Notes: generated from the letters alone by a model not told the origin. A DNA stretch of 64,000 nt from Candidatus Saccharimonadota bacterium (GCA_030530425.1 JAUMVA010000003.1:1-64000), one strand, 5' to 3'. Shown: positions 1 to 64,000, counted from the first letter of the stretch. Numbers and translations: made by a program.

Positions 1-2
1 CT

Positions 3-311
3 AACGACCTGAAAAATCTTTTGAAAGATGAGTACGGAATTGAACCAGCTGCTGTAGCTGTAGCTGCCGCTGGTCCTGCTGCTGACGCCGCAGACGAAAA
101 AACTGAATTTACAGTTACCCTAAAAGACGCTGGCGCACAAAAAGTTGCTGTCATCAAAGCTGTTAAGGAAATCACTGGTCTTGGACTTGGTGAAGCTAAA
201 GCTTTGGTCGATGCTGCTCCAAGCGCTGTCAAAGAAAACATTAGCAAAGCCGAACCTGAAGAAGCAAAACAGAAACTTGAAGAAGCTGGCGCAACTGTTG
301 AATTGGCTTAA
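3..311 (+). CDS. rplL: 50S ribosomal protein L7/L12 (5' end cut by window edge)
   Basis: Large-subunit stalk protein that recruits translation GTPases. The frame is open from the window edge (codons begin [10 protein letters not shown]), so the TTG at 21 is internal and not a start. The Ala-rich hinge lies near residues 15-30, followed by the conserved C-terminal domain with [18 protein letters not shown] and [14 protein letters not shown], typical of L7/L12. The N-terminal dimerisation domain is missing only because of the window boundary. A strong hairpin terminator follows, so this is the end of a ribosomal operon, presumably with rplJ upstream. Confidence 0.97.
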
Positions 312-355
312 TTTAGCTAATTTACATTTTAAACGATTAAATTGTATCAGTAAAA

Positions 356-389
356 ATCTACCGTTTAATAGCGGTAGATTTTTATTTTC
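356..389 (+). terminator. Rho-independent terminator after rplL
   Basis: ATCTACCG and CGGTAGAT form a perfect 8-bp stem around an 8-nt loop, followed by TTTTATTTT. It lies 45 bases after the rplL stop. Confidence 0.9.
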
Positions 390-537
390 AGAATATTATA
401 GTCAGTTTTAAAGATGTTATTTCGAGCTTTACATTTTATCACAAAATGCTTATGTTTAACTTGTAATTTTTACAACATTTTTGATATGACTAGTGTTTTA
501 GTTGTGGAAATGATAATAAAAAAGCTAAAAAATATAA

Positions 538-566
538 TTGACAATTAGCAATCACTTTGCTAAACT
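538..566 (+). promoter_or_regulatory. Promoter for the 608 gene
   Basis: TTGACA at 538-543, a 17-nt spacer, then TAAACT at 561-566. This is a good -35 with a moderate -10. It leaves an untranslated leader of about 35 nt ending in AAGGAAC before the ATG at 608. Confidence 0.6.
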
Positions 567-607
567 TGAGATGATACTAATATAAAAACAGACAAGGAAC
601 TGCGAGC

Positions 608-1120
608 ATGTCTGATTTACCAGAAAAACAGATAAAGAGGTTACGGGCTTTAATCACTGAAGCCGAGACAAATTTAGCAGCCGCAAAAGAGTTGTTAATC
701 AGTGTAATTGGTGACGAAGAAACAATATCGGTACCACAAGTCACCAGAGAATCAGCTGGACAGGTAGTCGAGGGCGTTTTTGATGGTCAATCAATGATTG
801 CTGCTAGCGGTAAAACCTACCCAGTACCAGCTAACTACGCCAGTAAATCAAAGCTAGTTGAAGGCGATGTTTTAAAATTAACCATCACCGATGAAGGCAA
901 GTTTATGTATAAACAAATTGGACCAGCTGAACGCAAACAGGTTATTGGTACTTTAGTTAACCAAGATGGGCTTTATTTTGTGGAGGTAGCTGGTCATGAA
1001 TACCGCATCTTATTAGCTAGCGTTACTTATTTCCGACTAGAAGTTGGTTCTCAAGTAACCGTATTGATACCGGCCGATAATCCAGATGCAACCTGGGCAG
1101 CCGTTGAAGCCAAACTTTAA
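608..1120 (+). CDS. Conserved hypothetical protein, 170 aa (CPR type)
   Basis: Function unknown. An N-terminal helical, probably coiled-coil segment (residues 1-35, Lys/Glu/Ala-rich) is followed by a beta-rich part containing VVEGVFDGQSMIAASG, YPVPANYASKSKLVEGD and LKLTITDEGKFMYKQIGP. I recall similar proteins in Saccharibacteria and other CPR genomes, but no characterised family can be named. No signal peptide, membrane segment or cysteine is visible. It has its own promoter and is followed closely by the DUF2797 gene, so the two are probably co-transcribed. The ATG at 608 is supported by AAGGAA upstream. Confidence 0.85.
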   Translation: MSDLPEKQIKRLRALITEAETNLAAAKELLISVIGDEETISVPQVTRESAGQVVEGVFDGQSMIAASGKTYPVPANYASKSKLVEGDVLKLTITDEGKFMYKQIGPAERKQVIGTLVNQDGLYFVEVAGHEYRILLASVTYFRLEVGSQVTVLIPADNPDATWAAVEAKL

Positions 1121-1157
1121 TTACTAATTCTAATTTATTATAGGAGGAAAGTCCGCC

Positions 1158-2042
1158 ATGGAAGAGTTTAAAATTTTTTCACACATTGGTTATTCAAAAG
1201 ATGAAAAACCATTCTGGATTATTAACAAACCGCAAGAAGCTACAGCTTCTGATATTGTCTTCGGTGAGGATATTTATCTTGAGTTTAATACCAGACAACG
1301 GTTTTGTATTGGCTGGCATGATTTAGAGACTGGTGAGAACCACCCATGTCCAGACCATGCTACTCTCGAACCAAAATATGAACAGTGTCAAAAATGTCAA
1401 GGTTTAACAGGGTTTAATGCTGCTTTTTATAATGCCGACAGCGTGTCTGAGGTACAACAACGTCGTAATGCTCAACCACACTTTGTTTACTTGGCTTATT
1501 TTTCACCAAATTTCACAAAAGTTGGTATTTCTTACGCCGGACGCGGTTTTGCACGTCTACTTGAGCAAGGCGCGCGACAAGCAATTATACTTGAGACTTT
1601 TAATTCAGCTTTGGTAGCACGACAATATGAGGCTGAAATTGGACATCTAAATAAGTTCGTTGAGAATGTCAAAATTAGCAAAAAGATTGAATTGTTAAGT
1701 GAATCTTATGATTCAGAATCAGCTAAAGAAAGCTTACTCAAGGCTAAGACTGAAGTTGAACAAGCTTTAAAAACTGAATTTAAACAATCACAGTGGCTAG
1801 ATCTAGATGCTCATTATTTTATTGACGATTTTGACAAATCTCGACTCAGTACTTTAGCTGACTTAACCGGTACCGATAAGATTACTGGTAAAATCGTTGG
1901 CTTGGTCGGGTCAACTTTATTGTGCGACTATCAGAATACTGTTGTAGCCTTGCCACTAAAAAAACTAACCGGCTATCCATTTACAATGAAAAATCAAATC
2001 GGCGAAATTGAGCTACCAAATCAGCAATTTAGTTTGTTTTAG
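1158..2042 (+). CDS. DUF2797 family protein
   Basis: The order of conserved blocks matches DUF2797: RFCIGWHD, then a Cys-rich stretch (HPCPDH, QCQKC) that could bind a metal, GFNAAFYNAD, VYLAYF..FTKVGIS, and GFARLLEQGARQA. The VYLAYF/KVGIS part resembles a GIY-YIG-like fold, but no activity is established for the family. About 294 aa, close to the usual length. The C-terminal segment GKIVGLVGSTLLCDYQN is also characteristic. The start has a strong ribosome binding site (AGGAGG at 1142-1147). Unlike several housekeeping enzymes in this window, its four-cysteine cluster is intact. Confidence 0.85.
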   Translation: MEEFKIFSHIGYSKDEKPFWIINKPQEATASDIVFGEDIYLEFNTRQRFCIGWHDLETGENHPCPDHATLEPKYEQCQKCQGLTGFNAAFYNADSVSEVQQRRNAQPHFVYLAYFSPNFTKVGISYAGRGFARLLEQGARQAIILETFNSALVARQYEAEIGHLNKFVENVKISKKIELLSESYDSESAKESLLKAKTEVEQALKTEFKQSQWLDLDAHYFIDDFDKSRLSTLADLTGTDKITGKIVGLVGSTLLCDYQNTVVALPLKKLTGYPFTMKNQIGEIELPNQQFSLF

Positions 2043-2191
2043 CGTATTATCAACGACTTGTTTTATATTAAATATATAGAGACTATTGAATTTTTAATTG
2101 TTTTGTGTTGTAATAAGAGTGTTATCTAGTTAATAATTAAGGTAAGGTTTTTTACTGCCAATACTGCCAATAAATCAAGGAGGTGATGTGA

Positions 2192-2566
2192 TTGGCAAAT
2201 TTAAAAAAGATAGCTCAGTTTGGAGTTTTTTGCCATAATAGAGGACTTTTACCTATTAATGGCAAAAATATTTTTGACCAGTTGGTCAAAGAAGGTTTCT
2301 TACACAAAAAACGTAGAAACTATAAAGGTCAATCAGTGACCTTTTATACAGTTTCTGATGCTTTTCGCAATAGAACTTTTTATTGCGAAGAAACTATCGA
2401 GGACTTAAGAAATTATGACCTTCGAAATCATTTTTTCGTCCAAGTCGAAAGATCTTTTGGCGACGGCGGAAGAAGACCGACTGTTTTTTTGACAGAAAAC
2501 GGAGCATCGTTCCTGTTTGATCTTTTTCAGGATCAACTCCGCAAAAAGCGTTTAGTTAGAATATGA
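2192..2566 (+). CDS. Small protein resembling the phage antirepressor KilA-C domain
   Basis: 124 aa, starting at a TTG preceded by an extended Shine-Dalgarno sequence (AGGAGGTGAT at 2179-2188). An in-frame ATG six bases upstream runs straight into TGA, which supports the TTG. The plan is a winged-helix-like N-terminus (IAQFGVFCHNRGLLPINGKN, FDQLVKEGFLHKKRRN), then a beta part ending in VFLTENGASFLFDLFQ. This follows the layout of KilA-C/antirepressor C-terminal domains (enGi..g...lfewLrenGyl, then vTpkGqeyi). The match is by eye and no KilA-N or Bro partner is present. It is monocistronic between terminators. Confidence 0.6.
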   Translation: MANLKKIAQFGVFCHNRGLLPINGKNIFDQLVKEGFLHKKRRNYKGQSVTFYTVSDAFRNRTFYCEETIEDLRNYDLRNHFFVQVERSFGDGGRRPTVFLTENGASFLFDLFQDQLRKKRLVRI

Positions 2567-2581
2567 TTTAACTAAACGCAC

Positions 2582-2612
2582 ATGCCGCAGCATAAGTTGC
2601 GGCATTTTATTA
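2582..2612 (+). terminator. Rho-independent terminator
   Basis: ATGCCGCA and TGCGGCAT make a perfect 8-bp stem with an 8-nt loop, followed by a TTTTATTAT tract. It closes the 124-aa gene. Confidence 0.88.
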
Positions 2613-2669
2613 TATTTTTAGTCATGGAATGATTTTAGAAGGTCAGCACCTACAAAATCTAATAGTTTG

Positions 2670-2678
2670 TGATAAAAT
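2670..2678 (+). promoter_or_regulatory. Extended -10 promoter directly before dnaX (leaderless)
   Basis: TGATAAAAT (TG-n-TAAAAT) ends 7 nt before the ATG at 2686. Transcription would start at or next to the start codon. No Shine-Dalgarno sequence is present. Confidence 0.6.
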
Positions 2679-2685
2679 AGTGTTA

Positions 2686-3822
2686 ATGCAAGCGCTCTAT
2701 CGAAAATATCGCCCAAAAAGTTTTGAAGAGGTAGTCGGTCAAGAACAAGTTACTGATATTTTAAAGTTAGCTGTTCAAAATAAACGCACCAGCCATGGTT
2801 ATTTATTAGTGGGGCCACGAGGAGTCGGCAAAACTACAATCGCACGCATCTTAGCATATAGCATAAATGATATAAAATATGATTTAGACAGCAATCATAT
2901 TGATATTATCGAGATTGATGCCGCCTCCAACACTAGTGTTGATAATATCCGAGACATTATCGACAAAGCCTACATTGCGCCAGTTGACGCAAAATACAAG
3001 GTTTATATCATAGATGAGGTCCACATGTTATCAAAGTCGGCGTTTAATGCTTTTTTGAAATTATTAGAAGAGCCACCAAAGCATGTGGTGTTTATTCTAG
3101 CCACTACTGACGAACACAAGATTCCAGCCACAATCATCAGCCGTACTCAACGATTTGTGTTTAAAAAAATTGATAATCAATCTATAATTAAGCGCCTGCG
3201 TGAAATCGCCGATGCTGAACAGATTAGAATTAACGATATTGGTTTAGCGTCAATTGCCGAATATTCAGCTGGTGGCTTGCGTGATGCGATTAACTTATTA
3301 GATCAGCTATCAAGCTTAGCTGGCGATGGGCAAGTGATTGAACAAAAATTAATTGATGGTCTTACAGGCTCAATTAACCAGACAATTTTAGCTGAATTAT
3401 TACAAAGTTATCATCAACGAGATCTAGCGACAATGGTAAAAATCATTGATAGGCTATTAGAAGATAATTTTACAAGCACTGAGATTGCTAAACAATTAGC
3501 GCGGATCGCGAAACAAGAACTATTAGCCAATTCAGCAAACTTGCGATTAATCAGTGAATTACTTAAAGTTGAAGGATCAAGCATGCCAGATTTGGAATTA
3601 ATCGTTGCACTCGGATCAACTTTGCAGTTATCAGACAAGAAGCAGCTCACAGAAGCTGTCGTCGCCAAAGCCCCTTTGCAAAAACAAAACGCAACAGCAT
3701 CGAAGCAAGGCAATCATGAAATTGAGCCTAAAATAGCAGCAATAACTAACAGCAAGCCAACACAACTAGAGTCAGTAATTAATATCATGGGTGGTGGTGA
3801 GGAAATAGCTATCAATGAGTGA
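2686..3822 (+). CDS. dnaX: DNA polymerase III clamp loader subunit (gamma/tau), short and zinc-module-less
   Basis: AAA+ clamp loader ATPase of the replisome. It begins MQALYRKYRPKSFEEVVGQE, with Walker A GPRGVGKT at residues 43-50, IIDEVHMLS and the sensor region ATTDEHKIPATIISRTQRF. A longer reading frame starts at 2629, but the ATG at 2686 matches the family N-terminus and sits just after a -10 element. It has 378 residues, so it corresponds to a gamma-like form without the tau extension. The zinc module with four Cys that normally follows Walker A is absent: the sequence goes from ILAYSINDIKYD to IDIIEIDAAS, and I see no cysteine in the protein. It overlaps dnaB by 8 nt. Confidence 0.95.
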   Translation: MQALYRKYRPKSFEEVVGQEQVTDILKLAVQNKRTSHGYLLVGPRGVGKTTIARILAYSINDIKYDLDSNHIDIIEIDAASNTSVDNIRDIIDKAYIAPVDAKYKVYIIDEVHMLSKSAFNAFLKLLEEPPKHVVFILATTDEHKIPATIISRTQRFVFKKIDNQSIIKRLREIADAEQIRINDIGLASIAEYSAGGLRDAINLLDQLSSLAGDGQVIEQKLIDGLTGSINQTILAELLQSYHQRDLATMVKIIDRLLEDNFTSTEIAKQLARIAKQELLANSANLRLISELLKVEGSSMPDLELIVALGSTLQLSDKKQLTEAVVAKAPLQKQNATASKQGNHEIEPKIAAITNSKPTQLESVINIMGGGEEIAINE

Positions 3823-5155
3823 TAATGGACGAATAATACCACAAAATTTAGAAGCCGAAAAAGGTGTACTCGGATCGGTTTTGATTGATCAAAATATCAT
3901 GAGTGATATATTATCAATCATCAAACCGCGCGATTTTTATGAGACTAAACACCAGTTAATATTCGAAGCGATACTAAAATTGTTCGAAAAATCAACACCG
4001 ATTGATTTATTAACCTTAACCGATCAGTTAAAGCAAGAAAAAACTTTGACTAAAATTGGTGGATCAGCCTATCTAGCGGAATTGACCAACTATGTTCCAA
4101 CCGCTGGGCACGCTGAAGCTTATGCCAAATTAGTAGCACAGACTGGAATTCGCCGACGATTGATTAGCGCGGCTGGTGAAATTGTTGACATTGGCTATGA
4201 CGAAGCCACACCAGTTGAGGAATTACTTGGCAAGGCTGAAAAACAAATTTTTGACGTTTCGGACCAAAATACAGTCGGCGATTTAGTTTCATTAGAAAAT
4301 ATTCTAACTGATAGTCTTGAGCGTATCGAGACCTTACATAAGAATAAAGGCGCTTTGCGTGGAGTCTCAACCGGCTATCGAGATCTCGATAACATGACTG
4401 CTGGTTTACAACGTTCGGATTTGATTATTTTGGCCGCTCGTCCTGCTATGGGTAAGACAACCCTTGTTACTAACTTGGCTTATAATGTGGCTACCATTGA
4501 AAAACAACCAGTTCTTTTCTTTAGTCTTGAAATGAGCAAAGAACAATTAGTTGATCGTATGCTAGCCGATGCAGCTGGAGTTGACTCATGGAAAATTAGA
4601 ACTGGTAATCTAAATGATGAGGATTTTACAAAATTGTCTCAAGCGATGAACGAAATGGCTGAAACGCCAATCATGATTGATGACACACCGGGCTTATCAA
4701 TCCTAGACATGCGCACCAAAGCTCGCCGAGTTGCTCACGACCAGCAGCTAGGACTAATTATTGTCGACTATTTACAGTTAATGCAAGCGTCTTTCCGTGC
4801 TAAAGACGGTAACCGTGTTCAAGAAGTATCCGAAATTTCTCGCGGATTAAAACTAATTGCACGTGAATTAAACGTACCAGTTATTGCCCTGAGTCAGTTA
4901 TCGCGTACTGTCGAGAACCGAAATCCTAAAGTTCCACAGCTAGCAGATTTGCGTGAATCTGGTTCTATTGAACAAGACGCCGATATTGTAATGTTTATCT
5001 ATCGTGAAGCTTATTATGAACCAGAAACTGAACGCCAAAATATCACAGACTTAATAATAGCAAAGCATCGTAATGGTCCAGTCGGCAAAGTTGAACTTTA
5101 CTTCCATCCAGAACGTTTACGTTTTATGAGCCTAGATAAAACACACGATGAATAA
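3815..5155 (+). CDS. dnaB: Replicative DNA helicase DnaB
   Basis: Hexameric fork helicase. The N-terminal DnaB domain (IPQNLEAEKGVLGSVLID) is followed by a linker and a RecA-type ATPase with Walker A AARPAMGKTT near residues 206-214, FSLEMSKEQL, the Walker B region LIIVDYLQLM and the C-terminal LRESGSIEQDAD and AKHRNGPVG motifs. 446 aa is the normal length and no intein interrupts it. The start overlaps the end of dnaX, giving a clamp loader-helicase operon with translational coupling. Confidence 0.97.
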   Translation: MSDNGRIIPQNLEAEKGVLGSVLIDQNIMSDILSIIKPRDFYETKHQLIFEAILKLFEKSTPIDLLTLTDQLKQEKTLTKIGGSAYLAELTNYVPTAGHAEAYAKLVAQTGIRRRLISAAGEIVDIGYDEATPVEELLGKAEKQIFDVSDQNTVGDLVSLENILTDSLERIETLHKNKGALRGVSTGYRDLDNMTAGLQRSDLIILAARPAMGKTTLVTNLAYNVATIEKQPVLFFSLEMSKEQLVDRMLADAAGVDSWKIRTGNLNDEDFTKLSQAMNEMAETPIMIDDTPGLSILDMRTKARRVAHDQQLGLIIVDYLQLMQASFRAKDGNRVQEVSEISRGLKLIARELNVPVIALSQLSRTVENRNPKVPQLADLRESGSIEQDADIVMFIYREAYYEPETERQNITDLIIAKHRNGPVGKVELYFHPERLRFMSLDKTHDE

Positions 5156-5157
5156 TG

Positions 5158-5166
5158 TGGTAAAAT
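5158..5166 (+). promoter_or_regulatory. Extended -10 promoter before the 5173 gene (leaderless)
   Basis: TGGTAAAAT (TG-n-TAAAAT) ends 6 nt before the GTG start at 5173, leaving no space for a leader or ribosome binding site. Confidence 0.55.
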
Positions 5167-5172
5167 AAGATT

Positions 5173-6672
5173 GTGAAAAATAAAACTACTATAATTAAAA
5201 AGGGCGCACCAGAATCAATCTCGAGCCGTTTTTTCTTGTATCGTTGGCGTTATGTTTTAGCGATAATCTTTATGTTAGGATTAGCAGTCAATCTAATTGT
5301 GCTGGCATTAATTTACGCGCCAACTGGCTTGCGACAAGCTGAAATCAATCAGGTTAGTAATTTAAATCTTAGCCAGTTATTTTCAAGCAGCGAAGTGATT
5401 GATTTTCCTTATAAATTATTACAAATCTTGAGCATAAAAATACTTGGTTTAACAATTTTGAGTATTAAGTTACCATCGCTGATTATCAGTTTTATGATTG
5501 CGTTTGGAATCTTTTGGTTAATAAGTCGCTGGATTAATCGTAAGATTGCCGTTGTAACAATCATCTTACTTATCTCTAACAGCCACTTTGTATTTTTAGC
5601 GCAAGATGGGACCGTAAACATCATGTTGTTGTTCTGGCAGGTTGTGATTATGATTTTATTAACAAAAATTGTGCAGCTATTGCCAACCGCACATCAGCTC
5701 AAATCACCAAAAATCACATCCAATCTCGCCATTTTGTTTCCATTGTTATTTACGATTGTTGGACTGAGTTTGCATACACCACTGACTTTTTTTCTGCTAA
5801 TCATAATCTTAATTGCAATGTTTGCCCATCCAAAGCTCCGACTTTATTTAAGCAATATTAAATTTAACTTAATATTACCAGGAATCATCGCTTTTGGGCT
5901 AACAATTGGACCGTTACTATTACAAATTATTCAATCTCCAAATTTGTTAATTAAATTAAGCGGGGCAAATTTTACAAGTACGGATTGGTATCGACCATTG
6001 GTTAATATAGTTGATTTTTGGTCTGTCTCGCCACAATTATTTATACAACCAATCTTTACTTCAGGAGCGCTTGTGATTATCTTAATTGGCTTTTCCTTCT
6101 TATTAAAACAATCTTTTTCCGCTAGAAGTTTAATCATCTTACTGTTTTTTAGTTTTAGTTTAGTTGCAAGTGTAATTAACCAAGATCCTAGTGTTATCAT
6201 GATTTTACCGTTAACAATTTTACTTGGTTATGGATTGCATAACTTGACTACTAGCTGGATGTCGATTTTTCCAATCAATCCTTATCCACGCTTTATCGGG
6301 ATTTTATTACTAACCATCACGATCGGAACTCTAGTTTTGGCTAATATTGCCAATTTATTAAAGGTTTATGCCTATACGCCAAGTATTGTTAACCAATATA
6401 ATCAAGATTTAATCATTCTAAATCAATTTATAAAAACCAACAATCAGGCTACACTTGTAGTCAATGACGAATCTGAATATAATTTTTATCGACACATTAA
6501 AAATAAGAACTTAACCATTATAAAAACTAACCTTATTGATCGAGCAAAAACTATTATTTATACAAAAAAATCATTTAGTAAATTCGACATGGTTGCGCCA
6601 AGTCAAATTTTAACTAGTAGCGCCAGTCGCGATTTTGATCGATTTTACGTCTACCAAAAAACCACAAAATAG
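5173..6672 (+). CDS. Polytopic membrane protein, GT-C/ArnT-like glycosyltransferase candidate
   Basis: 499 aa with an N-terminal cytoplasmic tail, then roughly ten hydrophobic segments. Early features fit GT-C fold mannosyltransferase-like (PMT/ArnT, GT39/83) proteins: a first extracytoplasmic loop, then FPYKLLQILSIKILGLTILS and KLPSLIISFMIAFGIFWL, followed by AQDGTVNIM, which replaces the usual (A)R-D/E substrate loop. The catalytic acidic pair of the first loop is not clear, so enzymatic activity is uncertain. It would transfer sugars from lipid carriers across the membrane. It starts with GTG and is probably leaderless. Confidence 0.65.
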   Translation: MKNKTTIIKKGAPESISSRFFLYRWRYVLAIIFMLGLAVNLIVLALIYAPTGLRQAEINQVSNLNLSQLFSSSEVIDFPYKLLQILSIKILGLTILSIKLPSLIISFMIAFGIFWLISRWINRKIAVVTIILLISNSHFVFLAQDGTVNIMLLFWQVVIMILLTKIVQLLPTAHQLKSPKITSNLAILFPLLFTIVGLSLHTPLTFFLLIIILIAMFAHPKLRLYLSNIKFNLILPGIIAFGLTIGPLLLQIIQSPNLLIKLSGANFTSTDWYRPLVNIVDFWSVSPQLFIQPIFTSGALVIILIGFSFLLKQSFSARSLIILLFFSFSLVASVINQDPSVIMILPLTILLGYGLHNLTTSWMSIFPINPYPRFIGILLLTITIGTLVLANIANLLKVYAYTPSIVNQYNQDLIILNQFIKTNNQATLVVNDESEYNFYRHIKNKNLTIIKTNLIDRAKTIIYTKKSFSKFDMVAPSQILTSSASRDFDRFYVYQKTTK

Positions 6673-6711
6673 AGTAAAATATAGTTATTAATATTCAAGA
6701 TAAGGAGTTTT

Positions 6712-7002
6712 ATGGCTTTTGATCAAATTAAAATGATAAATGATTTACGCAAGGCACAAAAAGAATTGGCAAAAGAAATTATTGAAGTCGAAGCAGGCGA
6801 TGGTGCTGTTACAATTCAAATTACTGGTGAACTAAAAATTAAAGATTTAAAAATCAATCCAGACATGGTTGATTTAGATGATATTGAAACCACTGAGGAA
6901 TATATTAAAGCAGCAATTCGCGATGGTATGACTAAAGCGCAAGAAATTGCTGCTGAAAAAATGAAGCCTTTTATGGGCGCATTTGGCAATCTAGGAATGT
7001 AA
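6712..7002 (+). CDS. ybaB: YbaB/EbfC family nucleoid-associated protein
   Basis: 96 aa. Small dimeric DNA-binding protein of the YbaB/EbfC family: MIND..KAQKELAKEIIEVEAGDGAVTI, then VTIQITGELKIKDLKINPDMV and a helical C-terminus ending in Gly/Met-rich GAFGNLGM. It immediately precedes recR (3-nt gap), the classical ybaB-recR arrangement. An AAGGAG ribosome binding site precedes the ATG, and a TAAAAT element lies about 40 nt upstream. Confidence 0.93.
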   Translation: MAFDQIKMINDLRKAQKELAKEIIEVEAGDGAVTIQITGELKIKDLKINPDMVDLDDIETTEEYIKAAIRDGMTKAQEIAAEKMKPFMGAFGNLGM

Positions 7003-7005
7003 TTA

Positions 7006-7626
7006 ATGGATCAGCTTTTGCCAAAAGCACTACTCAAGTTAATTAATGAGCTTGGGCAATTACCTGGAGTTGGCGCACGTACAGCTGAGCGCTATGCTTA
7101 TTTTTTATTAAAAAATCCTGAACTCTATAACCAGAATCTTGCTAAAGCGATCGCTGATCTTAAACCATCAATCAAAGAATGCCCGAAAACATTTGCTTTA
7201 ATCAGCGAAGGCGAGGAGATATCGCCATTGTACGCCGACGAACGACGCGATAAACGACTTGTGGCATTGGTTGAAGAACCACTCGATATTGTTCCAATCG
7301 AAAAAACTGGCAAATTCAACGGCACTTATCATGTACTGGGTGGGACTCTATCGCCAATTGACGGTATTTACCCAGATGATTTGCATATCAAAGAATTGTT
7401 AGAACGACTGCGTGATGATCAAGTTGAAGAGTTAATTATCGCCACTAACGCTAGCGTCGAAGGCGAGTCAACCGCACTCTACGTCCAAAAACGCATCAAA
7501 GAAGCTGGACTAGAGCTAACTGTTACCCGATTAGCCCAGGGTTTGCCGGTCGGTACCGATCTCGAATATGCCGACCAAATTACCCTTAGTTATGCGCTCG
7601 ACGGCCGTAAGGCGGTGTCGCTATGA
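7006..7626 (+). CDS. recR: Recombination protein RecR without a zinc finger
   Basis: RecFOR-pathway mediator, 206 aa. The N-terminal HhH region (LGQLPGVGARTAERYA) and Toprim domain (LVALVEEPLDIVPIE, YHVLGGTLSPIDGI) are intact, as is the C-terminal ARLAQGLPVG-type motif (TRLAQGLPVGTDLEYAD). The usual C4 zinc finger between them is degenerate: only C59 remains (KECPKTF), followed by EGEEISPLYADERRDKR, and it is the only cysteine seen in the protein. The stop TGA overlaps the start of the next gene (ATGA type), indicating coupling. Confidence 0.93.
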   Translation: MDQLLPKALLKLINELGQLPGVGARTAERYAYFLLKNPELYNQNLAKAIADLKPSIKECPKTFALISEGEEISPLYADERRDKRLVALVEEPLDIVPIEKTGKFNGTYHVLGGTLSPIDGIYPDDLHIKELLERLRDDQVEELIIATNASVEGESTALYVQKRIKEAGLELTVTRLAQGLPVGTDLEYADQITLSYALDGRKAVSL

Positions 7627-8657
7627 ATCAGCAACTTGAAGCATTATTCCCGCACCATTTTAGCGACGAACAGATTGCGCAATTTTGCCAGTTACTAGAG
7701 CAGGCGAACAATATCGTTATTATCCAAGCTGAAAACCCCGATATTGATTCCCTCGGGAGCGCGCTGGCGATTGAAGATATCGTCCATCAACTTGGCAAGC
7801 AATCTAGTCTGTATTGTCCGGTCCAAATTCCAAGCTATATGCGTTATTTGCCGGGTTGGGATCGAGTCAGTGATGAGTTCGATTATCACGCTGATCTGGC
7901 AATTATTGTTGATACTGCTAGTCAGATTCTACTGTCAAAAGTGTTTGACGATCCGATTCGTCAGGATTTTTTACATTCTAAACCAGTCATTATTATTGAT
8001 CATCATGAAACCAAGCCTGATGTCGATTTTACACCGAAGCTCGAGTTAATCGCACCAGCCGTAGCATCGGCTGAATTAATTTTTGATTTAATTCAAAATC
8101 TCAAGCTCGAGTTATCAGGTGAGCTAGCTACAGCTTTAATGGCGGCGATTTTAGGTGACACGCTTGGTCTATCGACCCAAAACGTCACCCCGCAAACTTA
8201 TTTGATTATGAGCAGGCTAACCGAGGCGGGTGCTCATGTTTACGATATCGACCAAGCCCGCTTCGAATTATCGAAAAAAGCGCCCGAGATTTTGCATTAC
8301 AAAGGCGAGTTGTTACAACGCGTTGAATACGAAGTTGACGGCAAATTAGCCTTAATCACCATCCCATTTGACGAGATTAAACTCTATTCTGACAAATATA
8401 ACCCAAGCGTGCTAGTGCTTGATGAAATGCGCTTCGTTACTGGTGTAGAAGTTGCCATCGCTCTCAAAACCTATCCCGACGGCAAAATCACCGGCAAAAT
8501 CCGCTCCAACACACCAATCGCCGAAACTATCGCCGGCTATTTTGGAGGCGGGGGACATGCTCACGCCTCAGGCTTTCGAGTTTATGATGATTTTGGCACA
8601 ATCAAGACAGAGTTGATTGAAGTGGTACAAAAAACAATAGCTGATAATCAAAGCTAA
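7623..8657 (+). CDS. DHH/DHHA1 phosphoesterase (NrnA-like)
   Basis: 344 aa. DHH-family phosphoesterase, probably acting on nanoRNA, pAp or cyclic dinucleotides. Motif I is ENPDIDSLGSALA, then IIVDTAS and the DHH signature IIIDHHET. The DHHA1 end has the FGGGGHAHASGF glycine-rich substrate loop. The His that usually opens motif I (HxxPDxD) is Ala here, which would remove one metal ligand. I recall a similar change in other Saccharibacteria proteins, so it is probably lineage-typical. It overlaps recR by 4 nt, linking it to DNA repair. Confidence 0.88.
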   Translation: MNQQLEALFPHHFSDEQIAQFCQLLEQANNIVIIQAENPDIDSLGSALAIEDIVHQLGKQSSLYCPVQIPSYMRYLPGWDRVSDEFDYHADLAIIVDTASQILLSKVFDDPIRQDFLHSKPVIIIDHHETKPDVDFTPKLELIAPAVASAELIFDLIQNLKLELSGELATALMAAILGDTLGLSTQNVTPQTYLIMSRLTEAGAHVYDIDQARFELSKKAPEILHYKGELLQRVEYEVDGKLALITIPFDEIKLYSDKYNPSVLVLDEMRFVTGVEVAIALKTYPDGKITGKIRSNTPIAETIAGYFGGGGHAHASGFRVYDDFGTIKTELIEVVQKTIADNQS

Positions 8658-8695
8658 ATTAATAGAATCAACATTCGCATTCGATGCGATTTATA

Positions 8696-8704
8696 TGCTA
8701 AAAT
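8696..8704 (+). promoter_or_regulatory. Extended -10 promoter directly before cysS (leaderless)
   Basis: TGCTAAAAT ends 6 nt before the cysS ATG at 8711. No ribosome binding site can be drawn between them. Confidence 0.6.
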
Positions 8705-8710
8705 ATACCC

Positions 8711-10192
8711 ATGAAACTCTACAACACCCTATCGCGCCAAATCGAAGAATTAAAGCCACTAAACCCACCAACTGTGAAGATTTATAGTTGTGGTCCAACG
8801 GTTTATAATTATCTACACATTGGCAACTGGGCAGCTTATATTTATTGGGATGTGCTGGTGCGAGCGCTGATTTTAGACGGCTATAAACCCGAGCGAGTAA
8901 TTAACTTGACTGATGTTGGACATTTAACTTCGGACGCCGACGAGGGTGAGGATAAATTAGTCAAAAAAGCCCGCGAGCAAGGTTTGACTGCTTGGGATAT
9001 TGCCGAGCAATATATTTCAGCTTTTAAAACAGGTTTTGATGAATTAAATCTAATCCCACCGATGAAATTCGCACGAGCAACTGATTTTATTAACGAACAA
9101 TTAGAGTTAGTTCGTAAGCTAAAACAAGCTAGGCTGACTTATCAAATTGACGACGGCATCTATCTCGACACTGCCAAAGTCAAAAATTATGGTCAATTAG
9201 CACGACTCGATATTGAATCATTGAAAGCCGGAGCGCGCGTTGAATACAATCAGGCAAAACACAGCCCTAGCGATTTTGCGGTTTGGAAATTTGCACTAGA
9301 AGCTAATCGCGACATGCAATGGTCAACGCCAATAGACTTACTGGACGAACCAACTGATGCTCAAGGTAATCCTTATGAACTAATGGGTTTTCCGGGCTGG
9401 CATCTGGAGTGCAGTGCAATTATTCTCAACACTTTGGGCGAACAAATTGATATTCACACTGGTGGAATTGATCATATCCCGGTTCATCACACCAACGAAA
9501 TTGCCCAAACTGAATCAATCACCGGCAAGCCAATGGCAACTTTTTGGGTACATAATAATCACCTCAAGTCCGACGGTACTAAAATTTCCAAAAGCTTGGG
9601 TAATGGCTATACGCTCGATGATTTAGCGGAACGCGGTTTTTCAGCGATGGATTTAAAAATGTTAATTCTGCAGGGACATTATCAAAAAGAAGGCAATTTC
9701 TCATTTAAAGCGTTAACTGCTGCTAAAAATCGTTTAGCAGCATGGCGTGAAATTGCTAGTTATCGTCATCAGATTTATGATGATATCGCCCAAGATCACG
9801 ACAAAACGATTAACTTTTTAGCTGTTAAGCATCACATCTTAGACCTAGCAAATGACAATCTTAACACTCCTCAAATTTTAGCGGTAATTGATGAAGCGTG
9901 GCAAATTCTACGCTCGCCAAATACCAATTTCCGCAATATTAATCGCCAATCATTAGTCGACTTTTTAAATCAAATAGATTCTCTGCTGGGTCTGGACTTG
10001 ATCAATAGCACACCAGATATCGACGAAGCACTAAAACGTTTAATTATCGAGCGACAAATCGCCAAAGAACAACGCAATTTTGAGCGAGCCGATCAATTAC
10101 GGCAAGAATTATTAACTCAGGGAATTGAATTAATTGACACTAAAAATCAAACTCTCTGGAAACGCACCGCCACGACCAATCATGCCAATTAG
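8711..10192 (+). CDS. cysS: Cysteinyl-tRNA synthetase
   Basis: Class I aminoacyl-tRNA synthetase, 493 aa. It starts MKLYNTLSRQIEELKPL, with the HIGH variant HIGN near residue 36, the zinc-ligand SCGPTVYN, GWHLECSA and HHTNEIAQ motifs all kept, and the KMSKS variant KISKSLGN near residue 290. The C-terminal DALR-type helical domain ends with IERQIAKEQRNFERADQLR. The catalytic zinc site is thus retained while several structural zinc sites elsewhere in this genome are lost. The gene converges with the DUF167 gene, whose stop overlaps its end. Confidence 0.97.
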   Translation: MKLYNTLSRQIEELKPLNPPTVKIYSCGPTVYNYLHIGNWAAYIYWDVLVRALILDGYKPERVINLTDVGHLTSDADEGEDKLVKKAREQGLTAWDIAEQYISAFKTGFDELNLIPPMKFARATDFINEQLELVRKLKQARLTYQIDDGIYLDTAKVKNYGQLARLDIESLKAGARVEYNQAKHSPSDFAVWKFALEANRDMQWSTPIDLLDEPTDAQGNPYELMGFPGWHLECSAIILNTLGEQIDIHTGGIDHIPVHHTNEIAQTESITGKPMATFWVHNNHLKSDGTKISKSLGNGYTLDDLAERGFSAMDLKMLILQGHYQKEGNFSFKALTAAKNRLAAWREIASYRHQIYDDIAQDHDKTINFLAVKHHILDLANDNLNTPQILAVIDEAWQILRSPNTNFRNINRQSLVDFLNQIDSLLGLDLINSTPDIDEALKRLIIERQIAKEQRNFERADQLRQELLTQGIELIDTKNQTLWKRTATTNHAN

Positions 10193-10410
10193 TCATCAAC
10201 TTCAAAAGTTTTATAACGTGACGCAGCGCCAGTCTTAAGTTTGACTGCGGTCTTTGGCAGCCTTAATTCTTCAGCAATTATTGCAGCCGCTTCCAGGTTA
10301 GCTCGACCATCAATCGGCGGGGCTTTAACAAAAATCGTCCAGTAAGTATCAGTCTTGATAATTTTAGGAGCGGATTTAGAATTCGGTTTAATAAAAACTA
10401 AAATTTTCAT
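10189..10410 (-). CDS. DUF167 (YggU-type) protein
   Basis: 73 aa. Small alpha/beta protein: MKILVFIKPNSKSAPKI, then WTIFVKAPPIDGRANLEAAAIIAEEL and LKTGAASRYKTFEV, which matches DUF167 (V.P.a..G.AN.al...LA, v.i..G..sR.K). Function unknown. A TATAAT on the - strand (10432-10437) lies back-to-back with the tgt promoter, so the short gap between the genes is bidirectional. The 3' end overlaps cysS by 4 nt. Confidence 0.85.
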   Translation of the reverse strand: MKILVFIKPNSKSAPKIIKTDTYWTIFVKAPPIDGRANLEAAAIIAEELRLPKTAVKLKTGAASRYKTFEVDD

Positions 10411-10443
10411 AATTAGCCAATTTACATGTTATTATAACATATG

Positions 10444-10452
10444 TGATATAAT
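10444..10452 (+). promoter_or_regulatory. Extended -10 promoter before tgt (leaderless)
   Basis: TGATATAAT, a perfect extended -10, ends 7 nt before the ATG at 10460. Confidence 0.65.
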
Positions 10453-10459
10453 GCTCTAA

Positions 10460-11665
10460 ATGAGTCAAAAAGCAATTGATTTTAAAATTATTCAAAAAAC
10501 CATAAATGGGCGCGCACGAGTTGGTGAGATTTCCACACCACACGGAATCATTAAAACACCGAGTTTTATGGTAGCCGCTACTAAAGCAACTGTTAAAGCT
10601 ATGTTGCCAGAAACCGTTCGCGAACTAGGCGGACAAGCAATCCTAGCCAACACTTATCATTTAATGTTACAACCAGGTGAGGACATTATCGCACAGGCTG
10701 GTGGATTGGCGGAATTTAGTAATTGGCACGGACCAAGCATTACCGATTCTGGTGGTTTTCAAGTATTCTCACTTGGTATGGCTTACGAGAAAGGTTTGGA
10801 AAACACCCTAGCCAGCCAAGCAACTCACTCAAAAAAGCAGCTAGCCAAAGTTGATGATGAAGGTGTAACCTTTCGTTCACATCTTGATGGGAGAATAGTA
10901 CGTTTAACGCCCGAACGCTCAATGGAAATTCAGCATAAAATTGGCGCCGACATTCATATGGCGTTTGACGAGCTAACATCACCAAGTGCCTCACCAGAAT
11001 ACGTTAAACGCGCCATGGACCGTACACATACTTGGGCAAAAAGATGTTTAATTCGGCATCAGCAACTAAATGAGCAACATTTACAAAACAAGCAACCATT
11101 GCAAGCTTTGTTTGCTGTAGTACAAGGAGGACAAGATTCTCAACTCCGACAAATTTCAGCTGAAACTTTGGGCGCAATGGATTTTGATGGCTATGGCATC
11201 GGTGGAACTTTTAAAGCTAGTGAGATTGAGCAATTCACAGGGCTAGTAACAAAAATCTTACCAGAAGCTAAACCACGGCATTTGCTTGGCATGGGTGCGC
11301 AGCCGCTGGATATTTTTTTAGGCATTGAAAACGGAGTGGATACGCTCGACTGCGTAGCGCCAACTCGGCAGGCTCGCAACGGTTCGCTTTATACTGTTAA
11401 TGGACGAATAAACATCAAAAATGCTAAATATAAAAATGATTTTTCACCAATTGACAGTAACCTAGATTATCATATCTCACAAACCTATACCAAAGCTTAC
11501 TTACATCATTTGTTTAAAGCCGATGAAATTCTGGCATCAATGTTAGCTAGTATGCATAATGAATTTTTTGTTATCAACTTAACCGACAAAATTCGCCAAG
11601 CCTTGTTAGACGATAGCTACGAACAGTTTAAAACCGATTTCTTAAGAAAATATTATCATAGCTAG
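10460..11665 (+). CDS. tgt: tRNA-guanine transglycosylase (Tgt) lacking the zinc cysteines
   Basis: Exchanges G34 of GUN-anticodon tRNAs for a queuosine precursor. 401 aa TIM barrel: the active-site region ITDSGGFQVFSLG (Asp near residue 95), the nucleophile region GVDTLDCVAPTRQARNG (Asp near 293) and NIKNAKYKNDFSPID are intact. The following zinc site, normally CxCxxC plus His, reads LDYHIS: all three Cys are replaced by Leu, Tyr and Ser, while the later LHHLF His remains. The ATG at 10460 lies 7 nt after a -10 element. queA follows one gene later on the other strand. Confidence 0.95.
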   Translation: MSQKAIDFKIIQKTINGRARVGEISTPHGIIKTPSFMVAATKATVKAMLPETVRELGGQAILANTYHLMLQPGEDIIAQAGGLAEFSNWHGPSITDSGGFQVFSLGMAYEKGLENTLASQATHSKKQLAKVDDEGVTFRSHLDGRIVRLTPERSMEIQHKIGADIHMAFDELTSPSASPEYVKRAMDRTHTWAKRCLIRHQQLNEQHLQNKQPLQALFAVVQGGQDSQLRQISAETLGAMDFDGYGIGGTFKASEIEQFTGLVTKILPEAKPRHLLGMGAQPLDIFLGIENGVDTLDCVAPTRQARNGSLYTVNGRINIKNAKYKNDFSPIDSNLDYHISQTYTKAYLHHLFKADEILASMLASMHNEFFVINLTDKIRQALLDDSYEQFKTDFLRKYYHS

Positions 11666-11724
11666 CTGGCTTTAATTTTAGCGCTAAATTTGATATGATT
11701 TAATTAAATGAATTGGAGAGAAAT

Positions 11725-12795
11725 ATGCGAACAAAAATTGAAGTAGATAATTGGACAATTGCCAGATTTTGGTTAGTTTTACTAGGAATTTTAGGTGCAA
11801 TCATTTTAATATATTGGGCGCGCCACGCCTTGGCGATTATTGGTTTGGCGACCTTTTTGGCAATTGCCGCAAACCCATTAGTATCAAAACTCTCACGCAA
11901 GTTTTTTCATAACAAAAGAACTGCTGCAACCGCCATATTATTTGTCAGTTTTCTGCTAATTTTAGTCGCCTTTGCGTTTTTAATCGTGCCATCGGTAACT
12001 AGTCAAGTGTATAGTTTTATTGAAACTGCTCCAAACACTATCTCTAAAACAATTAGTTCGTTGAAAAATAATTCAATTGTTGAGCAATTTAATTTAACGT
12101 CGTATTTTGATGAAATCAACAACTACATTAATTTACACAAGCAAACTTGGGCTTCACAGATTGGGTCTATTATGTTTAACGGAGTCAGTTCGATAATTAC
12201 CTTTGTTTTTTCGGGGATCATCGTTTTAACATTAACATTATTGATGCTCACTGACGCACCGCGAATTACTAAAGGTTTTTGGCGATTTTATAAAAACAAA
12301 CGAGTCATGGAGCATCATCAGAAATTAGCCACTAGAATGGCTGGCACAATTACTAGTTTTGTCAGTGGTCAATTAGCTCAGGTTACTATTAGTGGTACTT
12401 GTGCGGGAATTGTAGTGTTTATTCTATCAATTACTTTCCATATTTCAACTAATTTAATTGCACCTGTTGCGCTAATCGTCAGCTTAATGAGCCTAATTCC
12501 GCTAGTTGGCGCAACGATTGGCGGTATTATTGGTATGTTAATGATTACAATGTCAAACATCCCAGCAGCAATAGTTTTTATAATCTATTTCATTGTCTAT
12601 CAACAGCTTGAGAATAATGTCATTGCACCATTTATTCAATCAAAAGCAACCTCGCTCAGCAGTTTAACGGTTCTAATCGCAATTACAGTTGGCATCTATC
12701 TGTTCGGTATTGTTGGCGCATTAATTGCTATCCCAGCAGCCGGCTGTATTAAAATATTACTCGAAGATAATTTTGATTTTTATAAAGAAAATTAA
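11725..12795 (+). CDS. AI-2E family (PerM/UPF0118) membrane transporter
   Basis: 356 aa with about seven or eight hydrophobic segments. The family C-terminal signature is visible: LIVSLMSLIPLVGATIGGI, VYQQLENNVIAPFIQSKATSLSSL and FGIVGALIAIPAAGCIKIL. Members export quorum signals or act as ion antiporters or permeases; the substrate cannot be inferred here. I chose the ATG at 11725 over the in-frame TTG at 11713 because GGAGAG (11715-11720) then serves as its ribosome binding site. A TATGAT -10 lies about 30 nt upstream. The gene converges with queA. Confidence 0.9.
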   Translation: MRTKIEVDNWTIARFWLVLLGILGAIILIYWARHALAIIGLATFLAIAANPLVSKLSRKFFHNKRTAATAILFVSFLLILVAFAFLIVPSVTSQVYSFIETAPNTISKTISSLKNNSIVEQFNLTSYFDEINNYINLHKQTWASQIGSIMFNGVSSIITFVFSGIIVLTLTLLMLTDAPRITKGFWRFYKNKRVMEHHQKLATRMAGTITSFVSGQLAQVTISGTCAGIVVFILSITFHISTNLIAPVALIVSLMSLIPLVGATIGGIIGMLMITMSNIPAAIVFIIYFIVYQQLENNVIAPFIQSKATSLSSLTVLIAITVGIYLFGIVGALIAIPAAGCIKILLEDNFDFYKEN

Positions 12796-12796
12796 C

Positions 12797-13831
12797 TTAC
12801 AGAATTAGCATCGAGTCGCCATAGCTCAAGAATCGCATTTTCTCGGCTTGTGCGAATTGATATGACTTCTTCAAAAAATCCCAGCCCGCAAACGCTGCCG
12901 CCATCATCAACACCGTTGAACGTGGGGCGTGAAAATTAGTAATTAAGTGATCAACAATCTTAAAATTATAGCCTGGATAAATAAAAATATTTGCTTCACC
13001 AGCTAAATTAGTCGCCGGCGTAGTGAAATCTAAAATTTGATCAGATAAAAATTCTAATGTTCGAGTTACAGTTGTACCTAAAGCAATCACAGCGTTGCCA
13101 GCTTCTTTAGCTTGACGAATTGTAGTAATTGTTTTCTGGCTGATTTCAAAATATTCTTTATGCATCTGATGCTTTTCAACATCATCTGTTCGAATTGGCA
13201 AAAAAGTACCCAATCCAACATGCAAAGTTAAATAAACTATTTTAACACCTTTTCTGCGTAAAATTTGTAAAGTTTTTTCAGTCATGTTTAAACTTGCTGT
13301 TGGTGCTGCCACCGAGCCAATGTTTTTTGCCCAAACTGTTTGATAACGTTCAATGTCACTTTCATCTGCTAAACGATTCATATATGGCGGTAGCGGCGGA
13401 GTACCGTATTGATCACAGATCGTCAGCAAGTCAATTTGACTACGGACTCTAGCGACTCCGTTATTAAACGTTTCTAATACCTCAATTTGATATTCACCAA
13501 CATATAAAATTTCACCAACGCGAATACGACCCCTGTGAATAACATGATGTTCGTGCCAATCATCAACTGCAGCATGAGACTCTAAAACAATCAGCTCACG
13601 AGTCACGCCAGTTATTTTTTTAGTCAGTAAACGGGCTTTCAAAACTTTTGTATCATTTATGACTAGTACATCACCAGATTGCAAAAAATCCACTACGTCT
13701 GAATATTGATGTTTCTCAATTGTCTGATTAGTACGATTTAAAACTAATAAATTGCTTTGCCCACGGATTTTTGGTGGACGATTAGCGATCATTTTTTCAT
13801 TTAAGTCATAATCGTAGTCAGATATTTTCAT
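12797..13831 (-). CDS. queA: S-adenosylmethionine:tRNA ribosyltransferase-isomerase (QueA)
   Basis: Adds the cyclopentene ring (epoxyqueuosine step) from SAM to preQ1-tRNA. 344 aa: MKISDYDYDLNEKMIANRPP at the N-terminus, SGDVLVINDTKVLKARL, TPPLPPYMNR, SVAAPTASLNMTEKTLQ, LTLHVGLGTFLPI and LITNFHAPRSTVLMMAAAFAG are all diagnostic. Together with tgt it forms the tRNA-dependent half of queuosine synthesis. No preQ1 biosynthetic gene (queC-F) is present in the window, so preQ1 may be imported or the genes lie elsewhere. Confidence 0.96.
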   Translation of the reverse strand: MKISDYDYDLNEKMIANRPPKIRGQSNLLVLNRTNQTIEKHQYSDVVDFLQSGDVLVINDTKVLKARLLTKKITGVTRELIVLESHAAVDDWHEHHVIHRGRIRVGEILYVGEYQIEVLETFNNGVARVRSQIDLLTICDQYGTPPLPPYMNRLADESDIERYQTVWAKNIGSVAAPTASLNMTEKTLQILRRKGVKIVYLTLHVGLGTFLPIRTDDVEKHQMHKEYFEISQKTITTIRQAKEAGNAVIALGTTVTRTLEFLSDQILDFTTPATNLAGEANIFIYPGYNFKIVDHLITNFHAPRSTVLMMAAAFAGWDFLKKSYQFAQAEKMRFLSYGDSMLIL

Positions 13832-13837
13832 TGCTTT

Positions 13838-13846
13838 ATCATATCA
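13838..13846 (-). promoter_or_regulatory. -10 element directly before queA (leaderless)
   Basis: On the - strand TATGAT (13838-13843) stands 6 nt before the queA ATG. No ribosome binding site is present. Confidence 0.5.
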
Positions 13847-13866
13847 TATTGCATCAAAATAGCAAG

Positions 13867-13895
13867 TTGAAAAAACTTTTTTCAATAATTATAAT
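13867..13895 (+). promoter_or_regulatory. Consensus sigma70-type promoter of the ABC exporter (leaderless)
   Basis: TTGAAA at 13867-13872, a 17-nt spacer, and TATAAT at 13890-13895. The start codon at 13903 is 7 nt downstream, which places the transcription start at the ATG. It is one of the clearest examples of the leaderless pattern in this window. Confidence 0.75.
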
Positions 13896-13902
13896 AACAA
13901 CT

Positions 13903-14841
13903 ATGAGTTTACAAAACATTATCGAAGTTAAAGATTTTCAGATGAAGTTTGGTAACCATGAAGTAATCAAAAATTTAAGCTTTGAAGTAAAAAAAGGCGA
14001 AGTTTTTGGGCTTCTCGGTTCAAACGGATCTGGCAAAACCACTACTTTACGAACACTACTTGGTTTATATCAACCAACAAAAGGCAAGTTACTAGTCAAT
14101 GGCAAGACCTTTTCGCCAGAAACCGACATTAAAATTGGCTATCTTCCAGAAGAGCGCGGCCTTTATAAAAAAGAAAAAGTCGGTAATATTATGCATTATT
14201 TTGCCGAATTAAAAGGTTTAACAAAAACCGAAGCCACTAAATTCATTGAACAATTTTTGGAGCGAGTTGGTTTAACAGATAAGCAAAAAATTCGACTTGA
14301 TAAATTATCAAGTGGGCAACAACAAAAAATCCAACTCGGTATTACTCTAATGGGCGAACCAGATTTGTTGATTCTTGACGAACCAACCAAAGGTTTTGAT
14401 CCTGTTAATCGCTACTTATTACTTGAAATCGTCGAAGAAGCTCGCCAGCGTGGTGCAACGGTTATGATGATTACTCATCACATGGAAGAGGCTGAAAAAC
14501 TCTGCGATCGAATTTTATTATTAAAAGATGGCGTAGTCAAAGCCTACGGTCGAGTAGAAGATATAAAAGACAAGGCTGGTGCCGACCGAGCAATCGTTAC
14601 CTTTAATGGTGAATTACCGACTAAAAACGCACCATTTACTATTGAAAACCAAACCAAAAATAGTGCCGAACTTTTACCCAAAAAAGACAACTCCATTGAC
14701 GACATTTTGCCGTTTCTAGTCAAGAATAATTTACCAATTAGACGGTTTTCGATTGAACGTCCAAGTCTTGACGAAATCTTTGTCAAAGTTTATGGCATGA
14801 AAGTTGATAATTTACAAACAGAGGAGCCACAACATGCATAA
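13903..14841 (+). CDS. ABC transporter ATP-binding protein (NatA type)
   Basis: 312 aa. Walker A LLGSNGSGKTTTLR, Q-loop region IGYLPEERGLYKKEKVGN, signature LSSGQQQKIQLG, Walker B LLILDEPTKGFDPVN and the H-loop VMMITHHMEEAEKLCDR are all present. The EERGLY segment and the roughly 90-residue C-terminal extension are typical of NatA/DUF4162-type ATPases that pair with an ABC-2 type permease. The frame is open from 13831, but the ATG at 13903 matches the family start and sits immediately after a consensus promoter. The 3' end overlaps the permease gene by 8 nt. Confidence 0.93.
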   Translation: MSLQNIIEVKDFQMKFGNHEVIKNLSFEVKKGEVFGLLGSNGSGKTTTLRTLLGLYQPTKGKLLVNGKTFSPETDIKIGYLPEERGLYKKEKVGNIMHYFAELKGLTKTEATKFIEQFLERVGLTDKQKIRLDKLSSGQQQKIQLGITLMGEPDLLILDEPTKGFDPVNRYLLLEIVEEARQRGATVMMITHHMEEAEKLCDRILLLKDGVVKAYGRVEDIKDKAGADRAIVTFNGELPTKNAPFTIENQTKNSAELLPKKDNSIDDILPFLVKNNLPIRRFSIERPSLDEIFVKVYGMKVDNLQTEEPQHA

Positions 14842-16084
14842 TCTATCTACCGTTATTAAGTTTGAGATTCTTAAACAAATCCGTAAGCCACTATTTTGGG
14901 TAGCAATTTTTGCATTTCCAGTGATAATGATAGTTTTTGGTGGAATTTCGTTTTTAAGCACAAAAATGGCAATGGAACAAGACACTAAAAACCAAGATCA
15001 AGCTTCACAATCTATCAAAAAAATTTTAGTTTCTGATCAAAGTAAACTAGTTAAGCTAGAATTATTAGCACCGCTCGAAACCATACCCATTAGTGAAACT
15101 GGTGACCAAGCACTGAATAAACTTAATCAATCAGACGCTCAAGCGATGATTATATTTTCAAGTAACCCAGCCAAAGACGAAACCCAAGTTTATATTAAAT
15201 ATCAAAAAAGCGATTCAGCAACCTCGCAATTAGGAAACGGACTGGCAACATTAGCAACAACCGCCTTGCGATCCAGCGTCAGTAGCAACCTCAGTCCTCA
15301 AATCACATCAATATTGTCCCTTAAGTCATTACCGACCGTGTCACATATCATTGGCGAAAACGGCAAGGCTTATAATCCATATTTAAAGATGATTACACCA
15401 GGAATATTTTTGGCAATTTTCTTCATTATCTTTACGATTACCGGCAACCAAATGCTAGTTGCTACGACTGAAGAAAAAGAAAATCGCGTCGCGGAAATGA
15501 TTTTGACTACTGTTCAAACAAAGACCTTGATTATCGGTAAAATCATCGCTCTGACAATCCTCGGTTTCATCCAAATTTTTGCCCTACTAGCACCAATAAT
15601 TATTATGTACTTTATAGCAGGCAAGTATCTCAATTTTCCACCAATTTTGAACATGATTTTTGCTAATATTCAATTCAGCTTTTGGCCAACATTTTTCGGA
15701 ATCACATTTTTAATATTTGGCTTCTTAATGACAACGGGGCTAATCGTGCTAATCGGGTCACTGTTTCCAACCGCACAAGATGCTTCACAATTTTTTACTC
15801 CTATAATTTTCAGTATGATTATTCCGTTTTATTTTTTACAGGCCATCGTTTCTGGAGTTAGCAGCCCAATAGTTACCTTTATGAGTTATTTTCCGTTTTC
15901 AGCACCGATGACTTTGCTAATGCGTAATATGGCTGGAAGTTTAAGCGTTTCGGAGGGTATTATCGGCTTGATTGTGATTATTGTTTCAACCATTATTGCG
16001 ATGTTATTAGCAGTAAAGGCTTTCCGACAAGGAGCTTTCGAATACTCGAAAAAAGGTTCACTAAAAAATCTACTGTTTGATTAA
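14834..16084 (+). CDS. ABC-2 type permease (NatB-like)
   Basis: 416 aa partner of the preceding ATPase. The N-terminus is cytoplasmic, TM1 is at about residues 20-40, a long extracytoplasmic domain runs to about residue 180, and then come five or six hydrophobic segments. The signature TEEKENRVAEMILTTVQTKT is the conserved EEKe.R..E.llt/s motif of ABC-2 exporters. GAGGAG just upstream supports the ATG at 14834. The Na+ or peptide substrate is unknown; NatAB-type systems export Na+ or antimicrobials. Confidence 0.92.
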   Translation: MHNLSTVIKFEILKQIRKPLFWVAIFAFPVIMIVFGGISFLSTKMAMEQDTKNQDQASQSIKKILVSDQSKLVKLELLAPLETIPISETGDQALNKLNQSDAQAMIIFSSNPAKDETQVYIKYQKSDSATSQLGNGLATLATTALRSSVSSNLSPQITSILSLKSLPTVSHIIGENGKAYNPYLKMITPGIFLAIFFIIFTITGNQMLVATTEEKENRVAEMILTTVQTKTLIIGKIIALTILGFIQIFALLAPIIIMYFIAGKYLNFPPILNMIFANIQFSFWPTFFGITFLIFGFLMTTGLIVLIGSLFPTAQDASQFFTPIIFSMIIPFYFLQAIVSGVSSPIVTFMSYFPFSAPMTLLMRNMAGSLSVSEGIIGLIVIIVSTIIAMLLAVKAFRQGAFEYSKKGSLKNLLFD

Positions 16085-16088
16085 TCTT

Positions 16089-16130
16089 AAAAATAGCCAG
16101 CTTTAATTAAAGGTTGGCTATTTTTTATTT
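16089..16130 (+). terminator. Terminator after the ABC exporter
   Basis: AAATAGCCAGC pairs with GGTTGGCTATTT through a small bulge, followed by a T-rich tract. It separates the exporter from the P-type ATPase. Confidence 0.75.
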
Positions 16131-16185
16131 TCAAAAGCACATTGTAGTGATATAATAAGCATAATCAAAACCCAGAAAACAAATT

Positions 16186-18708
16186 ATGAATTATTATAAT
16201 AAATCAACCTCAGCACTTCTCAAACTTTTTCAATCATCAATGGACGGTTTAACCGATAGCCAAGTTTCATTAAACAGCCAAAAATTCGGCAAAAACATTA
16301 TTGTTTTGCGGTCAAAACCACTTTGGCGACGTATCATTGAACCATTTGCTGATGTTTTTATGCTAATTTTGCTAATCGCAGCCTTGATTAGCTGGCATCA
16401 AAATCACGTGATTGATGCCTGGGTAATTTTAGCCGTTATATTAATTAATGCAATTATTTCTTATGTACAAGATTATTCAACCGCAAGAATTTTACGCTCG
16501 CTCAATCAACAAGCTAATCAATTAGTTAAAGTAAAACGCGACAGCCAAATCATAGAGCTGAGTAGCGAAAATTTGGTAGTTGGCGATATTATTTATTTAG
16601 CAGAAGGAGATAAAGTACCAGCCGACGCTCGAATTATCCAGTCCGACAATGCCAGACTCGACGAGTCAATGCTGACTGGTGAATCATTACCAATTTCCAA
16701 GCACAGTCAAATTATCGATGGAAAGTTAGCGGTTTATGATCAGAAAAACATGGTTTTTGCCGGATCTTTTGTAGTAGCGGGTAATTTATCTGCCATAGTT
16801 ACATCCACCGGAATGAATACTGAATTTGGGAAAATTGCTTCGTTTGCTGAGAATGTCATTACTCTCAGTCCAGTACAAATTAAAATCAACGAACTAGTTA
16901 CTAAAATTATTTTTGTCGTTAGCGCAATTATGGTAGTTGTTTTTATAATTTTATTGTTTAACGGACTCGATCCCGAAGAGGCAATCACCTTTGTTTTAGC
17001 CACTACAGTTTCTGTTATACCAGAAGGTTTGCCAATAGCAATTACTATCATTCTAGCTCTCAGCATGCGACGAATGGCAAAAGAAAATGCGTTAGTCCGC
17101 AATTTGCGTTCAATCGAATCAATTGGACTAGTTAATATTATTGCTACCGACAAAACTGGTACGCTCACACATAACAAATTATCAATTATCAATACTTGGA
17201 CGATAAAAAAAACTCAATCAGACTTTTTTGCAGCTATTTTAGGCTCTATGGCAGTAATCGACAGTACTAATATTTCTGATCCACTTGACCGAGCGATCGT
17301 TTTTTTTGCAAAGAAGAAAAAACTCAACTATCATAATGGTCAATTAGTAAAGATTTTTCCGTTTGATCAGACTTTAGTCTTAAGTGGTGCAATCTATCAA
17401 AAAAATAATCAATTCGAGATTTTTATCAAAGGCTCACCTGAAAAGATTTTATCTCTAGCAAAAATAAGTTCTAACGAACTTGAACTAGCTAATGTTACTT
17501 TAATGAAAATGATTGATAATGGTGGACGAGTAATTGCTATTGCTAAAGCTATCACCAAAAAGCCAATTAAATCATTAGAAGAACTGCCAAAAAACGTTGA
17601 TTTTATGGGGCTAATCGAATTATCCGACCCATTACGTAAAGAAGCCAAGGCTGCTGTTAAACAAGCTCAAAACGCTGGCATTAAAGTTGTGATGATTACT
17701 GGCGATCATTACAAAACCGCTTTTAATATCGGTAAACAACTTGACATTATCCATGACGAATCAGAAGTTTTAGACATGAGCCGTGTACTAGATATGCCTG
17801 AACAAGAATTGTCTGATCGTGTTAATATTTGTTCGGTATTTGCTAGAGTAACGCCAGAGTCAAAGTTTCATATTCTACAAATCCTTAAACAAAATAATAT
17901 TTTAGCAATGACAGGGGACGGCGTTAATGACACACCAGCTTTAATAGAAGCTAATACTGGAATCGCAATGGGCTCTGGTTCCAGCATTGCTAAAGACGCT
18001 AGTGATATAATTATTCTTGACGATAATTTTAGTACTATCGTCACTGCCGTAAAAGAAGGACGCACTACTGTTCATAATATTCGACGTGTACTATTTTATT
18101 TGCTATCGACTAATATTGGTGAATTATTAACTTTTTTGGCAGCATTATTATTACGATTACCATTACCATTGGCTGCTGTTCAGATTTTATGGGTTAATTT
18201 AATGACCGACACAGCATTCGTCATTCCATTGGGTATGCAACCAGCCCAAGATAATATCATGAAGTCTAAACCAAAATCTCCAGACGCACCACTCTTAAAT
18301 CGTTCTTATATCGTTCGCATAGTGTTAATTAGTGCAATGATGGCGATCTTAGCACTTACTACCTATCAATTATTTGCCTCTAAGGGCAAAGCTTATGCCC
18401 AAACAATGACTTTTACTATGCTGATTATTTGTCAATGGGCAAATGCGTTTAATGCCACCAGCTTCTCATTATCACTGCTAGATCGTGCCCGTAAAATTAA
18501 TTATTCCATGCTGATAGTATTAGCTATTTCAATCATTTTACAATTAGCCGTTATCTACTCGCCACTCAATACCTTATTTAATTTAACAGCAGTAAGCATA
18601 AATGATTTATTGATCGTCTCATTTATGGGTTCAGCCGTCACCATTACAACCGTTGAGATTCATAAAATAATTAATCGTTGGATTTACTTTCAACCGTTTT
18701 ATAAATAA
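16186..18708 (+). CDS. P-type cation ATPase (P2A, Ca2+-pump like)
   Basis: 840 aa. Cation_ATPase_N domain, MLTGESLPIS actuator loop, PEGLPIAITI in M4 (the P2A calcium-pump signature), phosphorylation motif DKTGTLTHNKL with the Asp near residue 323, KGSPEKIL in the nucleotide domain, VVMITGDH and MTGDGVNDTPAL. The C-terminal segment includes QILWVNLMTDTAFVIPLGMQ and about six membrane helices. It probably exports Ca2+ (or Mn2+/Na+). A TGATATAAT element at about 16150 gives a leader of roughly 30 nt. It converges head-on with the next gene. Confidence 0.93.
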   Translation: MNYYNKSTSALLKLFQSSMDGLTDSQVSLNSQKFGKNIIVLRSKPLWRRIIEPFADVFMLILLIAALISWHQNHVIDAWVILAVILINAIISYVQDYSTARILRSLNQQANQLVKVKRDSQIIELSSENLVVGDIIYLAEGDKVPADARIIQSDNARLDESMLTGESLPISKHSQIIDGKLAVYDQKNMVFAGSFVVAGNLSAIVTSTGMNTEFGKIASFAENVITLSPVQIKINELVTKIIFVVSAIMVVVFIILLFNGLDPEEAITFVLATTVSVIPEGLPIAITIILALSMRRMAKENALVRNLRSIESIGLVNIIATDKTGTLTHNKLSIINTWTIKKTQSDFFAAILGSMAVIDSTNISDPLDRAIVFFAKKKKLNYHNGQLVKIFPFDQTLVLSGAIYQKNNQFEIFIKGSPEKILSLAKISSNELELANVTLMKMIDNGGRVIAIAKAITKKPIKSLEELPKNVDFMGLIELSDPLRKEAKAAVKQAQNAGIKVVMITGDHYKTAFNIGKQLDIIHDESEVLDMSRVLDMPEQELSDRVNICSVFARVTPESKFHILQILKQNNILAMTGDGVNDTPALIEANTGIAMGSGSSIAKDASDIIILDDNFSTIVTAVKEGRTTVHNIRRVLFYLLSTNIGELLTFLAALLLRLPLPLAAVQILWVNLMTDTAFVIPLGMQPAQDNIMKSKPKSPDAPLLNRSYIVRIVLISAMMAILALTTYQLFASKGKAYAQTMTFTMLIICQWANAFNATSFSLSLLDRARKINYSMLIVLAISIILQLAVIYSPLNTLFNLTAVSINDLLIVSFMGSAVTITTVEIHKIINRWIYFQPFYK

Positions 18709-20007
18709 TTATTTTAAATCCAAAACGACAAGATTCTCAATATGTGGCGTTCTGGGAAAGAAATTGAATCCCAAAACTGATTTTATGCTATATTTTTCAG
18801 TCAATAGAGCCACATCTCGAGCTTGAGTTACAACATTACAGCTCAGATAAATTATTCGCTCGGGTTGTTGTTCTAGAATTTGCTTAATTACTCGCTGATG
18901 TAAACCAGCTCTAGGCGGATCAACTATCAGTTGGCAATCGTGCGTAATGTAATCAACAGCGTTCTCACTAGCCGCTAGAACTGCCCTAGCGTGCGTCATG
19001 TTTAACGTTTTAATATTAGTCTTCATTTCTTCTACCGCTGCTTGATTAATCTCAACTAAAGTAAGTTCGCTGTTTTCAGTTATACTTAGTCCAATCGTTC
19101 CAACTCCACTATATAAGTCAACTATTGGCTTATTTGGCAATAATTGAGATTCTATTGATCGCAAAGCTAACTGATAGACTGATAAATTTATCTGAAAGAA
19201 GCTTTCAGCAGGGTAGACAAATTTTTTTTCTAACAACCGATCTGATAGCCTCATCTTACCAAAAGTCTGCAATCTTTGAGTTATGACACTTGCTGGACTG
19301 CGTGGATCAGACAAAATAAGTTCAAAACCTTGAAGTTGTAATTCTGCAAATTGTAATTCATTTATTTGCAGATCATTCGAAGTAACATATAACTGAGCCA
19401 CGACTACACCGTCATGATTACAGCGCACTAGTAAAGTTTTTAGCTTACGAGCTTCGATTTTTAAATTATTTAGTAGCTCTCGAATTCGAATTGCTGCTTG
19501 GTTAATTTCTTCCCGTGCTAAACTTACACCGCTAACTGCGATCTTTCCTTTACTGCCACGTCGATAAACTGCCAAATCTAAACGTTCTCGATCTTTATCC
19601 CACCACCAAGCAAATTCCATCTTATTACGATAACCATATTGTTGATGGTCAGTCTTGACTTCTGGGGTTGCAATCTCTATCTTTTGAGCAGCAAATGCTT
19701 GCTTAATTAGTTCAGCTTTTTGTTTTAATTCAAATTCATAATCAAAAACTTGCCATGGGCTCGTTGAAATGTAGCTGCTATTATCACATGCCGCGACTCT
19801 TTCAGGCGCACGCGCTAGCACTTCCGTTACAACACCTTCGTAGATACCGGCTCGTTTTTTTGTGATGCAAAAACGTACTGTTTCACCAGGCAGACCGCCC
19901 CAAATAAAAACTTTTTTCTGTTCACCATTACCCAAAATAAGGTCCGCTATAGCTTGACCACCATTAACGATTTTATCAAGTTTAACCACAAATTCTTGGA
20001 TTTTCAT
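18709..20007 (-). CDS. RNA (uracil-5-)-methyltransferase, TrmA/RlmD family, without Fe-S cysteines
   Basis: SAM-dependent m5U methyltransferase acting on rRNA or tRNA. 432 aa with an N-terminal TRAM domain (MKIQEFVVKLDKIVNGGQAI), then the central and catalytic parts: IVDLYSGVGTIGLSI (SAM site), LIVDPPRAGLH and the nucleophile IYLSCNVVTQ (Cys near residue 390). The 4Fe-4S cluster cysteines of RlmD-type enzymes (CxxxxxCxxC before the catalytic part) are not there: only C74 remains in AACDNSSYISTSPWQ. The frame is open to 20166, but the ATG at 20007 begins the TRAM domain and lies 7 nt after a -10 element. Confidence 0.9.
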   Translation of the reverse strand: MKIQEFVVKLDKIVNGGQAIADLILGNGEQKKVFIWGGLPGETVRFCITKKRAGIYEGVVTEVLARAPERVAACDNSSYISTSPWQVFDYEFELKQKAELIKQAFAAQKIEIATPEVKTDHQQYGYRNKMEFAWWWDKDRERLDLAVYRRGSKGKIAVSGVSLAREEINQAAIRIRELLNNLKIEARKLKTLLVRCNHDGVVVAQLYVTSNDLQINELQFAELQLQGFELILSDPRSPASVITQRLQTFGKMRLSDRLLEKKFVYPAESFFQINLSVYQLALRSIESQLLPNKPIVDLYSGVGTIGLSITENSELTLVEINQAAVEEMKTNIKTLNMTHARAVLAASENAVDYITHDCQLIVDPPRAGLHQRVIKQILEQQPERIIYLSCNVVTQARDVALLTEKYSIKSVLGFNFFPRTPHIENLVVLDLK

Positions 20008-20014
20008 ACTTCTT

Positions 20015-20023
20015 ATTATATCA
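20015..20023 (-). promoter_or_regulatory. Extended -10 promoter before the methyltransferase gene (leaderless)
   Basis: TGATATAAT on the - strand ends 7 nt before the ATG at 20007. Confidence 0.6.
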
Positions 20024-20046
20024 TGTAAGATTTGAAAATTAGTTCG

Positions 20047-20055
20047 TGATATAAT
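20047..20055 (+). promoter_or_regulatory. Extended -10 promoter before the 20063 gene (leaderless)
   Basis: TGATATAAT ends 7 nt before the ATG at 20063. It is divergent from the methyltransferase promoter 24 nt away. An earlier in-frame ATG at 20054 overlaps the -10 itself and is therefore unlikely to be transcribed. Confidence 0.6.
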
Positions 20056-20062
20056 GCTTAAT

Positions 20063-20515
20063 ATGAAAATTATTTTGATTACGTTTTTAATGGCAGCCGT
20101 GCCACTAATCGAACAACGCGGAGCAATTCCGTTCGGCATAATTAATAACTTATCACCAGTTGTCACATTTGGCTTGGCATTAGCCGGCAGCCTGCTACCA
20201 GTACCTTTTATTTTGTTACTTTTTAATCATATCTATAGTTGGCTATTACGTTATCGATTTTTTAATCGAATTACAAAAATCATCGACAGCAAAATCGCAA
20301 AAAATCGTCATAGTTTTGAAAAATATCAAGAATTAGCATTAATTATTTTTATTGCTATTCCACTCCCAACAACTGGTTTATGGACGGGGAGTGCAATTGC
20401 GGCGTTTTTAAAACTTGATTTTAAAAAATCACTACTTTGCACTATGATCGGTGGTACGCTGTCAGCAAGCGTAATTACCTTATTGTGTGTGTTTGTGCCT
20501 AGTTTATTTAGATAA
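20063..20515 (+). CDS. Small multidrug export-like membrane protein (COG2426)
   Basis: 150 aa with four or five hydrophobic segments: AAVPLIEQRGAIPFGI, VVTFGLALAGSLLPVPFILLLF, IIFIAIPLPTTGLWTGSAIAAF and a C-terminal helix. EQRGAIP and PLPTTGLWTG are the conserved blocks of the putative small multi-drug export family (Sm_multidrug_ex). The transported substrate has not been established. A basic loop (RYRFFNRITKIIDSKIAKNR) separates the two halves. The start at 20063 fits the leaderless promoter. Confidence 0.85.
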   Translation: MKIILITFLMAAVPLIEQRGAIPFGIINNLSPVVTFGLALAGSLLPVPFILLLFNHIYSWLLRYRFFNRITKIIDSKIAKNRHSFEKYQELALIIFIAIPLPTTGLWTGSAIAAFLKLDFKKSLLCTMIGGTLSASVITLLCVFVPSLFR

Positions 20516-20544
20516 ACAAATGTTATCTAATGAGACTTTCAAAA

Positions 20545-21192
20545 TTACCGTTCCGGTTCCAAATCAATCCTGGTGCGACTTTCAAAATTACTATTACGAA
20601 TCGGTATTACACAAAATCTTAACTTATTGTCTTTGCCTTCATCGTCAACAGACAACTTAGCATATCGATTAAATCCATTAACTGGTTTAGTTGATAAATT
20701 AGAAAACAAATTATCGATAGTGGCGGTTTCAGACACATACAACGCCTCATCTAAATTACATTTAGTTTCTTTGTTTATGAGATAAAATAATATAAGTCCG
20801 CTGTGCTTAACACCATCGATTTTACATTCTTCTTTGTCATCATAGCATTTGACAATAAGAATGTCCCTATCAGTCCCAGTAGCCTGTGAAAAATGATTAG
20901 TATTAACGACGACATCTTTTTTAGACATTTTAATTTCTTGATTAACTGGACCGTTATTAATTTTATCAATAAATTCAATAGCAGCTTCCTTTTCATCAAA
21001 TTCAACAACATCTAAATAGTCCTTAATTGTTCGCGCATTTTTTTCGATAGCTGCTAGTCGAGCTCGATCAGTCGAGAATTGCCATGAAAAAAACACAACA
21101 GCCGTCAAAACACCGATGATCGCAATTACAATTAATAATTCAATCACGGTAAAACCAGAATATTTTTTATTCGACCATACTATTTTTTTCAT
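20545..21192 (-). CDS. Type IV pilin-like protein (prepilin)
   Basis: 215 aa. A class III leader (MKKIVWSNKKYSG) is followed by the N-methylation and transmembrane segment FTVIELLIVIAIIGVLTAVV with Glu at +5, which defines a type IV prepilin or pseudopilin. The C-terminal globular part has two Cys (CYDDKEEC, CNLDEA), perhaps a disulfide. No pilus assembly genes are adjacent, so it depends on machinery elsewhere. A 15-nt direct repeat (GACTTTCAAAATTAC at 20534 and 20577) spans its stop codon. Confidence 0.88.
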   Translation of the reverse strand: MKKIVWSNKKYSGFTVIELLIVIAIIGVLTAVVFFSWQFSTDRARLAAIEKNARTIKDYLDVVEFDEKEAAIEFIDKINNGPVNQEIKMSKKDVVVNTNHFSQATGTDRDILIVKCYDDKEECKIDGVKHSGLILFYLINKETKCNLDEALYVSETATIDNLFSNLSTKPVNGFNRYAKLSVDDEGKDNKLRFCVIPIRNSNFESRTRIDLEPER

Positions 21193-21365
21193 AATAATCC
21201 TTTTGATTTAATCTTATATCTAACGCAACTTGGAAAAGCCTATCTTTTTCCTCGTATGTTTAAATTATAATCACAAGCAGTTTAATTGTCAAACCAACAC
21301 TAATTGCTAGACAAAAATAGTTTTTTTGATATAATAAAAAACACGTTAATTACTTAACGCACTTC

Positions 21366-23015
21366 TCAAACATTGGGGATTCGCCAAGTGGTAAGGCACA
21401 TGGTTTTGGTCCATGCATTCGGGGGTTCGAATCCCTCATCCCCAGCCATAATATGGATTTTTTCAGAATCGTCGCCTAAAATGGCGACTTTTCTATTTGT
21501 ATTTTTTAATTCTTGCCAAAGACAAAAACTGCTTTCCACCCCCCCCTTCCGGAAAGCAGTTTTTGAACCAACTCCAAACTTGTTTTGGTGGTTGAGAGTG
21601 GTGAGGGTTTTGTTTTGCATTGCGAGGTTCGATCCAAAGATTTCAAGCAAAACAACTTTTTGCCCGCTAAAATCATCAGTTTCACATAAACTACAGATAG
21701 ACTTTGCTATTTCTAACCATTTTTGCATAGGTTCGATCCAAGCATTATGGTTAGCCGTGAGATTCGTTAAGTTTTCCTCCAAACTTTTCTTTTCGCTCAA
21801 AATCTCCGATTTTTTAGCTAGAAAAGTTTGACGGTCAATGTCTTGATCTAGGTAACTATCAAGCAAAATCTTTTGTTTGCCATTCAGATTGGCAATTTTA
21901 TCTTTCAAATTTGCCACAACTGACATATTATTCGCATTTTCGGCTTTTTCATCTCGCGTTATTCTACTGGATATATAATCGTAAACTTCATCAGATATCT
22001 GATAACCTCCGAGCAGTGCCGAAATTTGCGGTAGCAAATCTTTTTCACGGATTGCCGGCTCGGTGCATTTAATGAGCTTGTTCTTGCGCGAACATCGATA
22101 ATATGTCCAGTTGTGGACATTGCCGTTCATTTGCTTTTTGGTTTTTGTTTCGGCAGTTATTGCCATACCGCAAGACGCGCAACGAATAGCTCCCAAAAAC
22201 GGTATCGGCTCTTTTGTTTGAATTTTCTGGTGTCCACGTCGATCGATAACAGCCTGAACTTTGTCCCATAGCGATTTTGACACTATGGGCATATGTCTGC
22301 CTTCATGAAGTTCGCCGTTATATCTAAAATGTCCGTAATAAAAAGGGTTCTGCAAAATTGATTTTATTTTATCGTCTTTGAATAATTTTCCGCCACGCGT
22401 TATCGCACCATTTTCTTTCAGAAAATCGGCGATATCTGTCATTGTCTTATCTCCGCGCAAATATAGCTCAAACATTTGTTTGACGAGCTTCGAATATCGC
22501 TTATCAACAACAATTGTTTTTGTACGAACATCGTTCAAATAGCCAAATGGTGCAATAGACGGAAAATCGCCTTTGCGGACTTTTGCTCGCAATCCTCGCT
22601 TTGAGTTCTCGCTCAAATTATCTACATAATATTTAGACTGACCAAACATTATTGAAAGCATAAATTTGCCTTGTGATGTATTCTCGAATTGAAAAATCGG
22701 AAATTTCAAATAGTTGAGAGATGTTTGGTCTAGTAAATAGATAATTTGACCGCCGTCTATACTATTTCTAGCAAGTCTATCAGGATGCCAAGCCAAAATG
22801 CCGTTAGCCTCGCCATTTTTAATTCGCTTAATCATAGAATTAAAAATCGGGCGACCCGGCATTTTGGCGGTGCGTTTTTCTATAAGTTCATCGATCACCA
22901 CTAGCTGATTATCTTTTGCAAACCTGCGAAGCTCTGCAAGCTGTGCGTCGATACTCAAAACTTGCTTATCCTCTGTGTCTGTGCTTTTGCGAGCATATAA
23001 AATATATTTTTCCAT
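21366..23015 (-). CDS. Large serine recombinase (integrase of the element)
   Basis: 549-aa frame. The N-terminal resolvase domain has catalytic Ser11 (ILYARKSTDTEDKQ) and AWHPDRLARNSIDGGQII. The recombinase domain (FGYLNDVRTKTIVVD...) is followed by a zinc ribbon with paired Cys (RCASCGMAI, YYRCSRKNKLIKC) and a coiled coil (about residues 370-430). Large serine integrases catalyse unidirectional integration through attP/attB. The frame continues past a strong hairpin (21523-21565) and through antisense tRNA-Gln (GDEGFEPPNAWTK...), so the last 60-70 residues are probably not part of the functional protein in the free element. The start ATG is preceded by GAGGGG. Confidence 0.92.
   Translation of the reverse strand: MEKYILYARKSTDTEDKQVLSIDAQLAELRRFAKDNQLVVIDELIEKRTAKMPGRPIFNSMIKRIKNGEANGILAWHPDRLARNSIDGGQIIYLLDQTSLNYLKFPIFQFENTSQGKFMLSIMFGQSKYYVDNLSENSKRGLRAKVRKGDFPSIAPFGYLNDVRTKTIVVDKRYSKLVKQMFELYLRGDKTMTDIADFLKENGAITRGGKLFKDDKIKSILQNPFYYGHFRYNGELHEGRHMPIVSKSLWDKVQAVIDRRGHQKIQTKEPIPFLGAIRCASCGMAITAETKTKKQMNGNVHNWTYYRCSRKNKLIKCTEPAIREKDLLPQISALLGGYQISDEVYDYISSRITRDEKAENANNMSVVANLKDKIANLNGKQKILLDSYLDQDIDRQTFLAKKSEILSEKKSLEENLTNLTANHNAWIEPMQKWLEIAKSICSLCETDDFSGQKVVLLEIFGSNLAMQNKTLTTLNHQNKFGVGSKTAFRKGGVESSFCLWQELKNTNRKVAILGDDSEKIHIMAGDEGFEPPNAWTKTMCLTTWRIPNV
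21374..21448 (+). tRNA. tRNA-Gln (anticodon TTG)
   Basis: 75 nt including encoded CCA. Acceptor TGGGGAT pairs with ATCCCCA, the anticodon stem CATGG/CCATG encloses TTTTGGT with anticodon TTG at 21406-21408, and the T-arm is GGGGGTTCGAATCCCTC. The last five bases (AGCCA) begin the 174-bp inverted repeat of the mobile element, so the gene's 3' end is the integration site. The serine recombinase frame runs antisense across the whole tRNA. Confidence 0.97.
21471..21495 (+). terminator. Terminator of tRNA-Gln
   Basis: GTCGCC-TAAAAT-GGCGAC followed by TTTTCTATTT. It lies inside repeat A, so a reversed copy exists at about 23288-23312. Confidence 0.7.
21523..21565 (-). terminator. 15-bp hairpin inside repeat A, likely recombinase terminator
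   Basis: CAAAAACTGCTTTCC pairs perfectly with GGAAAGCAGTTTTTG around a 13-nt loop containing eight C. Read on the - strand it ends with TTTTTG, suitable for intrinsic termination of the recombinase transcript before its annotated stop. Confidence 0.55.
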
Positions 23016-23032
23016 ATTAACCCCTCACACCT

Positions 23033-23090
23033 AAATAGCCGTCTTGGTGCAACCAACCTAGAAAAACTAGACTGTCCAAGACGGCTATTT
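23033..23090 (-). promoter_or_regulatory. Long palindrome in the recombinase leader
   Basis: AAATAGCCGTCTTGG (23033-23047) and CCAAGACGGCTATTT (23076-23090) form a perfect 15-bp stem just upstream of the recombinase ATG at 23015. The 28-nt loop contains a smaller CTAG-AAAAA-CTAG hairpin. It could be an attenuator, an operator or a recombination site. No T-run follows it on the - strand, so simple termination is less likely. Confidence 0.6.
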
Positions 23091-23165
23091 AAGCCTACAA
23101 AATACAAATAGTTTTTCATTAGTTGGTTGCTCTTTTATTATATAGCTTTTTGATTATTTTTTACA

Positions 23166-23339
23166 CAAAACAAAACCCTCACCACTCTCAACCACCAAAA
23201 CAAGTTTGGAGTTGGTTCAAAAACTGCTTTCCGGAAGGGGGGGGTGGAAAGCAGTTTTTGTCTTTGGCAAGAATTAAAAAATACAAATAGAAAAGTCGCC
23301 ATTTTAGGCGACGATTCTGAAAAAATCCATATTATGGCT
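23166..23339 (-). repeat. Inverted repeat A, right arm (174 bp)
   Basis: Reverse complement of 21444-21617 with no difference seen. Its outer end ATTATGGCT mirrors the tRNA-Gln end AGCCATAAT, and its last 8 bases are also the first 8 bases of repeat B. Confidence 0.9.
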
Positions 23340-23490
23340 CGCTTTTACGAGCTTGCTCGAACCTATTTCCAGACTATGGCACGACGTTGAAAAAGAAACC
23401 AGGGCAAAGCCCTGTTCGGCGGGTCGGGGCGCGGGCGACCCGCCGAACTGCTACGCGCAAAAACCGCTGTTTGAGTGGTGAGTTAGAGAA
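23332..23490 (+). repeat. Inverted repeat B, left arm (159 bp)
   Basis: Pairs with 24891-25049 in inverse orientation. Differences are few: two in the GAGTGGTGAG stretch and several inside a central loop. At its core GTTCGGCGGGT and ACCCGCCGAAC form an 11-bp GC-rich hairpin with a 13-nt loop. This core is much richer in GC than the surrounding DNA. Confidence 0.88.
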
Positions 23491-23510
23491 AAGATATGCT
23501 CGTTTATTAT

Positions 23511-24143
23511 CTATTCCGTAAGGGTAGCTGCATGCATACGCAGCACATTATTTATGTCGAGAAGTGTAATTGCTTTGTTGCGGGCAAATTCCTTTGCGCC
23601 TTTCGTATAACCTGATGATGCTATAAAAATACCAGCATCAAGCCCCTCATGCGACATAGCCCCGTACAAATCGCGAATGGCAGCAGGTCCGATTGCCTTA
23701 TGGTGATTCTTACATTGAACGCCATATCGACGACCTGCTTTTTCTAGAAATATATCGATTCCACCGTCGCCACTGCCTTTTGTAACTTGCACGTCATATC
23801 CGTGAGCTTCATACAGCTTTGCCACTTCTTTTTCAAACTGATAGCCGCTCAGATTAAGCCAATATTTGGCGTATTTTTTCTCCAGTTCTTTGAATTTGCT
23901 TAATTCACCATCAAGGTAAGCTTTCTTTTCTTTGATAGTCTGCTCTAGTTCTCTGAGGTCATGTCTTCTATTGATACTGGAGTCAAGTATTGCGTTAACT
24001 ATGGTATAGGCAAATGAAAAAATCATAAATGCCGGAACTGAAAGCCCAATCAAGTCAGAGAAAATTTTATCTTGCCAATAATGAGTCAAAAAGTAGTAAT
24101 AGAACATTCCAACCAAACTTAGCCCCACAACAATAGAGGCCAT
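23511..24143 (-). CDS. Membrane-anchored Mrr-like restriction endonuclease (N-terminus probably frameshifted)
   Basis: Cargo gene of module 2. From the ATG at 24143: two hydrophobic segments (residues 1-20 and 31-52), a coiled coil (about 58-92), then an Mrr_cat PD-(D/E)XK domain with FEKEV, GSGDGGIDIF (Asp126/Asp130) and the Q-x-K catalytic pair YGVQCKNH (Q143, K145), and SSGYTKGAKEFA. Mrr family enzymes cleave modified or foreign DNA. The frame stays open for 50 codons upstream of 24143 with plausible coiled-coil coding but no start codon. An ATG at 24300 would join it after a one-base change in a T6 tract, so the intact protein was probably about 260 aa. Confidence 0.82.
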   Translation of the reverse strand: MASIVVGLSLVGMFYYYFLTHYWQDKIFSDLIGLSVPAFMIFSFAYTIVNAILDSSINRRHDLRELEQTIKEKKAYLDGELSKFKELEKKYAKYWLNLSGYQFEKEVAKLYEAHGYDVQVTKGSGDGGIDIFLEKAGRRYGVQCKNHHKAIGPAAIRDLYGAMSHEGLDAGIFIASSGYTKGAKEFARNKAITLLDINNVLRMHAATLTE

Positions 24144-24310
24144 ATTGCTCGTCTTTTCTGCCTCCGAACGGAGCTTGTTTTCTTCCTTTGCTAGTTGTTC
24201 GACTTCATTTACAACACTATTATGCTGTTTGATCTGCTCCTTGCTAATGTAGGGGCATTTTTTAGCCGAAACTAAATATTTATCTTTGAAAAAATATCAT
24301 ATTGTGTCAG

Positions 24311-24316
24311 ATTATA
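24311..24316 (-). promoter_or_regulatory. -10 element upstream of the Mrr-like gene
   Basis: TATAAT on the - strand, 10 nt before the ATG at 24300. This supports 24300 as the original start, ahead of the T6 frameshift. Confidence 0.5.
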
Positions 24317-24352
24317 CCATTTTTAGTTGTTATAGGGTAGAATAAAAGTACT

Positions 24353-24868
24353 GTGAGCGATATAGAGAATATAATCTTAACCGCATGTGCAACGCTTATT
24401 GGAGGAGTACTCCTTTTGATTGTGTCAGAGCTGTTTAAGGTTTTGGTCATAGTACCAACTCAAAAGACACGAGAACAAATACAGGTCGTGCTGAGTCAAG
24501 TTGATTTCTATTCTAATAGGCTTACTAACTTCTTTTCTGCAGAGCCAACTGAACACGAGATAGATATAATTAAATCAATCACCCAGGATCTCAGAAAAGC
24601 TGCGACCGACTTACAGTCAAAATATGAACTAGTTTATATGAAGAAACCACTTGCATTATTGAAGATACTGCCAAGTCAAGAGCGAATTGAGGTTGCGTTT
24701 ACTGGTCTAATATATTTACACAATTCAATCTTGTACGAAGGACGGCGTGATTATATAGTAAATCTTATAGAAATGAACGACAATGAGATAGAACGGGTTA
24801 AGGCTGCTTTAACTGGTGAAGCTATTCCTGGTAAACTGAAGCCCGAGGAGCAACGAAGATTCGTTTGA
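24353..24868 (+). CDS. Hypothetical membrane-anchored protein, 171 aa
   Basis: Not recognised. It begins with GTG, has an N-terminal hydrophobic helix (residues 8-33, IILTACATLIGGVLLLIVSE) and then a mostly helical, charged cytoplasmic part (QTREQIQVVLSQVDFYSNRL, ITQDLRKAATDLQSKYELVY) ending KLKPEEQRRFV. It is divergent from the Mrr-like gene within the same repeat-bounded cassette, so a shared role (for example defence or maintenance) is possible but unproven. A TAGAAT element precedes the start by about 9 nt. Confidence 0.65.
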   Translation: MSDIENIILTACATLIGGVLLLIVSELFKVLVIVPTQKTREQIQVVLSQVDFYSNRLTNFFSAEPTEHEIDIIKSITQDLRKAATDLQSKYELVYMKKPLALLKILPSQERIEVAFTGLIYLHNSILYEGRRDYIVNLIEMNDNEIERVKAALTGEAIPGKLKPEEQRRFV

Positions 24869-24890
24869 GTAAAAGCAGTTAAAGGTGTAC

Positions 24891-25049
24891 TTCTCTAACT
24901 CGCCACCCAAACAGCGGTTTTTGCGCGTAGCAGTTCGGCGGGTCGGGGTGCGAGCAACCCGCCGAACAGGGCTTTGCCCTGGTTTCTTTTTCAACGTCGT
25001 GCCATAGTCTGGAAATAGGTTCGAGCAAGCTCGTAAAAGCGAGCCATAA
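24891..25049 (-). repeat. Inverted repeat B, right arm (159 bp)
   Basis: Reverse complement of 23332-23490 with minor divergence. The 13-nt loop of its GC-rich hairpin reads in the same direction as in the left arm, although the arms themselves are inverted. The outer end is GAGCCATAA, the right-hand AGCCATAA boundary of the element. Confidence 0.88.
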
Positions 25050-25091
25050 GAGCCTTTTGATGAACTTACGAGTTTATCAAAGGACTCTTTT
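25050..25091 (+). terminator. Strong hairpin terminator just outside the element
   Basis: A 17-bp stem (GAGCCTTTTGATGAACT with AGTTTATCAAAGGACTC, one mismatch and two wobbles), loop TACG, then TTTTAG. It directly abuts the AGCCATAA boundary. It may be the terminator that originally followed tRNA-Gln before insertion. Confidence 0.7.
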
Positions 25092-25234
25092 AGATTGAAA
25101 ATTAGATTTTTACCGTTCAACTAGATGTTCGAGAGTATTAAACTGACAATTTGAATGCTAATTATTTAAATATATCCATAAGACAAAAGGTTCGTAGTTG
25201 AGTATTGTAGTAATTTTTGCTATCATTATTGTAA

Positions 25235-25883
25235 ATGAAACAGATTCTAATCGCAACGACCAACCCTGGCAAAATTATAACTGCAAAGAAAATTTTATAT
25301 AAACTTGGTTATGAAGGTTTATCTTTTGCCGATTTAAATTTAAAATTAGAAGAACCCGAAGAAACAAAAACGACAGCGCAAGAAATCGCCGAAGAAAAGG
25401 CACTCGCTTACGCGAGACAATTTAAAGATTTACCAATTCTTGCCAGAGATGATACAAATACTTTGGTTGGTGTAGCAGAAGAGGATGATCCTAAAAATCA
25501 TAACAAGCAATTTGTTGCAAAAATAGTCGGTGAATATTCAAACGAAAACAGCGAAAAAGTTTTTTTCGGAAATTGCGCATAAATATGGTGGCGAAATTCC
25601 ACTTCAATTTAACTGAGGCCATGCTATTGCCTGGCATGATGGTGATTCAATAAAAGTTGTTTCTGATGTAGCAACCACTGATGCATCTAAAATTAAAATA
25701 GTTGACAAAATTTCTCCGAAAAAGATCCCTGGTTTTTGCTTTGCATCTATTTCACAAGTTTTAATTGGCAATAAGTGGCGTTACGATTCAGAGCTAACCG
25801 AAGATGAAAGCTGGGAGGCATATTGGGATCTTCAAGCTAAGGTTATAAAAAAGCTGATTGAAAAAAGTTTTACGTCAATTTAA
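25235..25883 (+). pseudogene. RdgB/HAM1-like ITPase gene, broken by frameshift and stop
   Basis: The first 115 codons resemble a non-canonical purine NTP pyrophosphatase: MKQILIATTNPGKIITAKKI, then ETKTTAQEIAEEKALAYARQ and LPILARDDTNTL. At a T7 tract (25560-25566) the frame shifts. The continuation EIAHKYGGEIPLQFN, then in-frame TGA at 25614-25616, then GHAIAWHDGDSIKVV ... FTSI runs to the TAA at 25881. Both lesions must be repaired for a full protein of about 215 aa. TGA replaces what was probably TGG (Trp). It lies next to the mobile element, so decay after insertion is plausible. Confidence 0.75.
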
Positions 25884-25942
25884 AAATATCCAGTTTTTCT
25901 CGTTCATAACCATCTATAATCTTTATAATTTAAATTGACTCA

Positions 25943-26425
25943 TTACAAAACATCAATCTTATTATAATAAAACTTACAATAAACACGCCAAAAACCTTTG
26001 ACATCAGCATCAAAAGTTTTTATTTTATTGTCCTTAACGCGTTTAACGATTGCCAAACCTGGATTATAAGAAGCGAGAGTTTTATAAAAATATAGATCTT
26101 GTTCGTCAACCAATTTTCGCCCTGGATAAGTTCGCTGATAGCGTTCCATTGCGACTTCGTGAAAATAATTCGGGCGATTTTGTGGTGGCAAAAATTCGCT
26201 CACCACTAGCCCAGCCGACGATAACATTTTTTGCACATCAGAGAGCATTAGCTTTGACTGTGCCTGAATAAATGCGTAGATTCGGTCATCCTCAGCCAAA
26301 AATACCGTCAGTTTAGCTGAACGAGATACGGGAATTGCGTCAGTCACTACTTCAGATACGGCAGTTTTAAAATCAAAATTAGCACGCAAAACATTATTTA
26401 ATTCAGCTAAACGAATCGGATCCAT
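25943..26425 (-). CDS. Hypothetical protein, 160 aa
   Basis: Not recognised. A soluble, mixed alpha/beta protein without signal or membrane segment: MDPIRLAELNNVLRANFDFK at the start, LTVFLAEDDRIYAFIQAQ in the middle, and an aromatic, basic C-terminus (FWRVYCKFYYNKIDVL). It is divergent from the helicase gene. On the - strand TGTTAAAAT ends 6 nt before the ATG, another leaderless arrangement. Base composition is like its neighbours. Confidence 0.7.
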   Translation of the reverse strand: MDPIRLAELNNVLRANFDFKTAVSEVVTDAIPVSRSAKLTVFLAEDDRIYAFIQAQSKLMLSDVQKMLSSAGLVVSEFLPPQNRPNYFHEVAMERYQRTYPGRKLVDEQDLYFYKTLASYNPGLAIVKRVKDNKIKTFDADVKGFWRVYCKFYYNKIDVL

Positions 26426-26431
26426 ACTTAC

Positions 26432-26440
26432 ATTTTAACA
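26432..26440 (-). promoter_or_regulatory. Extended -10 promoter of the 160-aa gene (leaderless)
   Basis: TGTTAAAAT on the - strand ends 6 nt before the ATG at 26425. Confidence 0.55.
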
Positions 26441-26496
26441 TATTTTGACTTTTCAAAAATAGCTTTTGACATCAGTTTTTGATAAAATTATTATTA

Positions 26497-29400
26497 ATGA
26501 ATAATCAACAACCAGCCATTAAACTCAACACGAAACAATTAGAAGCTGTTGAACATATCGATGGTCCACTATTAGTTATTGCTGGACCCGGCACGGGTAA
26601 AACTCAATTATTATCTGCTCGCGTTAGAAGAATTTTAGAAGTTACTGATACACCAGCCAATGCAATTTTGTGTCTAACCTTTACCGACAACGGCGCTCAA
26701 AATATGCGTGATCGTTTAAGTCAATTTATTGGCGATGATGCTTATCAAGTTCAAATTAATACTTATCACGCTTTTGCGCAAACAATAATCAATCAATATC
26801 CTGACTTTTTTGTTGAGAAAAATCTACAGCACGTCATTGATCCAATTACCAAACATCAGTTAATCCAACAATTCATCGATACTTTACCACTTAATTCAAT
26901 TCTCAGAAAAATTTCAACTGGCAATATTTTGAGCACTATTGAGGAAGCCAAGATGGCCTTGTTAATGCCAAATGATCTACGCACAATAGCTGACTCAAAC
27001 CAAGCCGAATTATCCCGCATTAATCCTCAAATTCAAGAATTAACAAAAAATATTAAGCGCTTCACATTCAAATCTTATCAAGAAGCTATTGATTTTCATC
27101 AGTATTTTCTTAATATTTTAGAGCCAATTGGCCAACCACCGATTTCGGGAATTAAATCTCTGACTTTTCACGCTTATCACGAACTGCAAGAGGCGATCAA
27201 GCAAGCCTCTGAAATCGAATCATCGACTCCATTAACTAGTTGGCGAGGATCTTTTCTTGAACGCAACGATCAAGGTGCAATGGTTTTTAAAGATAATTTT
27301 AACGACGCACGCTTAAGGCAACTTGCCAATTGTTATGATTTTTATAAACAATCACTACGCGAAACCGGGTTGTATGATTTTAGTGATATGATTTTGGAAA
27401 CTATTGAAACCATATCGTCTAATGAACAACTCCGAGCTAATCTTCAAGAGCGTTACCTTTACATTATGCTTGACGAATATCAAGATACTAATCGCGCTCA
27501 AAGTAAGTTGATTGAGTTAATCACAGATGCGCCAAGCAATGAAGGACGACCAAACGTTATGGCAGTAGGGGATGACGACCAGGCGATATTTGCTTTTCAG
27601 GGCGCTGATCATTCAAACATGGTCAACTTTTATAATCATTATCGCGATACAAAAATCATAAATCTTAACCAAAACTATCGTTCACATCAAGCGATTCTTG
27701 ACTTTTCTGAAAAAATCGCAAGCAAGATTAATGATCGTTTAAATAATTTGCTGCAAGGTACCGATTTTACCAAGCAGCTAGTAGCTTCAAATTTAAATAT
27801 CAACGAAATACTAATTGAGCGAAGTGACTTTGACTCAACAGTTGCCGAAAACCAATGGCTAACCGATAAAATAGCAAGTTTAATCGCTAACGGAGTTGAT
27901 CCAAATGAAATCGCCGTGCTGGCACTAAAACATAACACCTTGCGTGCCACCACTCCTTATTTTTTAAAAAAGAATATACCAATTCGCTATAATCGTTCAC
28001 AAAATATTTTTGACAATATCGGAATTCAAGCTTTGCTCAAAATTGCCGAACTAATTGTCGCCATTAATAACAAGCAAAATTGCAATCAGCTGTTATTTGA
28101 AGTTTTTTCCTACGATATTTGGCAATTCGACACGGCGGACGTTTGGAAATTAAATTGGGCAAGTGGCTATAGTAATTACTTAAGTACTATTATGACACCA
28201 TCAAGCAATCCCGATTTTGAGGCAATTCGACAAAAATTTCTATTACCAGTGCTTTGGTTACTAGAGTTTGCAAAACAAACTAATCACCTTAGCCTAGAAG
28301 CTAATTTTGATTTATTGATTGGTAACGTTGATTTACAAATTAAAACTACTGACAATTACCAAAGCTTTCGCTCACCATTAAAACAGCATTTTCAATCTAG
28401 ACCAGATGAGGAGTTATTTGATTTTACTTTATGTGTTAATTTGTTACGTCAACGTTTTTTGGAGTTTAAAGAATCTCACACTGACCAACAATTATCACCA
28501 CTTGAGCTGCTAATTCAATTGGCACAAATGCACACTCTGATTAACGAGCCAATTCTGTTTACCAATCCCTACAGTAGCGGTAATTCTGCGGTTAACTTAA
28601 TGACAGCTTTCGGCTCAAAAGGCCTTGAGTTTAAACATGTTTTTTTGATTGAAACCAACCAAGGGGAGTGGGGTGGTTCAAGACAAGGTCGTAATATATT
28701 AACATTACCTGATAACCTACGTTTTATTCGTCACGAAAAAACTTCGACTGATGATCAATTGCGCCTATTGTTCGTGGCCATTACGCGTGCCAAAACCCAT
28801 CTTTATCTTTTGAATTCACTAACTAAAAATAATGGCAAACCAAGTACTCGATTAGACTTTTTATCAGAAGTTGAAGCTGAAGACAATACTTTCTATGCCA
28901 CTACAATTCCAGAGGCTTATAGTCAAATTGTCAAGCGGAATCTACCAGTTACGGCTGAACTATTAGAAAATGAACTAATCGATAATTTTACAGATTGGAA
29001 AAACAGACATCTGCAAGCCAGCTTACGTTTTTCAGAGCTATTACGTCAGCGATTAGACCATCTACGGTTAAGTCCAACTAGTTTTAATAATTATCTTGAT
29101 TTAGTTTACGGCGGTCCCGAGTCTTTTTTCTTCAATAATTTATTGCGTTTTCCAAGCGCCTTTGATTTACGAACAACTTATGGTTCATTAGTTCATAGCG
29201 TTTTAGATCACGCTCAAAAAATGACTGATTTTACTGTCGAACAGGCGATGGCTTTATTTGAACAAAAACTGAAAGACTATCATTTAACGCCAGGCGATGA
29301 GGCCGAGATTCGATATTGGGGTAAAACTGGGCTGCAAATTTATTTAACCCAACGTCAAGAAATTTTTCAATCATCAGATTTGACCGTTAAGACTGAAGTC

Positions 29401-29847
29401 AATTTCAACGCCACTCCTATAATAGTTAATGGGGTACATTTAACCGGCGCAATTGATCGAATCGAAATTGATAATCAAAATAAGTTAATAACCATCATTG
29501 ATTATAAAACTGGCAATCCACATCTGAAATTTTCTGAAAGTAATGCGACTTTATATAACAACCGCTCACAACTTTATTTTTATAAATTATTATTGCAAAA
29601 CTCTGTTCAATACAGCGGTTATAAGATTAATAACTGGCGGCTAGAGTTTATCACACCAACCGTAGATAATAAAATTGTATTTCTAGAAGGTGAGTTTCAG
29701 CCCGATCTAGAAGACCGTTTACTAAAATTATTAGTGAAGGTCTGGCAACGCATAAAAGAATTTGATTTCAAACAACCCGATCTGCCAGCTTCTTTGTCTG
29801 GACGTAAACAATTTGAACAACAATTATTAGACGAAGACTCTGATTAA
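26497..29847 (+). CDS. UvrD/Rep-family helicase fused to a PD-(D/E)XK nuclease
   Basis: 1116 aa, superfamily 1A helicase of the UvrD/PcrA/AddA type. Motifs: LNTKQLEAVEHIDGP, Walker A AGPGTGKTQLL (about residues 30-37), CLTFTDNGAQNMRDRL, the motif II region LYIMLDEYQDTNRAQ, VGDDDQAIFAFQGAD, LNQNYRSHQAIL, LMTAFGSKGLEFKHVFLIE and LLFVAITRAKTHLYLL. The C-terminal third carries a RecB-like nuclease (LTGAIDRIEID near 984, TIIDYKTGNP near 1002). This plan suggests an AddAB/RecBCD-like end-processing enzyme or an AdnB-type single polypeptide. No partner subunit is adjacent. Confidence 0.92.
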   Translation: MNNQQPAIKLNTKQLEAVEHIDGPLLVIAGPGTGKTQLLSARVRRILEVTDTPANAILCLTFTDNGAQNMRDRLSQFIGDDAYQVQINTYHAFAQTIINQYPDFFVEKNLQHVIDPITKHQLIQQFIDTLPLNSILRKISTGNILSTIEEAKMALLMPNDLRTIADSNQAELSRINPQIQELTKNIKRFTFKSYQEAIDFHQYFLNILEPIGQPPISGIKSLTFHAYHELQEAIKQASEIESSTPLTSWRGSFLERNDQGAMVFKDNFNDARLRQLANCYDFYKQSLRETGLYDFSDMILETIETISSNEQLRANLQERYLYIMLDEYQDTNRAQSKLIELITDAPSNEGRPNVMAVGDDDQAIFAFQGADHSNMVNFYNHYRDTKIINLNQNYRSHQAILDFSEKIASKINDRLNNLLQGTDFTKQLVASNLNINEILIERSDFDSTVAENQWLTDKIASLIANGVDPNEIAVLALKHNTLRATTPYFLKKNIPIRYNRSQNIFDNIGIQALLKIAELIVAINNKQNCNQLLFEVFSYDIWQFDTADVWKLNWASGYSNYLSTIMTPSSNPDFEAIRQKFLLPVLWLLEFAKQTNHLSLEANFDLLIGNVDLQIKTTDNYQSFRSPLKQHFQSRPDEELFDFTLCVNLLRQRFLEFKESHTDQQLSPLELLIQLAQMHTLINEPILFTNPYSSGNSAVNLMTAFGSKGLEFKHVFLIETNQGEWGGSRQGRNILTLPDNLRFIRHEKTSTDDQLRLLFVAITRAKTHLYLLNSLTKNNGKPSTRLDFLSEVEAEDNTFYATTIPEAYSQIVKRNLPVTAELLENELIDNFTDWKNRHLQASLRFSELLRQRLDHLRLSPTSFNNYLDLVYGGPESFFFNNLLRFPSAFDLRTTYGSLVHSVLDHAQKMTDFTVEQAMALFEQKLKDYHLTPGDEAEIRYWGKTGLQIYLTQRQEIFQSSDLTVKTEVNFNATPIIVNGVHLTGAIDRIEIDNQNKLITIIDYKTGNPHLKFSESNATLYNNRSQLYFYKLLLQNSVQYSGYKINNWRLEFITPTVDNKIVFLEGEFQPDLEDRLLKLLVKVWQRIKEFDFKQPDLPASLSGRKQFEQQLLDEDSD

Positions 29848-29851
29848 TATG

Positions 29852-29886
29852 ATACTATTTACAAAAAGTAAATAGTATGTTATAAT
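29852..29886 (+). promoter_or_regulatory. Promoter overlapped by an 11-bp perfect palindrome (operator-like)
   Basis: ATACTATTTAC (29852-29862), AAAAA, GTAAATAGTAT (29868-29878) is a perfect inverted repeat. It covers the -35 TTTACA (29858-29863) and most of the spacer of a promoter whose -10 TATAAT lies at 29881-29886 (17-nt spacer). A repressor dimer bound here would block polymerase. The palindrome lacks a T-run, so it is not a good terminator for the helicase gene. Confidence 0.65.
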
Positions 29887-29930
29887 ATAATGGTACAGTT
29901 GTTTGTTTTATCAGAAAGGAGGGTCCCTGT

Positions 29931-30104
29931 ATGTTTGTTGACGGTACTTTTAATAGTAGCGAGCTTGAAATTTATCTTTCAAGCGCCTACAGAAAGTTTT
30001 GTTCTGGCACAAAATTTATTGCTCTCAGCAATAATGAAAAAGCAGCTGTCAATCAGGCAGCCGGCAATGATGCCAGGGCGAATGAGATACTAAAAGGGAA
30101 ATAG
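29931..30104 (+). CDS. Small protein of 57 aa behind a strong ribosome binding site
   Basis: ATG at 29931, TAG at 30102-30104. AAAGGAGGGT (29916-29925) is an excellent Shine-Dalgarno sequence at ideal distance. The product begins MFVDGTFNSSELEIYLSSAY, contains one Cys (RKFCSGTK) and ends with a helical Ala/Asn-rich tail (AAVNQAAGNDARANEILKGK). No family recognised. The frame starting at 29890 is a shadow in another phase. The leader of about 40 nt and the operator-like palindrome make it one of the few genes here with clear regulation. It could be its own repressor, but no helix-turn-helix is obvious. Confidence 0.65.
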   Translation: MFVDGTFNSSELEIYLSSAYRKFCSGTKFIALSNNEKAAVNQAAGNDARANEILKGK

Positions 30105-30126
30105 AATTTTATTTCCTAGTGCATAA

Positions 30127-30201
30127 GCGGTGATCTACTAGTTATTATCTCCGCCTCTCTAGTAATTTTACTCGGCGAGTCAAAAAGACTCGCCATTTTA
30201 T
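30127..30201 (+). terminator. Hairpin and rho-independent terminator after the 57-aa gene
   Basis: A first hairpin (GCGGTGAT with ATCTCCGC, 30128-30153) is followed by a perfect 8-bp terminator stem GGCGAGTC-AAAAA-GACTCGCC (30174-30194) and ATTTTATTTG. The first hairpin shares TAAGCGGTGAT with the sequence near 59071. Confidence 0.8.
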
Positions 30202-30256
30202 TTGTTTTCAGATCGCACACACACCAGTTATTATTTATTTTTAGCTCAAAATATAG

Positions 30257-30262
30257 TAAAAT
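30257..30262 (+). promoter_or_regulatory. -10 element directly before dus (leaderless)
   Basis: TAAAAT ends 6 nt before the ATG at 30269. The upstream hexamer is weak. Confidence 0.45.
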
Positions 30263-30268
30263 AACCTA

Positions 30269-31243
30269 ATGTCTAATTTTTACGATAACTTACCACGTCC
30301 GTTCATCAGTCTCGCACCAATGGAGGATGTGACTGACATAGTCTTTCGCCAAGTTATCGCCCAAGCCGGGCGTCCAGATTTGTTTTATACCGAATTTACC
30401 AACACCGACAGCTTCGTTAGTCAGCTCGGCAAACATTCTGCTCTGAGACGCTTGCAATTTTTACCAAGTGAGCAACCAATTGTCGCCCAAATCTGGGGCA
30501 GTCGACCTGAATCGTTTGCCAAAACCATTCCAGAACTGCAAGCCATGGGCTACCAAGCCGTCGATATCAACATGGGCTGTCCCGACAAAGCGGTCGTCAA
30601 ATCCGGCGGAGGCAGTGATTTAATCCGCCATCCGGAATTAGCTGGCGAAATCATCCGCGTTGCCAAACAAGCTAGCTTACCACTTAGTGTTAAAACTCGG
30701 CTTGGTTTTTCGCGGGTTGATGAATGGCGCGATTGGCTGGGATTTTTGCTGCAACAAGACCTCGAACTTTTAACTGTCCACCTGCGCACCCGCAAAGAAA
30801 TGAGCAAAGTAGGCGCCCATTTTGAGTTAATTCCAGAAATCATCGCCTTGCGCGACCAACTCGCACCTCAAACCAAACTAGCCATCAATGGCGACATTCT
30901 CAACCGCGCGCAGGCACTCGAACTCGCTGATCGACACAATCTCGACGGAGTGATGATTGGCAGAGGAGTGTTCCAAAATCCGTTTTGCTTTACCGATAAA
31001 GTCCCAACTCAAGCCGATTTACTAGATTTGTTAAAACTCCATCTGGATTTGTTTGATCAGTATAATGCCGACGGAAGTAAAAAATTCGCCCCGCTCAAGA
31101 AGTTTTTTAAGATTTATTTGCGCGATTTTGATGGCGCAAAAGAACTGCGATCACGCCTGATGCTGACTGAATCAACCACCGAAGCTAGACATATTTTGAC
31201 CGAGGTTGAAACCACTCGATTAACTGGATTACACGCTAACTAA
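30269..31243 (+). CDS. dus: tRNA-dihydrouridine synthase (Dus)
   Basis: FMN-dependent reduction of uridine in the tRNA D-loop. 324 aa TIM barrel: FISLAPMEDVTDIVFRQVI, VAQIWGSRP (FMN side), VDINMGCPDKAVVKSGGGS with the catalytic Cys, LSVKTRLGF, LTVHLRTRKEMSKVGAHFE, LAINGDILNRAQA and GVMIGRGVFQNP. The usual N-GCP motif is present. The Dus subtype cannot be fixed by eye (closest in motif style to DusB). It ends 18 nt before the next small gene. Confidence 0.94.
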   Translation: MSNFYDNLPRPFISLAPMEDVTDIVFRQVIAQAGRPDLFYTEFTNTDSFVSQLGKHSALRRLQFLPSEQPIVAQIWGSRPESFAKTIPELQAMGYQAVDINMGCPDKAVVKSGGGSDLIRHPELAGEIIRVAKQASLPLSVKTRLGFSRVDEWRDWLGFLLQQDLELLTVHLRTRKEMSKVGAHFELIPEIIALRDQLAPQTKLAINGDILNRAQALELADRHNLDGVMIGRGVFQNPFCFTDKVPTQADLLDLLKLHLDLFDQYNADGSKKFAPLKKFFKIYLRDFDGAKELRSRLMLTESTTEARHILTEVETTRLTGLHAN

Positions 31244-31261
31244 CTTAACTAAAGCAGCCAT

Positions 31262-31480
31262 ATGCCCAGACACAATCATAAGCATAAACCAATGAAGCAC
31301 ACGCCTTTTAATTTTGAAAAGGCTGGTGTTAGTAGTTCTTGCCAAAATAAACAAGCTTACGCTAGCGAATCTGCTGCTAAACAAGCTATTATGCGTACAC
31401 AACAGTACAATCCTGACATTGAATTAGCGATTTATTATTGTCAATGCTGCCAAAAATATCATTTGACGCATAAGAAATAA
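31262..31480 (+). CDS. Small basic protein with a CxxC-type motif, 72 aa
   Basis: Not assigned to a named family. It has a His/Lys-rich start (MPRHNHKHKPMKHTPF), then CQNKQAYASESAAKQAI and the C-terminal IYYCQCCQKYHLTHKK. The pattern Y-x-C-x-x-C-x-x-YHLT recurs in small zinc-ribbon-like proteins of CPR and phage genomes, where a Cys earlier in the chain completes the site. It is probably co-transcribed with dus. Confidence 0.7.
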   Translation: MPRHNHKHKPMKHTPFNFEKAGVSSSCQNKQAYASESAAKQAIMRTQQYNPDIELAIYYCQCCQKYHLTHKK

Positions 31481-31508
31481 TATTTCGAAACTTACTGGAT
31501 TAAACTAA

Positions 31509-33662
31509 CTAGTAATACCAAGTTTGGAAGACATTAGTATAGCGATGTCGTTTTGGCACGTGACATTCTTTAGTATCGCCAGAACCAAGCTGACCATTAG
31601 TATTATTACCAACAGTAAAGACATAGTTTAAATCAGTGATTACAATCGTTGTGCCGATACCCGAACGAACGTATTTAGCTCTTACTACTTTGTTTTCATC
31701 ACCAACAACACCAGAATCATTATTTTTATAGTTTAAAATCATCTTTTGAGGTTTGTCATACTCCCGTGGATTAGGATCATACCCAGCCTGTCCATCACAG
31801 GCACTGCCGACACCTAATTGACCGTGTTTGTTAGATCCAGCACCATAAACTTCGCCATCGGTTGTCACCACAAAACTATTGCGATAATTATCTGCTTCTG
31901 TTATATAATTGGCTCCAGTTTTTCCATAAATGCCAGGGGAGACGATAAAAATGTCTTTTGCTTTTTTCCCGTACGGCAACTCATAAAGACCCGGGGTCTT
32001 AGAGCAGGGAACGCCGCCACATCTGACAGCGGTTATCGGAAAACCTAGTTGTGATTTATTATTTAACCCCACTCCATAAACTTCGCCGTCTTCAGTCAAA
32101 AACAATGCACTATAAGCATCAGCGACGATTTTGGTAATCTTTTTGCCGTAAAAGTTTATTGGCCTAAACTCACTAATGTACGATTTATCGTAATCAGTTC
32201 CTAGTTGGCCGTATTGATTATTACCAATTGACCAAACAACGCCCCTACTATCCAAAGCCCAAATTGTTCCACCGTCAGTCACCGCATCAACAATCTTACC
32301 AGATTCAATTTTTGGCGACCACTTTACACAACTTGTCGACCAAAAAATCGTTTTATATTTAATACAATATTGAGAGGATTTTCCCTCTTTCCATTTAACT
32401 TGAGGTATTTGATTCAATCCAATACCATGAGCAGCATTGCCATTTCCCCAAGCATACAGTTCTCCGTCATCCGTCACAGCCACCACTATAGATCCGCTAG
32501 ATTGTACATAATGCGCATCTGTATAGAGTTTTTTTACTATTTTATTTTCAATACCGTTACCAGTTACTATTGTTGGTTTATTAGCCCATGAATTACTAAT
32601 ATACGCACCGGCACCGGGCCCAAAAGATGCTTTGCCTGAATAATAAATTTTACCCTTATCGGTTAATAGGTAAGTTGACGCATTATACTTAATGTCTATA
32701 ATTTTTTGATTGACTGGAATATTCGATAAATCCATTTTTGACTGACCGATTTCCCAAATTGGGCGTGACGCAATGCCGCTTTCTGCACTATTACATAAGC
32801 CAGTACCAAGATCACAGTTAAGATTAGACCCTGTACCATAAATAGTCCTGCCATCATAGCCCATAAAAAAGGCCACCCAGCCATTACCCTGAAAGTCAGT
32901 TATTATTCTTTTTATTGGCACAGGTGATCCATCAGCTCTTTTAGGATTAGGTAAATGATATGGCAGTTCATATTGAATTTTTGGGTCACTTATATATCGA
33001 TGAGCCCACGGAATAATGTTATTATTTTTGTAGCCAGTCAATACCCCATCCATGTTATAACCGACACTTGAAATTCTACCCGAATGAGTCTTAGTAAAGA
33101 AATAAACTGATCGCGAGAAACCGCCTGGTTGCCCACCACGAGAGTATAAGTCATTATAACCAGAGCCAACGTACAACGAACCAAAAACTACGTCTTCAAA
33201 AGTCAAATCAGTTTTGATATGCGCCGAAAGAGTATAATTATAAGTTCTGACAACTTTAATTATTGAACCAGTTTTTCTTAAAATTTCTAGTTTACCAACG
33301 GCCGACATATTACGAAAATCATCTTGAATATCAATTGGGCGCACCTCAAAAAAAGTTCGATATTTATCAGTTTCTGTAACATATTTAGGAAAACCTGTTT
33401 TAATAATTCCTTTGCAATCAGTATTCGGCTGAATGGGTTTACTGCCATCCCAAGATACATTTTCTTTATCGTCCCTTACGCATTGCTGAACACGCGCCAA
33501 ACCAGATTCAGCCGCTTGACGAGCTAATAGCTGCATATGTTGATTGATTAAAGATTGCTGATTAACGCTCAATGTTCGCATTACGTAGGCGAGGATCAAC
33601 AGAAGGATTGTTCCACTAACAACCACTAATGGCAAAACAAAACCAGTTTTTCGTTGTTTCAT
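31509..33662 (-). CDS. Pilin-like (PilX-type) N-terminus fused to an RCC1 beta-propeller
   Basis: 717 aa. The N-terminus MKQRKTGFVLPLVVVSGTIL is a class III-like signal followed by a membrane helix, then LARQAAESGLARVQQC, the layout of PilX/minor-pilin assembly proteins. The +5 residue is Leu, not Glu, as in some minor pilins. The rest is built of RCC1-like repeats (YAWGNGNAAHGIG, WSIGNNQYGQLGTD, YGVGLNNKSQLGF, YGAGSNKHGQLGVG, FTVGNNTNGQLGSGD), predicted to form a seven-bladed propeller. Several Cys pairs may form disulfides outside the cell. It may be a pilus-tip or surface adhesin. Confidence 0.85.
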   Translation of the reverse strand: MKQRKTGFVLPLVVVSGTILLLILAYVMRTLSVNQQSLINQHMQLLARQAAESGLARVQQCVRDDKENVSWDGSKPIQPNTDCKGIIKTGFPKYVTETDKYRTFFEVRPIDIQDDFRNMSAVGKLEILRKTGSIIKVVRTYNYTLSAHIKTDLTFEDVVFGSLYVGSGYNDLYSRGGQPGGFSRSVYFFTKTHSGRISSVGYNMDGVLTGYKNNNIIPWAHRYISDPKIQYELPYHLPNPKRADGSPVPIKRIITDFQGNGWVAFFMGYDGRTIYGTGSNLNCDLGTGLCNSAESGIASRPIWEIGQSKMDLSNIPVNQKIIDIKYNASTYLLTDKGKIYYSGKASFGPGAGAYISNSWANKPTIVTGNGIENKIVKKLYTDAHYVQSSGSIVVAVTDDGELYAWGNGNAAHGIGLNQIPQVKWKEGKSSQYCIKYKTIFWSTSCVKWSPKIESGKIVDAVTDGGTIWALDSRGVVWSIGNNQYGQLGTDYDKSYISEFRPINFYGKKITKIVADAYSALFLTEDGEVYGVGLNNKSQLGFPITAVRCGGVPCSKTPGLYELPYGKKAKDIFIVSPGIYGKTGANYITEADNYRNSFVVTTDGEVYGAGSNKHGQLGVGSACDGQAGYDPNPREYDKPQKMILNYKNNDSGVVGDENKVVRAKYVRSGIGTTIVITDLNYVFTVGNNTNGQLGSGDTKECHVPKRHRYTNVFQTWYY

Positions 33663-33725
33663 ATTATTATTTATATCATAAGCATTACTAAAATTGCAAA
33701 GGTTTTATGATTGATAATTCTGTGC

Positions 33726-33731
33726 TAAAAT
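33726..33731 (+). promoter_or_regulatory. Promoter of the glutaredoxin-smpB-xth operon
   Basis: TGCTAAAAT (extended -10, TAAAAT at 33726-33731), with a leader of about 40 nt and AAAGGAG before the ATG at 33777. Here a normal leader is used. Confidence 0.55.
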
Positions 33732-33776
33732 AATGCCAGATGTTTTGAGTTTTATTACAAACAAAAAAGGAGATTT

Positions 33777-34037
33777 ATGACCAAAGAAGATATCACAGTT
33801 TACGCTACTCAAAGTTGTATGTATTGTCATGCATTAGTTGATTGGCTAAATGAAAACAATATACCACACACCCTAAAATTTATTGATGCCGATGAAGCTG
33901 CTTACAATGAAGTCAAAACTCGTTCTGGCGGTGATATTTATGGAGTACCAGTAACTTTTATTAAAAACATTAAAATTGAAGGCTTTGCTCGTGAACAGAT
34001 TGCGGCAGTATTAGCTCAAAACGGTATCACAATTTAA
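33777..34037 (+). CDS. Glutaredoxin-like thiol-disulfide protein
   Basis: 86 aa thioredoxin fold: ITVYATQSCMYCHALVDWL with a CxxC active site (CMYC), FIDADEAAYNEVKTRSG, and the cis-proline loop YGVPVTFI. This resembles NrdH/Grx family proteins. It probably reduces ribonucleotide reductase or protein disulfides. It starts the operon with smpB (3-nt gap). Confidence 0.9.
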   Translation: MTKEDITVYATQSCMYCHALVDWLNENNIPHTLKFIDADEAAYNEVKTRSGGDIYGVPVTFIKNIKIEGFAREQIAAVLAQNGITI

Positions 34038-34040
34038 TTC

Positions 34041-34490
34041 ATGAAAAAACATCCAGCTAAAACTACTCAAATTGTTAATCGTCGTGCCAATTTTGATTAT
34101 AAATTAGGTGATAAATTAATCGTGGGAATGGTTTTAGCTGGCAATGAAGTACGAGCTGCTCGTGACAATCATATTAGCTTAAAAGGAGCGTTTGTAACTA
34201 TTCGTAATCAAGAATTATGGCTCAATAACGCATCGTTTACCCTAAAAAACATTAAAGATAGCGGAACAACAGTTTCGACCAATCCACGCAAGCTACTTGC
34301 CACTAAACGACAAATTTCAGAGCTATTGAAGCAAAAGCAAGCGGGTATGACAATTGTCCCGACTCGCATGTTAACATCTGGACGTCACATTAAGCTTGAA
34401 ATTGCCGTTGGTGCTGGTAAAAAACTTTACGACAAACGTCAAGATATTAAAAAACGCGACATAGAACGCGAAACTAGGAGGTTTTATTAA
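34041..34490 (+). CDS. smpB: SsrA-binding protein SmpB
   Basis: 149 aa tmRNA partner for ribosome rescue. VNRRANFDYKLGDKLIVGMVLAGNEVRAAR contains the NRRA.fdY.i......G..L.GtEVKs.R pattern. ISLKGAFVTIRNQELWLNN and the basic C-terminal tail (KKLYDKRQDIKKRDIERE) also fit. A tmRNA gene was not found in the window. It is packed directly against the glutaredoxin and xth genes. Confidence 0.95.
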   Translation: MKKHPAKTTQIVNRRANFDYKLGDKLIVGMVLAGNEVRAARDNHISLKGAFVTIRNQELWLNNASFTLKNIKDSGTTVSTNPRKLLATKRQISELLKQKQAGMTIVPTRMLTSGRHIKLEIAVGAGKKLYDKRQDIKKRDIERETRRFY

Positions 34491-35297
34491 ATGACTAGCT
34501 TAAAATTATTCTCTTGGAATGTCAATGGATTGAGAGCGGTTCTTAAAAAAGGCGCTTTGCAGGATTTTATTAAAATCTATCAACCGGACATTTTATGCCT
34601 GCAAGAGACTAAAGCCAAAAAAGGACAAGCCGAGATCGATTTGCCAGAATATGAAGAACTGTGGAATTCGGCAGAGCGCGCTGGGTATTCTGGTACAGCT
34701 ATTTTTACTAAACAAAAACCACTATCAATCACATATGATTTACCATTAGAAATTGAGACGCAATTTTCAGGTTGGGAGGATCAATTTGGCGATGCTCGCA
34801 AAGAAGGCCGCGTTTTAACAGCTGAATTTAGCGATTTTTATTTAGTTAATGTTTATGTTCCAAATGAAAAAAGCGATCTAGAAAGATTAAAATATCGAGA
34901 ACTAATTTGGGACCCGGCATTATTAACTTATTTACAAAAACTGGATGCAGAAAAACCAGTTCTAATTTGCGGTGATTTCAATGTTGCACACCAGGAAATT
35001 GATCTAGCACGACCAAAACAAAACGAAGGCAATGCAGGTTTTACCAAAGAAGGACGACAAGGTATGACAAATTATTTAAAGAGTGGTTTTATTGATACGT
35101 GGAGAACTTTACACCCAAATGAACAAAAATTCTCTTGGTGGTCATATCGAGGCGGTGCTCGCACTAAAAACGTAGGTTGGAGGATTGATTATTTCTTAGC
35201 CTCAAAGCGTCTACAAAAACAAATCAAATCAGCAGATGTTCATAATGACGTAATAGGATCGGACCATTGCCCGATTAGTATAGAAATTGAGGTTTAA
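34491..35297 (+). CDS. xth: Exodeoxyribonuclease III / AP endonuclease (Xth)
   Basis: 268 aa EEP fold. LKLFSWNVNGLRAVLKKG, ILCLQETKAKKGQ (metal Glu), SGTAIFTKQKP, NVYVPNEKSDLERL, PVLICGDFNVAHQEIDLARP (catalytic DxN), GFIDTWRTLHP, SWWSYRGGARTKNVGWRIDY and the final IGSDHCPI are all present. It acts in base excision repair at abasic sites. Its stop codon overlaps the next ATG (TAATG). Confidence 0.96.
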   Translation: MTSLKLFSWNVNGLRAVLKKGALQDFIKIYQPDILCLQETKAKKGQAEIDLPEYEELWNSAERAGYSGTAIFTKQKPLSITYDLPLEIETQFSGWEDQFGDARKEGRVLTAEFSDFYLVNVYVPNEKSDLERLKYRELIWDPALLTYLQKLDAEKPVLICGDFNVAHQEIDLARPKQNEGNAGFTKEGRQGMTNYLKSGFIDTWRTLHPNEQKFSWWSYRGGARTKNVGWRIDYFLASKRLQKQIKSADVHNDVIGSDHCPISIEIEV

Positions 35298-36076
35298 TGG
35301 ATTACTGGCGAAAACAAGACCCAAAACAGCCAATTTTTGAATCAATTTTATGGTCAAAACCGGACCAAATTAACCAAACTGGTCAAATTGGATTAGTAGG
35401 AGGCACTAAATCAACTTTTTTGGCGGTTTCACAAGCTTGGCAAGCGATAACCAACCTGAAAGTTCAGACGTCATCAGTTTTACCAGCTGAGCTTAAACCA
35501 ATACTTAAAAACCTACCGAATACTGTTTTTGCCGACACTAACCCATCAGGCGGCCTGTCACAAAAAGCTCTACCAGAACTGTTGTCATTACAAAACACAA
35601 CCGATGGACTGTTATTAGTTGGAGATGCTGGTAAAAACAGCGAAACCAGTCTACTCTATGAAAACTTTATTCGGCAAGTTTCTAATGACAAGCCAATAAT
35701 CATTACTCGAGATGCAATTGAACTTGTTAGTAACGCAGCCACGCATATTGTCAATCAAGATAATATTGTTCTAATCATGTCATTTTCTCAAACTCAAAAA
35801 TTATTTCGAAGTGTTTTTTATCCAACAATGTTATTGTTTTCCATGCCAATTGTCAAAATTATAGAAGCCTTGCATAAATTCACAATCACATATCGCCTGA
35901 CAATCGTTTTGTTTCATCAAAATCAACTTTTTATTGCTCATGAAGGACAAGTTATTTCAACTGAATTTACAAAAATGACTGATATTTGGCAAGGAATATT
36001 ACAGGCTAAAATCGCTTGCTGGTGTGTTTGGAACCCACAAAAACTTTTAGAAGCTGCAGCTTGCGCAACAATTTAA
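35297..36076 (+). CDS. Ribokinase-fold-like protein, weakly similar to NAD(P)HX dehydratase domain
   Basis: 259 aa. The start (PKQPIFESILWSKPDQINQTGQIGLVGGT) and GLLLVGDAGKNSET, NDKPIIITRDAIELV resemble the layout of YjeF C-terminal/ADP-dependent dehydratases (GrvlvvGGs.., dalvvGPGlg.., vvlDadal). The ATP/ADP GGxGD motif and catalytic Asp are not visible, so it may be a degenerate, non-catalytic relative. It is translationally coupled to xth and ends in a bidirectional terminator. Confidence 0.6.
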   Translation: MDYWRKQDPKQPIFESILWSKPDQINQTGQIGLVGGTKSTFLAVSQAWQAITNLKVQTSSVLPAELKPILKNLPNTVFADTNPSGGLSQKALPELLSLQNTTDGLLLVGDAGKNSETSLLYENFIRQVSNDKPIIITRDAIELVSNAATHIVNQDNIVLIMSFSQTQKLFRSVFYPTMLLFSMPIVKIIEALHKFTITYRLTIVLFHQNQLFIAHEGQVISTEFTKMTDIWQGILQAKIACWCVWNPQKLLEAAACATI

Positions 36077-36098
36077 AATCCCACATTGGTGGGATTTT
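36075..36098. terminator. Bidirectional terminator between convergent genes
   Basis: AAAATCCCAC and GTGGGATTTT form a perfect 10-bp stem with a 4-nt loop. A and T tracts on both sides let it work in either direction. Confidence 0.85.
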
Positions 36099-36129
36099 AC
36101 TGACCGCTTTAATGTCATAGAGCAGATAG

Positions 36130-36696
36130 TTATTTGCTGCACGCTTCGATAATTAATTTAGCAATTACCGATACATCTTCTTCTTTAAACTCTGAGTTAC
36201 TATCGATATAGTCTGTAATTTCTGAAACATTAGAAATCGGTTTTTTTACTGATAGAGGAAAGAAAGCCGCATAATTATTAGCAGCAATAGGCGATATGTG
36301 AGCAAAAGAAGACGAAAAAATAATATCCTTACTACTTGGTTCATAAAATAGCCTTAATATACAAATTGATGCTTCCATGCAATCCTTCCCAAAAAAATAT
36401 TCTTTTACATCTTCTGGCTCTGGATATTCTTTGATTGGTAATGCTAATATATAACCTAGAATTGGTTTGCTATAACGCTTTGATTTGTATTCATCGCCTG
36501 AAAAAACCCAAGAATTACCGATTTTTACCATATCATTACAAATCATGGTTAAATGTCCAGATTCACAAGTATCGTAATACGAGTCGATTGGGCAATAAAA
36601 CTTCAACTGTCTTACGTCATCTGCAGGGACTAGTTGTTTTAGTTTCTGATAAATCGCCGGCACTAGTTTAGATTTTTTAATCTTTTCATTCTTCAT
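36130..36696 (-). CDS. Hypothetical protein, 188 aa
   Basis: Not recognised. A soluble protein with a Lys-rich start (MKNEKIKKSKLVPAIYQKLK), a YCPIDSYYDTCESGHL segment with two Cys, GKDCMEASICILRLF, and an acidic C-terminus. A strong Shine-Dalgarno sequence (AGGAGGT) precedes the ATG at 36696. It sits between a terminator and the tRNA-Leu attachment-like region, so it could be accessory cargo, but composition gives no clear sign of transfer. Confidence 0.7.
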   Translation of the reverse strand: MKNEKIKKSKLVPAIYQKLKQLVPADDVRQLKFYCPIDSYYDTCESGHLTMICNDMVKIGNSWVFSGDEYKSKRYSKPILGYILALPIKEYPEPEDVKEYFFGKDCMEASICILRLFYEPSSKDIIFSSSFAHISPIAANNYAAFFPLSVKKPISNVSEITDYIDSNSEFKEEDVSVIAKLIIEACSK

Positions 36697-36775
36697 ATTT
36701 ACCTCCTACACTGAAAAAGAACTAGTAACAATGTTATATTATAATGTTTAACTATTTTTTCAAATTAAAATCTCA

Positions 36776-36920
36776 CCAAAATCTGGAAAACTTCGGAATT
36801 GTCGCCTAAATCAGCGATTTTTTCATTCACATTTTTTTAATTCCTTTCACAGGCAAAAATTAAAAAATGTAAACCAAAAAATCGCCCAGAAAGGCGAGGA
36901 TCCGAGTTTTTCTTCTAAAA
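36776..36920. repeat. Degenerate inverted repeat next to tRNA-Leu, related to repeat A
   Basis: 36785-36835 and 36857-36915 are imperfect inverted copies of each other (about 50 nt; TCGCC hairpins and an AATTAAAAAATGT-like core). Read outward from tRNA-Leu on the - strand, the order (hairpin TCGCC/GGCGA, T-run, GTTTACATTTTTTAATTTTT, TGCC) parallels the sequence after tRNA-Gln (GTCGCC/GGCGAC, TTTT, TTTGTATTTTTTAATTC, TTGCC). This may be a relic of a related element or a shared terminator family. Confidence 0.55.
36876..36897 (-). terminator. Terminator of tRNA-Leu
   Basis: On the - strand TCGCC-loop-GGCGA is followed by TTTTTTGG, about 25 nt after the tRNA 3' end. Confidence 0.65.
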
Positions 36921-37007
36921 TGGTGGGCGAGGGGGGACTTGAACCCCCACGACATTGCTGCCATCAGATTTTGAGTCTGACGTGTATACCAATTTCACCA
37001 CTCGCCC
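36921..37007 (-). tRNA. tRNA-Leu (anticodon CAA)
   Basis: 87 nt with encoded CCA. Acceptor GGGCGAG pairs with CTCGCCC, anticodon stem TCAGA/TCTGA encloses CTCAAAA (anticodon CAA), there is a long variable arm (TGGCAGCAATGTCG) and T-arm GGGGGTTCAAGTCCCCC. It decodes TTG. The adjacent degenerate repeat suggests that its 3' end was also used for integration. Confidence 0.96.
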
Positions 37008-37067
37008 AAATTGTTAAATGTTTAAAAAGAATAAAAACTTAAACTTTATTTTAAACCTTCTTTATTA

Positions 37068-37073
37068 TATAAT
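37068..37073. promoter_or_regulatory. Symmetric -10 region between tRNA-Leu and the sortase gene
   Basis: TTATTATATAATAA (37062-37075) reads TATAAT on both strands. It could serve the sortase gene (+) and the tRNA-Leu (-). The distance to the tRNA is about 57 nt, so the - use is uncertain. Confidence 0.4.
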
Positions 37074-37098
37074 AAAAGGCGAATAATTTTCAAGTTTT

Positions 37099-38286
37099 AT
37101 GAATAAAAAAGTAAACAAAAACAATACCGATTCTATTCTTAATCAGCGAAAAAAAGCTGAGCAATTAATTTTGCAAAAACTCAATCAATCTTACGGTAAA
37201 GAAATTGTTAAAGATAAAACTAACAACCAAGAGACATATCAGCCTAAAACGGAGTTCACTAGCGTAACCAATTTAAATACTAATTCCGAAACTAATGTTT
37301 ATAATCAGCAATATAATCAAGCTCACCAACAACCACAATCACCAGATTGGCAAGCTTATCATTCAGCGTGGCAAAATTATTATCAAAAATATTATGCTTA
37401 TTATTACGCTCAAGCTTACCAAAAACAAGCAGCTCAAGTCCAAAGCAAACAACCCAATACTAAACCAGAAAACCAACTAGCTAACCAAAAAATCAATCCT
37501 CGCGATCAAGCCCTGCAGGAACTTCGTTCCAAATTGCGCGAGAAAATGTCAGAAAAAGCCAATAAAGTCCGCCGCAGTCGACATTTTTGGCCCTTAGCAG
37601 CCGCTTTTGCATCCATTTTGCTATTTTTGTTTCTGCAATATAATCGCTTGTTAATAGGCCAAGTCCATGCTTATATTACGCCGACCGAAGCTTCGAACAA
37701 TACAGTAGTGGTTGATCCAACTATTAACATTGGTGTTAGTAATGAACCTCGCTTAATGATTCCTAAAATCAACGTTAATGTTCCAGTCGCTTACGATATT
37801 GGCAATGATAATGATTCGCAGCAAGAAGCTATGAAGCACGGAGTAGCTCATTTTGCAGTGCCGGGCGCCAGTTCACACCCTGGAGAAATTGGCAACACAG
37901 CCATTTCTGGACACTCGTCCAACGACGTATTTGAAGCAGGTGATTATAAGTTTATTTTTGCCCAAATTGACAAATTAAATGGTGGTGATTTGATTTATGC
38001 TGACTATAAAGGCATTCGCTACACATATAAAGTGACTAAAAAAGAGGTTGTTTGGCCAAACGAATGGGAAAAACTAGTTTATCCAGTTGATAAACCAGTC
38101 ATGACTCTGATAACTTGTACGCCAATTGGCACAACTCGTCAACGATTGCTAGTTACAGCTGAGCAAATCTCGCCAGACCCGAGTCAAGCCACAACAGCGT
38201 CTGCGCCAAGCATCAACATTAGCCAGCGAAATATTCCTGGCGAGTCGTCAACATTTTTAGAAAAACTATTTGGGTTGAAAAAATAA
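37099..38286 (+). CDS. Sortase with a long Gln/Tyr-rich N-terminal extension
   Basis: 395 aa. Residues 1-150 are cytoplasmic, rich in Gln, Asn and Tyr (YNQQYNQAHQQPQSP, YYQKYYAYYYAQAYQKQ), followed by a basic stretch, one membrane helix (about 160-182, FWPLAAAFASILLFLFLQY) and the sortase domain. Catalytic His lies near residue 272 (ISGHSSNDVF), Cys near 339 (TLITCTPIGTTRQRL) and Arg near 347. The TLxTCxPxGT..R form resembles class D/E sortases, which attach proteins to the cell wall. No LPxTG-type substrate was seen in this window. Confidence 0.9.
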   Translation: MNKKVNKNNTDSILNQRKKAEQLILQKLNQSYGKEIVKDKTNNQETYQPKTEFTSVTNLNTNSETNVYNQQYNQAHQQPQSPDWQAYHSAWQNYYQKYYAYYYAQAYQKQAAQVQSKQPNTKPENQLANQKINPRDQALQELRSKLREKMSEKANKVRRSRHFWPLAAAFASILLFLFLQYNRLLIGQVHAYITPTEASNNTVVVDPTINIGVSNEPRLMIPKINVNVPVAYDIGNDNDSQQEAMKHGVAHFAVPGASSHPGEIGNTAISGHSSNDVFEAGDYKFIFAQIDKLNGGDLIYADYKGIRYTYKVTKKEVVWPNEWEKLVYPVDKPVMTLITCTPIGTTRQRLLVTAEQISPDPSQATTASAPSINISQRNIPGESSTFLEKLFGLKK

Positions 38287-38296
38287 AAATAATATC

Positions 38297-39844
38297 TTAT
38301 TTAATAATTTTAGCACGAATCAAATCAAAGCTACCATCTTGATTATTAGCGATATAGTATAGATTTTTTTGACTCTTGTCAAAGCGTACTGCGTATTTTG
38401 GCAAAACATTATTAAGCGTAATCTGATTACGACCATTAAAATAACGTGTTGAAAAAGAATTAACTTCGTTTTTGTGCCATAAAATTGCATTATCTAACCA
38501 ATTCGCCTTAACTGATGTTAAGTCATGTATACTACTATCGGCGAATTTAAACGATTCTTCATTACTAATATCATAGACAAACCACTCAATGCCAGCTTTC
38601 ACAACGCCATCGCTATGATTTTTATCTTGCACTTGAGTTGCTAAAACAGCGAATTGATTATTATTGTGGTCAATCAATCGCGTAGCTTGATTGAAATATT
38701 TACTATAAACAGTTTTGACATTGGGATTAAGATCCAAGAAAGTCTGATAAATTGAGTCCGTACTATCATTAACTAATTCTGGACTCTTTAGATTGTAAAA
38801 CTCATTTTCAGCTTGCATCACCATTAAATGATTGTCTCTTTTGTAAATGACGTAATCCTTTAAATCAAGTCGATTTGCCATTATATCAATTTCCATTTCA
38901 CTACCTACCCGATCAACTAGCGAATAACGCAATTCTTTGTAATTGTAAATTTGAACATGCTGTATTTTTTTCTCAGCAAGAAAATCATCTTGGATAAATG
39001 CAACTTTATTTTCGTCAATCGCACTATATCGCTTGACACGCTCAGCAATTAATTCCGGCTGCGTATCAGATGCTGACAAATTAATTCGATATAATTTTTG
39101 ATTTTCCAAAAGCCACAAAAGATTATTATTTGGCCCAGTTATTTTAAAATCTTGAAAAGTTAATTGTGAATCTTTATACCGATCAGTCAAATCAACTGTT
39201 AACTTTGGCTTTTTATAATTTATCAAGATTGTTTGTTTATGTTCAGACTTTAAATCTTGAAAAAATAAGCTATCATTTTCCAAATTCCATTTTAAAAATC
39301 CAAAATCAAACTTATCAGCCCCTGGATAAAAATCGTTCAATTTCAAAGTTGTGTATTTTGCTTCATCACCATTTAAATCGACCAATTCAAATTCATTTTT
39401 AGCAAGCTGATTGATAATAAAATTATGATGAGAGGCGGAATTCGAATCTAATAGAGCAGGGTAGTTCTTGATGATCTTTGTGTCAATTTGATCTGCAAAC
39501 AATCTAACATTCAACCATTTAACGCTTGAGCCTTTGATATGAACTTGGTCTCGCCAAGTCGTGTAGCCATTTTTTGAAATCTCAAGCACATGAGAACCTT
39601 CAGTTAGACTTATGCTATTACCGTCTAACCATGACAGCTCCTTGCCGTCAATCAGCACTTTAGAATCATTAGGAGTAATGTTAAGTTGCAAGCGACCAAC
39701 AACGTCAACTTTGTTTTCCTTAAGATTTAGTCGATAACCGAGAATCATTGAAACAGCTACAATAATTACTGTAAAAAATATAACCCCTAGAATTATATAC
39801 ACCACTGGCATATGATGGTTATTTTGATTTCCTTGATATTCCAT
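38297..39844 (-). CDS. Membrane-anchored PEGA-domain protein
   Basis: 515 aa. A membrane helix at residues 13-36 (VVYIILGVIFFTVIIVAVSM) is followed by a PEGA domain (NITPNDSKVLIDGKELSWLD, EGSHVLEISKNGYTTWRDQV) and a long extracytoplasmic domain of repeating short beta strands (SLFFQDLKS, NNLLWLLENQKLYRINL) that looks like a beta-propeller. PEGA domains occur in surface proteins and may bind cell-wall components. It converges with the sortase gene, but no sorting signal is present at its C-terminus. Confidence 0.8.
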   Translation of the reverse strand: MEYQGNQNNHHMPVVYIILGVIFFTVIIVAVSMILGYRLNLKENKVDVVGRLQLNITPNDSKVLIDGKELSWLDGNSISLTEGSHVLEISKNGYTTWRDQVHIKGSSVKWLNVRLFADQIDTKIIKNYPALLDSNSASHHNFIINQLAKNEFELVDLNGDEAKYTTLKLNDFYPGADKFDFGFLKWNLENDSLFFQDLKSEHKQTILINYKKPKLTVDLTDRYKDSQLTFQDFKITGPNNNLLWLLENQKLYRINLSASDTQPELIAERVKRYSAIDENKVAFIQDDFLAEKKIQHVQIYNYKELRYSLVDRVGSEMEIDIMANRLDLKDYVIYKRDNHLMVMQAENEFYNLKSPELVNDSTDSIYQTFLDLNPNVKTVYSKYFNQATRLIDHNNNQFAVLATQVQDKNHSDGVVKAGIEWFVYDISNEESFKFADSSIHDLTSVKANWLDNAILWHKNEVNSFSTRYFNGRNQITLNNVLPKYAVRFDKSQKNLYYIANNQDGSFDLIRAKIIK

Positions 39845-39923
39845 ATTGCTTATGTCTTGTTTTTTTATTAGTTCTATTCTACAATATAACCATTACTAAT
39901 TACAAGTGAATAGTTGGAAAGAG

Positions 39924-41081
39924 ATGAATAATTCGAATCGTCAAAAAGTTACTATAGGTGGAAAGATTTATGACGCTAAAACTGGCGAATTATTACAAGT
40001 TGCAAAAAAACAACTTCGTATTTCTTCTCAACCAAGCTGTCGTAAAAACCTTGATGGAGTATCCATTAAACGTCGTCAAAAACCAGCCTCGACGTTGAAT
40101 CGTGATTTTGTAAAAAGTCCAAATATTAAAGTCAAGACCCCAACTCCAATTATTAAAAAACGCGCTTGTTCCACACCAGCTATTTTATCCAACGAAAAAC
40201 CCAGCCAGGCAATTCGCCAGACTAATTTTCAAAGCCGGCAAATTAGACACTTCGTTAGTCTAGAAGAGGCTAAACAAATTAACTCACGTCAGCCAGTAGT
40301 TATATCCGAGGTTGTAAACCCTGATATTAAAGTTTCCGCTACGCAAAACCAGCAATTTCGACAAATCATCAATCAAGCACGCCAAACTGATTTTTTGACA
40401 CGCTATCGTATGAACCAAATTGCTCGTCAACGTCGCGCACAGGAATTGCAAACTATTAGACAGCTCAAAACCAGCTATCGTAAACAAAGCACTTTGCCAC
40501 AAGTTTCAGCTGCCGATCAAGAGCTTCATAATCGAGCCATTAAAAACTCAGTTTTTGCACGAGCTTTAGCAAATGCTCCGACATCCGAACAATTGGCAAT
40601 GCAACAAGTCGCTCGATCAAAAAATAATTTTATTAAGCGTCATCTGTCAACATTGATTGGAACTTTTACAATTGTACTGTTAGGTGCTTATTTAACTTAT
40701 TTAAACTTGCCAAATATTTCAATTCGTATTGCCGCCAGTCAAGCTGGTATTGACGCCAAATACCCAGAATATAAACCGAGTGGCTACAATATTTCAAAAT
40801 TGCCAAGTACTAACGATAACCAAGTTACCGTTGAATATCGTAATAATCAGCAAATTCTTACTTTAACGCAACAAGCTAGCAGCTTTGATTCAAAAACGAT
40901 ACTAGAAAATATTGTCAAAAAATATGCTGGTGAAGCTTATGAAACCGATCAAACTAAAGGTCTGACTATTTATAGTTACAACAACCAATCAACTTGGATC
41001 AATGGTGGTATTCTTTATACTCTAGCTTATAATTCAACACTTTCACGTGATCAAATTAGCAAAATTGCTACCAGTCTATAG
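39924..41081 (+). CDS. Hypothetical single-pass membrane protein, 385 aa
   Basis: A long, strongly basic cytoplasmic region (residues 1-240, Arg/Gln/Lys-rich, e.g. YRMNQIARQRRAQELQTIRQ) precedes one helix (FIKRHLSTLIGTFTIVLLGA) and an extracytoplasmic domain of about 130 residues (VTVEYRNNQQILTLTQQAS, YETDQTKGLTIYSYNNQSTW) reminiscent of DUF4367-like domains. I chose the ATG at 39924, which has GGAAAG upstream, over the GTG at 39906. The cytoplasmic part may bind nucleic acid. Function unknown. Confidence 0.75.
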   Translation: MNNSNRQKVTIGGKIYDAKTGELLQVAKKQLRISSQPSCRKNLDGVSIKRRQKPASTLNRDFVKSPNIKVKTPTPIIKKRACSTPAILSNEKPSQAIRQTNFQSRQIRHFVSLEEAKQINSRQPVVISEVVNPDIKVSATQNQQFRQIINQARQTDFLTRYRMNQIARQRRAQELQTIRQLKTSYRKQSTLPQVSAADQELHNRAIKNSVFARALANAPTSEQLAMQQVARSKNNFIKRHLSTLIGTFTIVLLGAYLTYLNLPNISIRIAASQAGIDAKYPEYKPSGYNISKLPSTNDNQVTVEYRNNQQILTLTQQASSFDSKTILENIVKKYAGEAYETDQTKGLTIYSYNNQSTWINGGILYTLAYNSTLSRDQISKIATSL

Positions 41082-41106
41082 TTTGCGATATAAGTTAACT
41101 TTTTTG

Positions 41107-41115
41107 TGATATAAT
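41107..41115 (+). promoter_or_regulatory. Extended -10 promoter directly before gltX (leaderless)
   Basis: TGATATAAT ends 7 nt before the ATG at 41123. Confidence 0.65.
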
Positions 41116-41122
41116 TTAAGGC

Positions 41123-42556
41123 ATGGAAAAAGATTCTGTGATAACTCGTTTTGCACCAAGTCCAACTGGCTATATTCACATCGGTAATGTTCGATCAGCT
41201 TTATTTCCTTGGCTTTTAGCCCGTCAAACTGGCGGAAAACTAATTTTACGGATTGAAGATACCGATCAAGCGCGGTTTGTTGAAGGCGCAACCGAAATGA
41301 TTATGGATACTTTACAGTGGCTAGGTTTACAATGGGACGAAGGACCAATCGTCGGTGGTAATAATGGCCCATATTTTCAGACTGAACGTCAAGCAATTTA
41401 TCATCAATGGGCACAAAAACTAATTGATAAAGGACTAGCTTATCCAGATCCTTATACCTCAGAACAAGTTGATGAATTTCGAGCAGAAGCGCGCGCATTA
41501 AAACGGCCTTTTTTGTTTCGCAATTATCGCCCAGAAACTTTCGATAGCTGGGACGGTAAAACAGCTCTGCGTTTTAAAGTGCCAGAGATTAAACGCTACT
41601 CATGGCATGACCCAGTCATGGGCGATTTATCAGCAGGAGAAGATGCGTTAGATGATTTTATCTTAATCAAGGCTGATGGCTTGCCAACCTATAATTTTGC
41701 GCACATAGTCGATGATGCGGAAATGGGCGTAACTCACGTTATTCGTGGAGCTGAATATATTGCATCAACTCCAAAGTACTTATCATTATATGAAGCCCTG
41801 GAATTAAAACCACCAGTTTTAGTTTGTTTACCGCATATTTTAGCGCCAAATGGCAATAAAAAGTTAGGTAAGCGCGACGGTGCTAAAAGCGTTAGCGAAT
41901 ATCGTAAAGATGGCATTCTACCAGAGACCATGATTAATTTTCTAGCCAGTTTAGGTTGGAATGATGGCACAACGCAAGAAATATTTTCAATTAATGAACT
42001 AATCGAGAAATTTAGTCTTGATCGTGTTCAAAAATCAGGTGCAAGATTCGATGAAAAGCGTTTACTATGGATGAATAATCAATGGATCAAACGCTTGTCA
42101 ATCGATGATTTACTAACACGTGTGGCTGATTTTTGGGGTGAAAATGGCAAAAAAGCCGACCGCGTATATCAAAAACAGGTTTTGACTTTAGCTCAAGAAC
42201 GCTTAAAGACTCTGGCGGATTTACCAAATTTAACCGAATACTTTTTTGCCGAACCGAAAATCAATTGGCAATTAGTAGATAACGATAAACAACTGTCAAA
42301 ATTATCACGCGAACAACATCGAGACTTATTAGCACTAGCCATAAAACACTTACAAACTAGTAAATATGATGAGGATAGTTTACAAAATACGCTAAATCAA
42401 ATCCTCGAAGAATCCGGATTAAAACCAAATATCACCTTCAGTATTATTCGTTTTGCCTTAACTTGGGCACCTTTTAGTCCGAACCTAAACCAAATGATGT
42501 CGGTATTGGGTCAAAAAACTGTTTTAAACCGCTTAAAATTAGCTTTGAAATCTTAA
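41123..42556 (+). CDS. gltX: Glutamyl-tRNA synthetase (possibly non-discriminating)
   Basis: 477 aa class I synthetase. TRFAPSPTGYIHIGNVRSALF contains HIGH as HIGN near residue 20. RIEDTDQARFVEGA, LPTYNFAHIVDDAEMGVTHVIRGAEY and the KMSKS variant KKLGKRDGAKSV near residue 245 follow. The optional SWIM/zinc cysteines near residue 100 are absent (YPDPYTSEQ), as in many GluRS. CPR genomes generally rely on GatCAB for Gln-tRNA; a non-discriminating enzyme is possible but cannot be decided from the sequence alone. Confidence 0.96.
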   Translation: MEKDSVITRFAPSPTGYIHIGNVRSALFPWLLARQTGGKLILRIEDTDQARFVEGATEMIMDTLQWLGLQWDEGPIVGGNNGPYFQTERQAIYHQWAQKLIDKGLAYPDPYTSEQVDEFRAEARALKRPFLFRNYRPETFDSWDGKTALRFKVPEIKRYSWHDPVMGDLSAGEDALDDFILIKADGLPTYNFAHIVDDAEMGVTHVIRGAEYIASTPKYLSLYEALELKPPVLVCLPHILAPNGNKKLGKRDGAKSVSEYRKDGILPETMINFLASLGWNDGTTQEIFSINELIEKFSLDRVQKSGARFDEKRLLWMNNQWIKRLSIDDLLTRVADFWGENGKKADRVYQKQVLTLAQERLKTLADLPNLTEYFFAEPKINWQLVDNDKQLSKLSREQHRDLLALAIKHLQTSKYDEDSLQNTLNQILEESGLKPNITFSIIRFALTWAPFSPNLNQMMSVLGQKTVLNRLKLALKS

Positions 42557-42574
42557 TTTAGCAAAGGAGTAATT

Positions 42575-43693
42575 ATGTTAAACCAAATCATGCCTAAAAA
42601 CGCTAATGCTATCGACAGTCAAGATAAGCCAGAAAACCAGCCTAGGAAAAGTTTCTTAAAAAAACATTGGATTAGTTTTGCAATCATCACCGGTGCTTGT
42701 CTAGCAACTGGAATATTAGTTTATTTATTATTAGTGAAAGTTACTTTGCCAGAGGCTAGACAAGAAAACATAGTAACTAAAAAACACGAGGCAAAAAAGT
42801 TTTATTCAAATTTATCGCACATTGAAGTTGACAATGAAGACAAGGTTAATTCAGCCATCACCGCTATCATGATTGAAAATAGCCTGGACGCACGACCACA
42901 ATCCGGTCTTAAATCAGCTGAGGTTGTTTTTGAAGCAATAGCCGAAGGTGGTATCACGAGATTCATGGCACTTTATCAGGCTAACAAACCACAATTAATC
43001 GGACCAGTTCGTAGTGTCCGTAAATATTATTTAGATTGGGCAAAACCATTCAATGCTAGCATTGGACATGTCGGTGGAAGTGATGAAGCATTAAATATCG
43101 TGCGCAATGGTTCGTATCGCGATATTGATCAATTTTTTAATGGCAATTTTTATTGGCGATCAACAGATCGCTATGCACCTCATAACGTTTACACAAGTTT
43201 TGAAAAACTTGATGCTCTTAATTTACAAAAAGGTTATACTACGTCACCAGCTGATGTTTTTGCTCGAGCAATTCCTAAACTTAAAAAAGATCACGTCGCA
43301 AAGATTAACAACCTTCATTTTAAAATCAGCGGTCAATCGTTTAACGTTGATTATACCTATGACAAGGACAGCAACACTTACTTACGAAGTCTTGCTGGGC
43401 AGCCGCATCTTGATCGAGAGGCGGGGAGGATCTCACCAAATTCTGTTGTAGCTATTATGGTTGATTTTGGACCACTGCCTGGTGGTGGCACATTAAACAA
43501 AATTACAACTATTGCCAATGATAAGGCATACATTTTTCAAAATGGCGAAGTGATTGAAGGAACATGGAAAAAACCAAGTTTAGATCAACAAATTCGCTTT
43601 TACGACTCAAACGATAAAGAAATTGCCATTAATGCTGGACAAGTTTGGATTACAGCTGTACCAAAATCTTCAGGAGCCGTTACATGGGAATAA
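42575..43693 (+). CDS. DUF3048 family membrane-anchored protein (YerB-like)
   Basis: 372 aa. A cytoplasmic start, a membrane helix (about residues 31-52) and then the DUF3048 core: AIMIENSLDARPQSGLKSAEVVFEAI, EGGITRFMALYQ, IGPVRSVRKYYLDWAKPF and the C-terminal IFQNGEVIEGTWKKPS and AGQVWITAVP. YerB of Bacillus is a lipoprotein of unknown function; here a transmembrane anchor replaces the lipobox. AAAGGAG precedes the ATG. Its stop overlaps the start of the histidine kinase, so it may be part of a sensing unit. Confidence 0.88.
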   Translation: MLNQIMPKNANAIDSQDKPENQPRKSFLKKHWISFAIITGACLATGILVYLLLVKVTLPEARQENIVTKKHEAKKFYSNLSHIEVDNEDKVNSAITAIMIENSLDARPQSGLKSAEVVFEAIAEGGITRFMALYQANKPQLIGPVRSVRKYYLDWAKPFNASIGHVGGSDEALNIVRNGSYRDIDQFFNGNFYWRSTDRYAPHNVYTSFEKLDALNLQKGYTTSPADVFARAIPKLKKDHVAKINNLHFKISGQSFNVDYTYDKDSNTYLRSLAGQPHLDREAGRISPNSVVAIMVDFGPLPGGGTLNKITTIANDKAYIFQNGEVIEGTWKKPSLDQQIRFYDSNDKEIAINAGQVWITAVPKSSGAVTWE

Positions 43694-45156
43694 AATTAAT
43701 CAGCCCAGAATTAATCGTACGAGACAATTTAAGCGAAAACTTCTGGCGCCAATTAATTAAACGATTGTATATTCTAGCTTTTGTCTGTAGTTTAATATTA
43801 AGCTCAATTGTCAGTGGTGTTCTATATCTAGTTAGACTTGATTATATGGTAATAGCCGTTATTAGCTTTAGTTTTGGATTGTTATCTTTTCTGATTGCCT
43901 CTTTACTAATTAAATATGCCACTAAACCATTATGGCGAATTTTAGACACAATCATTCCATTTTCACGAGCAATTAAGGCTAATCAAATCGTTCCATTTCA
44001 TCAAGCCGAAACCGAGATAATCAAACAAATACTCTCGGCTAATAATTTTTGTAAGCAACCAATAGCTTCACCTTACGCGACTTTAAATGCAGCTTTGGAT
44101 CGACTCAACTGTGGGATTATTATTATTAATCATTTTGATGAAATTACCAATATTAATAACACCGCTAATAAATTACTCAATCGCCAGCAAAAGTTACCAC
44201 TCATCTTCGATAGCAATGAGCCAAACATAGAGCAATGGCTAGCGGAATGTCGCCAAAAAGAGATCCATGCAAATCACATTTGGCAAAGTTTAGAACTTGA
44301 TACCGCCGACCAAGACCAACGCCAATGGTTTGATATCCATGCCAATTTTAATCACAATGATGAGAACGAAACAATTCTGTTGATTACCGAAAGTTTATCT
44401 GATCAAAAAGAGCGCCAATCGGCATTTGAATTTACTTCTTACGCTGCCCACGAGTTGCGTGGACCAATCACTATTATCCGCGGCTATCTTGATATTTTAA
44501 AAACTGATTTTCCCGATCAAACAGAAACCGGGCGTGTAATTATTGATCGCCTAATCGTAGCAGGCAACCGCCTCAGTGGTTATATTAATAATATTTTAAA
44601 TGCCGCTAAAATTGATCAACGTACTTTTACAACCATTCTGAAGCCAACTTTTCCTCAGCAAGTCATTAACGAGGTTTATGATGACATTTCTTTACGCGCC
44701 AGGACTAATCAAAAGGAACTAATCGTTAAAGTCGATCCTGATTTACCTCAAATTAATATTGACGCAGTAAGTATCACCCAAGCTATCACAAATTTGGTTG
44801 ATAATGCAATTAAATATTCGAAAGATTCTGAGCTGATCGAGCTGAATGTTTATTCTGATAATACTGACGTTCATTTTCAAATCAAAGACAAAGGCATAGG
44901 TATGTCTGAAGCCACATTGCGTAACTTATTTAAACGGTTTTATCGATCTAACCAGCGACAAAATCAAGTCAGTGGAACCGGCATTGGGCTATTTATTACT
45001 AAATCAATCGTGGAATCGAACAACGGTACAATTTCTATTGACAGCAAAGAAAATGAAGGTTCAACTTTTACCATTAGCATACCAATCAAATACAATCCAA
45101 ATAAAAAGAAAAATGATTCTATTTTTATCAATAATCATGGCTTAATTCGTAAGTGA
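43684..45156 (+). CDS. Sensor histidine kinase (two TM, degenerate PAS-like segment)
   Basis: 490 aa. Two hydrophobic helices (about residues 20-45 and 55-78) with a very short outside loop, a linker with a PAS-like segment (LDRLNCGIIIINHFDEITNIN), then HisKA with the phospho-His near residue 255 (SYAAHELRGPITIIRGYL) and HATPase_c (VDNAIKYSKD, IKDKGIGMSEATL, GTGIGLFITKSIV). The ATG at 43684 overlaps the DUF3048 stop by 10 nt; upstream codons in this frame are shadow. The partner response regulator is probably the one at 46836. Confidence 0.93.
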   Translation: MGIKLISPELIVRDNLSENFWRQLIKRLYILAFVCSLILSSIVSGVLYLVRLDYMVIAVISFSFGLLSFLIASLLIKYATKPLWRILDTIIPFSRAIKANQIVPFHQAETEIIKQILSANNFCKQPIASPYATLNAALDRLNCGIIIINHFDEITNINNTANKLLNRQQKLPLIFDSNEPNIEQWLAECRQKEIHANHIWQSLELDTADQDQRQWFDIHANFNHNDENETILLITESLSDQKERQSAFEFTSYAAHELRGPITIIRGYLDILKTDFPDQTETGRVIIDRLIVAGNRLSGYINNILNAAKIDQRTFTTILKPTFPQQVINEVYDDISLRARTNQKELIVKVDPDLPQINIDAVSITQAITNLVDNAIKYSKDSELIELNVYSDNTDVHFQIKDKGIGMSEATLRNLFKRFYRSNQRQNQVSGTGIGLFITKSIVESNNGTISIDSKENEGSTFTISIPIKYNPNKKKNDSIFINNHGLIRK

Positions 45157-45235
45157 TAAAATTAAATTATTTAGCCTAGTATTTGCAAAAAACAACTTGA
45201 AAAAATCTTTCTTTTGTGATAAAATGCGAGTATAT

Positions 45236-45310
45236 GGTCTCATCGTCTAACGGTTAGGACACCAGGTTTTCATCCTGGCAATCTGGGTTCGATTCCCGGT
45301 GAGATCACCA
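45236..45310 (+). tRNA. tRNA-Glu (anticodon TTC)
   Basis: 75 nt with encoded CCA. Acceptor GGTCTCA pairs with TGAGATC (one G-U), anticodon arm CCAGG-TTTTCAT-CCTGG gives anticodon TTC, T-arm CTGGGTTCGATTCCCGG. A TGATAAAAT element about 15 nt upstream acts as promoter. Confidence 0.97.
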
Positions 45311-45319
45311 CAATAATAT

Positions 45320-45345
45320 CCGACAACACTGGTCGGTTTTTTATT
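45320..45345 (+). terminator. Terminator of tRNA-Glu
   Basis: CCGAC and GTCGG stem with a 7-nt loop, followed by TTTTTTATTATTT. Confidence 0.75.
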
Positions 45346-45414
45346 ATTTAATTGTTCGAGCAGTCATTAATCTATTTTTCTAAATTATCAAATTGTGTTA
45401 TAATCATAATCAAT

Positions 45415-46770
45415 ATGACTAGCGCTCGCAAACACATCATTCTTTTAATCATTAGCAGTTTCATTGTCTTGATGACTCTAGCCTTAATTTTGGATTACTT
45501 TGCTATTTTTACAATTAGTAAGCAACTTTACTTTTATTTGCTAGTTGCAATGATAAGCTGTGTAATTATTATAATAACCTTGATATTATTTTGGTGCAGG
45601 CAAACAACATCAGTCAAACAACAAACGAATTATAATATTGATTACGGTTCATTGATTAATTCATTTTCGGATGGAATTTTTATAATTGACGAAAAAAACA
45701 TTATTCATTTTTTTAACAAAGAGGCACAAAAAATCACTGGCTTTAAGGCCGAAGATGTATTAAATTTAGCCTACAGTTCGGTTTTTCAAATTGTTAACCA
45801 AAAAGGTGAATTAATCAACGTCGATAACGATCCAATTATTATCAGTCGACGAACAGGCGAAAGTCAACGCGTAGAGATGCTTTATATCAAAAGCTATAGC
45901 GGCAAAACCATCCCAATTTCAGCAAATATTTGTATGCCAGATGACTCTTCTGATTTTCTCATTGTTGCATTTCGTGATATCTCAGCTGAACTCGATAAAG
46001 AACGTGATCAATTAGAGTTCATCAGCACCGCCAGCCATGAGATGCGAACGCCGATCGCTGCTATTGATGGTTATCTTGGTCTAGCACTTAATCCAACCAT
46101 TTCTACGATTGACGAAAAAGCTCGTGAATATATCACTAAGGCTCAAAATTCTAGCAAACACCTTGGTGAATTATTTAAAAATCTACTTAATATTTCCAAA
46201 GCAGAAGATAAGCGCCTAGCAACTAATTTGCAACCAGTTGATTTAATAAAATTAATATCTGATACTTGTAACGATTTTCGTAAATCAGCAGCTGACAAAA
46301 ATATAGCTTTAATTTTTGAACAAACCGATTCTAAAGAACGACAGATTCTCCCCGAAATTTTTGTTTATGCCGACCAAAGCCTGCTTCGTGAAGCCTTATC
46401 TAACCTTATTGAAAACGCTATCAAATATACCACCAATGGATCTGTCAAAATCAACGCTTTGATGAGCGGTCATGATAAAGCTATTATATCCGTAGTTGAT
46501 ACAGGCATGGGAATAGCACCAGAAGATATACCGCACTTGTTTCAAAAATTCTATCGAGTCGACAATAGCCAAACTCGAGAAATCGGTGGAACTGGCTTAG
46601 GGCTATATTTAACGCGATCTATTGTTGAAAATATGAATGGACGAATCTGGGCAGAAAGCCGAGTTGGTTTTGGCAGTAGCTTCTTCATTGAGTTACGACG
46701 ACTTGATAAAAACCAGCGAGATCAATTACAACAGACGATTAACGCTATACCAACTTCGACTGTTTCATAA
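45415..46770 (+). CDS. PAS-domain sensor histidine kinase
   Basis: 451 aa. Two membrane helices (about residues 8-30 and 38-60), a PAS domain (NSFSDGIFIIDEKNIIHFFN, EAQKITGFKAEDVL), HisKA with His near residue 207 (FISTASHEMRTPIAAIDGYL) and HATPase_c (LSNLIENAIKYTTNG, VVDTGMGIAPEDIPHLFQKF, GTGLGLYLTRSIVENMNG). The ATG at 45415 lies 10 nt after TGTTATAAT; codons before it are unlikely to be used. It sits 65 nt upstream of the response regulator gene. Confidence 0.93.
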   Translation: MTSARKHIILLIISSFIVLMTLALILDYFAIFTISKQLYFYLLVAMISCVIIIITLILFWCRQTTSVKQQTNYNIDYGSLINSFSDGIFIIDEKNIIHFFNKEAQKITGFKAEDVLNLAYSSVFQIVNQKGELINVDNDPIIISRRTGESQRVEMLYIKSYSGKTIPISANICMPDDSSDFLIVAFRDISAELDKERDQLEFISTASHEMRTPIAAIDGYLGLALNPTISTIDEKAREYITKAQNSSKHLGELFKNLLNISKAEDKRLATNLQPVDLIKLISDTCNDFRKSAADKNIALIFEQTDSKERQILPEIFVYADQSLLREALSNLIENAIKYTTNGSVKINALMSGHDKAIISVVDTGMGIAPEDIPHLFQKFYRVDNSQTREIGGTGLGLYLTRSIVENMNGRIWAESRVGFGSSFFIELRRLDKNQRDQLQQTINAIPTSTVS

Positions 46771-46823
46771 AATTACTAGCGCCGATAAGCATAAAAGCTA
46801 TAGCTTTTTCTGCAAAAATGGTT

Positions 46824-46829
46824 TAAAAT
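46824..46829 (+). promoter_or_regulatory. -10 element directly before the response regulator (leaderless)
   Basis: TAAAAT ends 6 nt before the ATG at 46836. Confidence 0.5.
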
Positions 46830-46835
46830 AAGCAT

Positions 46836-47747
46836 ATGAAGAAAGTACTCCTAGTTGAAGATGATCAAAGCCTCCAAGAGATTTATGGAGTGCGATTACA
46901 ACACGAAGGATATCGTGTTTTTACAGCAAGTGATGGCGAAGAAGCTTTGTCAGTTGCTCTAAAAGAACGTCCCGATCTAATATTAAGCGACGTTATGATG
47001 CCAAAAATATCTGGTTTTGATATGCTCGATATTATGCGCAGCACACCTGAGATCAAAGACACCAAAGTAATCATCATGACCGCATTATCAAGCGATGATC
47101 AACGATCTAGAGGCGATGCTCTAGGTGTCAATATGTATCTTGTTAAGTCTCAAGTTGGAATCGAGGACATCATCCAAGCCGTCAAAGATGTTTTAAATGA
47201 ACCGCAGGCTGAAGTTACAACAGTAGATCAAACCGTCACTGAAGCAAAAGCCACCGAGCCAATCACTGATACGGATAATACTAATCAAGGTGATTTTTCT
47301 GCTGACTCGGCTGAACAAGTCGGGGCTTCTAGTCAGACAAAAGAAGAAAGCCCAGACTCTCACATTAATCAATTATTAAATGAACTTGAGAATAGCGATG
47401 TTGATTTTAGTGACCACCTTATTACCGCTGCCGAAAAAGAGGCTAAAACCAATAGAGAAGATAATATTAAGGCGGCTGATTTAGAGGAGGCAAAAGTAGA
47501 GACTGTAAAATCTAACCAAAATCCACTACCTAATTCAAATACACAGATTAATACAACCTTGATTGATCAAACGTCCAAATCTTTTATTTCGACCGATGCC
47601 ACAGATACCGGCAATACTGAAATGACAAACAACAGCCAAGATAATAAAGCTACAATAACACCGCAATCAATTCATAATCTTGGTTCCCATTCTGTCCGCC
47701 AGCCAATTCCTCTGCGCGATATTATCCCAGAGCGTTTTCAACAATAG
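46836..47747 (+). CDS. CheY-like response regulator with a long disordered tail
   Basis: 303 aa. The receiver domain fills residues 1-122: VLLVEDDQSLQEIYG (acidic pocket), LILSDVMMPKISG with the phospho-Asp near residue 51, VIIMTALSSDD and YLVKSQ with the conserved Lys. The remaining 180 residues are acidic and low-complexity (Thr/Asp/Glu/Asn-rich) and end PIPLRDIIPERFQQ. No DNA-binding output domain is present, so it must act by protein contact or phosphotransfer. It probably receives phosphate from one or both kinases upstream. Confidence 0.9.
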   Translation: MKKVLLVEDDQSLQEIYGVRLQHEGYRVFTASDGEEALSVALKERPDLILSDVMMPKISGFDMLDIMRSTPEIKDTKVIIMTALSSDDQRSRGDALGVNMYLVKSQVGIEDIIQAVKDVLNEPQAEVTTVDQTVTEAKATEPITDTDNTNQGDFSADSAEQVGASSQTKEESPDSHINQLLNELENSDVDFSDHLITAAEKEAKTNREDNIKAADLEEAKVETVKSNQNPLPNSNTQINTTLIDQTSKSFISTDATDTGNTEMTNNSQDNKATITPQSIHNLGSHSVRQPIPLRDIIPERFQQ

Positions 47748-47752
47748 TTAAT

Positions 47753-48436
47753 ATGTCTGAAAAATCACAGCGTTTAAATAAACAACTTGCACTTTGGCAA
47801 GGTATTTCTCGTCGTCAAGCCGATGATTTAATTGCCAGCGGACAAGTGACGGTAAATAATCAGAAAGCCGTTTTAGGACAACGCATATCCGAAACCGATC
47901 TTGTCAAAATAAACAATATAATCGTCAAGCGAACGCAAACTTACCGATTGATAGCTGTTAACAAGCCCACTGGAATAACTTGTTCTCGCAGTCATCAGGG
48001 TAACGACAAAACAATTTATGATATTTTGCCAGCGAACTTCAAATCACTAAAAACTGTTGGCAGACTCGATAAAGACAGTTCTGGCTTAATTCTCATGTCC
48101 AATGATGGTGATTTTATCTATCGAATGACTCATCCCAGTTTTCATAAACTCAAAATTTATAAAGTTCGTCTTGATCGCGACCTAGAACCATTACATCAAC
48201 AAATGATTAATGATTTTGGTGTTAATTTACCAGATGGCCGCAGTCAATTACAGCTCGAACGATTATCTCATGATAACCGCCAGGAGTGGCAAATAACCAT
48301 GAGCGAAGGCCGAAATCGCCAAATACGTCGAACTTTTGCAGCACTTGGTTATGAAGTTGTTAAACTCCACCGAATTCAATTTGATAAGTATCAACTCACT
48401 GGTCTAAAATCAGGCGATTATCTAGAAATCAAATAA
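47753..48436 (+). CDS. RsuA/RluB-family rRNA pseudouridine synthase
   Basis: 227 aa. An N-terminal S4 domain (RLNKQLALWQGISRRQADDLIASGQVTVN) is followed by the catalytic fold with KPTGITCSR, the Asp-containing GRLDKDSSGLILMSNDGDF, and EGRNRQIRRTFAALGYEVVKLHRI. It isomerises a uridine in rRNA. RsuA, RluB, RluE and RluF cannot be separated by eye. It lies 5 nt after the response regulator and ends in a strong terminator. Confidence 0.93.
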   Translation: MSEKSQRLNKQLALWQGISRRQADDLIASGQVTVNNQKAVLGQRISETDLVKINNIIVKRTQTYRLIAVNKPTGITCSRSHQGNDKTIYDILPANFKSLKTVGRLDKDSSGLILMSNDGDFIYRMTHPSFHKLKIYKVRLDRDLEPLHQQMINDFGVNLPDGRSQLQLERLSHDNRQEWQITMSEGRNRQIRRTFAALGYEVVKLHRIQFDKYQLTGLKSGDYLEIK

Positions 48437-48460
48437 AACCACTCAGACATGAGTGGTTTT
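48435..48460. terminator. Terminator after the pseudouridine synthase
   Basis: AAAACCACTC and GAGTGGTTTT form a perfect 10-bp stem with a 6-nt loop. It lies between convergent genes and may work both ways. Confidence 0.85.
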
Positions 48461-48467
48461 GATAAAG

Positions 48468-48671
48468 CTAGAAATTAACGCATGACCATTTAACAAACAT
48501 CGGATTTAAAATCAATGGTCTGATAGTATCCGATGGTCGGCAAGTCGACCACAAATTTGCCCCACACTTTGGGCATGTTTCATGGTCATTTGGGCATAGG
48601 ACCGCGCCACAACTAATACAGTGACACTCCATAAACCCATTGGACTGGTCATTAACTTGTTTTTGCTTCAT
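48468..48671 (-). CDS. Small zinc-ribbon protein, 67 aa
   Basis: The start at 48671 has a strong ribosome binding site (AAAGGAGGAG) and replaces a longer frame beginning at 48749. The core is ECHCISCGAVLCPNDHETCPKCGANLW, containing at least two CxxC pairs that form a typical zinc ribbon. The flanks are unremarkable. Function unknown; small zinc ribbons often act as nucleic-acid or protein adaptors. Confidence 0.72.
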   Translation of the reverse strand: MKQKQVNDQSNGFMECHCISCGAVLCPNDHETCPKCGANLWSTCRPSDTIRPLILNPMFVKWSCVNF

Positions 48672-48815
48672 AAAGAACTCCTCCTTTAAAATAAAATCGA
48701 GTCCATAAAAACTCTTTCTAATTATATAACATATAACATGTAAAGTCAATGATAGTATAGCTTTTCAGCCTCTGATATGATATAATTAAACGTGTAATTT
48801 ATTTAGAAATAAGCT

Positions 48816-50159
48816 ATGAAAAAATCATTACCAAATATTGCAATTATCGGACAAGCTAACGTTGGCAAAAGCTCCTTATTCAACCGTTTAGTTGGTACGC
48901 GCCAAGCTATTGTAGCAAAAGAAGCCGGGACCACCCGCGACAATGTTGTTGCTAAAATTAAACTTGGTCAAAAAATTAGTTGGCTAGTTGATACTGCTGG
49001 CTTAAAGGATCCAACTGACGAATTTGAAGCTAATATTCAAGATCAAATCAACGAAGCCGTTCAAATCGCCGACGCAATCATGGTAGTGGTTGACAGCACA
49101 CTTCATCCAACTCAAGATGACCGCAATATTGCCAAAACCGCCTTGCGTAATAAAAAGCCTGTGATTTTAGTTGTTAACAAAACCGACCTGAAGTCATCGG
49201 TAGACCAGAGCGAATTCTTACACCTAGGCATTAAAGACATTTTTTATACCTCAGCTAATCACAATCGCGGTATTGACGAACTGGTTGCGCATCTTGAAAA
49301 AATTATCCCCGAAGGTAAAGACAAAGACGATACTAATAAAATCAAAGTTGCCTTTATCGGTCGTCCAAACGTAGGTAAAAGTTTCTTATTTAATACTCTA
49401 GCCGGTAAACAGCAAGCCATCGTAGCTAATATCGCTGGCACGACTCGTGATTTAAATCGCATAACCCTTAATTATCATAACCAAGCCATCGAGTTTATTG
49501 ACACCGCAGGTTATCGCAAACCTGGTAAACAAGAAGTTGGTATCGAAAAGTTTTCTGTTCTACGGACCCTCCAAGCGATTGAAGAAGCTGATATATGCGT
49601 ACTAGTGATTGACGGTACGGAATACAGCACCCAGCTTGATCATAAACTAGCTGGAATTATTGACGAGGCGGGCAGAGGACTAATTATCGCGATTTCTAAA
49701 AGCGACTTGATTCCAAAAAAAGAAACTAAAGATTTAATCATGCGTCGTATTACTCAAGATTTTCAATTTACGCCATATGCACCACTGATTTTTACGTCCA
49801 GCATAACTGGTAAAAACGTAGCGAAATTATTTGACTTAACCATAAAAATTATGACTAATCGTAATCAAAAAGTCCCGACTCGTCAACTTAATCAGATTTT
49901 AGCTGAAGCTAAATTAAAGCACCCGCCAGCCGGTCTAAAGAATACTTATCCAAAATTACGTTATGTGGTACAAACTGACAATAATCCACCATGGTTCGTA
50001 TTTTATGGCTCAAGTCTAAAATACCTTCATTGGAGTTATAAACGTTATCTTGATGGTATTATTCGCGATCATTTTGATTTTACAGGTACGCCAATTAAGT
50101 TTTCATTCCGTGATGAAAAGCAAATCAATCGCAATCGTACCGAACATCTCACTAACTAG
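48816..50159 (+). CDS. der: Ribosome assembly GTPase Der (EngA)
   Basis: 447 aa with two tandem GTPase domains. G1: AIIGQANVGKSSLFNRLVG and FIGRPNVGKSFLFNTLAG (near residue 181); G3: LVDTAGL and FIDTAGYR; G4: VVNKTDL and ISKSDL. A KH-like C-terminal domain follows (NTYPKLRYVVQTDNNPPWFV, YLDGIIRDHFDFTGTPIKF). Essential for 50S maturation. TGATATAATT about 35 nt upstream gives a normal leader. Confidence 0.97.
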   Translation: MKKSLPNIAIIGQANVGKSSLFNRLVGTRQAIVAKEAGTTRDNVVAKIKLGQKISWLVDTAGLKDPTDEFEANIQDQINEAVQIADAIMVVVDSTLHPTQDDRNIAKTALRNKKPVILVVNKTDLKSSVDQSEFLHLGIKDIFYTSANHNRGIDELVAHLEKIIPEGKDKDDTNKIKVAFIGRPNVGKSFLFNTLAGKQQAIVANIAGTTRDLNRITLNYHNQAIEFIDTAGYRKPGKQEVGIEKFSVLRTLQAIEEADICVLVIDGTEYSTQLDHKLAGIIDEAGRGLIIAISKSDLIPKKETKDLIMRRITQDFQFTPYAPLIFTSSITGKNVAKLFDLTIKIMTNRNQKVPTRQLNQILAEAKLKHPPAGLKNTYPKLRYVVQTDNNPPWFVFYGSSLKYLHWSYKRYLDGIIRDHFDFTGTPIKFSFRDEKQINRNRTEHLTN

Positions 50160-50166
50160 CTTAAAG

Positions 50167-50192
50167 AAAACCGGTTGACGCCGGTTTTTTAT
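50167..50192 (+). terminator. Terminator after der
   Basis: AAACCGG and CCGGTTT form a stem with a short loop (TTGACG), followed by TTTTTATTTT. Confidence 0.85.
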
Positions 50193-50237
50193 TTTCCTAA
50201 CTTATGCTAAAATATAAGCATAATCTTAAAGGAACAT

Positions 50238-50807
50238 ATGAAATTAATTTTAGCCCAAGGTAATCTCGGCCCAGAGTACAATAACACACGCCATAATGTA
50301 GGTTTTAAAATTATTGATGATATCGCACATACTTATCAAGCACAATGGCGCGAACAAAAAGCTTTTCGAGCTTTAACTTGTGAAACTTTTATTAATGGAC
50401 AAAAAGTATTGTTAGTTAAACCAACTACTTTCTATAATTTAACTGGCATAGCTCTACGAACCATTGCGGATTTTTACAAACTTGATTTTAAACGCGATTT
50501 ATTAGTCATTCATGATGACTTGGCGCTTGATTTTGGCACAATTAAAACCCGCGATACTGGCAGCGCCGGCGGCAACAAAGGTCTTCAATCAATCATTGCC
50601 CAAATCGGCATTGATTTTCATCGGATAAAAGTTGGTATCAATAATCCGAAACGCAGTATTATTGCTAAATCTGATTTTGTTTTAAGTCATTTTAACAAAG
50701 ATGAGCTCAAAGCCTTTCCAGATATTTCTAATCAAGTACAAATTCTGGTCCAGAATTTTATCAGTAGTAAATTTGATAATTCAACCTACAAATTGTCTGA
50801 AAAGTAA
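50238..50807 (+). CDS. pth: Peptidyl-tRNA hydrolase
   Basis: 189 aa. Releases peptidyl-tRNA stalled from the ribosome. LILAQGNLGPEYNNTRHNVGFKII contains the catalytic His (near residue 20) in NTRHNVG. KPTTFYNLTGIAL, LLVIHDDLALDFGTIKTRDTGSAGGNKGLQSI and the RIKVGI segment match Pth. AAAGGAA precedes the ATG, and a TGCTAAAAT element lies about 28 nt upstream. Confidence 0.96.
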   Translation: MKLILAQGNLGPEYNNTRHNVGFKIIDDIAHTYQAQWREQKAFRALTCETFINGQKVLLVKPTTFYNLTGIALRTIADFYKLDFKRDLLVIHDDLALDFGTIKTRDTGSAGGNKGLQSIIAQIGIDFHRIKVGINNPKRSIIAKSDFVLSHFNKDELKAFPDISNQVQILVQNFISSKFDNSTYKLSEK

Positions 50808-50817
50808 TTTAACAACT

Positions 50818-51056
50818 AAAAAAGCGCCAGGTAAAGGGTGGGTCATCACCTAGCGCTTTTTCACCCTTCAACACACCTTTATGTAGCTCTCTCGCAAGAA
50901 GCGTGACCCACCTCACAGTTCAACGGGGTCCGCCGGTTAAAGGGGTTATGACACACACCAAATTGACAACGATTTAAAAAAGGGAAGGGGATTAAAATAA
51001 AAGTCAATCTGCTATGTGCTAAACTATTACTGATGAAGCTCTCAAACATCATCAAT
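50818..51056 (-). ncRNA. Candidate structured non-coding RNA, about 239 nt
   Basis: A consensus - strand promoter starts a transcript near 51056 that ends in an intrinsic terminator. No ORF of note lies inside. The terminator stem is 12 bp (AAAGCGCYAGGT type) ending in T6 on the - strand. Its loop (plus positions 50837-50845) is perfectly complementary over 9 nt to 50904-50912, and 50834-50840 can pair with 50862-50868. These pairings compete or form pseudoknots. I tested SRP RNA, tmRNA, 6S and RNase P signatures by eye and none fits. Confidence 0.65.
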
Positions 51057-51062
51057 ACTTAC

Positions 51063-51091
51063 ATTATAGCACACTTTATTGTTAATGTCAA
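51063..51091 (-). promoter_or_regulatory. Consensus promoter of the ncRNA
   Basis: On the - strand, TTGACA (51086-51091), a 17-nt spacer and TATAAT (51063-51068) match the sigma70 consensus exactly. No protein-coding gene lies downstream on that strand before the terminator. Confidence 0.85.
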
Positions 51092-51108
51092 CTACTAAAT
51101 AATGTTTT

Positions 51109-51975
51109 ATGAGAATAAATTGTATTAAACCAGATAAACATAAGTTTTTCAATAAATTAGCTAGTATCTTTCATGCACCAGAAAAACTCTATTATTATGG
51201 GCAATTGCCAGAGATAAAAACACCAATCATTGCTATTGTTGGTTCGCGCAAGCCCAGTACGTATGGTCGCGAAATCGCGTATCGATTAAGTTATGATTTA
51301 ACTAAAAAAGGAGCAATTATAGTTAGTGGCTTGGCCCTAGGGATTGATGCAGTTGCACACAAAGCCTGTCTTGAAGCAGGTGGTACAACTATCGCAGTAC
51401 TTGGCAGCGGTCTAAATCACATTACGCCATATACAAATCGTGGTTTAGCTCAAAAAATCATCGAGCAAAATGGTGCTATTATTAGCGAATACGCACCTGA
51501 TATGCCAGCTTTACCACATCAGTTTCTTGAACGGAATCGAATCGTCAGTGGATTGGCTGATGTTATAATTGTCGTCGAAGCTGCCAAACGCAGCGGCACT
51601 TTGTCAACCGCTGCACACGCTCTTGAGCAAGGACGAGAAGTTGGAGCTGTACCTGGCTTAATCACTAGTCCAATGTCTGATGGCTGCCATAATTTGATTA
51701 AACAAGGTGCGCATTTAATTACTTCCGCTGATGATATTTGGTCACTTTTGGGCTTATCAGTCACTCAAAATATCAACCAGCAACCACAGTTATCAATCAT
51801 CAGTGACCCAACACAAGCTAAAGTATTAGAGATAATTACCAGTGGCATTAACGACGGCGACCAAATTATTCACAAACTCAACTTAACACCTGACGAGCTT
51901 AATTTTGCATTAACAATGCTCGAAATTAACGGGCATATCACACCACTCGGTGCGAATCAATGGATGCGCAAATAA
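51109..51975 (+). CDS. dprA: DNA-processing protein DprA
   Basis: 288 aa. Rossmann-like DprA/Smf fold: PIIAIVGSRKPSTYGREIAYRLSYDL, IVSGLALGIDAVAHKACLEAGG, IAVLGSGLNHITPYTNRGLA, IISEYAPDMPALPHQFLERNRIVSGLAD, VVEAAKRSGTLSTAAHALEQGREVGAVPG and HNLIKQGAHLITSADDI. A C-terminal winged-helix-like part follows (DGDQIIHKLNLTPDELNFAL). It loads RecA on ssDNA during natural transformation. It is divergent from the ncRNA. Confidence 0.95.
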   Translation: MRINCIKPDKHKFFNKLASIFHAPEKLYYYGQLPEIKTPIIAIVGSRKPSTYGREIAYRLSYDLTKKGAIIVSGLALGIDAVAHKACLEAGGTTIAVLGSGLNHITPYTNRGLAQKIIEQNGAIISEYAPDMPALPHQFLERNRIVSGLADVIIVVEAAKRSGTLSTAAHALEQGREVGAVPGLITSPMSDGCHNLIKQGAHLITSADDIWSLLGLSVTQNINQQPQLSIISDPTQAKVLEIITSGINDGDQIIHKLNLTPDELNFALTMLEINGHITPLGANQWMRK

Positions 51976-52003
51976 AATAAACGCTCTTGGCGTTTATTTT
52001 TTT
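51976..52003 (+). terminator. Terminator after dprA
   Basis: AATAAACGC and GCGTTTATT, a perfect 9-bp stem with a 5-nt loop, followed by TTTTTTG. Confidence 0.85.
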
Positions 52004-52008
52004 GTCGA

Positions 52009-52242
52009 TTATTTACTATAAATCTCTTTAATTTCTTCGACCGTAGGATTAGGAATGTCGAGTTTCTTCTCAATTGCATTTAGTCTTTTATATGATAAGG
52101 CATTTGCTCGTTTCAATTCTAATTTTAGATCTTTAATTTGCTGATTAGAATTACACATCACAAACAACGTAAAACCAATATTTACAAGCAATAATACTAA
52201 TAAAATGATATTAAGTAACTTTGATTTTTTATCCGTTTTCAT
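52009..52242 (-). CDS. Small membrane protein with coiled coil, 77 aa
   Basis: Not recognised. A Lys-rich start (MKTDKKSKLL), one membrane helix (about residues 9-30, LNIILLVLLLVNIGFTLFVM), then a coiled-coil-like stretch (QQIKDLKLELKRANALSYKRLNAIEKKL) ending EEIKEIYSK. The layout resembles small single-pass FtsB/FtsL-like scaffolds, but there is no specific match. It follows another tiny membrane protein on the same strand. Confidence 0.6.
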   Translation of the reverse strand: MKTDKKSKLLNIILLVLLLVNIGFTLFVMCNSNQQIKDLKLELKRANALSYKRLNAIEKKLDIPNPTVEEIKEIYSK

Positions 52243-52303
52243 AAAAACATTTCTATGATTGATTAGTATTTAGGCAGTTTCTAATCTTTCCCAGGATTAC
52301 AAC

Positions 52304-52459
52304 TTACCATCTTTTATTATACGCAAGACACCAATATTCAAAATATTCAATTATTCTTACTTTTAGCATTAGATAATTACATAAATTCATAGCCACCAAA
52401 ATAATAATCATAAACATTGCAACGCTTGCGGCCAAGAGAACTCTCGATTTTACAGACAT
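52304..52459 (-). CDS. Very small membrane protein, 51 aa
   Basis: ATG at 52459 preceded by AAGGAGGTT at good distance; TAA at 52304-52306. The product starts MSVKSRVLLAASVAMFMIII, with a membrane helix at about residues 7-32, then an aromatic, basic tail (YFEYWCLAYNKRW). No family recognised. A second ATG (52466) just after the Shine-Dalgarno sequence opens a 29-codon frame and is less likely. It may be co-transcribed with the 77-aa protein downstream. Confidence 0.5.
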   Translation of the reverse strand: MSVKSRVLLAASVAMFMIIILVAMNLCNYLMLKVRIIEYFEYWCLAYNKRW

Positions 52460-52561
52460 GTGTCATAACCTCCTTGGAATTTTAATGAACTAAAAATTAA
52501 ACTTTAGCAAGTTGTGTAAATATTGTACATCATTACCAAATCAATAGCCATAAATGATCTG

Positions 52562-52590
52562 TTGCCATTTTTTAGCAAAAGTTTTATACT
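52562..52590 (+). promoter_or_regulatory. Promoter of topA (leaderless)
   Basis: TTGCCA (52562-52567), a 17-nt spacer, TATACT (52585-52590). The ATG at 52598 follows after 7 nt, so the mRNA would begin at the start codon. Confidence 0.7.
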
Positions 52591-52597
52591 TAATTAA

Positions 52598-54925
52598 ATG
52601 AAAAATCTAGTTATCGTCGAAAGTCCTGCTAAAGCTAAAACTATCGAGAAGTATCTCGGTAAGGATTTTCATGTACTATCTAGTGTTGGCCATATCCGCT
52701 CAATTCCAGTTAAAAGTAAAGTACCGCCAATTGACATTAAACACGATTTTAAGACTATCTACGAAATTGATCCAGATAAGAAAAAGGTAATTTCTGAGCT
52801 TAAAAAAAATGCTAAGGCTGCCGAATCAGTTTGGCTAGCAACCGATGAAGACCGCGAAGGCGAGGCGATTGCTTGGCATTTAGCTGAGGTCTTAAAACTT
52901 AATCCCAAAACGACTAAACGGATTACTTTCCACGAAATTACTAAAGATGCTATCGCTCACGCCATTAAGAATCCCCGCACGATTGATATGCAGCTAGTTC
53001 AAGCTCAACAGGCGCGACAAATTCTTGATCGATTAGTTGGTTTTGAATTATCACCAGTGGTTTGGCGTAAGGTTCCAGGTGGTAAAAGTGCTGGTCGCGT
53101 ACAATCACCAGCTGTTCGATTAGTTATCGAACGTGAACAAGAAATTCGCGATTTTGCCGCCCAAGCTGATTTTAAAATTACCGCTGTTTTTAATCATGAC
53201 CGTGATTTTAAAGCTGAAGTTAAAACTCGAGCTAAAGATCAAGCTACCGCCAAGCAAGTTCTCGAGAAATTAATTAATAATAATTTTATCGTTACGGATA
53301 TTAAAGCCAGTGACATTGAGCGTAATCCACGCCCACCCTTTACCACCAGCACCTTGCAACAAGAAGCCAATAGTAAGTTCGGCTTTAGTTCAAAACAAAC
53401 TATGTCAGCGGCTCAAAAACTCTATCAAGCCGGTAAAATAACTTACATGCGAACCGACTCGACCATCTTATCAAAACAAATCATCGCAGCCGCTCGTGAT
53501 TACATCACCAAAACTTATGGCGAAAAATACCACAAGGCGCGTAATTTTACTCATAACTCAGCTACTGCACAAGAAGCTCACGAAGCCATCCGCCCGACCA
53601 ATTTAGCAACTGAAATTGCTGGCTCAAGTCCACAAGAAAAAAAATTATATGATTTAATCCGCAAGCGCACATTAGCCAGTCAGATGTCACCAGCACTGAT
53701 TAAAAAAACGACTGCCGAGATTACTGCCACACCAGCTAAAGTTGTTTTTGTTGCACAAGGAGAAGTAGTAGATTTTCCAGGTTTTTTGGCGCTATATGAA
53801 GGTTTGTCAACTGATCAGCCATTGCCAGATCTGTATAAAGGTGATAATGTTGCCTTAATTTCAGCCGAAGCTCGCCAAACTTTTAAAAAACCACCGGCAC
53901 GTTTCACTGAAGGTTCACTAGTCAAAAAATTGGAAGAATTGGGTATAGGTCGACCGTCAACCTACGCAACCATTCTTGACACAATCATTACTCGTGGCTA
54001 CGTTGCTAAAGGACAAACCGAAGGCACTGAGCGCCAAGTTTCAGTAATAAAACTTGAGAATAATGTTATCAATGAAACAACAGCTACTGAAAAGACTGGT
54101 TCAGATAAAGGTAAGTTAGTACCACAGCCCATCGGTGAGTTATTAAATACTTTTCTGACTAGCTATTTTGACCAAATTGTCGATTATGGTTTCACAGCCA
54201 ACGTTGAAACTGAATTTGATCAAATTGCCACCGGTAAACTTGATAAAATTAAAATGTTGCGTAGTTTCTACGAGCCATTTCATAAGCTGATTGAAGAGTC
54301 CGGCGGAATTAAACGTTCTGAGATTTCAATGGAGCGTGAATTAGGTATTGATCCTAAAACTAAATTGCCAGTTATAGCTAAATTAGGTCGTTTTGGGCCA
54401 ATGATTCAATTAGGCAGCACTAATAGCGACAGTAAGCCAAAATTTGCCCCCATGCCAATCAATACTAGTTTGAATACCGTTACACTTGAACAAGCACTTG
54501 AAATGTTTAAATTGCCACGCGTGATTGGGGAAACTTCTGATGGACAAGAAATCCTTGCTAATGTCGGACGATTTGGACCATATATTAAAATTGGGGCGGT
54601 ATTTATCAGCATCAAACCCCATGATCCGTTTTCAATTGATTTAGCTACTGCTCGGCAACTTTATCAGGAAAAATTAGATCAAGAAGCTAAAAAACAAATT
54701 GCTGATTTTGGCCAAATTAAAGTATTGAATGGTCGTTTTGGACCATATGTTACCGACGGTGTCAAAAATGTCAAAATTGCTAAAACTATCGATCCAATCA
54801 GTATCACTCAAGCACAAGCCGAGGAGTTGCTCGCTGGCATCAAAACATCTCCTGAAAAAGCTAGCTCAAAATCACCCAAGACTAAATCCACTCGTAAATC
54901 AAATCCCAAAAAATCCAAAAAATAA
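52598..54925 (+). CDS. topA: DNA topoisomerase I without zinc ribbons
   Basis: 775 aa type IA topoisomerase. Toprim: NLVIVESPAKAKTIEKYLG and WLATDEDREGEAIAWHL. Active-site Tyr283 lies in KITYMRTDSTILS. LEELGIGRPSTYATILDTI and KLVPQPIGELLNTFL follow. The C-terminus carries three Toprim_C_rpt-like repeats (AKLGRFGPMIQLG, NVGRFGPYIKIG, LNGRFGPYVTDG) and a Lys-rich tail in place of the tetracysteine zinc ribbons of many TopA proteins. I see no Cys in the entire protein. Confidence 0.96.
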   Translation: MKNLVIVESPAKAKTIEKYLGKDFHVLSSVGHIRSIPVKSKVPPIDIKHDFKTIYEIDPDKKKVISELKKNAKAAESVWLATDEDREGEAIAWHLAEVLKLNPKTTKRITFHEITKDAIAHAIKNPRTIDMQLVQAQQARQILDRLVGFELSPVVWRKVPGGKSAGRVQSPAVRLVIEREQEIRDFAAQADFKITAVFNHDRDFKAEVKTRAKDQATAKQVLEKLINNNFIVTDIKASDIERNPRPPFTTSTLQQEANSKFGFSSKQTMSAAQKLYQAGKITYMRTDSTILSKQIIAAARDYITKTYGEKYHKARNFTHNSATAQEAHEAIRPTNLATEIAGSSPQEKKLYDLIRKRTLASQMSPALIKKTTAEITATPAKVVFVAQGEVVDFPGFLALYEGLSTDQPLPDLYKGDNVALISAEARQTFKKPPARFTEGSLVKKLEELGIGRPSTYATILDTIITRGYVAKGQTEGTERQVSVIKLENNVINETTATEKTGSDKGKLVPQPIGELLNTFLTSYFDQIVDYGFTANVETEFDQIATGKLDKIKMLRSFYEPFHKLIEESGGIKRSEISMERELGIDPKTKLPVIAKLGRFGPMIQLGSTNSDSKPKFAPMPINTSLNTVTLEQALEMFKLPRVIGETSDGQEILANVGRFGPYIKIGAVFISIKPHDPFSIDLATARQLYQEKLDQEAKKQIADFGQIKVLNGRFGPYVTDGVKNVKIAKTIDPISITQAQAEELLAGIKTSPEKASSKSPKTKSTRKSNPKKSKK

Positions 54926-55079
54926 TAATATTAATAGCGTAAACTATTTATAATTGACATTTTATATGACTGACAATTGTCAATTAAGCATTAGTCAGAA
55001 TGTTTATTTTTCATATTTAAAGACTAATTTATATTTTTAGCTATTTTTACAACATTTTATGTTGAAAAAATCTATTTTG

Positions 55080-55088
55080 TGGTATAAT
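55080..55088 (+). promoter_or_regulatory. Extended -10 promoter of the 55169 gene
   Basis: TGGTATAAT with TTGAAA 15 nt before the -10. It leaves a leader of about 75 nt. The rest of the 54926-55168 gap is AT-rich without recognisable features. Confidence 0.55.
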
Positions 55089-55168
55089 TATCTATAAGAA
55101 AATATTTTATAATAAATTAAACTACAGTTACCGAAAAACTGCGTCCAGTCAAACGAAAGGATTTATTG

Positions 55169-56221
55169 ATGTCAGAACAACAACAGCCTAATCGCCAAAT
55201 TTTAAATACCGTAATTGATGAACTTTTAGCCTATCTTGACCAAGATCGCGAACGTGAAATTATTACCCGACGTTTTGGCCTTCGTGGTACCACTGAAACA
55301 CTTGAGCAAATCGGCGAAGTTCTAGGAATTACTCGTGAACGCGTCCGACAACTTGAAAAAGCTATCCTAATTCGTTTAAAGATTGCGGCTGATGATAATA
55401 AAATTAACAGCTTGCCAGCTCTTGAAAAAATCATTGTTCGTTTTTTAATCGAAAATGGTCAAATTATGCCAGTTAATAAGCTCACAAAACTTATCTTATC
55501 AGACAAACCAACTGCGCAAGATTTATCATTAATTTCATTTGTGTCAGAAGTTAGTAGTAAGTTGGTATTAATTAACGAAAACGATGCCTATCGTCAAGCC
55601 GTTGGTATTGCAACTTTTGGTGATTTAAAGACCTATCGTCAGCATATTGACGACATCATTAAGATCATAAAAGACAAGAAGCAACCAGTTTCAATTGATG
55701 AGCTCGACCAAATGTTGAATTTTGATCATCCGAATCAAATTATTGCTCTAGCAAATATTTCAAAAAAAATAGCTAATCTCGACAACTTATGGGGCCTAGC
55801 AAGCTGGCCAAGCGTCAACCCTAAAAACATCAAAGACAAGATTTATGTGATCTTAAAACAAGCTAATGAACCAATGCATTTCTCAAATATCGCTCAATCA
55901 ATCGCCGAAAGTAATTTTAAACGCAAAAATGTTACCGAACAGGCTATTCACAATGAACTGATCAAAGATAAGCGCTTTGTTTTAATCGGCAGGGGAATCT
56001 ATGCTCTAGACGAATGGGGTTATTCAAAAGGAACCGTAGCTGATATAATTGCCGATGTTATTAAAGAGAACGGCGAACCAATGTATCGCGACGACATTGT
56101 TAAAAAGGTCTTAAAGCGTCGTAAAGTGAAAGAGACAACCGTCTTATTGAACCTCCAGGCGCGACCAGAATTCAAACGAGTAGCCAAAGCTACTTATGAC
56201 TATCTACCAGTAGCTAAATAA
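55169..56221 (+). CDS. Sigma-70 region 4 domain fused to HARE-HTH-like domain (putative transcription factor)
   Basis: 350 aa. Residues 1-75 look like sigma region 4 (DQDREREIITRRFGLRGTTE, TLEQIGEVLGITRERVRQLE), the -35-binding helix-turn-helix. No region 2 is present, so it is not a complete sigma factor. The C-terminal part (KIYVILKQANEPMHFSNIAQ, VADIIADVIKENGEPMYRDD) resembles two HARE-HTH/RpoE-delta-like winged helices. It may modulate promoter recognition. The ATG at 55169 has GAAAGG upstream; TTG at 55166 is an alternative. Confidence 0.8.
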   Translation: MSEQQQPNRQILNTVIDELLAYLDQDREREIITRRFGLRGTTETLEQIGEVLGITRERVRQLEKAILIRLKIAADDNKINSLPALEKIIVRFLIENGQIMPVNKLTKLILSDKPTAQDLSLISFVSEVSSKLVLINENDAYRQAVGIATFGDLKTYRQHIDDIIKIIKDKKQPVSIDELDQMLNFDHPNQIIALANISKKIANLDNLWGLASWPSVNPKNIKDKIYVILKQANEPMHFSNIAQSIAESNFKRKNVTEQAIHNELIKDKRFVLIGRGIYALDEWGYSKGTVADIIADVIKENGEPMYRDDIVKKVLKRRKVKETTVLLNLQARPEFKRVAKATYDYLPVAK

Positions 56222-56233
56222 TCTGACTTAGAC

Positions 56234-56262
56234 TTGAGCTTTTTGACCAAATATGCAATAAT
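56234..56262 (+). promoter_or_regulatory. Promoter of the VirB4/TraD-like ATPase gene (leaderless)
   Basis: TTGAGC (56234-56239), a 17-nt spacer, AATAAT (56257-56262) preceded by TG (TGCAATAAT). The ATG at 56269 is 6 nt downstream. Confidence 0.5.
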
Positions 56263-56268
56263 AAAGCC

Positions 56269-59028
56269 ATGTTAGAGTTGCTTGGATCAATCATCCGTTT
56301 TATCTTAAGTTGGTATGTATGGATGCCGACTGTTACCATCCTCTTGTATTTAACTTGGCGAAATTATCAAAAAATCAATAACCAAATTAGCGAAGATACT
56401 GCCGAGAGCGTCTTACTAATTCTTGAGATACCAAAAACCAATGATAAATCCGAACTTGCGGCTGAACAACTTTTTGCTAGTCTACACGGTATTTTACGCG
56501 ATTCAACATTAATCGATGCTGGCGTAGCTCAAGAACATTTAAGTTTTGAAATTGCATCTGTTAATGGACAAATTACCTTTTATGTCTGCGTGCCCAAAAC
56601 TTTACGTAATTTTGTTGAAGGACAAATTTATGCTCAATACCCAAGCGTACAGATTAAAGCCATCAATTCTGATTACGCAGCTAATATCAATAAACCAGTT
56701 ATTCACACTGCCGAAATCGGTTTAAATGAATCAGAGTTCTTACCAATCCGTACCTTCAATGGCTTCGAAGTTGATCCACTAGCCGGTATTACTGGCACCT
56801 TAGCCAAGCTCGAAGATACCGATGAAGAACTTTGGATTCAAATCTTAACTCGACCGATTGCCGATTCTTGGCATAAACAATCAGAAGATTGGGTTAAAAT
56901 GAATATTAAAAACAAAAAAACTAAATTCAGTCTTGATATAAAGTGGTTCATAATGGTATTGGGGGCACTAGTCCGACCGCCAGAATCAGGTGAGGCCGCT
57001 AAAGAGCCGGAACTATCAGAACGCGACAAGCTGCACATCAGTGAAGCCGAAAAAAAAGCAGCGAAACTTGGTTATAAGGTCAAAATCAGAGTGGCATACA
57101 TCGGTACGAACGAAGACCATGCTCGTTTACGTATGCAATCATTAGTCGGAACTTTTAAACAATTTAATAGTACTAACCTCAATGGTTTTCAAATGATTAA
57201 ATCAAGCTTTGACCGCGACAAGATCACTGCTTACCAAGCTCGCAGCTTTGATGACGATGGTTTTATTCTAAACATCGAGGAGTTGGCTAGTGTTTACCAT
57301 TTACCGCATACTAACGTTGAAACACCAAATATTGTTTGGGCATTATCAAAGACAGCAGAACCACCAGCTAAATTACCAACTGTCAATCCTAACGCAGCAC
57401 CAAATCCAGCAGTTTCTGCCTTTGGGATGACTGATTTTCGTGGCGTTCAGCACCAATTTGGTATTTTACGCAAAGATCGATCTCGTCATTTATATATTAT
57501 TGGTCAAACTGGCGCTGGTAAATCTGGTACATTGGAGTTGCTAGCCTTGTCAGATATTTATCATAATCAAGGCTATGCGATCATTGATCCGCATGGCGAC
57601 TTTGCAATTGATAATTTGAAGTTTATTCCAGAGCGACGAATTCGTGATGTGGTTTATTTTAATCCAGCTGATACTAATTTTCCATTGGGTTTCAATCCTA
57701 TGGAAATCACCAATCCAAGCCAACGCTTAACTGTATCATCAGAAATCATTGGTGTACTAAAACGAATGTTCGGCAACTCGTGGGGTCCACGACTAGAGCA
57801 TATCTTACGCTATACAATTTTAGCCCTGCTTGAACGACCAGAAACAACCATTCTCGACATTACCCGCATGCTGACTGATAAAGAGTTCCGCAAAGAAACC
57901 CTCAATTATGTTACCGACACTGTGGTTTTACAATTCTGGAAACTCGAATTTGCTAGTTGGAATGAAAAATACGCCACTGAAGCAATCGCGCCAGTTTTAA
58001 ACAAAGTAGGGGCCTTTACAGCCAATCCAATCATCCGCAATATTATTGGCCAGCCAAAATCAACTTTCAATATTCGACAGCTAATGGACGATGGTAAGAT
58101 TTTAGTTGTTAATTTATCGAAGGGGTTGATAGGTGAGGACAATGCCGGTATTCTTGGAGCATTTTTAGTTACCAAAATTCAGCTCGCAGCAATGAGTCGT
58201 TCTGATATTCCTAACATCGCCGATCGTCGACCTTTTTACTTGTACGTAGACGAGTTCCAAAACTTTGCTACCGATTCTTTTGCTACTATTTTATCTGAGG
58301 CGCGAAAATATGCTCTTAATCTAACCGTTGCCAATCAATACATTGCTCAAATGAGTGACGAAGTCCGCACAGCGGTATTTGGTAACGTTGGGTCAATTAT
58401 AGCCTTTCGTGTTTCAGCCGATGATGCGCCACTACTAGTTAAACAATTCGAACCACAATTTGAAGCAACCGATTTAGTTAATATGCACAATCGCCATTTC
58501 GTAACTAGCATGATTATCAATGGCGAAAAGCAATCTGCCTTTACCGCTTCCACCCTCACCCTTCCCGAAGCTAAACAATCATTCCTTGACCAAATTATTG
58601 AGTATAGTCGCAGTCATTATGGACGACCAAGAGCGGAAGTCGAAGCGGAAATTAGTCAAGTTATGTGCATTCCAGAACAATTTGATACACCAAGTCGTCA
58701 ACGTTTTCGTGAAGGAATTGACGGAAAGACTTCAAAAGAAACACTCGACCTCCGTAAAATTAAACCTTCTCAGAATGAACCAAAAACTGAAAAACCAACT
58801 GACTATCGTCAAATGAATAGTAATGCCTTAAAAGAAATTCGAACTATGTTTGATAATTTCGGTATGTCACAAGCTCATTCAACCACTACCCAACATCAAC
58901 AACACCAATTAGAGCAGGGGACGAAAGTAGATCACAACAACAAGATAGACAGCTCTGTCAATACACCAGTCACTAAAAAGCGCCGACGTCCACGCAAAAA
59001 ACCAACTGCCAACAAAATTAGAGAATAA
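56269..59028 (+). CDS. VirB4/TraD-like (HerA-FtsK superfamily) membrane ATPase
   Basis: 919 aa. An N-terminal membrane helix (residues 6-28), a DUF8128-like middle part (VLLILEIPKTNDKSELAAEQ, FYVCVPKTLRNFVEGQIYAQ), then the ATPase: Walker A IIGQTGAGKSGTLELL (near 411), YAIIDPHGDFA, Walker B FYLYVDEFQNFATDS (near 657) and VANQYIAQM. The Lys/Arg-rich C-terminus (KKRRRPRKKP) may bind nucleic acid. Such proteins energise DNA or protein transfer in type IV secretion. In CPR genomes similar single genes occur without a full conjugation operon, as here. Confidence 0.85.
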   Translation: MLELLGSIIRFILSWYVWMPTVTILLYLTWRNYQKINNQISEDTAESVLLILEIPKTNDKSELAAEQLFASLHGILRDSTLIDAGVAQEHLSFEIASVNGQITFYVCVPKTLRNFVEGQIYAQYPSVQIKAINSDYAANINKPVIHTAEIGLNESEFLPIRTFNGFEVDPLAGITGTLAKLEDTDEELWIQILTRPIADSWHKQSEDWVKMNIKNKKTKFSLDIKWFIMVLGALVRPPESGEAAKEPELSERDKLHISEAEKKAAKLGYKVKIRVAYIGTNEDHARLRMQSLVGTFKQFNSTNLNGFQMIKSSFDRDKITAYQARSFDDDGFILNIEELASVYHLPHTNVETPNIVWALSKTAEPPAKLPTVNPNAAPNPAVSAFGMTDFRGVQHQFGILRKDRSRHLYIIGQTGAGKSGTLELLALSDIYHNQGYAIIDPHGDFAIDNLKFIPERRIRDVVYFNPADTNFPLGFNPMEITNPSQRLTVSSEIIGVLKRMFGNSWGPRLEHILRYTILALLERPETTILDITRMLTDKEFRKETLNYVTDTVVLQFWKLEFASWNEKYATEAIAPVLNKVGAFTANPIIRNIIGQPKSTFNIRQLMDDGKILVVNLSKGLIGEDNAGILGAFLVTKIQLAAMSRSDIPNIADRRPFYLYVDEFQNFATDSFATILSEARKYALNLTVANQYIAQMSDEVRTAVFGNVGSIIAFRVSADDAPLLVKQFEPQFEATDLVNMHNRHFVTSMIINGEKQSAFTASTLTLPEAKQSFLDQIIEYSRSHYGRPRAEVEAEISQVMCIPEQFDTPSRQRFREGIDGKTSKETLDLRKIKPSQNEPKTEKPTDYRQMNSNALKEIRTMFDNFGMSQAHSTTTQHQQHQLEQGTKVDHNNKIDSSVNTPVTKKRRRPRKKPTANKIRE

Positions 59029-59954
59029 GAGAGCAGACACATAGATTTTTTGAAACCCCTGCTTTAATAGGTAAGCGGTGATTGCTATCCAAACATACAT
59101 ACAAGCATCTTGAACAAAAACCGAACTTATTTTCTAAAAATTTCACATTAGATTACATATTAAACAATCATAACCACACCAGCTATTAGCTATTCTTATC
59201 CATTATTCTTGCTTGAATAATTTAGAAGACGCTGTGCTTATATTTTTATCATAATCACGATAAGCCAAACAGATTTAAAATCATTTAGTGCTAAATAACT
59301 CAGAAGACTTGAAAAAAGGAGGTGTGATACTAAACTATGTTCAATAAACTGACAAATAGTGACATTCTTTTTATTTTTTATTTTTTTCAGACGTATATGT
59401 TTTATCGTGTTCGTTAATATATCTTAATGTCGCACAATATATCTTTTACGACATACAGCTACTTGTTGCACTTATGTAATCAATATCGTTAATAAGCCAG
59501 CCTCTTTTGGATCCGCATTACTATTATAGGGGATTATCTTTTTTCAGCTTTATGTAGTCATTCATTTTCTAGATAATTGTTAAAAATAGATACTATCACA
59601 TAATCAATACTTAAAAACTAAAATTTGGGGCGGTGTTTTTTGAAAAAACAAGTATATGGTCAAAAACTTATATTAACAAGTTAACAAGCGTTTTAGATAC
59701 AATCAATATATATTTTATACAACATTTTTAGTTATCCACAGTCTGAATAACTAATTTGCATTTTTTTAATTTTATGCCCTACTCTACTTTTTGCCCCTAT
59801 CTCCTGTTTATTTGACTTTTTTATTTTTAATATAATAATATAGTTTTTTTAGCGTCTCTATTTAATACACCTAGTAAAAGAACAAAAACCGAACTAAATA
59901 GTGTCGCAGGGTAATAAACTAACAATTTAATCTATTTATTAATTAATAAAATGC
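59029..59954. other. Gene-free AT-rich stretch of about 0.9 kb with one DnaA-box sequence
   Basis: No frame with a credible coding signal was found. A very short ORF of 26 codons (59338) follows AAGGAGGTG but at poor spacing. TTATCCACA at 59732-59740 is a perfect DnaA-box consensus; I see no cluster of further boxes, and dnaA is not adjacent. TAAGCGGTGAT near 59071 repeats a motif from 30125. Genes on both sides point into this region. Confidence 0.5.
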
Positions 59955-59983
59955 TTGACTTTTATCCCCTATTTTAGTATAAT
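59955..59983 (+). promoter_or_regulatory. Promoter of a candidate small RNA
   Basis: TTGACT (59955-59960), a 17-nt spacer, TATAAT (59978-59983). Strong match, with no ORF downstream on the + strand. Confidence 0.75.
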
Positions 59984-59989
59984 CTAGAT

Positions 59990-60060
59990 GTTAAGCCATT
60001 TGGTTGGCTGGTAGACCTTACCCTCCTAGTGTCTACTAGCCTATCGAGTGGCTTTTATTT
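59990..60060 (+). ncRNA. Candidate small RNA (about 70 nt) with an anti-Shine-Dalgarno loop
   Basis: Downstream of the promoter the sequence folds into a stem: AAGCCA/TGGCTT outside, then GGCTGGTAGAC with GTCTACTAGCC (11 bp, one G-U) inside, ending in TTTTATTT as terminator. The apical loop CTTACCCTCCTAGT contains CCTCCT, complementary to AGGAGG. It is perfectly complementary over 8 nt (ACCCTCCT) to AGGAGGGT in front of the 57-aa gene at 29931. It lies between convergent genes and encodes no peptide. Confidence 0.6.
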
Positions 60061-60065
60061 ATGAT

Positions 60066-61025
60066 TTATTTATAAAACGCTTTTTGTTTAACTCGCACAT
60101 CAAGATATTCAACCGATGTTCCTGTTTGTTGCAGATATTTTAGGCCATTGACCAAGTTTTCAACTTGTTCAGCTGAATCATTATCGATTGTAAATTTAGC
60201 ATATAGCTTAAAACCATTGATTCGAATATCAAAACGATGAATAGTACTAGCTGGTAATGTTACTTCAATTACTTCAAAATTACGTTCTGCCAACATCGCG
60301 ATTGTCCGCCCAATAAAGCTCAGTATCCGGCTGCTGATAATCCGCGAACTATCGGTAATTTTTAAGCCAGACTGATCTTGAATAATAATTTTTGGCTCAT
60401 CAAAATAATTATTAGTAAATGATACACCATTCGCATCAACATAAAACCGTTGCTGATTTAAGATCATTGTGGCTACTGGTTTTCGGAATAATATTTTAAA
60501 ATGACTAGGTTTTAAAAATCCAGTTTCCGACAATTCAATATGTTCAATTTCTGGGTATTTTTGTTCTATATCTTTCAATAATGATTGTTGATTTAGGTTA
60601 AAACTTAGCCTTTCGATGGGATGTCGATTTAAATATTGACTTATAGAATGAGTATAGTCTTTTATACTCGACTGATTTATTCTATTGTTAGAAATGTCTA
60701 TCTCAATTCTAGCTATAAAAAACCACAAAAAAATCACTAGAAATATAAAAACAATCGTAATGGTTCGTAATGCCTTTAAAATACGACGTCGACGTCGACG
60801 CAATAGCTTTAAATTATCGCGTTCCGATAACTCAATCTGAGACATAACCGCATTTTGATTAATGTTGTAACCCCGATTAAAAATAGATCTAGATTTGTTA
60901 CTTTGTGAAGCAAAACAATCTTGTTTATCAACAACATTTCGACGCGGTAAACGATTTAAACCACCGGCGTCTGAAGTTTTTTTAGATCCAGAATAATAAT
61001 CATTCCTTATTCTAAATTTAGACAT
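60066..61025 (-). CDS. ftsQ: Cell division protein FtsQ/DivIB-like
   Basis: 319 aa. A basic cytoplasmic N-terminus (LKLLRRRRRRILKALRTI), one membrane helix (about residues 90-108, FIFLVIFLWFFIARIEI), then a POTRA-like segment (IKDYTHSISQYLNRHPIERLS) and an FtsQ-type beta domain (FYVDANGVSFTN). It is last in a mraY-ftsW-murG-ftsQ order typical of division/cell-wall clusters and overlaps murG by 8 nt. Sequence conservation of FtsQ is low, so the call rests on layout plus context. Confidence 0.8.
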   Translation of the reverse strand: MSKFRIRNDYYSGSKKTSDAGGLNRLPRRNVVDKQDCFASQSNKSRSIFNRGYNINQNAVMSQIELSERDNLKLLRRRRRRILKALRTITIVFIFLVIFLWFFIARIEIDISNNRINQSSIKDYTHSISQYLNRHPIERLSFNLNQQSLLKDIEQKYPEIEHIELSETGFLKPSHFKILFRKPVATMILNQQRFYVDANGVSFTNNYFDEPKIIIQDQSGLKITDSSRIISSRILSFIGRTIAMLAERNFEVIEVTLPASTIHRFDIRINGFKLYAKFTIDNDSAEQVENLVNGLKYLQQTGTSVEYLDVRVKQKAFYK

Positions 61026-62151
61026 TTTTAATCTCCGCTAGAATAATTTCAGCCAATTTCTTAGCCGCATATGGTTTAGAAATAGCCTTGATGTTTTGTC
61101 TTAAATGAGCTTGTTGTTCTGGATTATCAATCAGCTGATTAATTGTATCCGCAAATAGAATTGACTGTTTTTCTAGATCAAGTTCATTTAGCACGATTGC
61201 CGCTTGCCTTTCCTCTAAAATTCGAGCATTTTTTAACTGATGACCACCGACTAATTTTCGATTTGGCACAAGGATCAATGCCTTCCCCACATTTGCCATT
61301 TCAGCCAAGGTAGTTGCTCCAGCTCGGGTTACTACAACATCAGCAGCTTCAATATATTGATTAAAATTAGATACAAACTCTAACAAACGAAGTTTATCTT
61401 CTGGGATCTTTTGTCTATTTAATCGTTCAAATCCTATCTTACCAGCCACTAATACGACAAATATATTTGAATTTAATTTTGGCAGTGAATCCATCGTTAA
61501 ATGATTTAATAATTCTGACCCCAATCCTCCCCCACTTATTAGAACAACTTTTTTATTCTTTGGCAAATTTAGATCTTGTTTATTAGTTCTAGCACCATTA
61601 TTTTTCAGAGTTGGGATGCCTAAATACGTAGTTTTTGTAATTGGATAATTATAATATTCAACTGGCATTCCTGTTGTTATTTTTACAGCATATTTAGCAA
61701 GTATACGATTAGTTAATCCGGCTACTGTGTCAGAGTCGTGAGTAATTAATTTTATACCCAATGAATGAGCCGCTAGACCAACTGGTAAACATACAAAGCC
61801 ACCTTTTGCAAATACGATATCTGGACGCAATAGCAATAACTTTATAATTGACTGAAAAAAACCGATTGCGAACTTAAACAAATCAATCATGTTCGGAATT
61901 AGAATCGACGGACGAAGATGTTGCCACCATTTAAAATGATGATAACGACGGAATTTGCCAGCAATAACTGGACTAATTTTAACTTGAGATTTAGCAAAAA
62001 CTGCTCGCGCCATTTTCAGACTCTTACGATCACACCAAAATTCAATTTGTAGTTGATGATCTTTAGCTAATAACTCATCAATCACGGCTTTAACCGGGAT
62101 AATATGACCGCCAGAACCGCCGCCAACGGTTAGAATTTTGATTTTTTTCAT
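61018..62151 (-). CDS. murG: MurG glycosyltransferase (lipid II synthesis)
   Basis: 377 aa GT-B enzyme transferring GlcNAc to lipid I at the inner membrane face. The N-terminal loop KILTVGGGSGGHIIPVKAVI, FAKGGFVCLPVGLAA, ITHDSDTVAGLTNRIL (H-(E/D)-x-x-x-x-G variant), LISGGGLGSELLNHLT, VVTRAGATTLAEMANVGKALILVPNR and GHQLKNARILEERQAA are diagnostic. The start overlaps the ftsW end by 4 nt. Confidence 0.95.
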   Translation of the reverse strand: MKKIKILTVGGGSGGHIIPVKAVIDELLAKDHQLQIEFWCDRKSLKMARAVFAKSQVKISPVIAGKFRRYHHFKWWQHLRPSILIPNMIDLFKFAIGFFQSIIKLLLLRPDIVFAKGGFVCLPVGLAAHSLGIKLITHDSDTVAGLTNRILAKYAVKITTGMPVEYYNYPITKTTYLGIPTLKNNGARTNKQDLNLPKNKKVVLISGGGLGSELLNHLTMDSLPKLNSNIFVVLVAGKIGFERLNRQKIPEDKLRLLEFVSNFNQYIEAADVVVTRAGATTLAEMANVGKALILVPNRKLVGGHQLKNARILEERQAAIVLNELDLEKQSILFADTINQLIDNPEQQAHLRQNIKAISKPYAAKKLAEIILAEIKNV

Positions 62152-63464
62152 CTTTTAACTTCCTTCTTTTCTAAATAGACACTATGCGCCGTAAACCGAG
62201 AAGCATTAAAAGCCAAACCAACTGCTGCGGCTAGAAAAATCATACTTGTTCCGCCGAAACTCAGGAATGGTAGCGTAATACCAGTCATAGGCGCTATTCC
62301 CAGCATTGATGTAGTATTAATTAAAAAGTGCGCTAAAATCCACACTCCAGAGCCTGTCATTAAAAGACGGTTAAATACATCGTGGGATAATGCAGCACCA
62401 CGTAACAAGCAAGTTATTAAACCAACGAACAGTCCAATTATCACCACGCAACCAACAAAACCAAAAACCTCACCAATAATTGCGAAAATCGAGTCATTAA
62501 CAGCTTCTGGTAGATATCCCGTCGCCTGAATACTGTTACCAATCCCCAAGCCAAATATTCCGCCAGATCCGATAGCAATTTTAGCCTGGACGATATGACG
62601 ATTTTGATCAGTGATCGCTACATTATCACCTTCCAAAAAAGTCATCACTCGAGCAATTCGATGCGGCTTCAAAGCCACAGCAATACCACCAGCCAGAGCA
62701 AGTACAATAAAAAGCCCAAACATTAAAATACGTTTAACCCCTGCCATCCATAACATTGCTAATACAATAAAAATTAATGATATACCAGTGCCTAAATCAT
62801 TCTGCCATACTACTATCATCAAAATAGCAATTGCTATAACAATAATAGAATAAACAGTATTTTGCAGTGAATTGAAGCGATTGTGTTCGGAAAAATACCT
62901 CCAGATAGTAGCTAAGAAGATAATCATTGCTAATTTAATAATCTCTGCAACCTGAATAGTAAATGAGTTGCCAATCCTTATCCAACGACAAGCCCCGTAA
63001 GTACATTGAGCAACATTTAGTGCCCTCATTGGGCCAATTGACGAGATAAATAGTATTAAGCCGACACCTAAAGCAAATAACAAAATTGGAAAAGACAAAC
63101 GACGTACGGATGATAATGATACTTTTGACGCTACCACAAAACTGAGCACTGCGACTATCAAACTAATCAATTGCTTAACGAAAAAAGCCGTCTGATTATT
63201 GATATTGACTCGTGGTCCAATCGCATAGATCAATACCAACCCAAATAACATCAATAACACCATAAACATCACGATTTTATAGTCTGGTCGATGATGACGG
63301 ACAATAACTGAATTAGAAGTATCAAACCGTTTAGTTCTAGATTCTCGCCTATTAAAAGAAGTTACGTTTTTGCGATCATCACTAGCCATGCGTACAATTT
63401 CTAAAAATTGTCGCCAATGTCCACGCAAAGAAAAGTCACTTCTTCTTGGTTGAGCTTGAGGCAT
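62148..63464 (-). CDS. ftsW: FtsW/RodA-family peptidoglycan polymerase
   Basis: 438 aa SEDS protein with about ten membrane helices after a cytoplasmic, Arg-rich N-terminus. ARWIRIG-type motif (CRWIRIGNSFTIQVAEIIKLAMIIFLA), VVWQNDLGTGISLI and GIGNSIQATGYLPEAVNDSIFAIIGEVFGFVG with GIAPMTGITLPFLSFGGTSMI are typical of FtsW. The conserved catalytic Asp follows TGYLPEA(V/h)ND. The ATG at 63464 overlaps the mraY stop (TAATG); a longer frame to 63530 is antisense overlap with mraY. FtsW rather than RodA is favoured by the operon. Confidence 0.94.
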   Translation of the reverse strand: MPQAQPRRSDFSLRGHWRQFLEIVRMASDDRKNVTSFNRRESRTKRFDTSNSVIVRHHRPDYKIVMFMVLLMLFGLVLIYAIGPRVNINNQTAFFVKQLISLIVAVLSFVVASKVSLSSVRRLSFPILLFALGVGLILFISSIGPMRALNVAQCTYGACRWIRIGNSFTIQVAEIIKLAMIIFLATIWRYFSEHNRFNSLQNTVYSIIVIAIAILMIVVWQNDLGTGISLIFIVLAMLWMAGVKRILMFGLFIVLALAGGIAVALKPHRIARVMTFLEGDNVAITDQNRHIVQAKIAIGSGGIFGLGIGNSIQATGYLPEAVNDSIFAIIGEVFGFVGCVVIIGLFVGLITCLLRGAALSHDVFNRLLMTGSGVWILAHFLINTTSMLGIAPMTGITLPFLSFGGTSMIFLAAAVGLAFNASRFTAHSVYLEKKEVKR

Positions 63465-64000
63465 TAAATATGACCGCCTTTCAAAGCAATTAATACACCA
63501 ATAAAAGCCATCATAGCCGCAATTAACCAAAAGCGCATCGTAATCTTGGTCTCTTCCCAGCCTTTAGCCTGTAAATGCTGATGAATTGGCGCTGAAATAA
63601 AAATTCGCTTCCCAAACATTCGTTTGCAAGAAATTTGCAATAAGCTTGATCCAGCTTCAATCACAAATAACAAACCAATCACTGGTAGCAACAAAAAAGA
63701 ATCGGTCAGCATCGCAATCACTCCCAAGGAAGTCCCAATCGCAAAACTACCAACATCACCCATAAAGAATCGGGCTGGATAGATATTAAACCATAAATAT
63801 GCCACCAGAGCACCAATCATCGTGAAACAAAAACTTGCCATGCCAGCGTGACCTTGAAAAATTGCAATCATGCCAAATCCTGCAAATGCCGCAACAGCCA
63901 AACCGCCAGCCAGACCATCCAAACCGTCACTGATATTAACAGCGTTACCAGTTGCCAGAACCGCAAATGCAAAAACTGGAATAATCAACCAACCCAAATC
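63464..64000 (-). CDS. mraY: MraY phospho-MurNAc-pentapeptide transferase (N-terminus beyond window)
   Basis: The C-terminal 178 residues are visible; the frame is open to the window edge, and the TTG at 63997 is internal. It makes lipid I from UDP-MurNAc-pentapeptide and undecaprenyl phosphate. NISDGLDGLAGG and FMGDVGSFAIG (catalytic Asp motifs) are intact. The His motif near the end, usually P-x-HHH-F/L-E, reads PIHQHLQAKGWEE: the middle His is Gln and the Glu is displaced. Membrane helices fit the family. Confidence 0.94.
   Translation of the reverse strand, partial: DLGWLIIPVFAFAVLATGNAVNISDGLDGLAGGLAVAAFAGFGMIAIFQGHAGMASFCFTMIGALVAYLWFNIYPARFFMGDVGSFAIGTSLGVIAMLTDSFLLLPVIGLLFVIEAGSSLLQISCKRMFGKRIFISAPIHQHLQAKGWEETKITMRFWLIAAMMAFIGVLIALKGGHI

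What the first reader, a model, noticed from the sequence alone, without database searches (positions are those of the whole stretch)
21444..25049. Composite tRNA-Gln element made of two inverted-repeat modules sharing an 8-bp boundary
Seen: AGCCATAA occurs directly at 21444 and 25042 and inverted at 23332. Module 1 (recombinase) has 174-bp inverted ends and module 2 (Mrr nuclease plus membrane protein) has 159-bp inverted ends; the modules overlap by exactly that 8 bp. Known: large serine recombinases integrate at short core sequences, often in tRNA genes. Inference: a recombinase module and a cargo module, each palindromically ended, can be joined at a common core, a modular layout I do not know from described elements.
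Basis: partly seen in the sequence, partly recalled or inferred. Interest (0 to 1): 0.78.

Follow-up and report, generated by a model that had tools for sequence, protein, structure and literature searches.

The report
tRNA-inserting element with mirrored attachment sites
This is a small mobile DNA element, widespread in the tiny Patescibacteria, that inserts at the ends of many different tRNA genes, carries a second, mirror-image copy of its own insertion site between its recombinase and its cargo genes, and by inserting swaps the tail of its recombinase, which may be a built-in off-switch.

Summary
The inner junction (23332-23339) is the reverse complement of the junction the excised element would form. 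So this is one integrative element (21444-25049) in tRNA-Gln(TTG). Its circle would carry two inverted copies of one ~325-bp attP, separating a large-serine-recombinase half from a cargo half.

The layout is a conserved family trait. I found 20 complete loci in a first set and 28 more by script in a phylum-wide sample, at most tRNA types, some in single-contig genomes. In the first set all 40 arms match their own inverted copy better than any other element's (98-99% against ~90%). A T-loop-like CGAAC motif lies 4-5 bp further out in attP than in tRNA attB, as described for serine integrases.

attP lies inside the recombinase reading frame. The circle and the inner copy encode a conserved tail (LVxFYxxARTYFSTKC*). 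Integration replaces it with an antisense-tRNA peptide. All but one placed recombinases point their C-terminus at the tRNA.

Proposed mechanism: integration locks the recombinase by tail swap; inversion between its flanking arms could restore it. Identity is well supported. The lock/unlock function is inferred. The architecture appears undescribed.

The parts
21374..21448 (+). tRNA-Gln(TTG), target gene; attB left half
   Evidence: ARAGORN; Rfam tRNA match 21374-21445
21444..21451 (+). attL core AGCCATAA; crossover inferred at AG (tRNA nt 72-73)
   Evidence: direct repeat with 25042-25049; NNCCA is what attP and tRNA share across loci
21452..21617 (.). P' arm, outer copy: terminator-like hairpin right after tRNA CCA and 3' part of the recombinase gene
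   Evidence: 100% inverted copy of 23166-23331; arm alignment
21366..23015 (-). large serine recombinase ORF as integrated, 549 aa; last 25 codons read antisense into tRNA-Gln
   Evidence: Pfam Resolvase/Recombinase/Zn_ribbon; phmmer to A118 integrase C-terminal domains, residues 157-435
23032..23091 (-). leader hairpin upstream of recombinase start (TAAATAGCCGTCTTGG...CCAAGACGGCTATTTA); similar sequence in relatives
   Evidence: 16-nt perfect inverted repeat; alignment
23166..23331 (.). P' arm, inner inverted copy
23332..23339 (-). inner core TTATGGCT = AGCCATAA inverted; centre of an intact inverted attP (Q-core-P')
   Evidence: equals the circle junction 25049/21444
23340..23490 (.). Q arm, inner copy; its first 51 nt would complete the native recombinase tail MARFYELARTYFQTMARR*
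23511..24143 (-). cargo: Mrr-type nuclease with N-terminal membrane segments
   Evidence: Mrr_cat E 4e-31; PADLOC ZorD/type IV-like hits
24353..24868 (+). cargo: 171-aa protein with N-terminal hydrophobic segment, function unassigned
   Evidence: only a sub-threshold PycTM hit, E 0.026
24891..25041 (.). Q arm, outer copy (attR left half)
   Evidence: inverted copy of 23340-23490
25042..25049 (+). attR core AGCCATAA
25050..25120 (.). chromosomal flank (terminator-like), similar to what follows tRNA-Gln(CTG) directly elsewhere in the genome
   Evidence: 94% over 79 nt, 92% over 113 nt

Best explanation
An integrative gene-cassette element of Patescibacteria moved by a large serine recombinase (LSR). 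The excised circle would have two inverted copies of one attP (arms P' and Q around the core NNCCA) that divide it into a recombinase half and a cargo half. The LSR recombines one copy, the one at the 3' end of its own gene, with the 3' end of a tRNA gene, and its zinc domain probably reads the universal T-loop (GTTCG). This leaves attL, attR and an intact inverted attP inside. [Well supported by comparison; the circle itself was not observed.] Because the crossover lies within the recombinase ORF, integration replaces the native ~15-residue C-terminal tail by an antisense-tRNA peptide. [Read directly from sequence.] I infer that this turns the recombinase down, which would be needed because the intact inner attP could otherwise react with other tRNA genes. 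I infer further that the inner copy stores the native 3' end: inversion of the recombinase half between its P' arms, by homologous recombination or by the enzyme, would restore the gene and permit excision. [Inferred.] My own estimates: identity and geometry ~0.93; tail swap has a functional effect ~0.6; inversion is the reset ~0.35.
For: Inner junction = Q + core + P' inverted in all 18 two-module loci first tabulated and in L138. Recombinase relatives E<=1e-80 in 137 of 380 genomes sampled across the phylum; 46 of 64 recombinases in the fetched regions have the inverted P' copy, and 28 of these also the Q pair. Arms evolve in concert: 40 of 40 are closest to their own inverted copy, 98.1/99.3% within against 89.2/89.8% best other. 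T-loop-like CGAAC sits 5 bp (16 loci) or 4 bp (6 loci) further from the core in attP than in the tRNA, as described for LSR zinc-domain motifs (PMC3783163). Core NNCCA varies with the tRNA (AG, CA, CT, TA, GA, GT, CG...) yet matches attP. Native tail in frame, stop usually 36-51 nt past the core, while integrated stops scatter; tail residues are kept with changing Thr/Phe codons. Recombinase C-terminus faces the tRNA wherever it could be placed, against one opposite candidate, L232. IR-bearing recombinases group together in the tree.
Against: No circle or inversion was observed; one possible flipped integrant (L232) ends at its contig end inside the gene. The LSR core (to about residue 435 by comparison with A118) is complete before the tail, so the swapped enzyme may stay active. 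Canonical LSRs do not recombine pairings other than attP x attB without a directionality factor (PMC3783163), so enzyme-driven attL x attP inversion is not expected. Some relatives with enough upstream sequence show no P' copy (e.g. L226-L229, L248, L259), though L233 has an inner attP-like junction with the native tail. DNA-site constraint explains part of the tail conservation. The AlphaFold model of the tail region is uninformative.
Confidence: 0.6

Rival explanations
1. The inner inverted attP is an operator: the recombinase binds it next to its own promoter and autoregulates; the second copy has no role in recombination.
For: The inner P' arm lies just upstream of the recombinase, 37-250 bp from its start in most of the phylum sample. 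Integrase autoregulation through an att site overlapping its promoter is known for KplE1 IntS and predicted for most tRNA-associated integrases (PMC2951348).
Against: An operator needs tens of bp, not 80-185 bp of P' plus 40-185 bp of Q kept near-identical on both sides of the cargo; it does not explain why the Q arm beyond the cargo matches its inner copy.
Confidence: 0.2
2. Two-micron-like amplification: recombination between the inverted copies during replication of the circle flips the halves and yields extra copies, so the copies exist for replication.
For: Same geometry as the yeast 2-micron circle as known from general knowledge (two unique halves, two perfect inverted repeats holding the recombinase site); concerted evolution of arms.
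Against: No replication gene in the element; attP x attP is not a known LSR reaction (PMC3783163); free circles were not found in viral, phage or plasmid collections.
Confidence: 0.1
3. Cassette exchange: identical Q arms on both sides of the cargo serve homologous swapping of cargo between co-resident elements, as in an integron-like reservoir.
For: Cargo is unrelated between elements with similar recombinases and Q arms; similarity between elements ends near the arm/cargo border; tandem elements occur (L012).
Against: Does not explain P' duplication, nor the native tail stored in the inner copy; no exchange event was caught.
Confidence: 0.2
4. Two unrelated inverted-repeat transposons happened to sit side by side at a tRNA gene, or the repeats are assembly or amplification artefacts.
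Against: Same junction in dozens of loci, intact in single-contig genomes, and the junction equals the predicted circle junction; contig ends are what repeats longer than assembly k-mers produce.
Confidence: 0.02

Closest known systems
Large serine integrases (A118/LI integrase, phiC31 type) and LSR-borne integrative elements
   Same: Domain order Resolvase-Recombinase-Zn ribbon, sequence match to A118 integrase C-terminal domains, attP/attB with shifted zinc-domain motif
   Different: Two inverted attP copies per element, attP inside the recombinase ORF, ~100-residue C-terminal extension, about any tRNA 3' end as target across the clade
Archaeal 'suicidal' tyrosine integrases (SSV1, pTN3, pT26-2)
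   Same: attP within the integrase gene, tRNA target, integration alters the gene product; paradox of how the element leaves
   Different: Serine not tyrosine enzyme, bacteria not archaea, only the C-terminal tail is exchanged, and a spare native 3' end is kept inverted in the element
pdif (XerC/XerD) modules of Acinetobacter plasmids
   Same: Gene modules bounded by inversely oriented recombination sites; diverse cargo; mobility mechanism unproven
   Different: ~28-bp Xer sites and host recombinase on plasmids; here an own LSR, 80-185-bp arms, chromosomal tRNA sites
Yeast 2-micron circle (FLP/FRT)
   Same: Circle of two unique halves separated by perfect inverted repeats holding the recombination site
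   Different: Replicating plasmid with a tyrosine recombinase; here an integrated element with no replication gene
Integron gene cassettes
   Same: Mostly 1-3 cargo genes of very diverse function flanked by structured ends
   Different: No attC or IntI; usually one cargo unit per element, with its own recombinase

Membership tests
Large serine recombinase (LSR) integrative element | Recombinase with Resolvase, Recombinase and Zn-ribbon domains | tested here: met
Large serine recombinase (LSR) integrative element | Element bounded by a short direct repeat (core) shared with an intact target site | tested here: met
   AGCCATAA at both ends; tRNA-Gln(CTG)-AGCCATAA-flank as empty-site equivalent
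Large serine recombinase (LSR) integrative element | attP zinc-domain motif about 5 bp further out than in attB | tested here: met
   offset 5 in 16 loci and 4 in 6 of 24; 4 in the window
Large serine recombinase (LSR) integrative element | Integration and excision by the enzyme, excision with a directionality factor | not testable with these tools
   needs an in vitro or in vivo assay; no candidate RDF gene in the recombinase half
Suicidal (SSV1-type) integrase element | attP inside the integrase gene so that integration changes the gene | tested here: met
Suicidal (SSV1-type) integrase element | Tyrosine recombinase of the SSV/pTN3/pT26-2 families | tested here: not met
   serine recombinase
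Suicidal (SSV1-type) integrase element | Gene split into inactive halves | tested here: not met
   catalytic and DNA-binding core stays intact; only the ~15-residue tail is exchanged
Integron cassette | attC sites and IntI tyrosine integrase | tested here: not met
   recombinase is an LSR; no Rfam match other than the tRNA, E<=1
pdif module | XerC/XerD (pdif) sites | not tested
   not searched; the ends here are 80-185-bp arms around NNCCA
Two-micron-type amplifying plasmid | Autonomous circle with origin and replication/partition functions | tested here: inconclusive
   no replication gene seen in the element; no circles in viral, phage or plasmid collections, but reads could not be searched

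The most novel reading that the evidence does not exclude
A self-locking and resettable integrase: integration disables the recombinase by exchanging its C-terminal tail, and the same element carries a mirror-image spare of the native 3' end, so that inversion of the recombinase half re-arms it in place. This would be a bacterial counterpart of the 'suicidal' integrases so far reported only in archaea, with the way out built in, and with universal tRNA T-loop recognition giving access to nearly every tRNA gene.
Probability: 0.3. Interest if true: 0.92.

Novelty: new variant of a known kind. Interest (0 to 1): 0.8.

Why it matters
It defines a widespread family of small gene-cassette elements in Patescibacteria, whose gene flow is poorly understood: recombinase relatives occur in about a third of sampled genomes of the phylum. 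A serine recombinase family that appears to read the universal tRNA T-loop and CCA end would be a broad-target integrase of practical interest. The tail swap gives a testable, sequence-encoded switch for integrase control. [quoted passage not shown] this would be a bacterial, serine-type parallel with a possible reset.

Tried and rejected
Assembly artefact: rejected (single-contig genomes, diverged Q copies). Two independent transposons: rejected (inner junction equals circle junction). Even/odd module chains: the apparent four-module chain in L012 is two complete elements in tandem. Known RNA family in the arms: only the tRNA was found. Circles in IMG/VR, phage and plasmid collections: only distant recombinases, at most 31% identity in the listed hits. 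AlphaFold of a contiguous native-tail copy (L012:2685-4262): mean pLDDT 65, tail below 50, no use. PADLOC: the cargo is not mainly defence; a few restriction or Mrr-like hits. Hairpin or ssDNA folding of the arms as the reason for the repeats: considered (the arms hold GC-rich hairpins that vary in sequence), not tested by covariation. A second attR-like site left of the tRNA-Leu(CAA) scar: within shuffle range, an ordinary terminator. Literature: 10 searches found no description of this layout, but the library lacks most subscription papers and all preprints. My first regex count of attP/attB motif spacing was noisy and was redone anchored on the core.

Full report
Observation. The 174-nt arms are identical; the 159-nt arms are identical for the 93 nt next to the core and diverge slightly beyond. 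tRNA-Gln(TTG) ends in the left core.

What the inner junction is. Joining the right end (...CGTAAAAGCG AGCCATAA) to the left end (AGCCATAA TATGGATTTT...) gives the attP of the excised element. The inner junction at 23332 is exactly its reverse complement. So the excised circle would hold two inverted copies of one attP of about 325 bp, and integration splits one of them. The tRNA-Gln(CTG) gene on another contig of the same genome runs directly into AGCCATAAGAGCCTTTTGATGAACTTACGAG, 94% identical to the flank right of the element, and a similar uninterrupted arrangement occurs in another genus; these serve as empty-site equivalents.

Conservation. Recombinase relatives were gathered from genome contigs, from 151 genomes of the family and from 380 genomes of the phylum. 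In the first set, 20 loci have both repeat pairs (L138). Of these, the 18 tabulated first all show the inner junction as the inverted attP built from that element's own attL and attR arms. In the phylum-wide sample 46 of 64 recombinases have the inverted P' copy and 28 also the Q pair (by script). Several missing cases are contigs that end at the inner repeat. Targets include Gln, Leu, Arg, Lys, Gly, Phe, Thr, Val, Glu, Met, Ile, Ala, Ser, Trp, Asn, Asp and Pro tRNAs. The Q-arm motif is found in 15 of 393 genomes of the order, mostly as one forward and one reverse copy, with no control hits. The repeat-bearing recombinases fall together in the tree, apart from the more distant relatives without repeats; the one exception inside is L133, a fragment.

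Concerted evolution. In 20 elements every P' and Q arm is closest to its own inverted copy (98.1% and 99.3% within; 89.2% and 89.8% to the best other element). The arms must be homogenised or re-made, by recombination between them or during replication.

Attachment-site logic. Across loci attP and tRNA share NNCCA, where NN follows the tRNA. This fits a 2-bp crossover at tRNA nucleotides 72-73 with CCA restored by the element (inference). A CGAAC motif, the complement of the T-loop GTTCG, stands 19 nt from the core in most tRNAs and 23-24 nt in attP; the offset is 5 in 16 loci and 4 in 6. This matches the 5-bp shift of the zinc-domain motif between attB and attP of serine integrases (PMC3783163). 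The P' arm puts a terminator-like hairpin right behind the tRNA.

Tail swap. The crossover lies inside the recombinase ORF. In the reconstructed circle, and after in-silico inversion of the recombinase half, the protein ends ...V-x-FY-x-x-ARTYFSTKC or close variants, with the stop mostly 36-51 nt past the core. In the phylum-wide sample 33 of 36 readable tails keep xRxx[F/L/Y], with Thr written ACC/ACT/ACA/ACG and aromatic residues as TTT/TTC/TAC, so protein as well as DNA is constrained. In the integrated form the tail is an antisense-tRNA peptide of variable length. In the tandem locus L012 the tail of the second element's recombinase is completed by the neighbouring element's Q arm. The A118-like core ends near residue 435, so the swap touches only a C-terminal extension.

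Orientation. Where the tRNA could be placed, the recombinase C-terminus faces it in every case but one. The exception, L232, has tRNA-Tyr followed by a P'-like arm and the recombinase N-terminus, but its contig ends inside the gene. With two near-identical attP copies on the circle, both orientations would be expected equally often. The bias means that integrants keeping the native tail are lost, unstable or not formed.

Mechanism. The intact inner attP stays in the chromosome and could react with other tRNA genes as long as the enzyme is active. Disabling the enzyme by the tail swap would protect the host, and the inner copy keeps the native 3' end. Inversion between the P' arms would restore it. 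This last step is inference; canonical LSRs do not use attL x attP (PMC3783163), so homologous recombination is the likelier agent. Rivals are autoregulation through the inner attP (a parallel exists in KplE1 IntS, PMC2951348), 2-micron-like amplification, and cargo exchange.

Cargo. It is 1-6 genes of very different kinds: peptidases S51 and S58, NUDIX, CAAX protease, EamA transporters, alcohol dehydrogenase, adenylate kinase-like, methyltransferases, leucyl-tRNA synthetase, AAA/REase proteins, and Mrr in the window.

Novelty. Ten literature searches returned nothing with this layout. Archaeal suicidal integrases are described as exclusive to archaea (PMC8371274), and pdif modules have inversely oriented sites and an unproven mobility mechanism (PMC7885321). 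I file the element as a new variant of LSR integrative elements.

Noticed in passing
window 36760-36920: Decayed element at tRNA-Leu(CAA): P' arm, recombinase missing, inverted P' arm, then core and start of Q (TTGGTGAGATTTTA); the 188-aa ORF at 36130-36696 may be left-over cargo (no Pfam match).
   Followed up: partly
L010 about 5845-5947 (G000 contig 9): Solo P' arm / recombinase C-terminus remnant behind tRNA-Leu(TAA).
   Followed up: partly
L012 323-7557: Two complete elements in tandem at one tRNA-Leu; the second element's recombinase tail is supplied by the first element's Q arm.
   Followed up: partly
L232 8961-10574: Possible flipped integrant: tRNA-Tyr (no encoded CCA), P'-like arm, then the recombinase N-terminus; contig ends inside the gene.
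   Followed up: partly
window 25042-25154 and L009 (tRNA-Gln(CTG)): The two tRNA-Gln genes of the genome share a 113-bp downstream stretch at 92%, as if the gene with its terminator had been duplicated or converted.
   Followed up: partly
window 23032-23091: Perfect 16-bp hairpin in the leader of the recombinase mRNA, similar sequence in relatives; possible attenuator or operator.
   Followed up: no
L226-L229, L248, L259: Relatives of the recombinase without a detectable inverted P' copy; L233 has an inner attP-like junction 1.2 kb upstream without a long repeat. They may show how the duplication arises or decays.
   Followed up: partly
window 25235-25890: Ham1-like pyrophosphatase gene right of the element appears frameshifted: ORF stops at 115 aa, and coding-like sequence seems to continue in another frame.
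   Followed up: no
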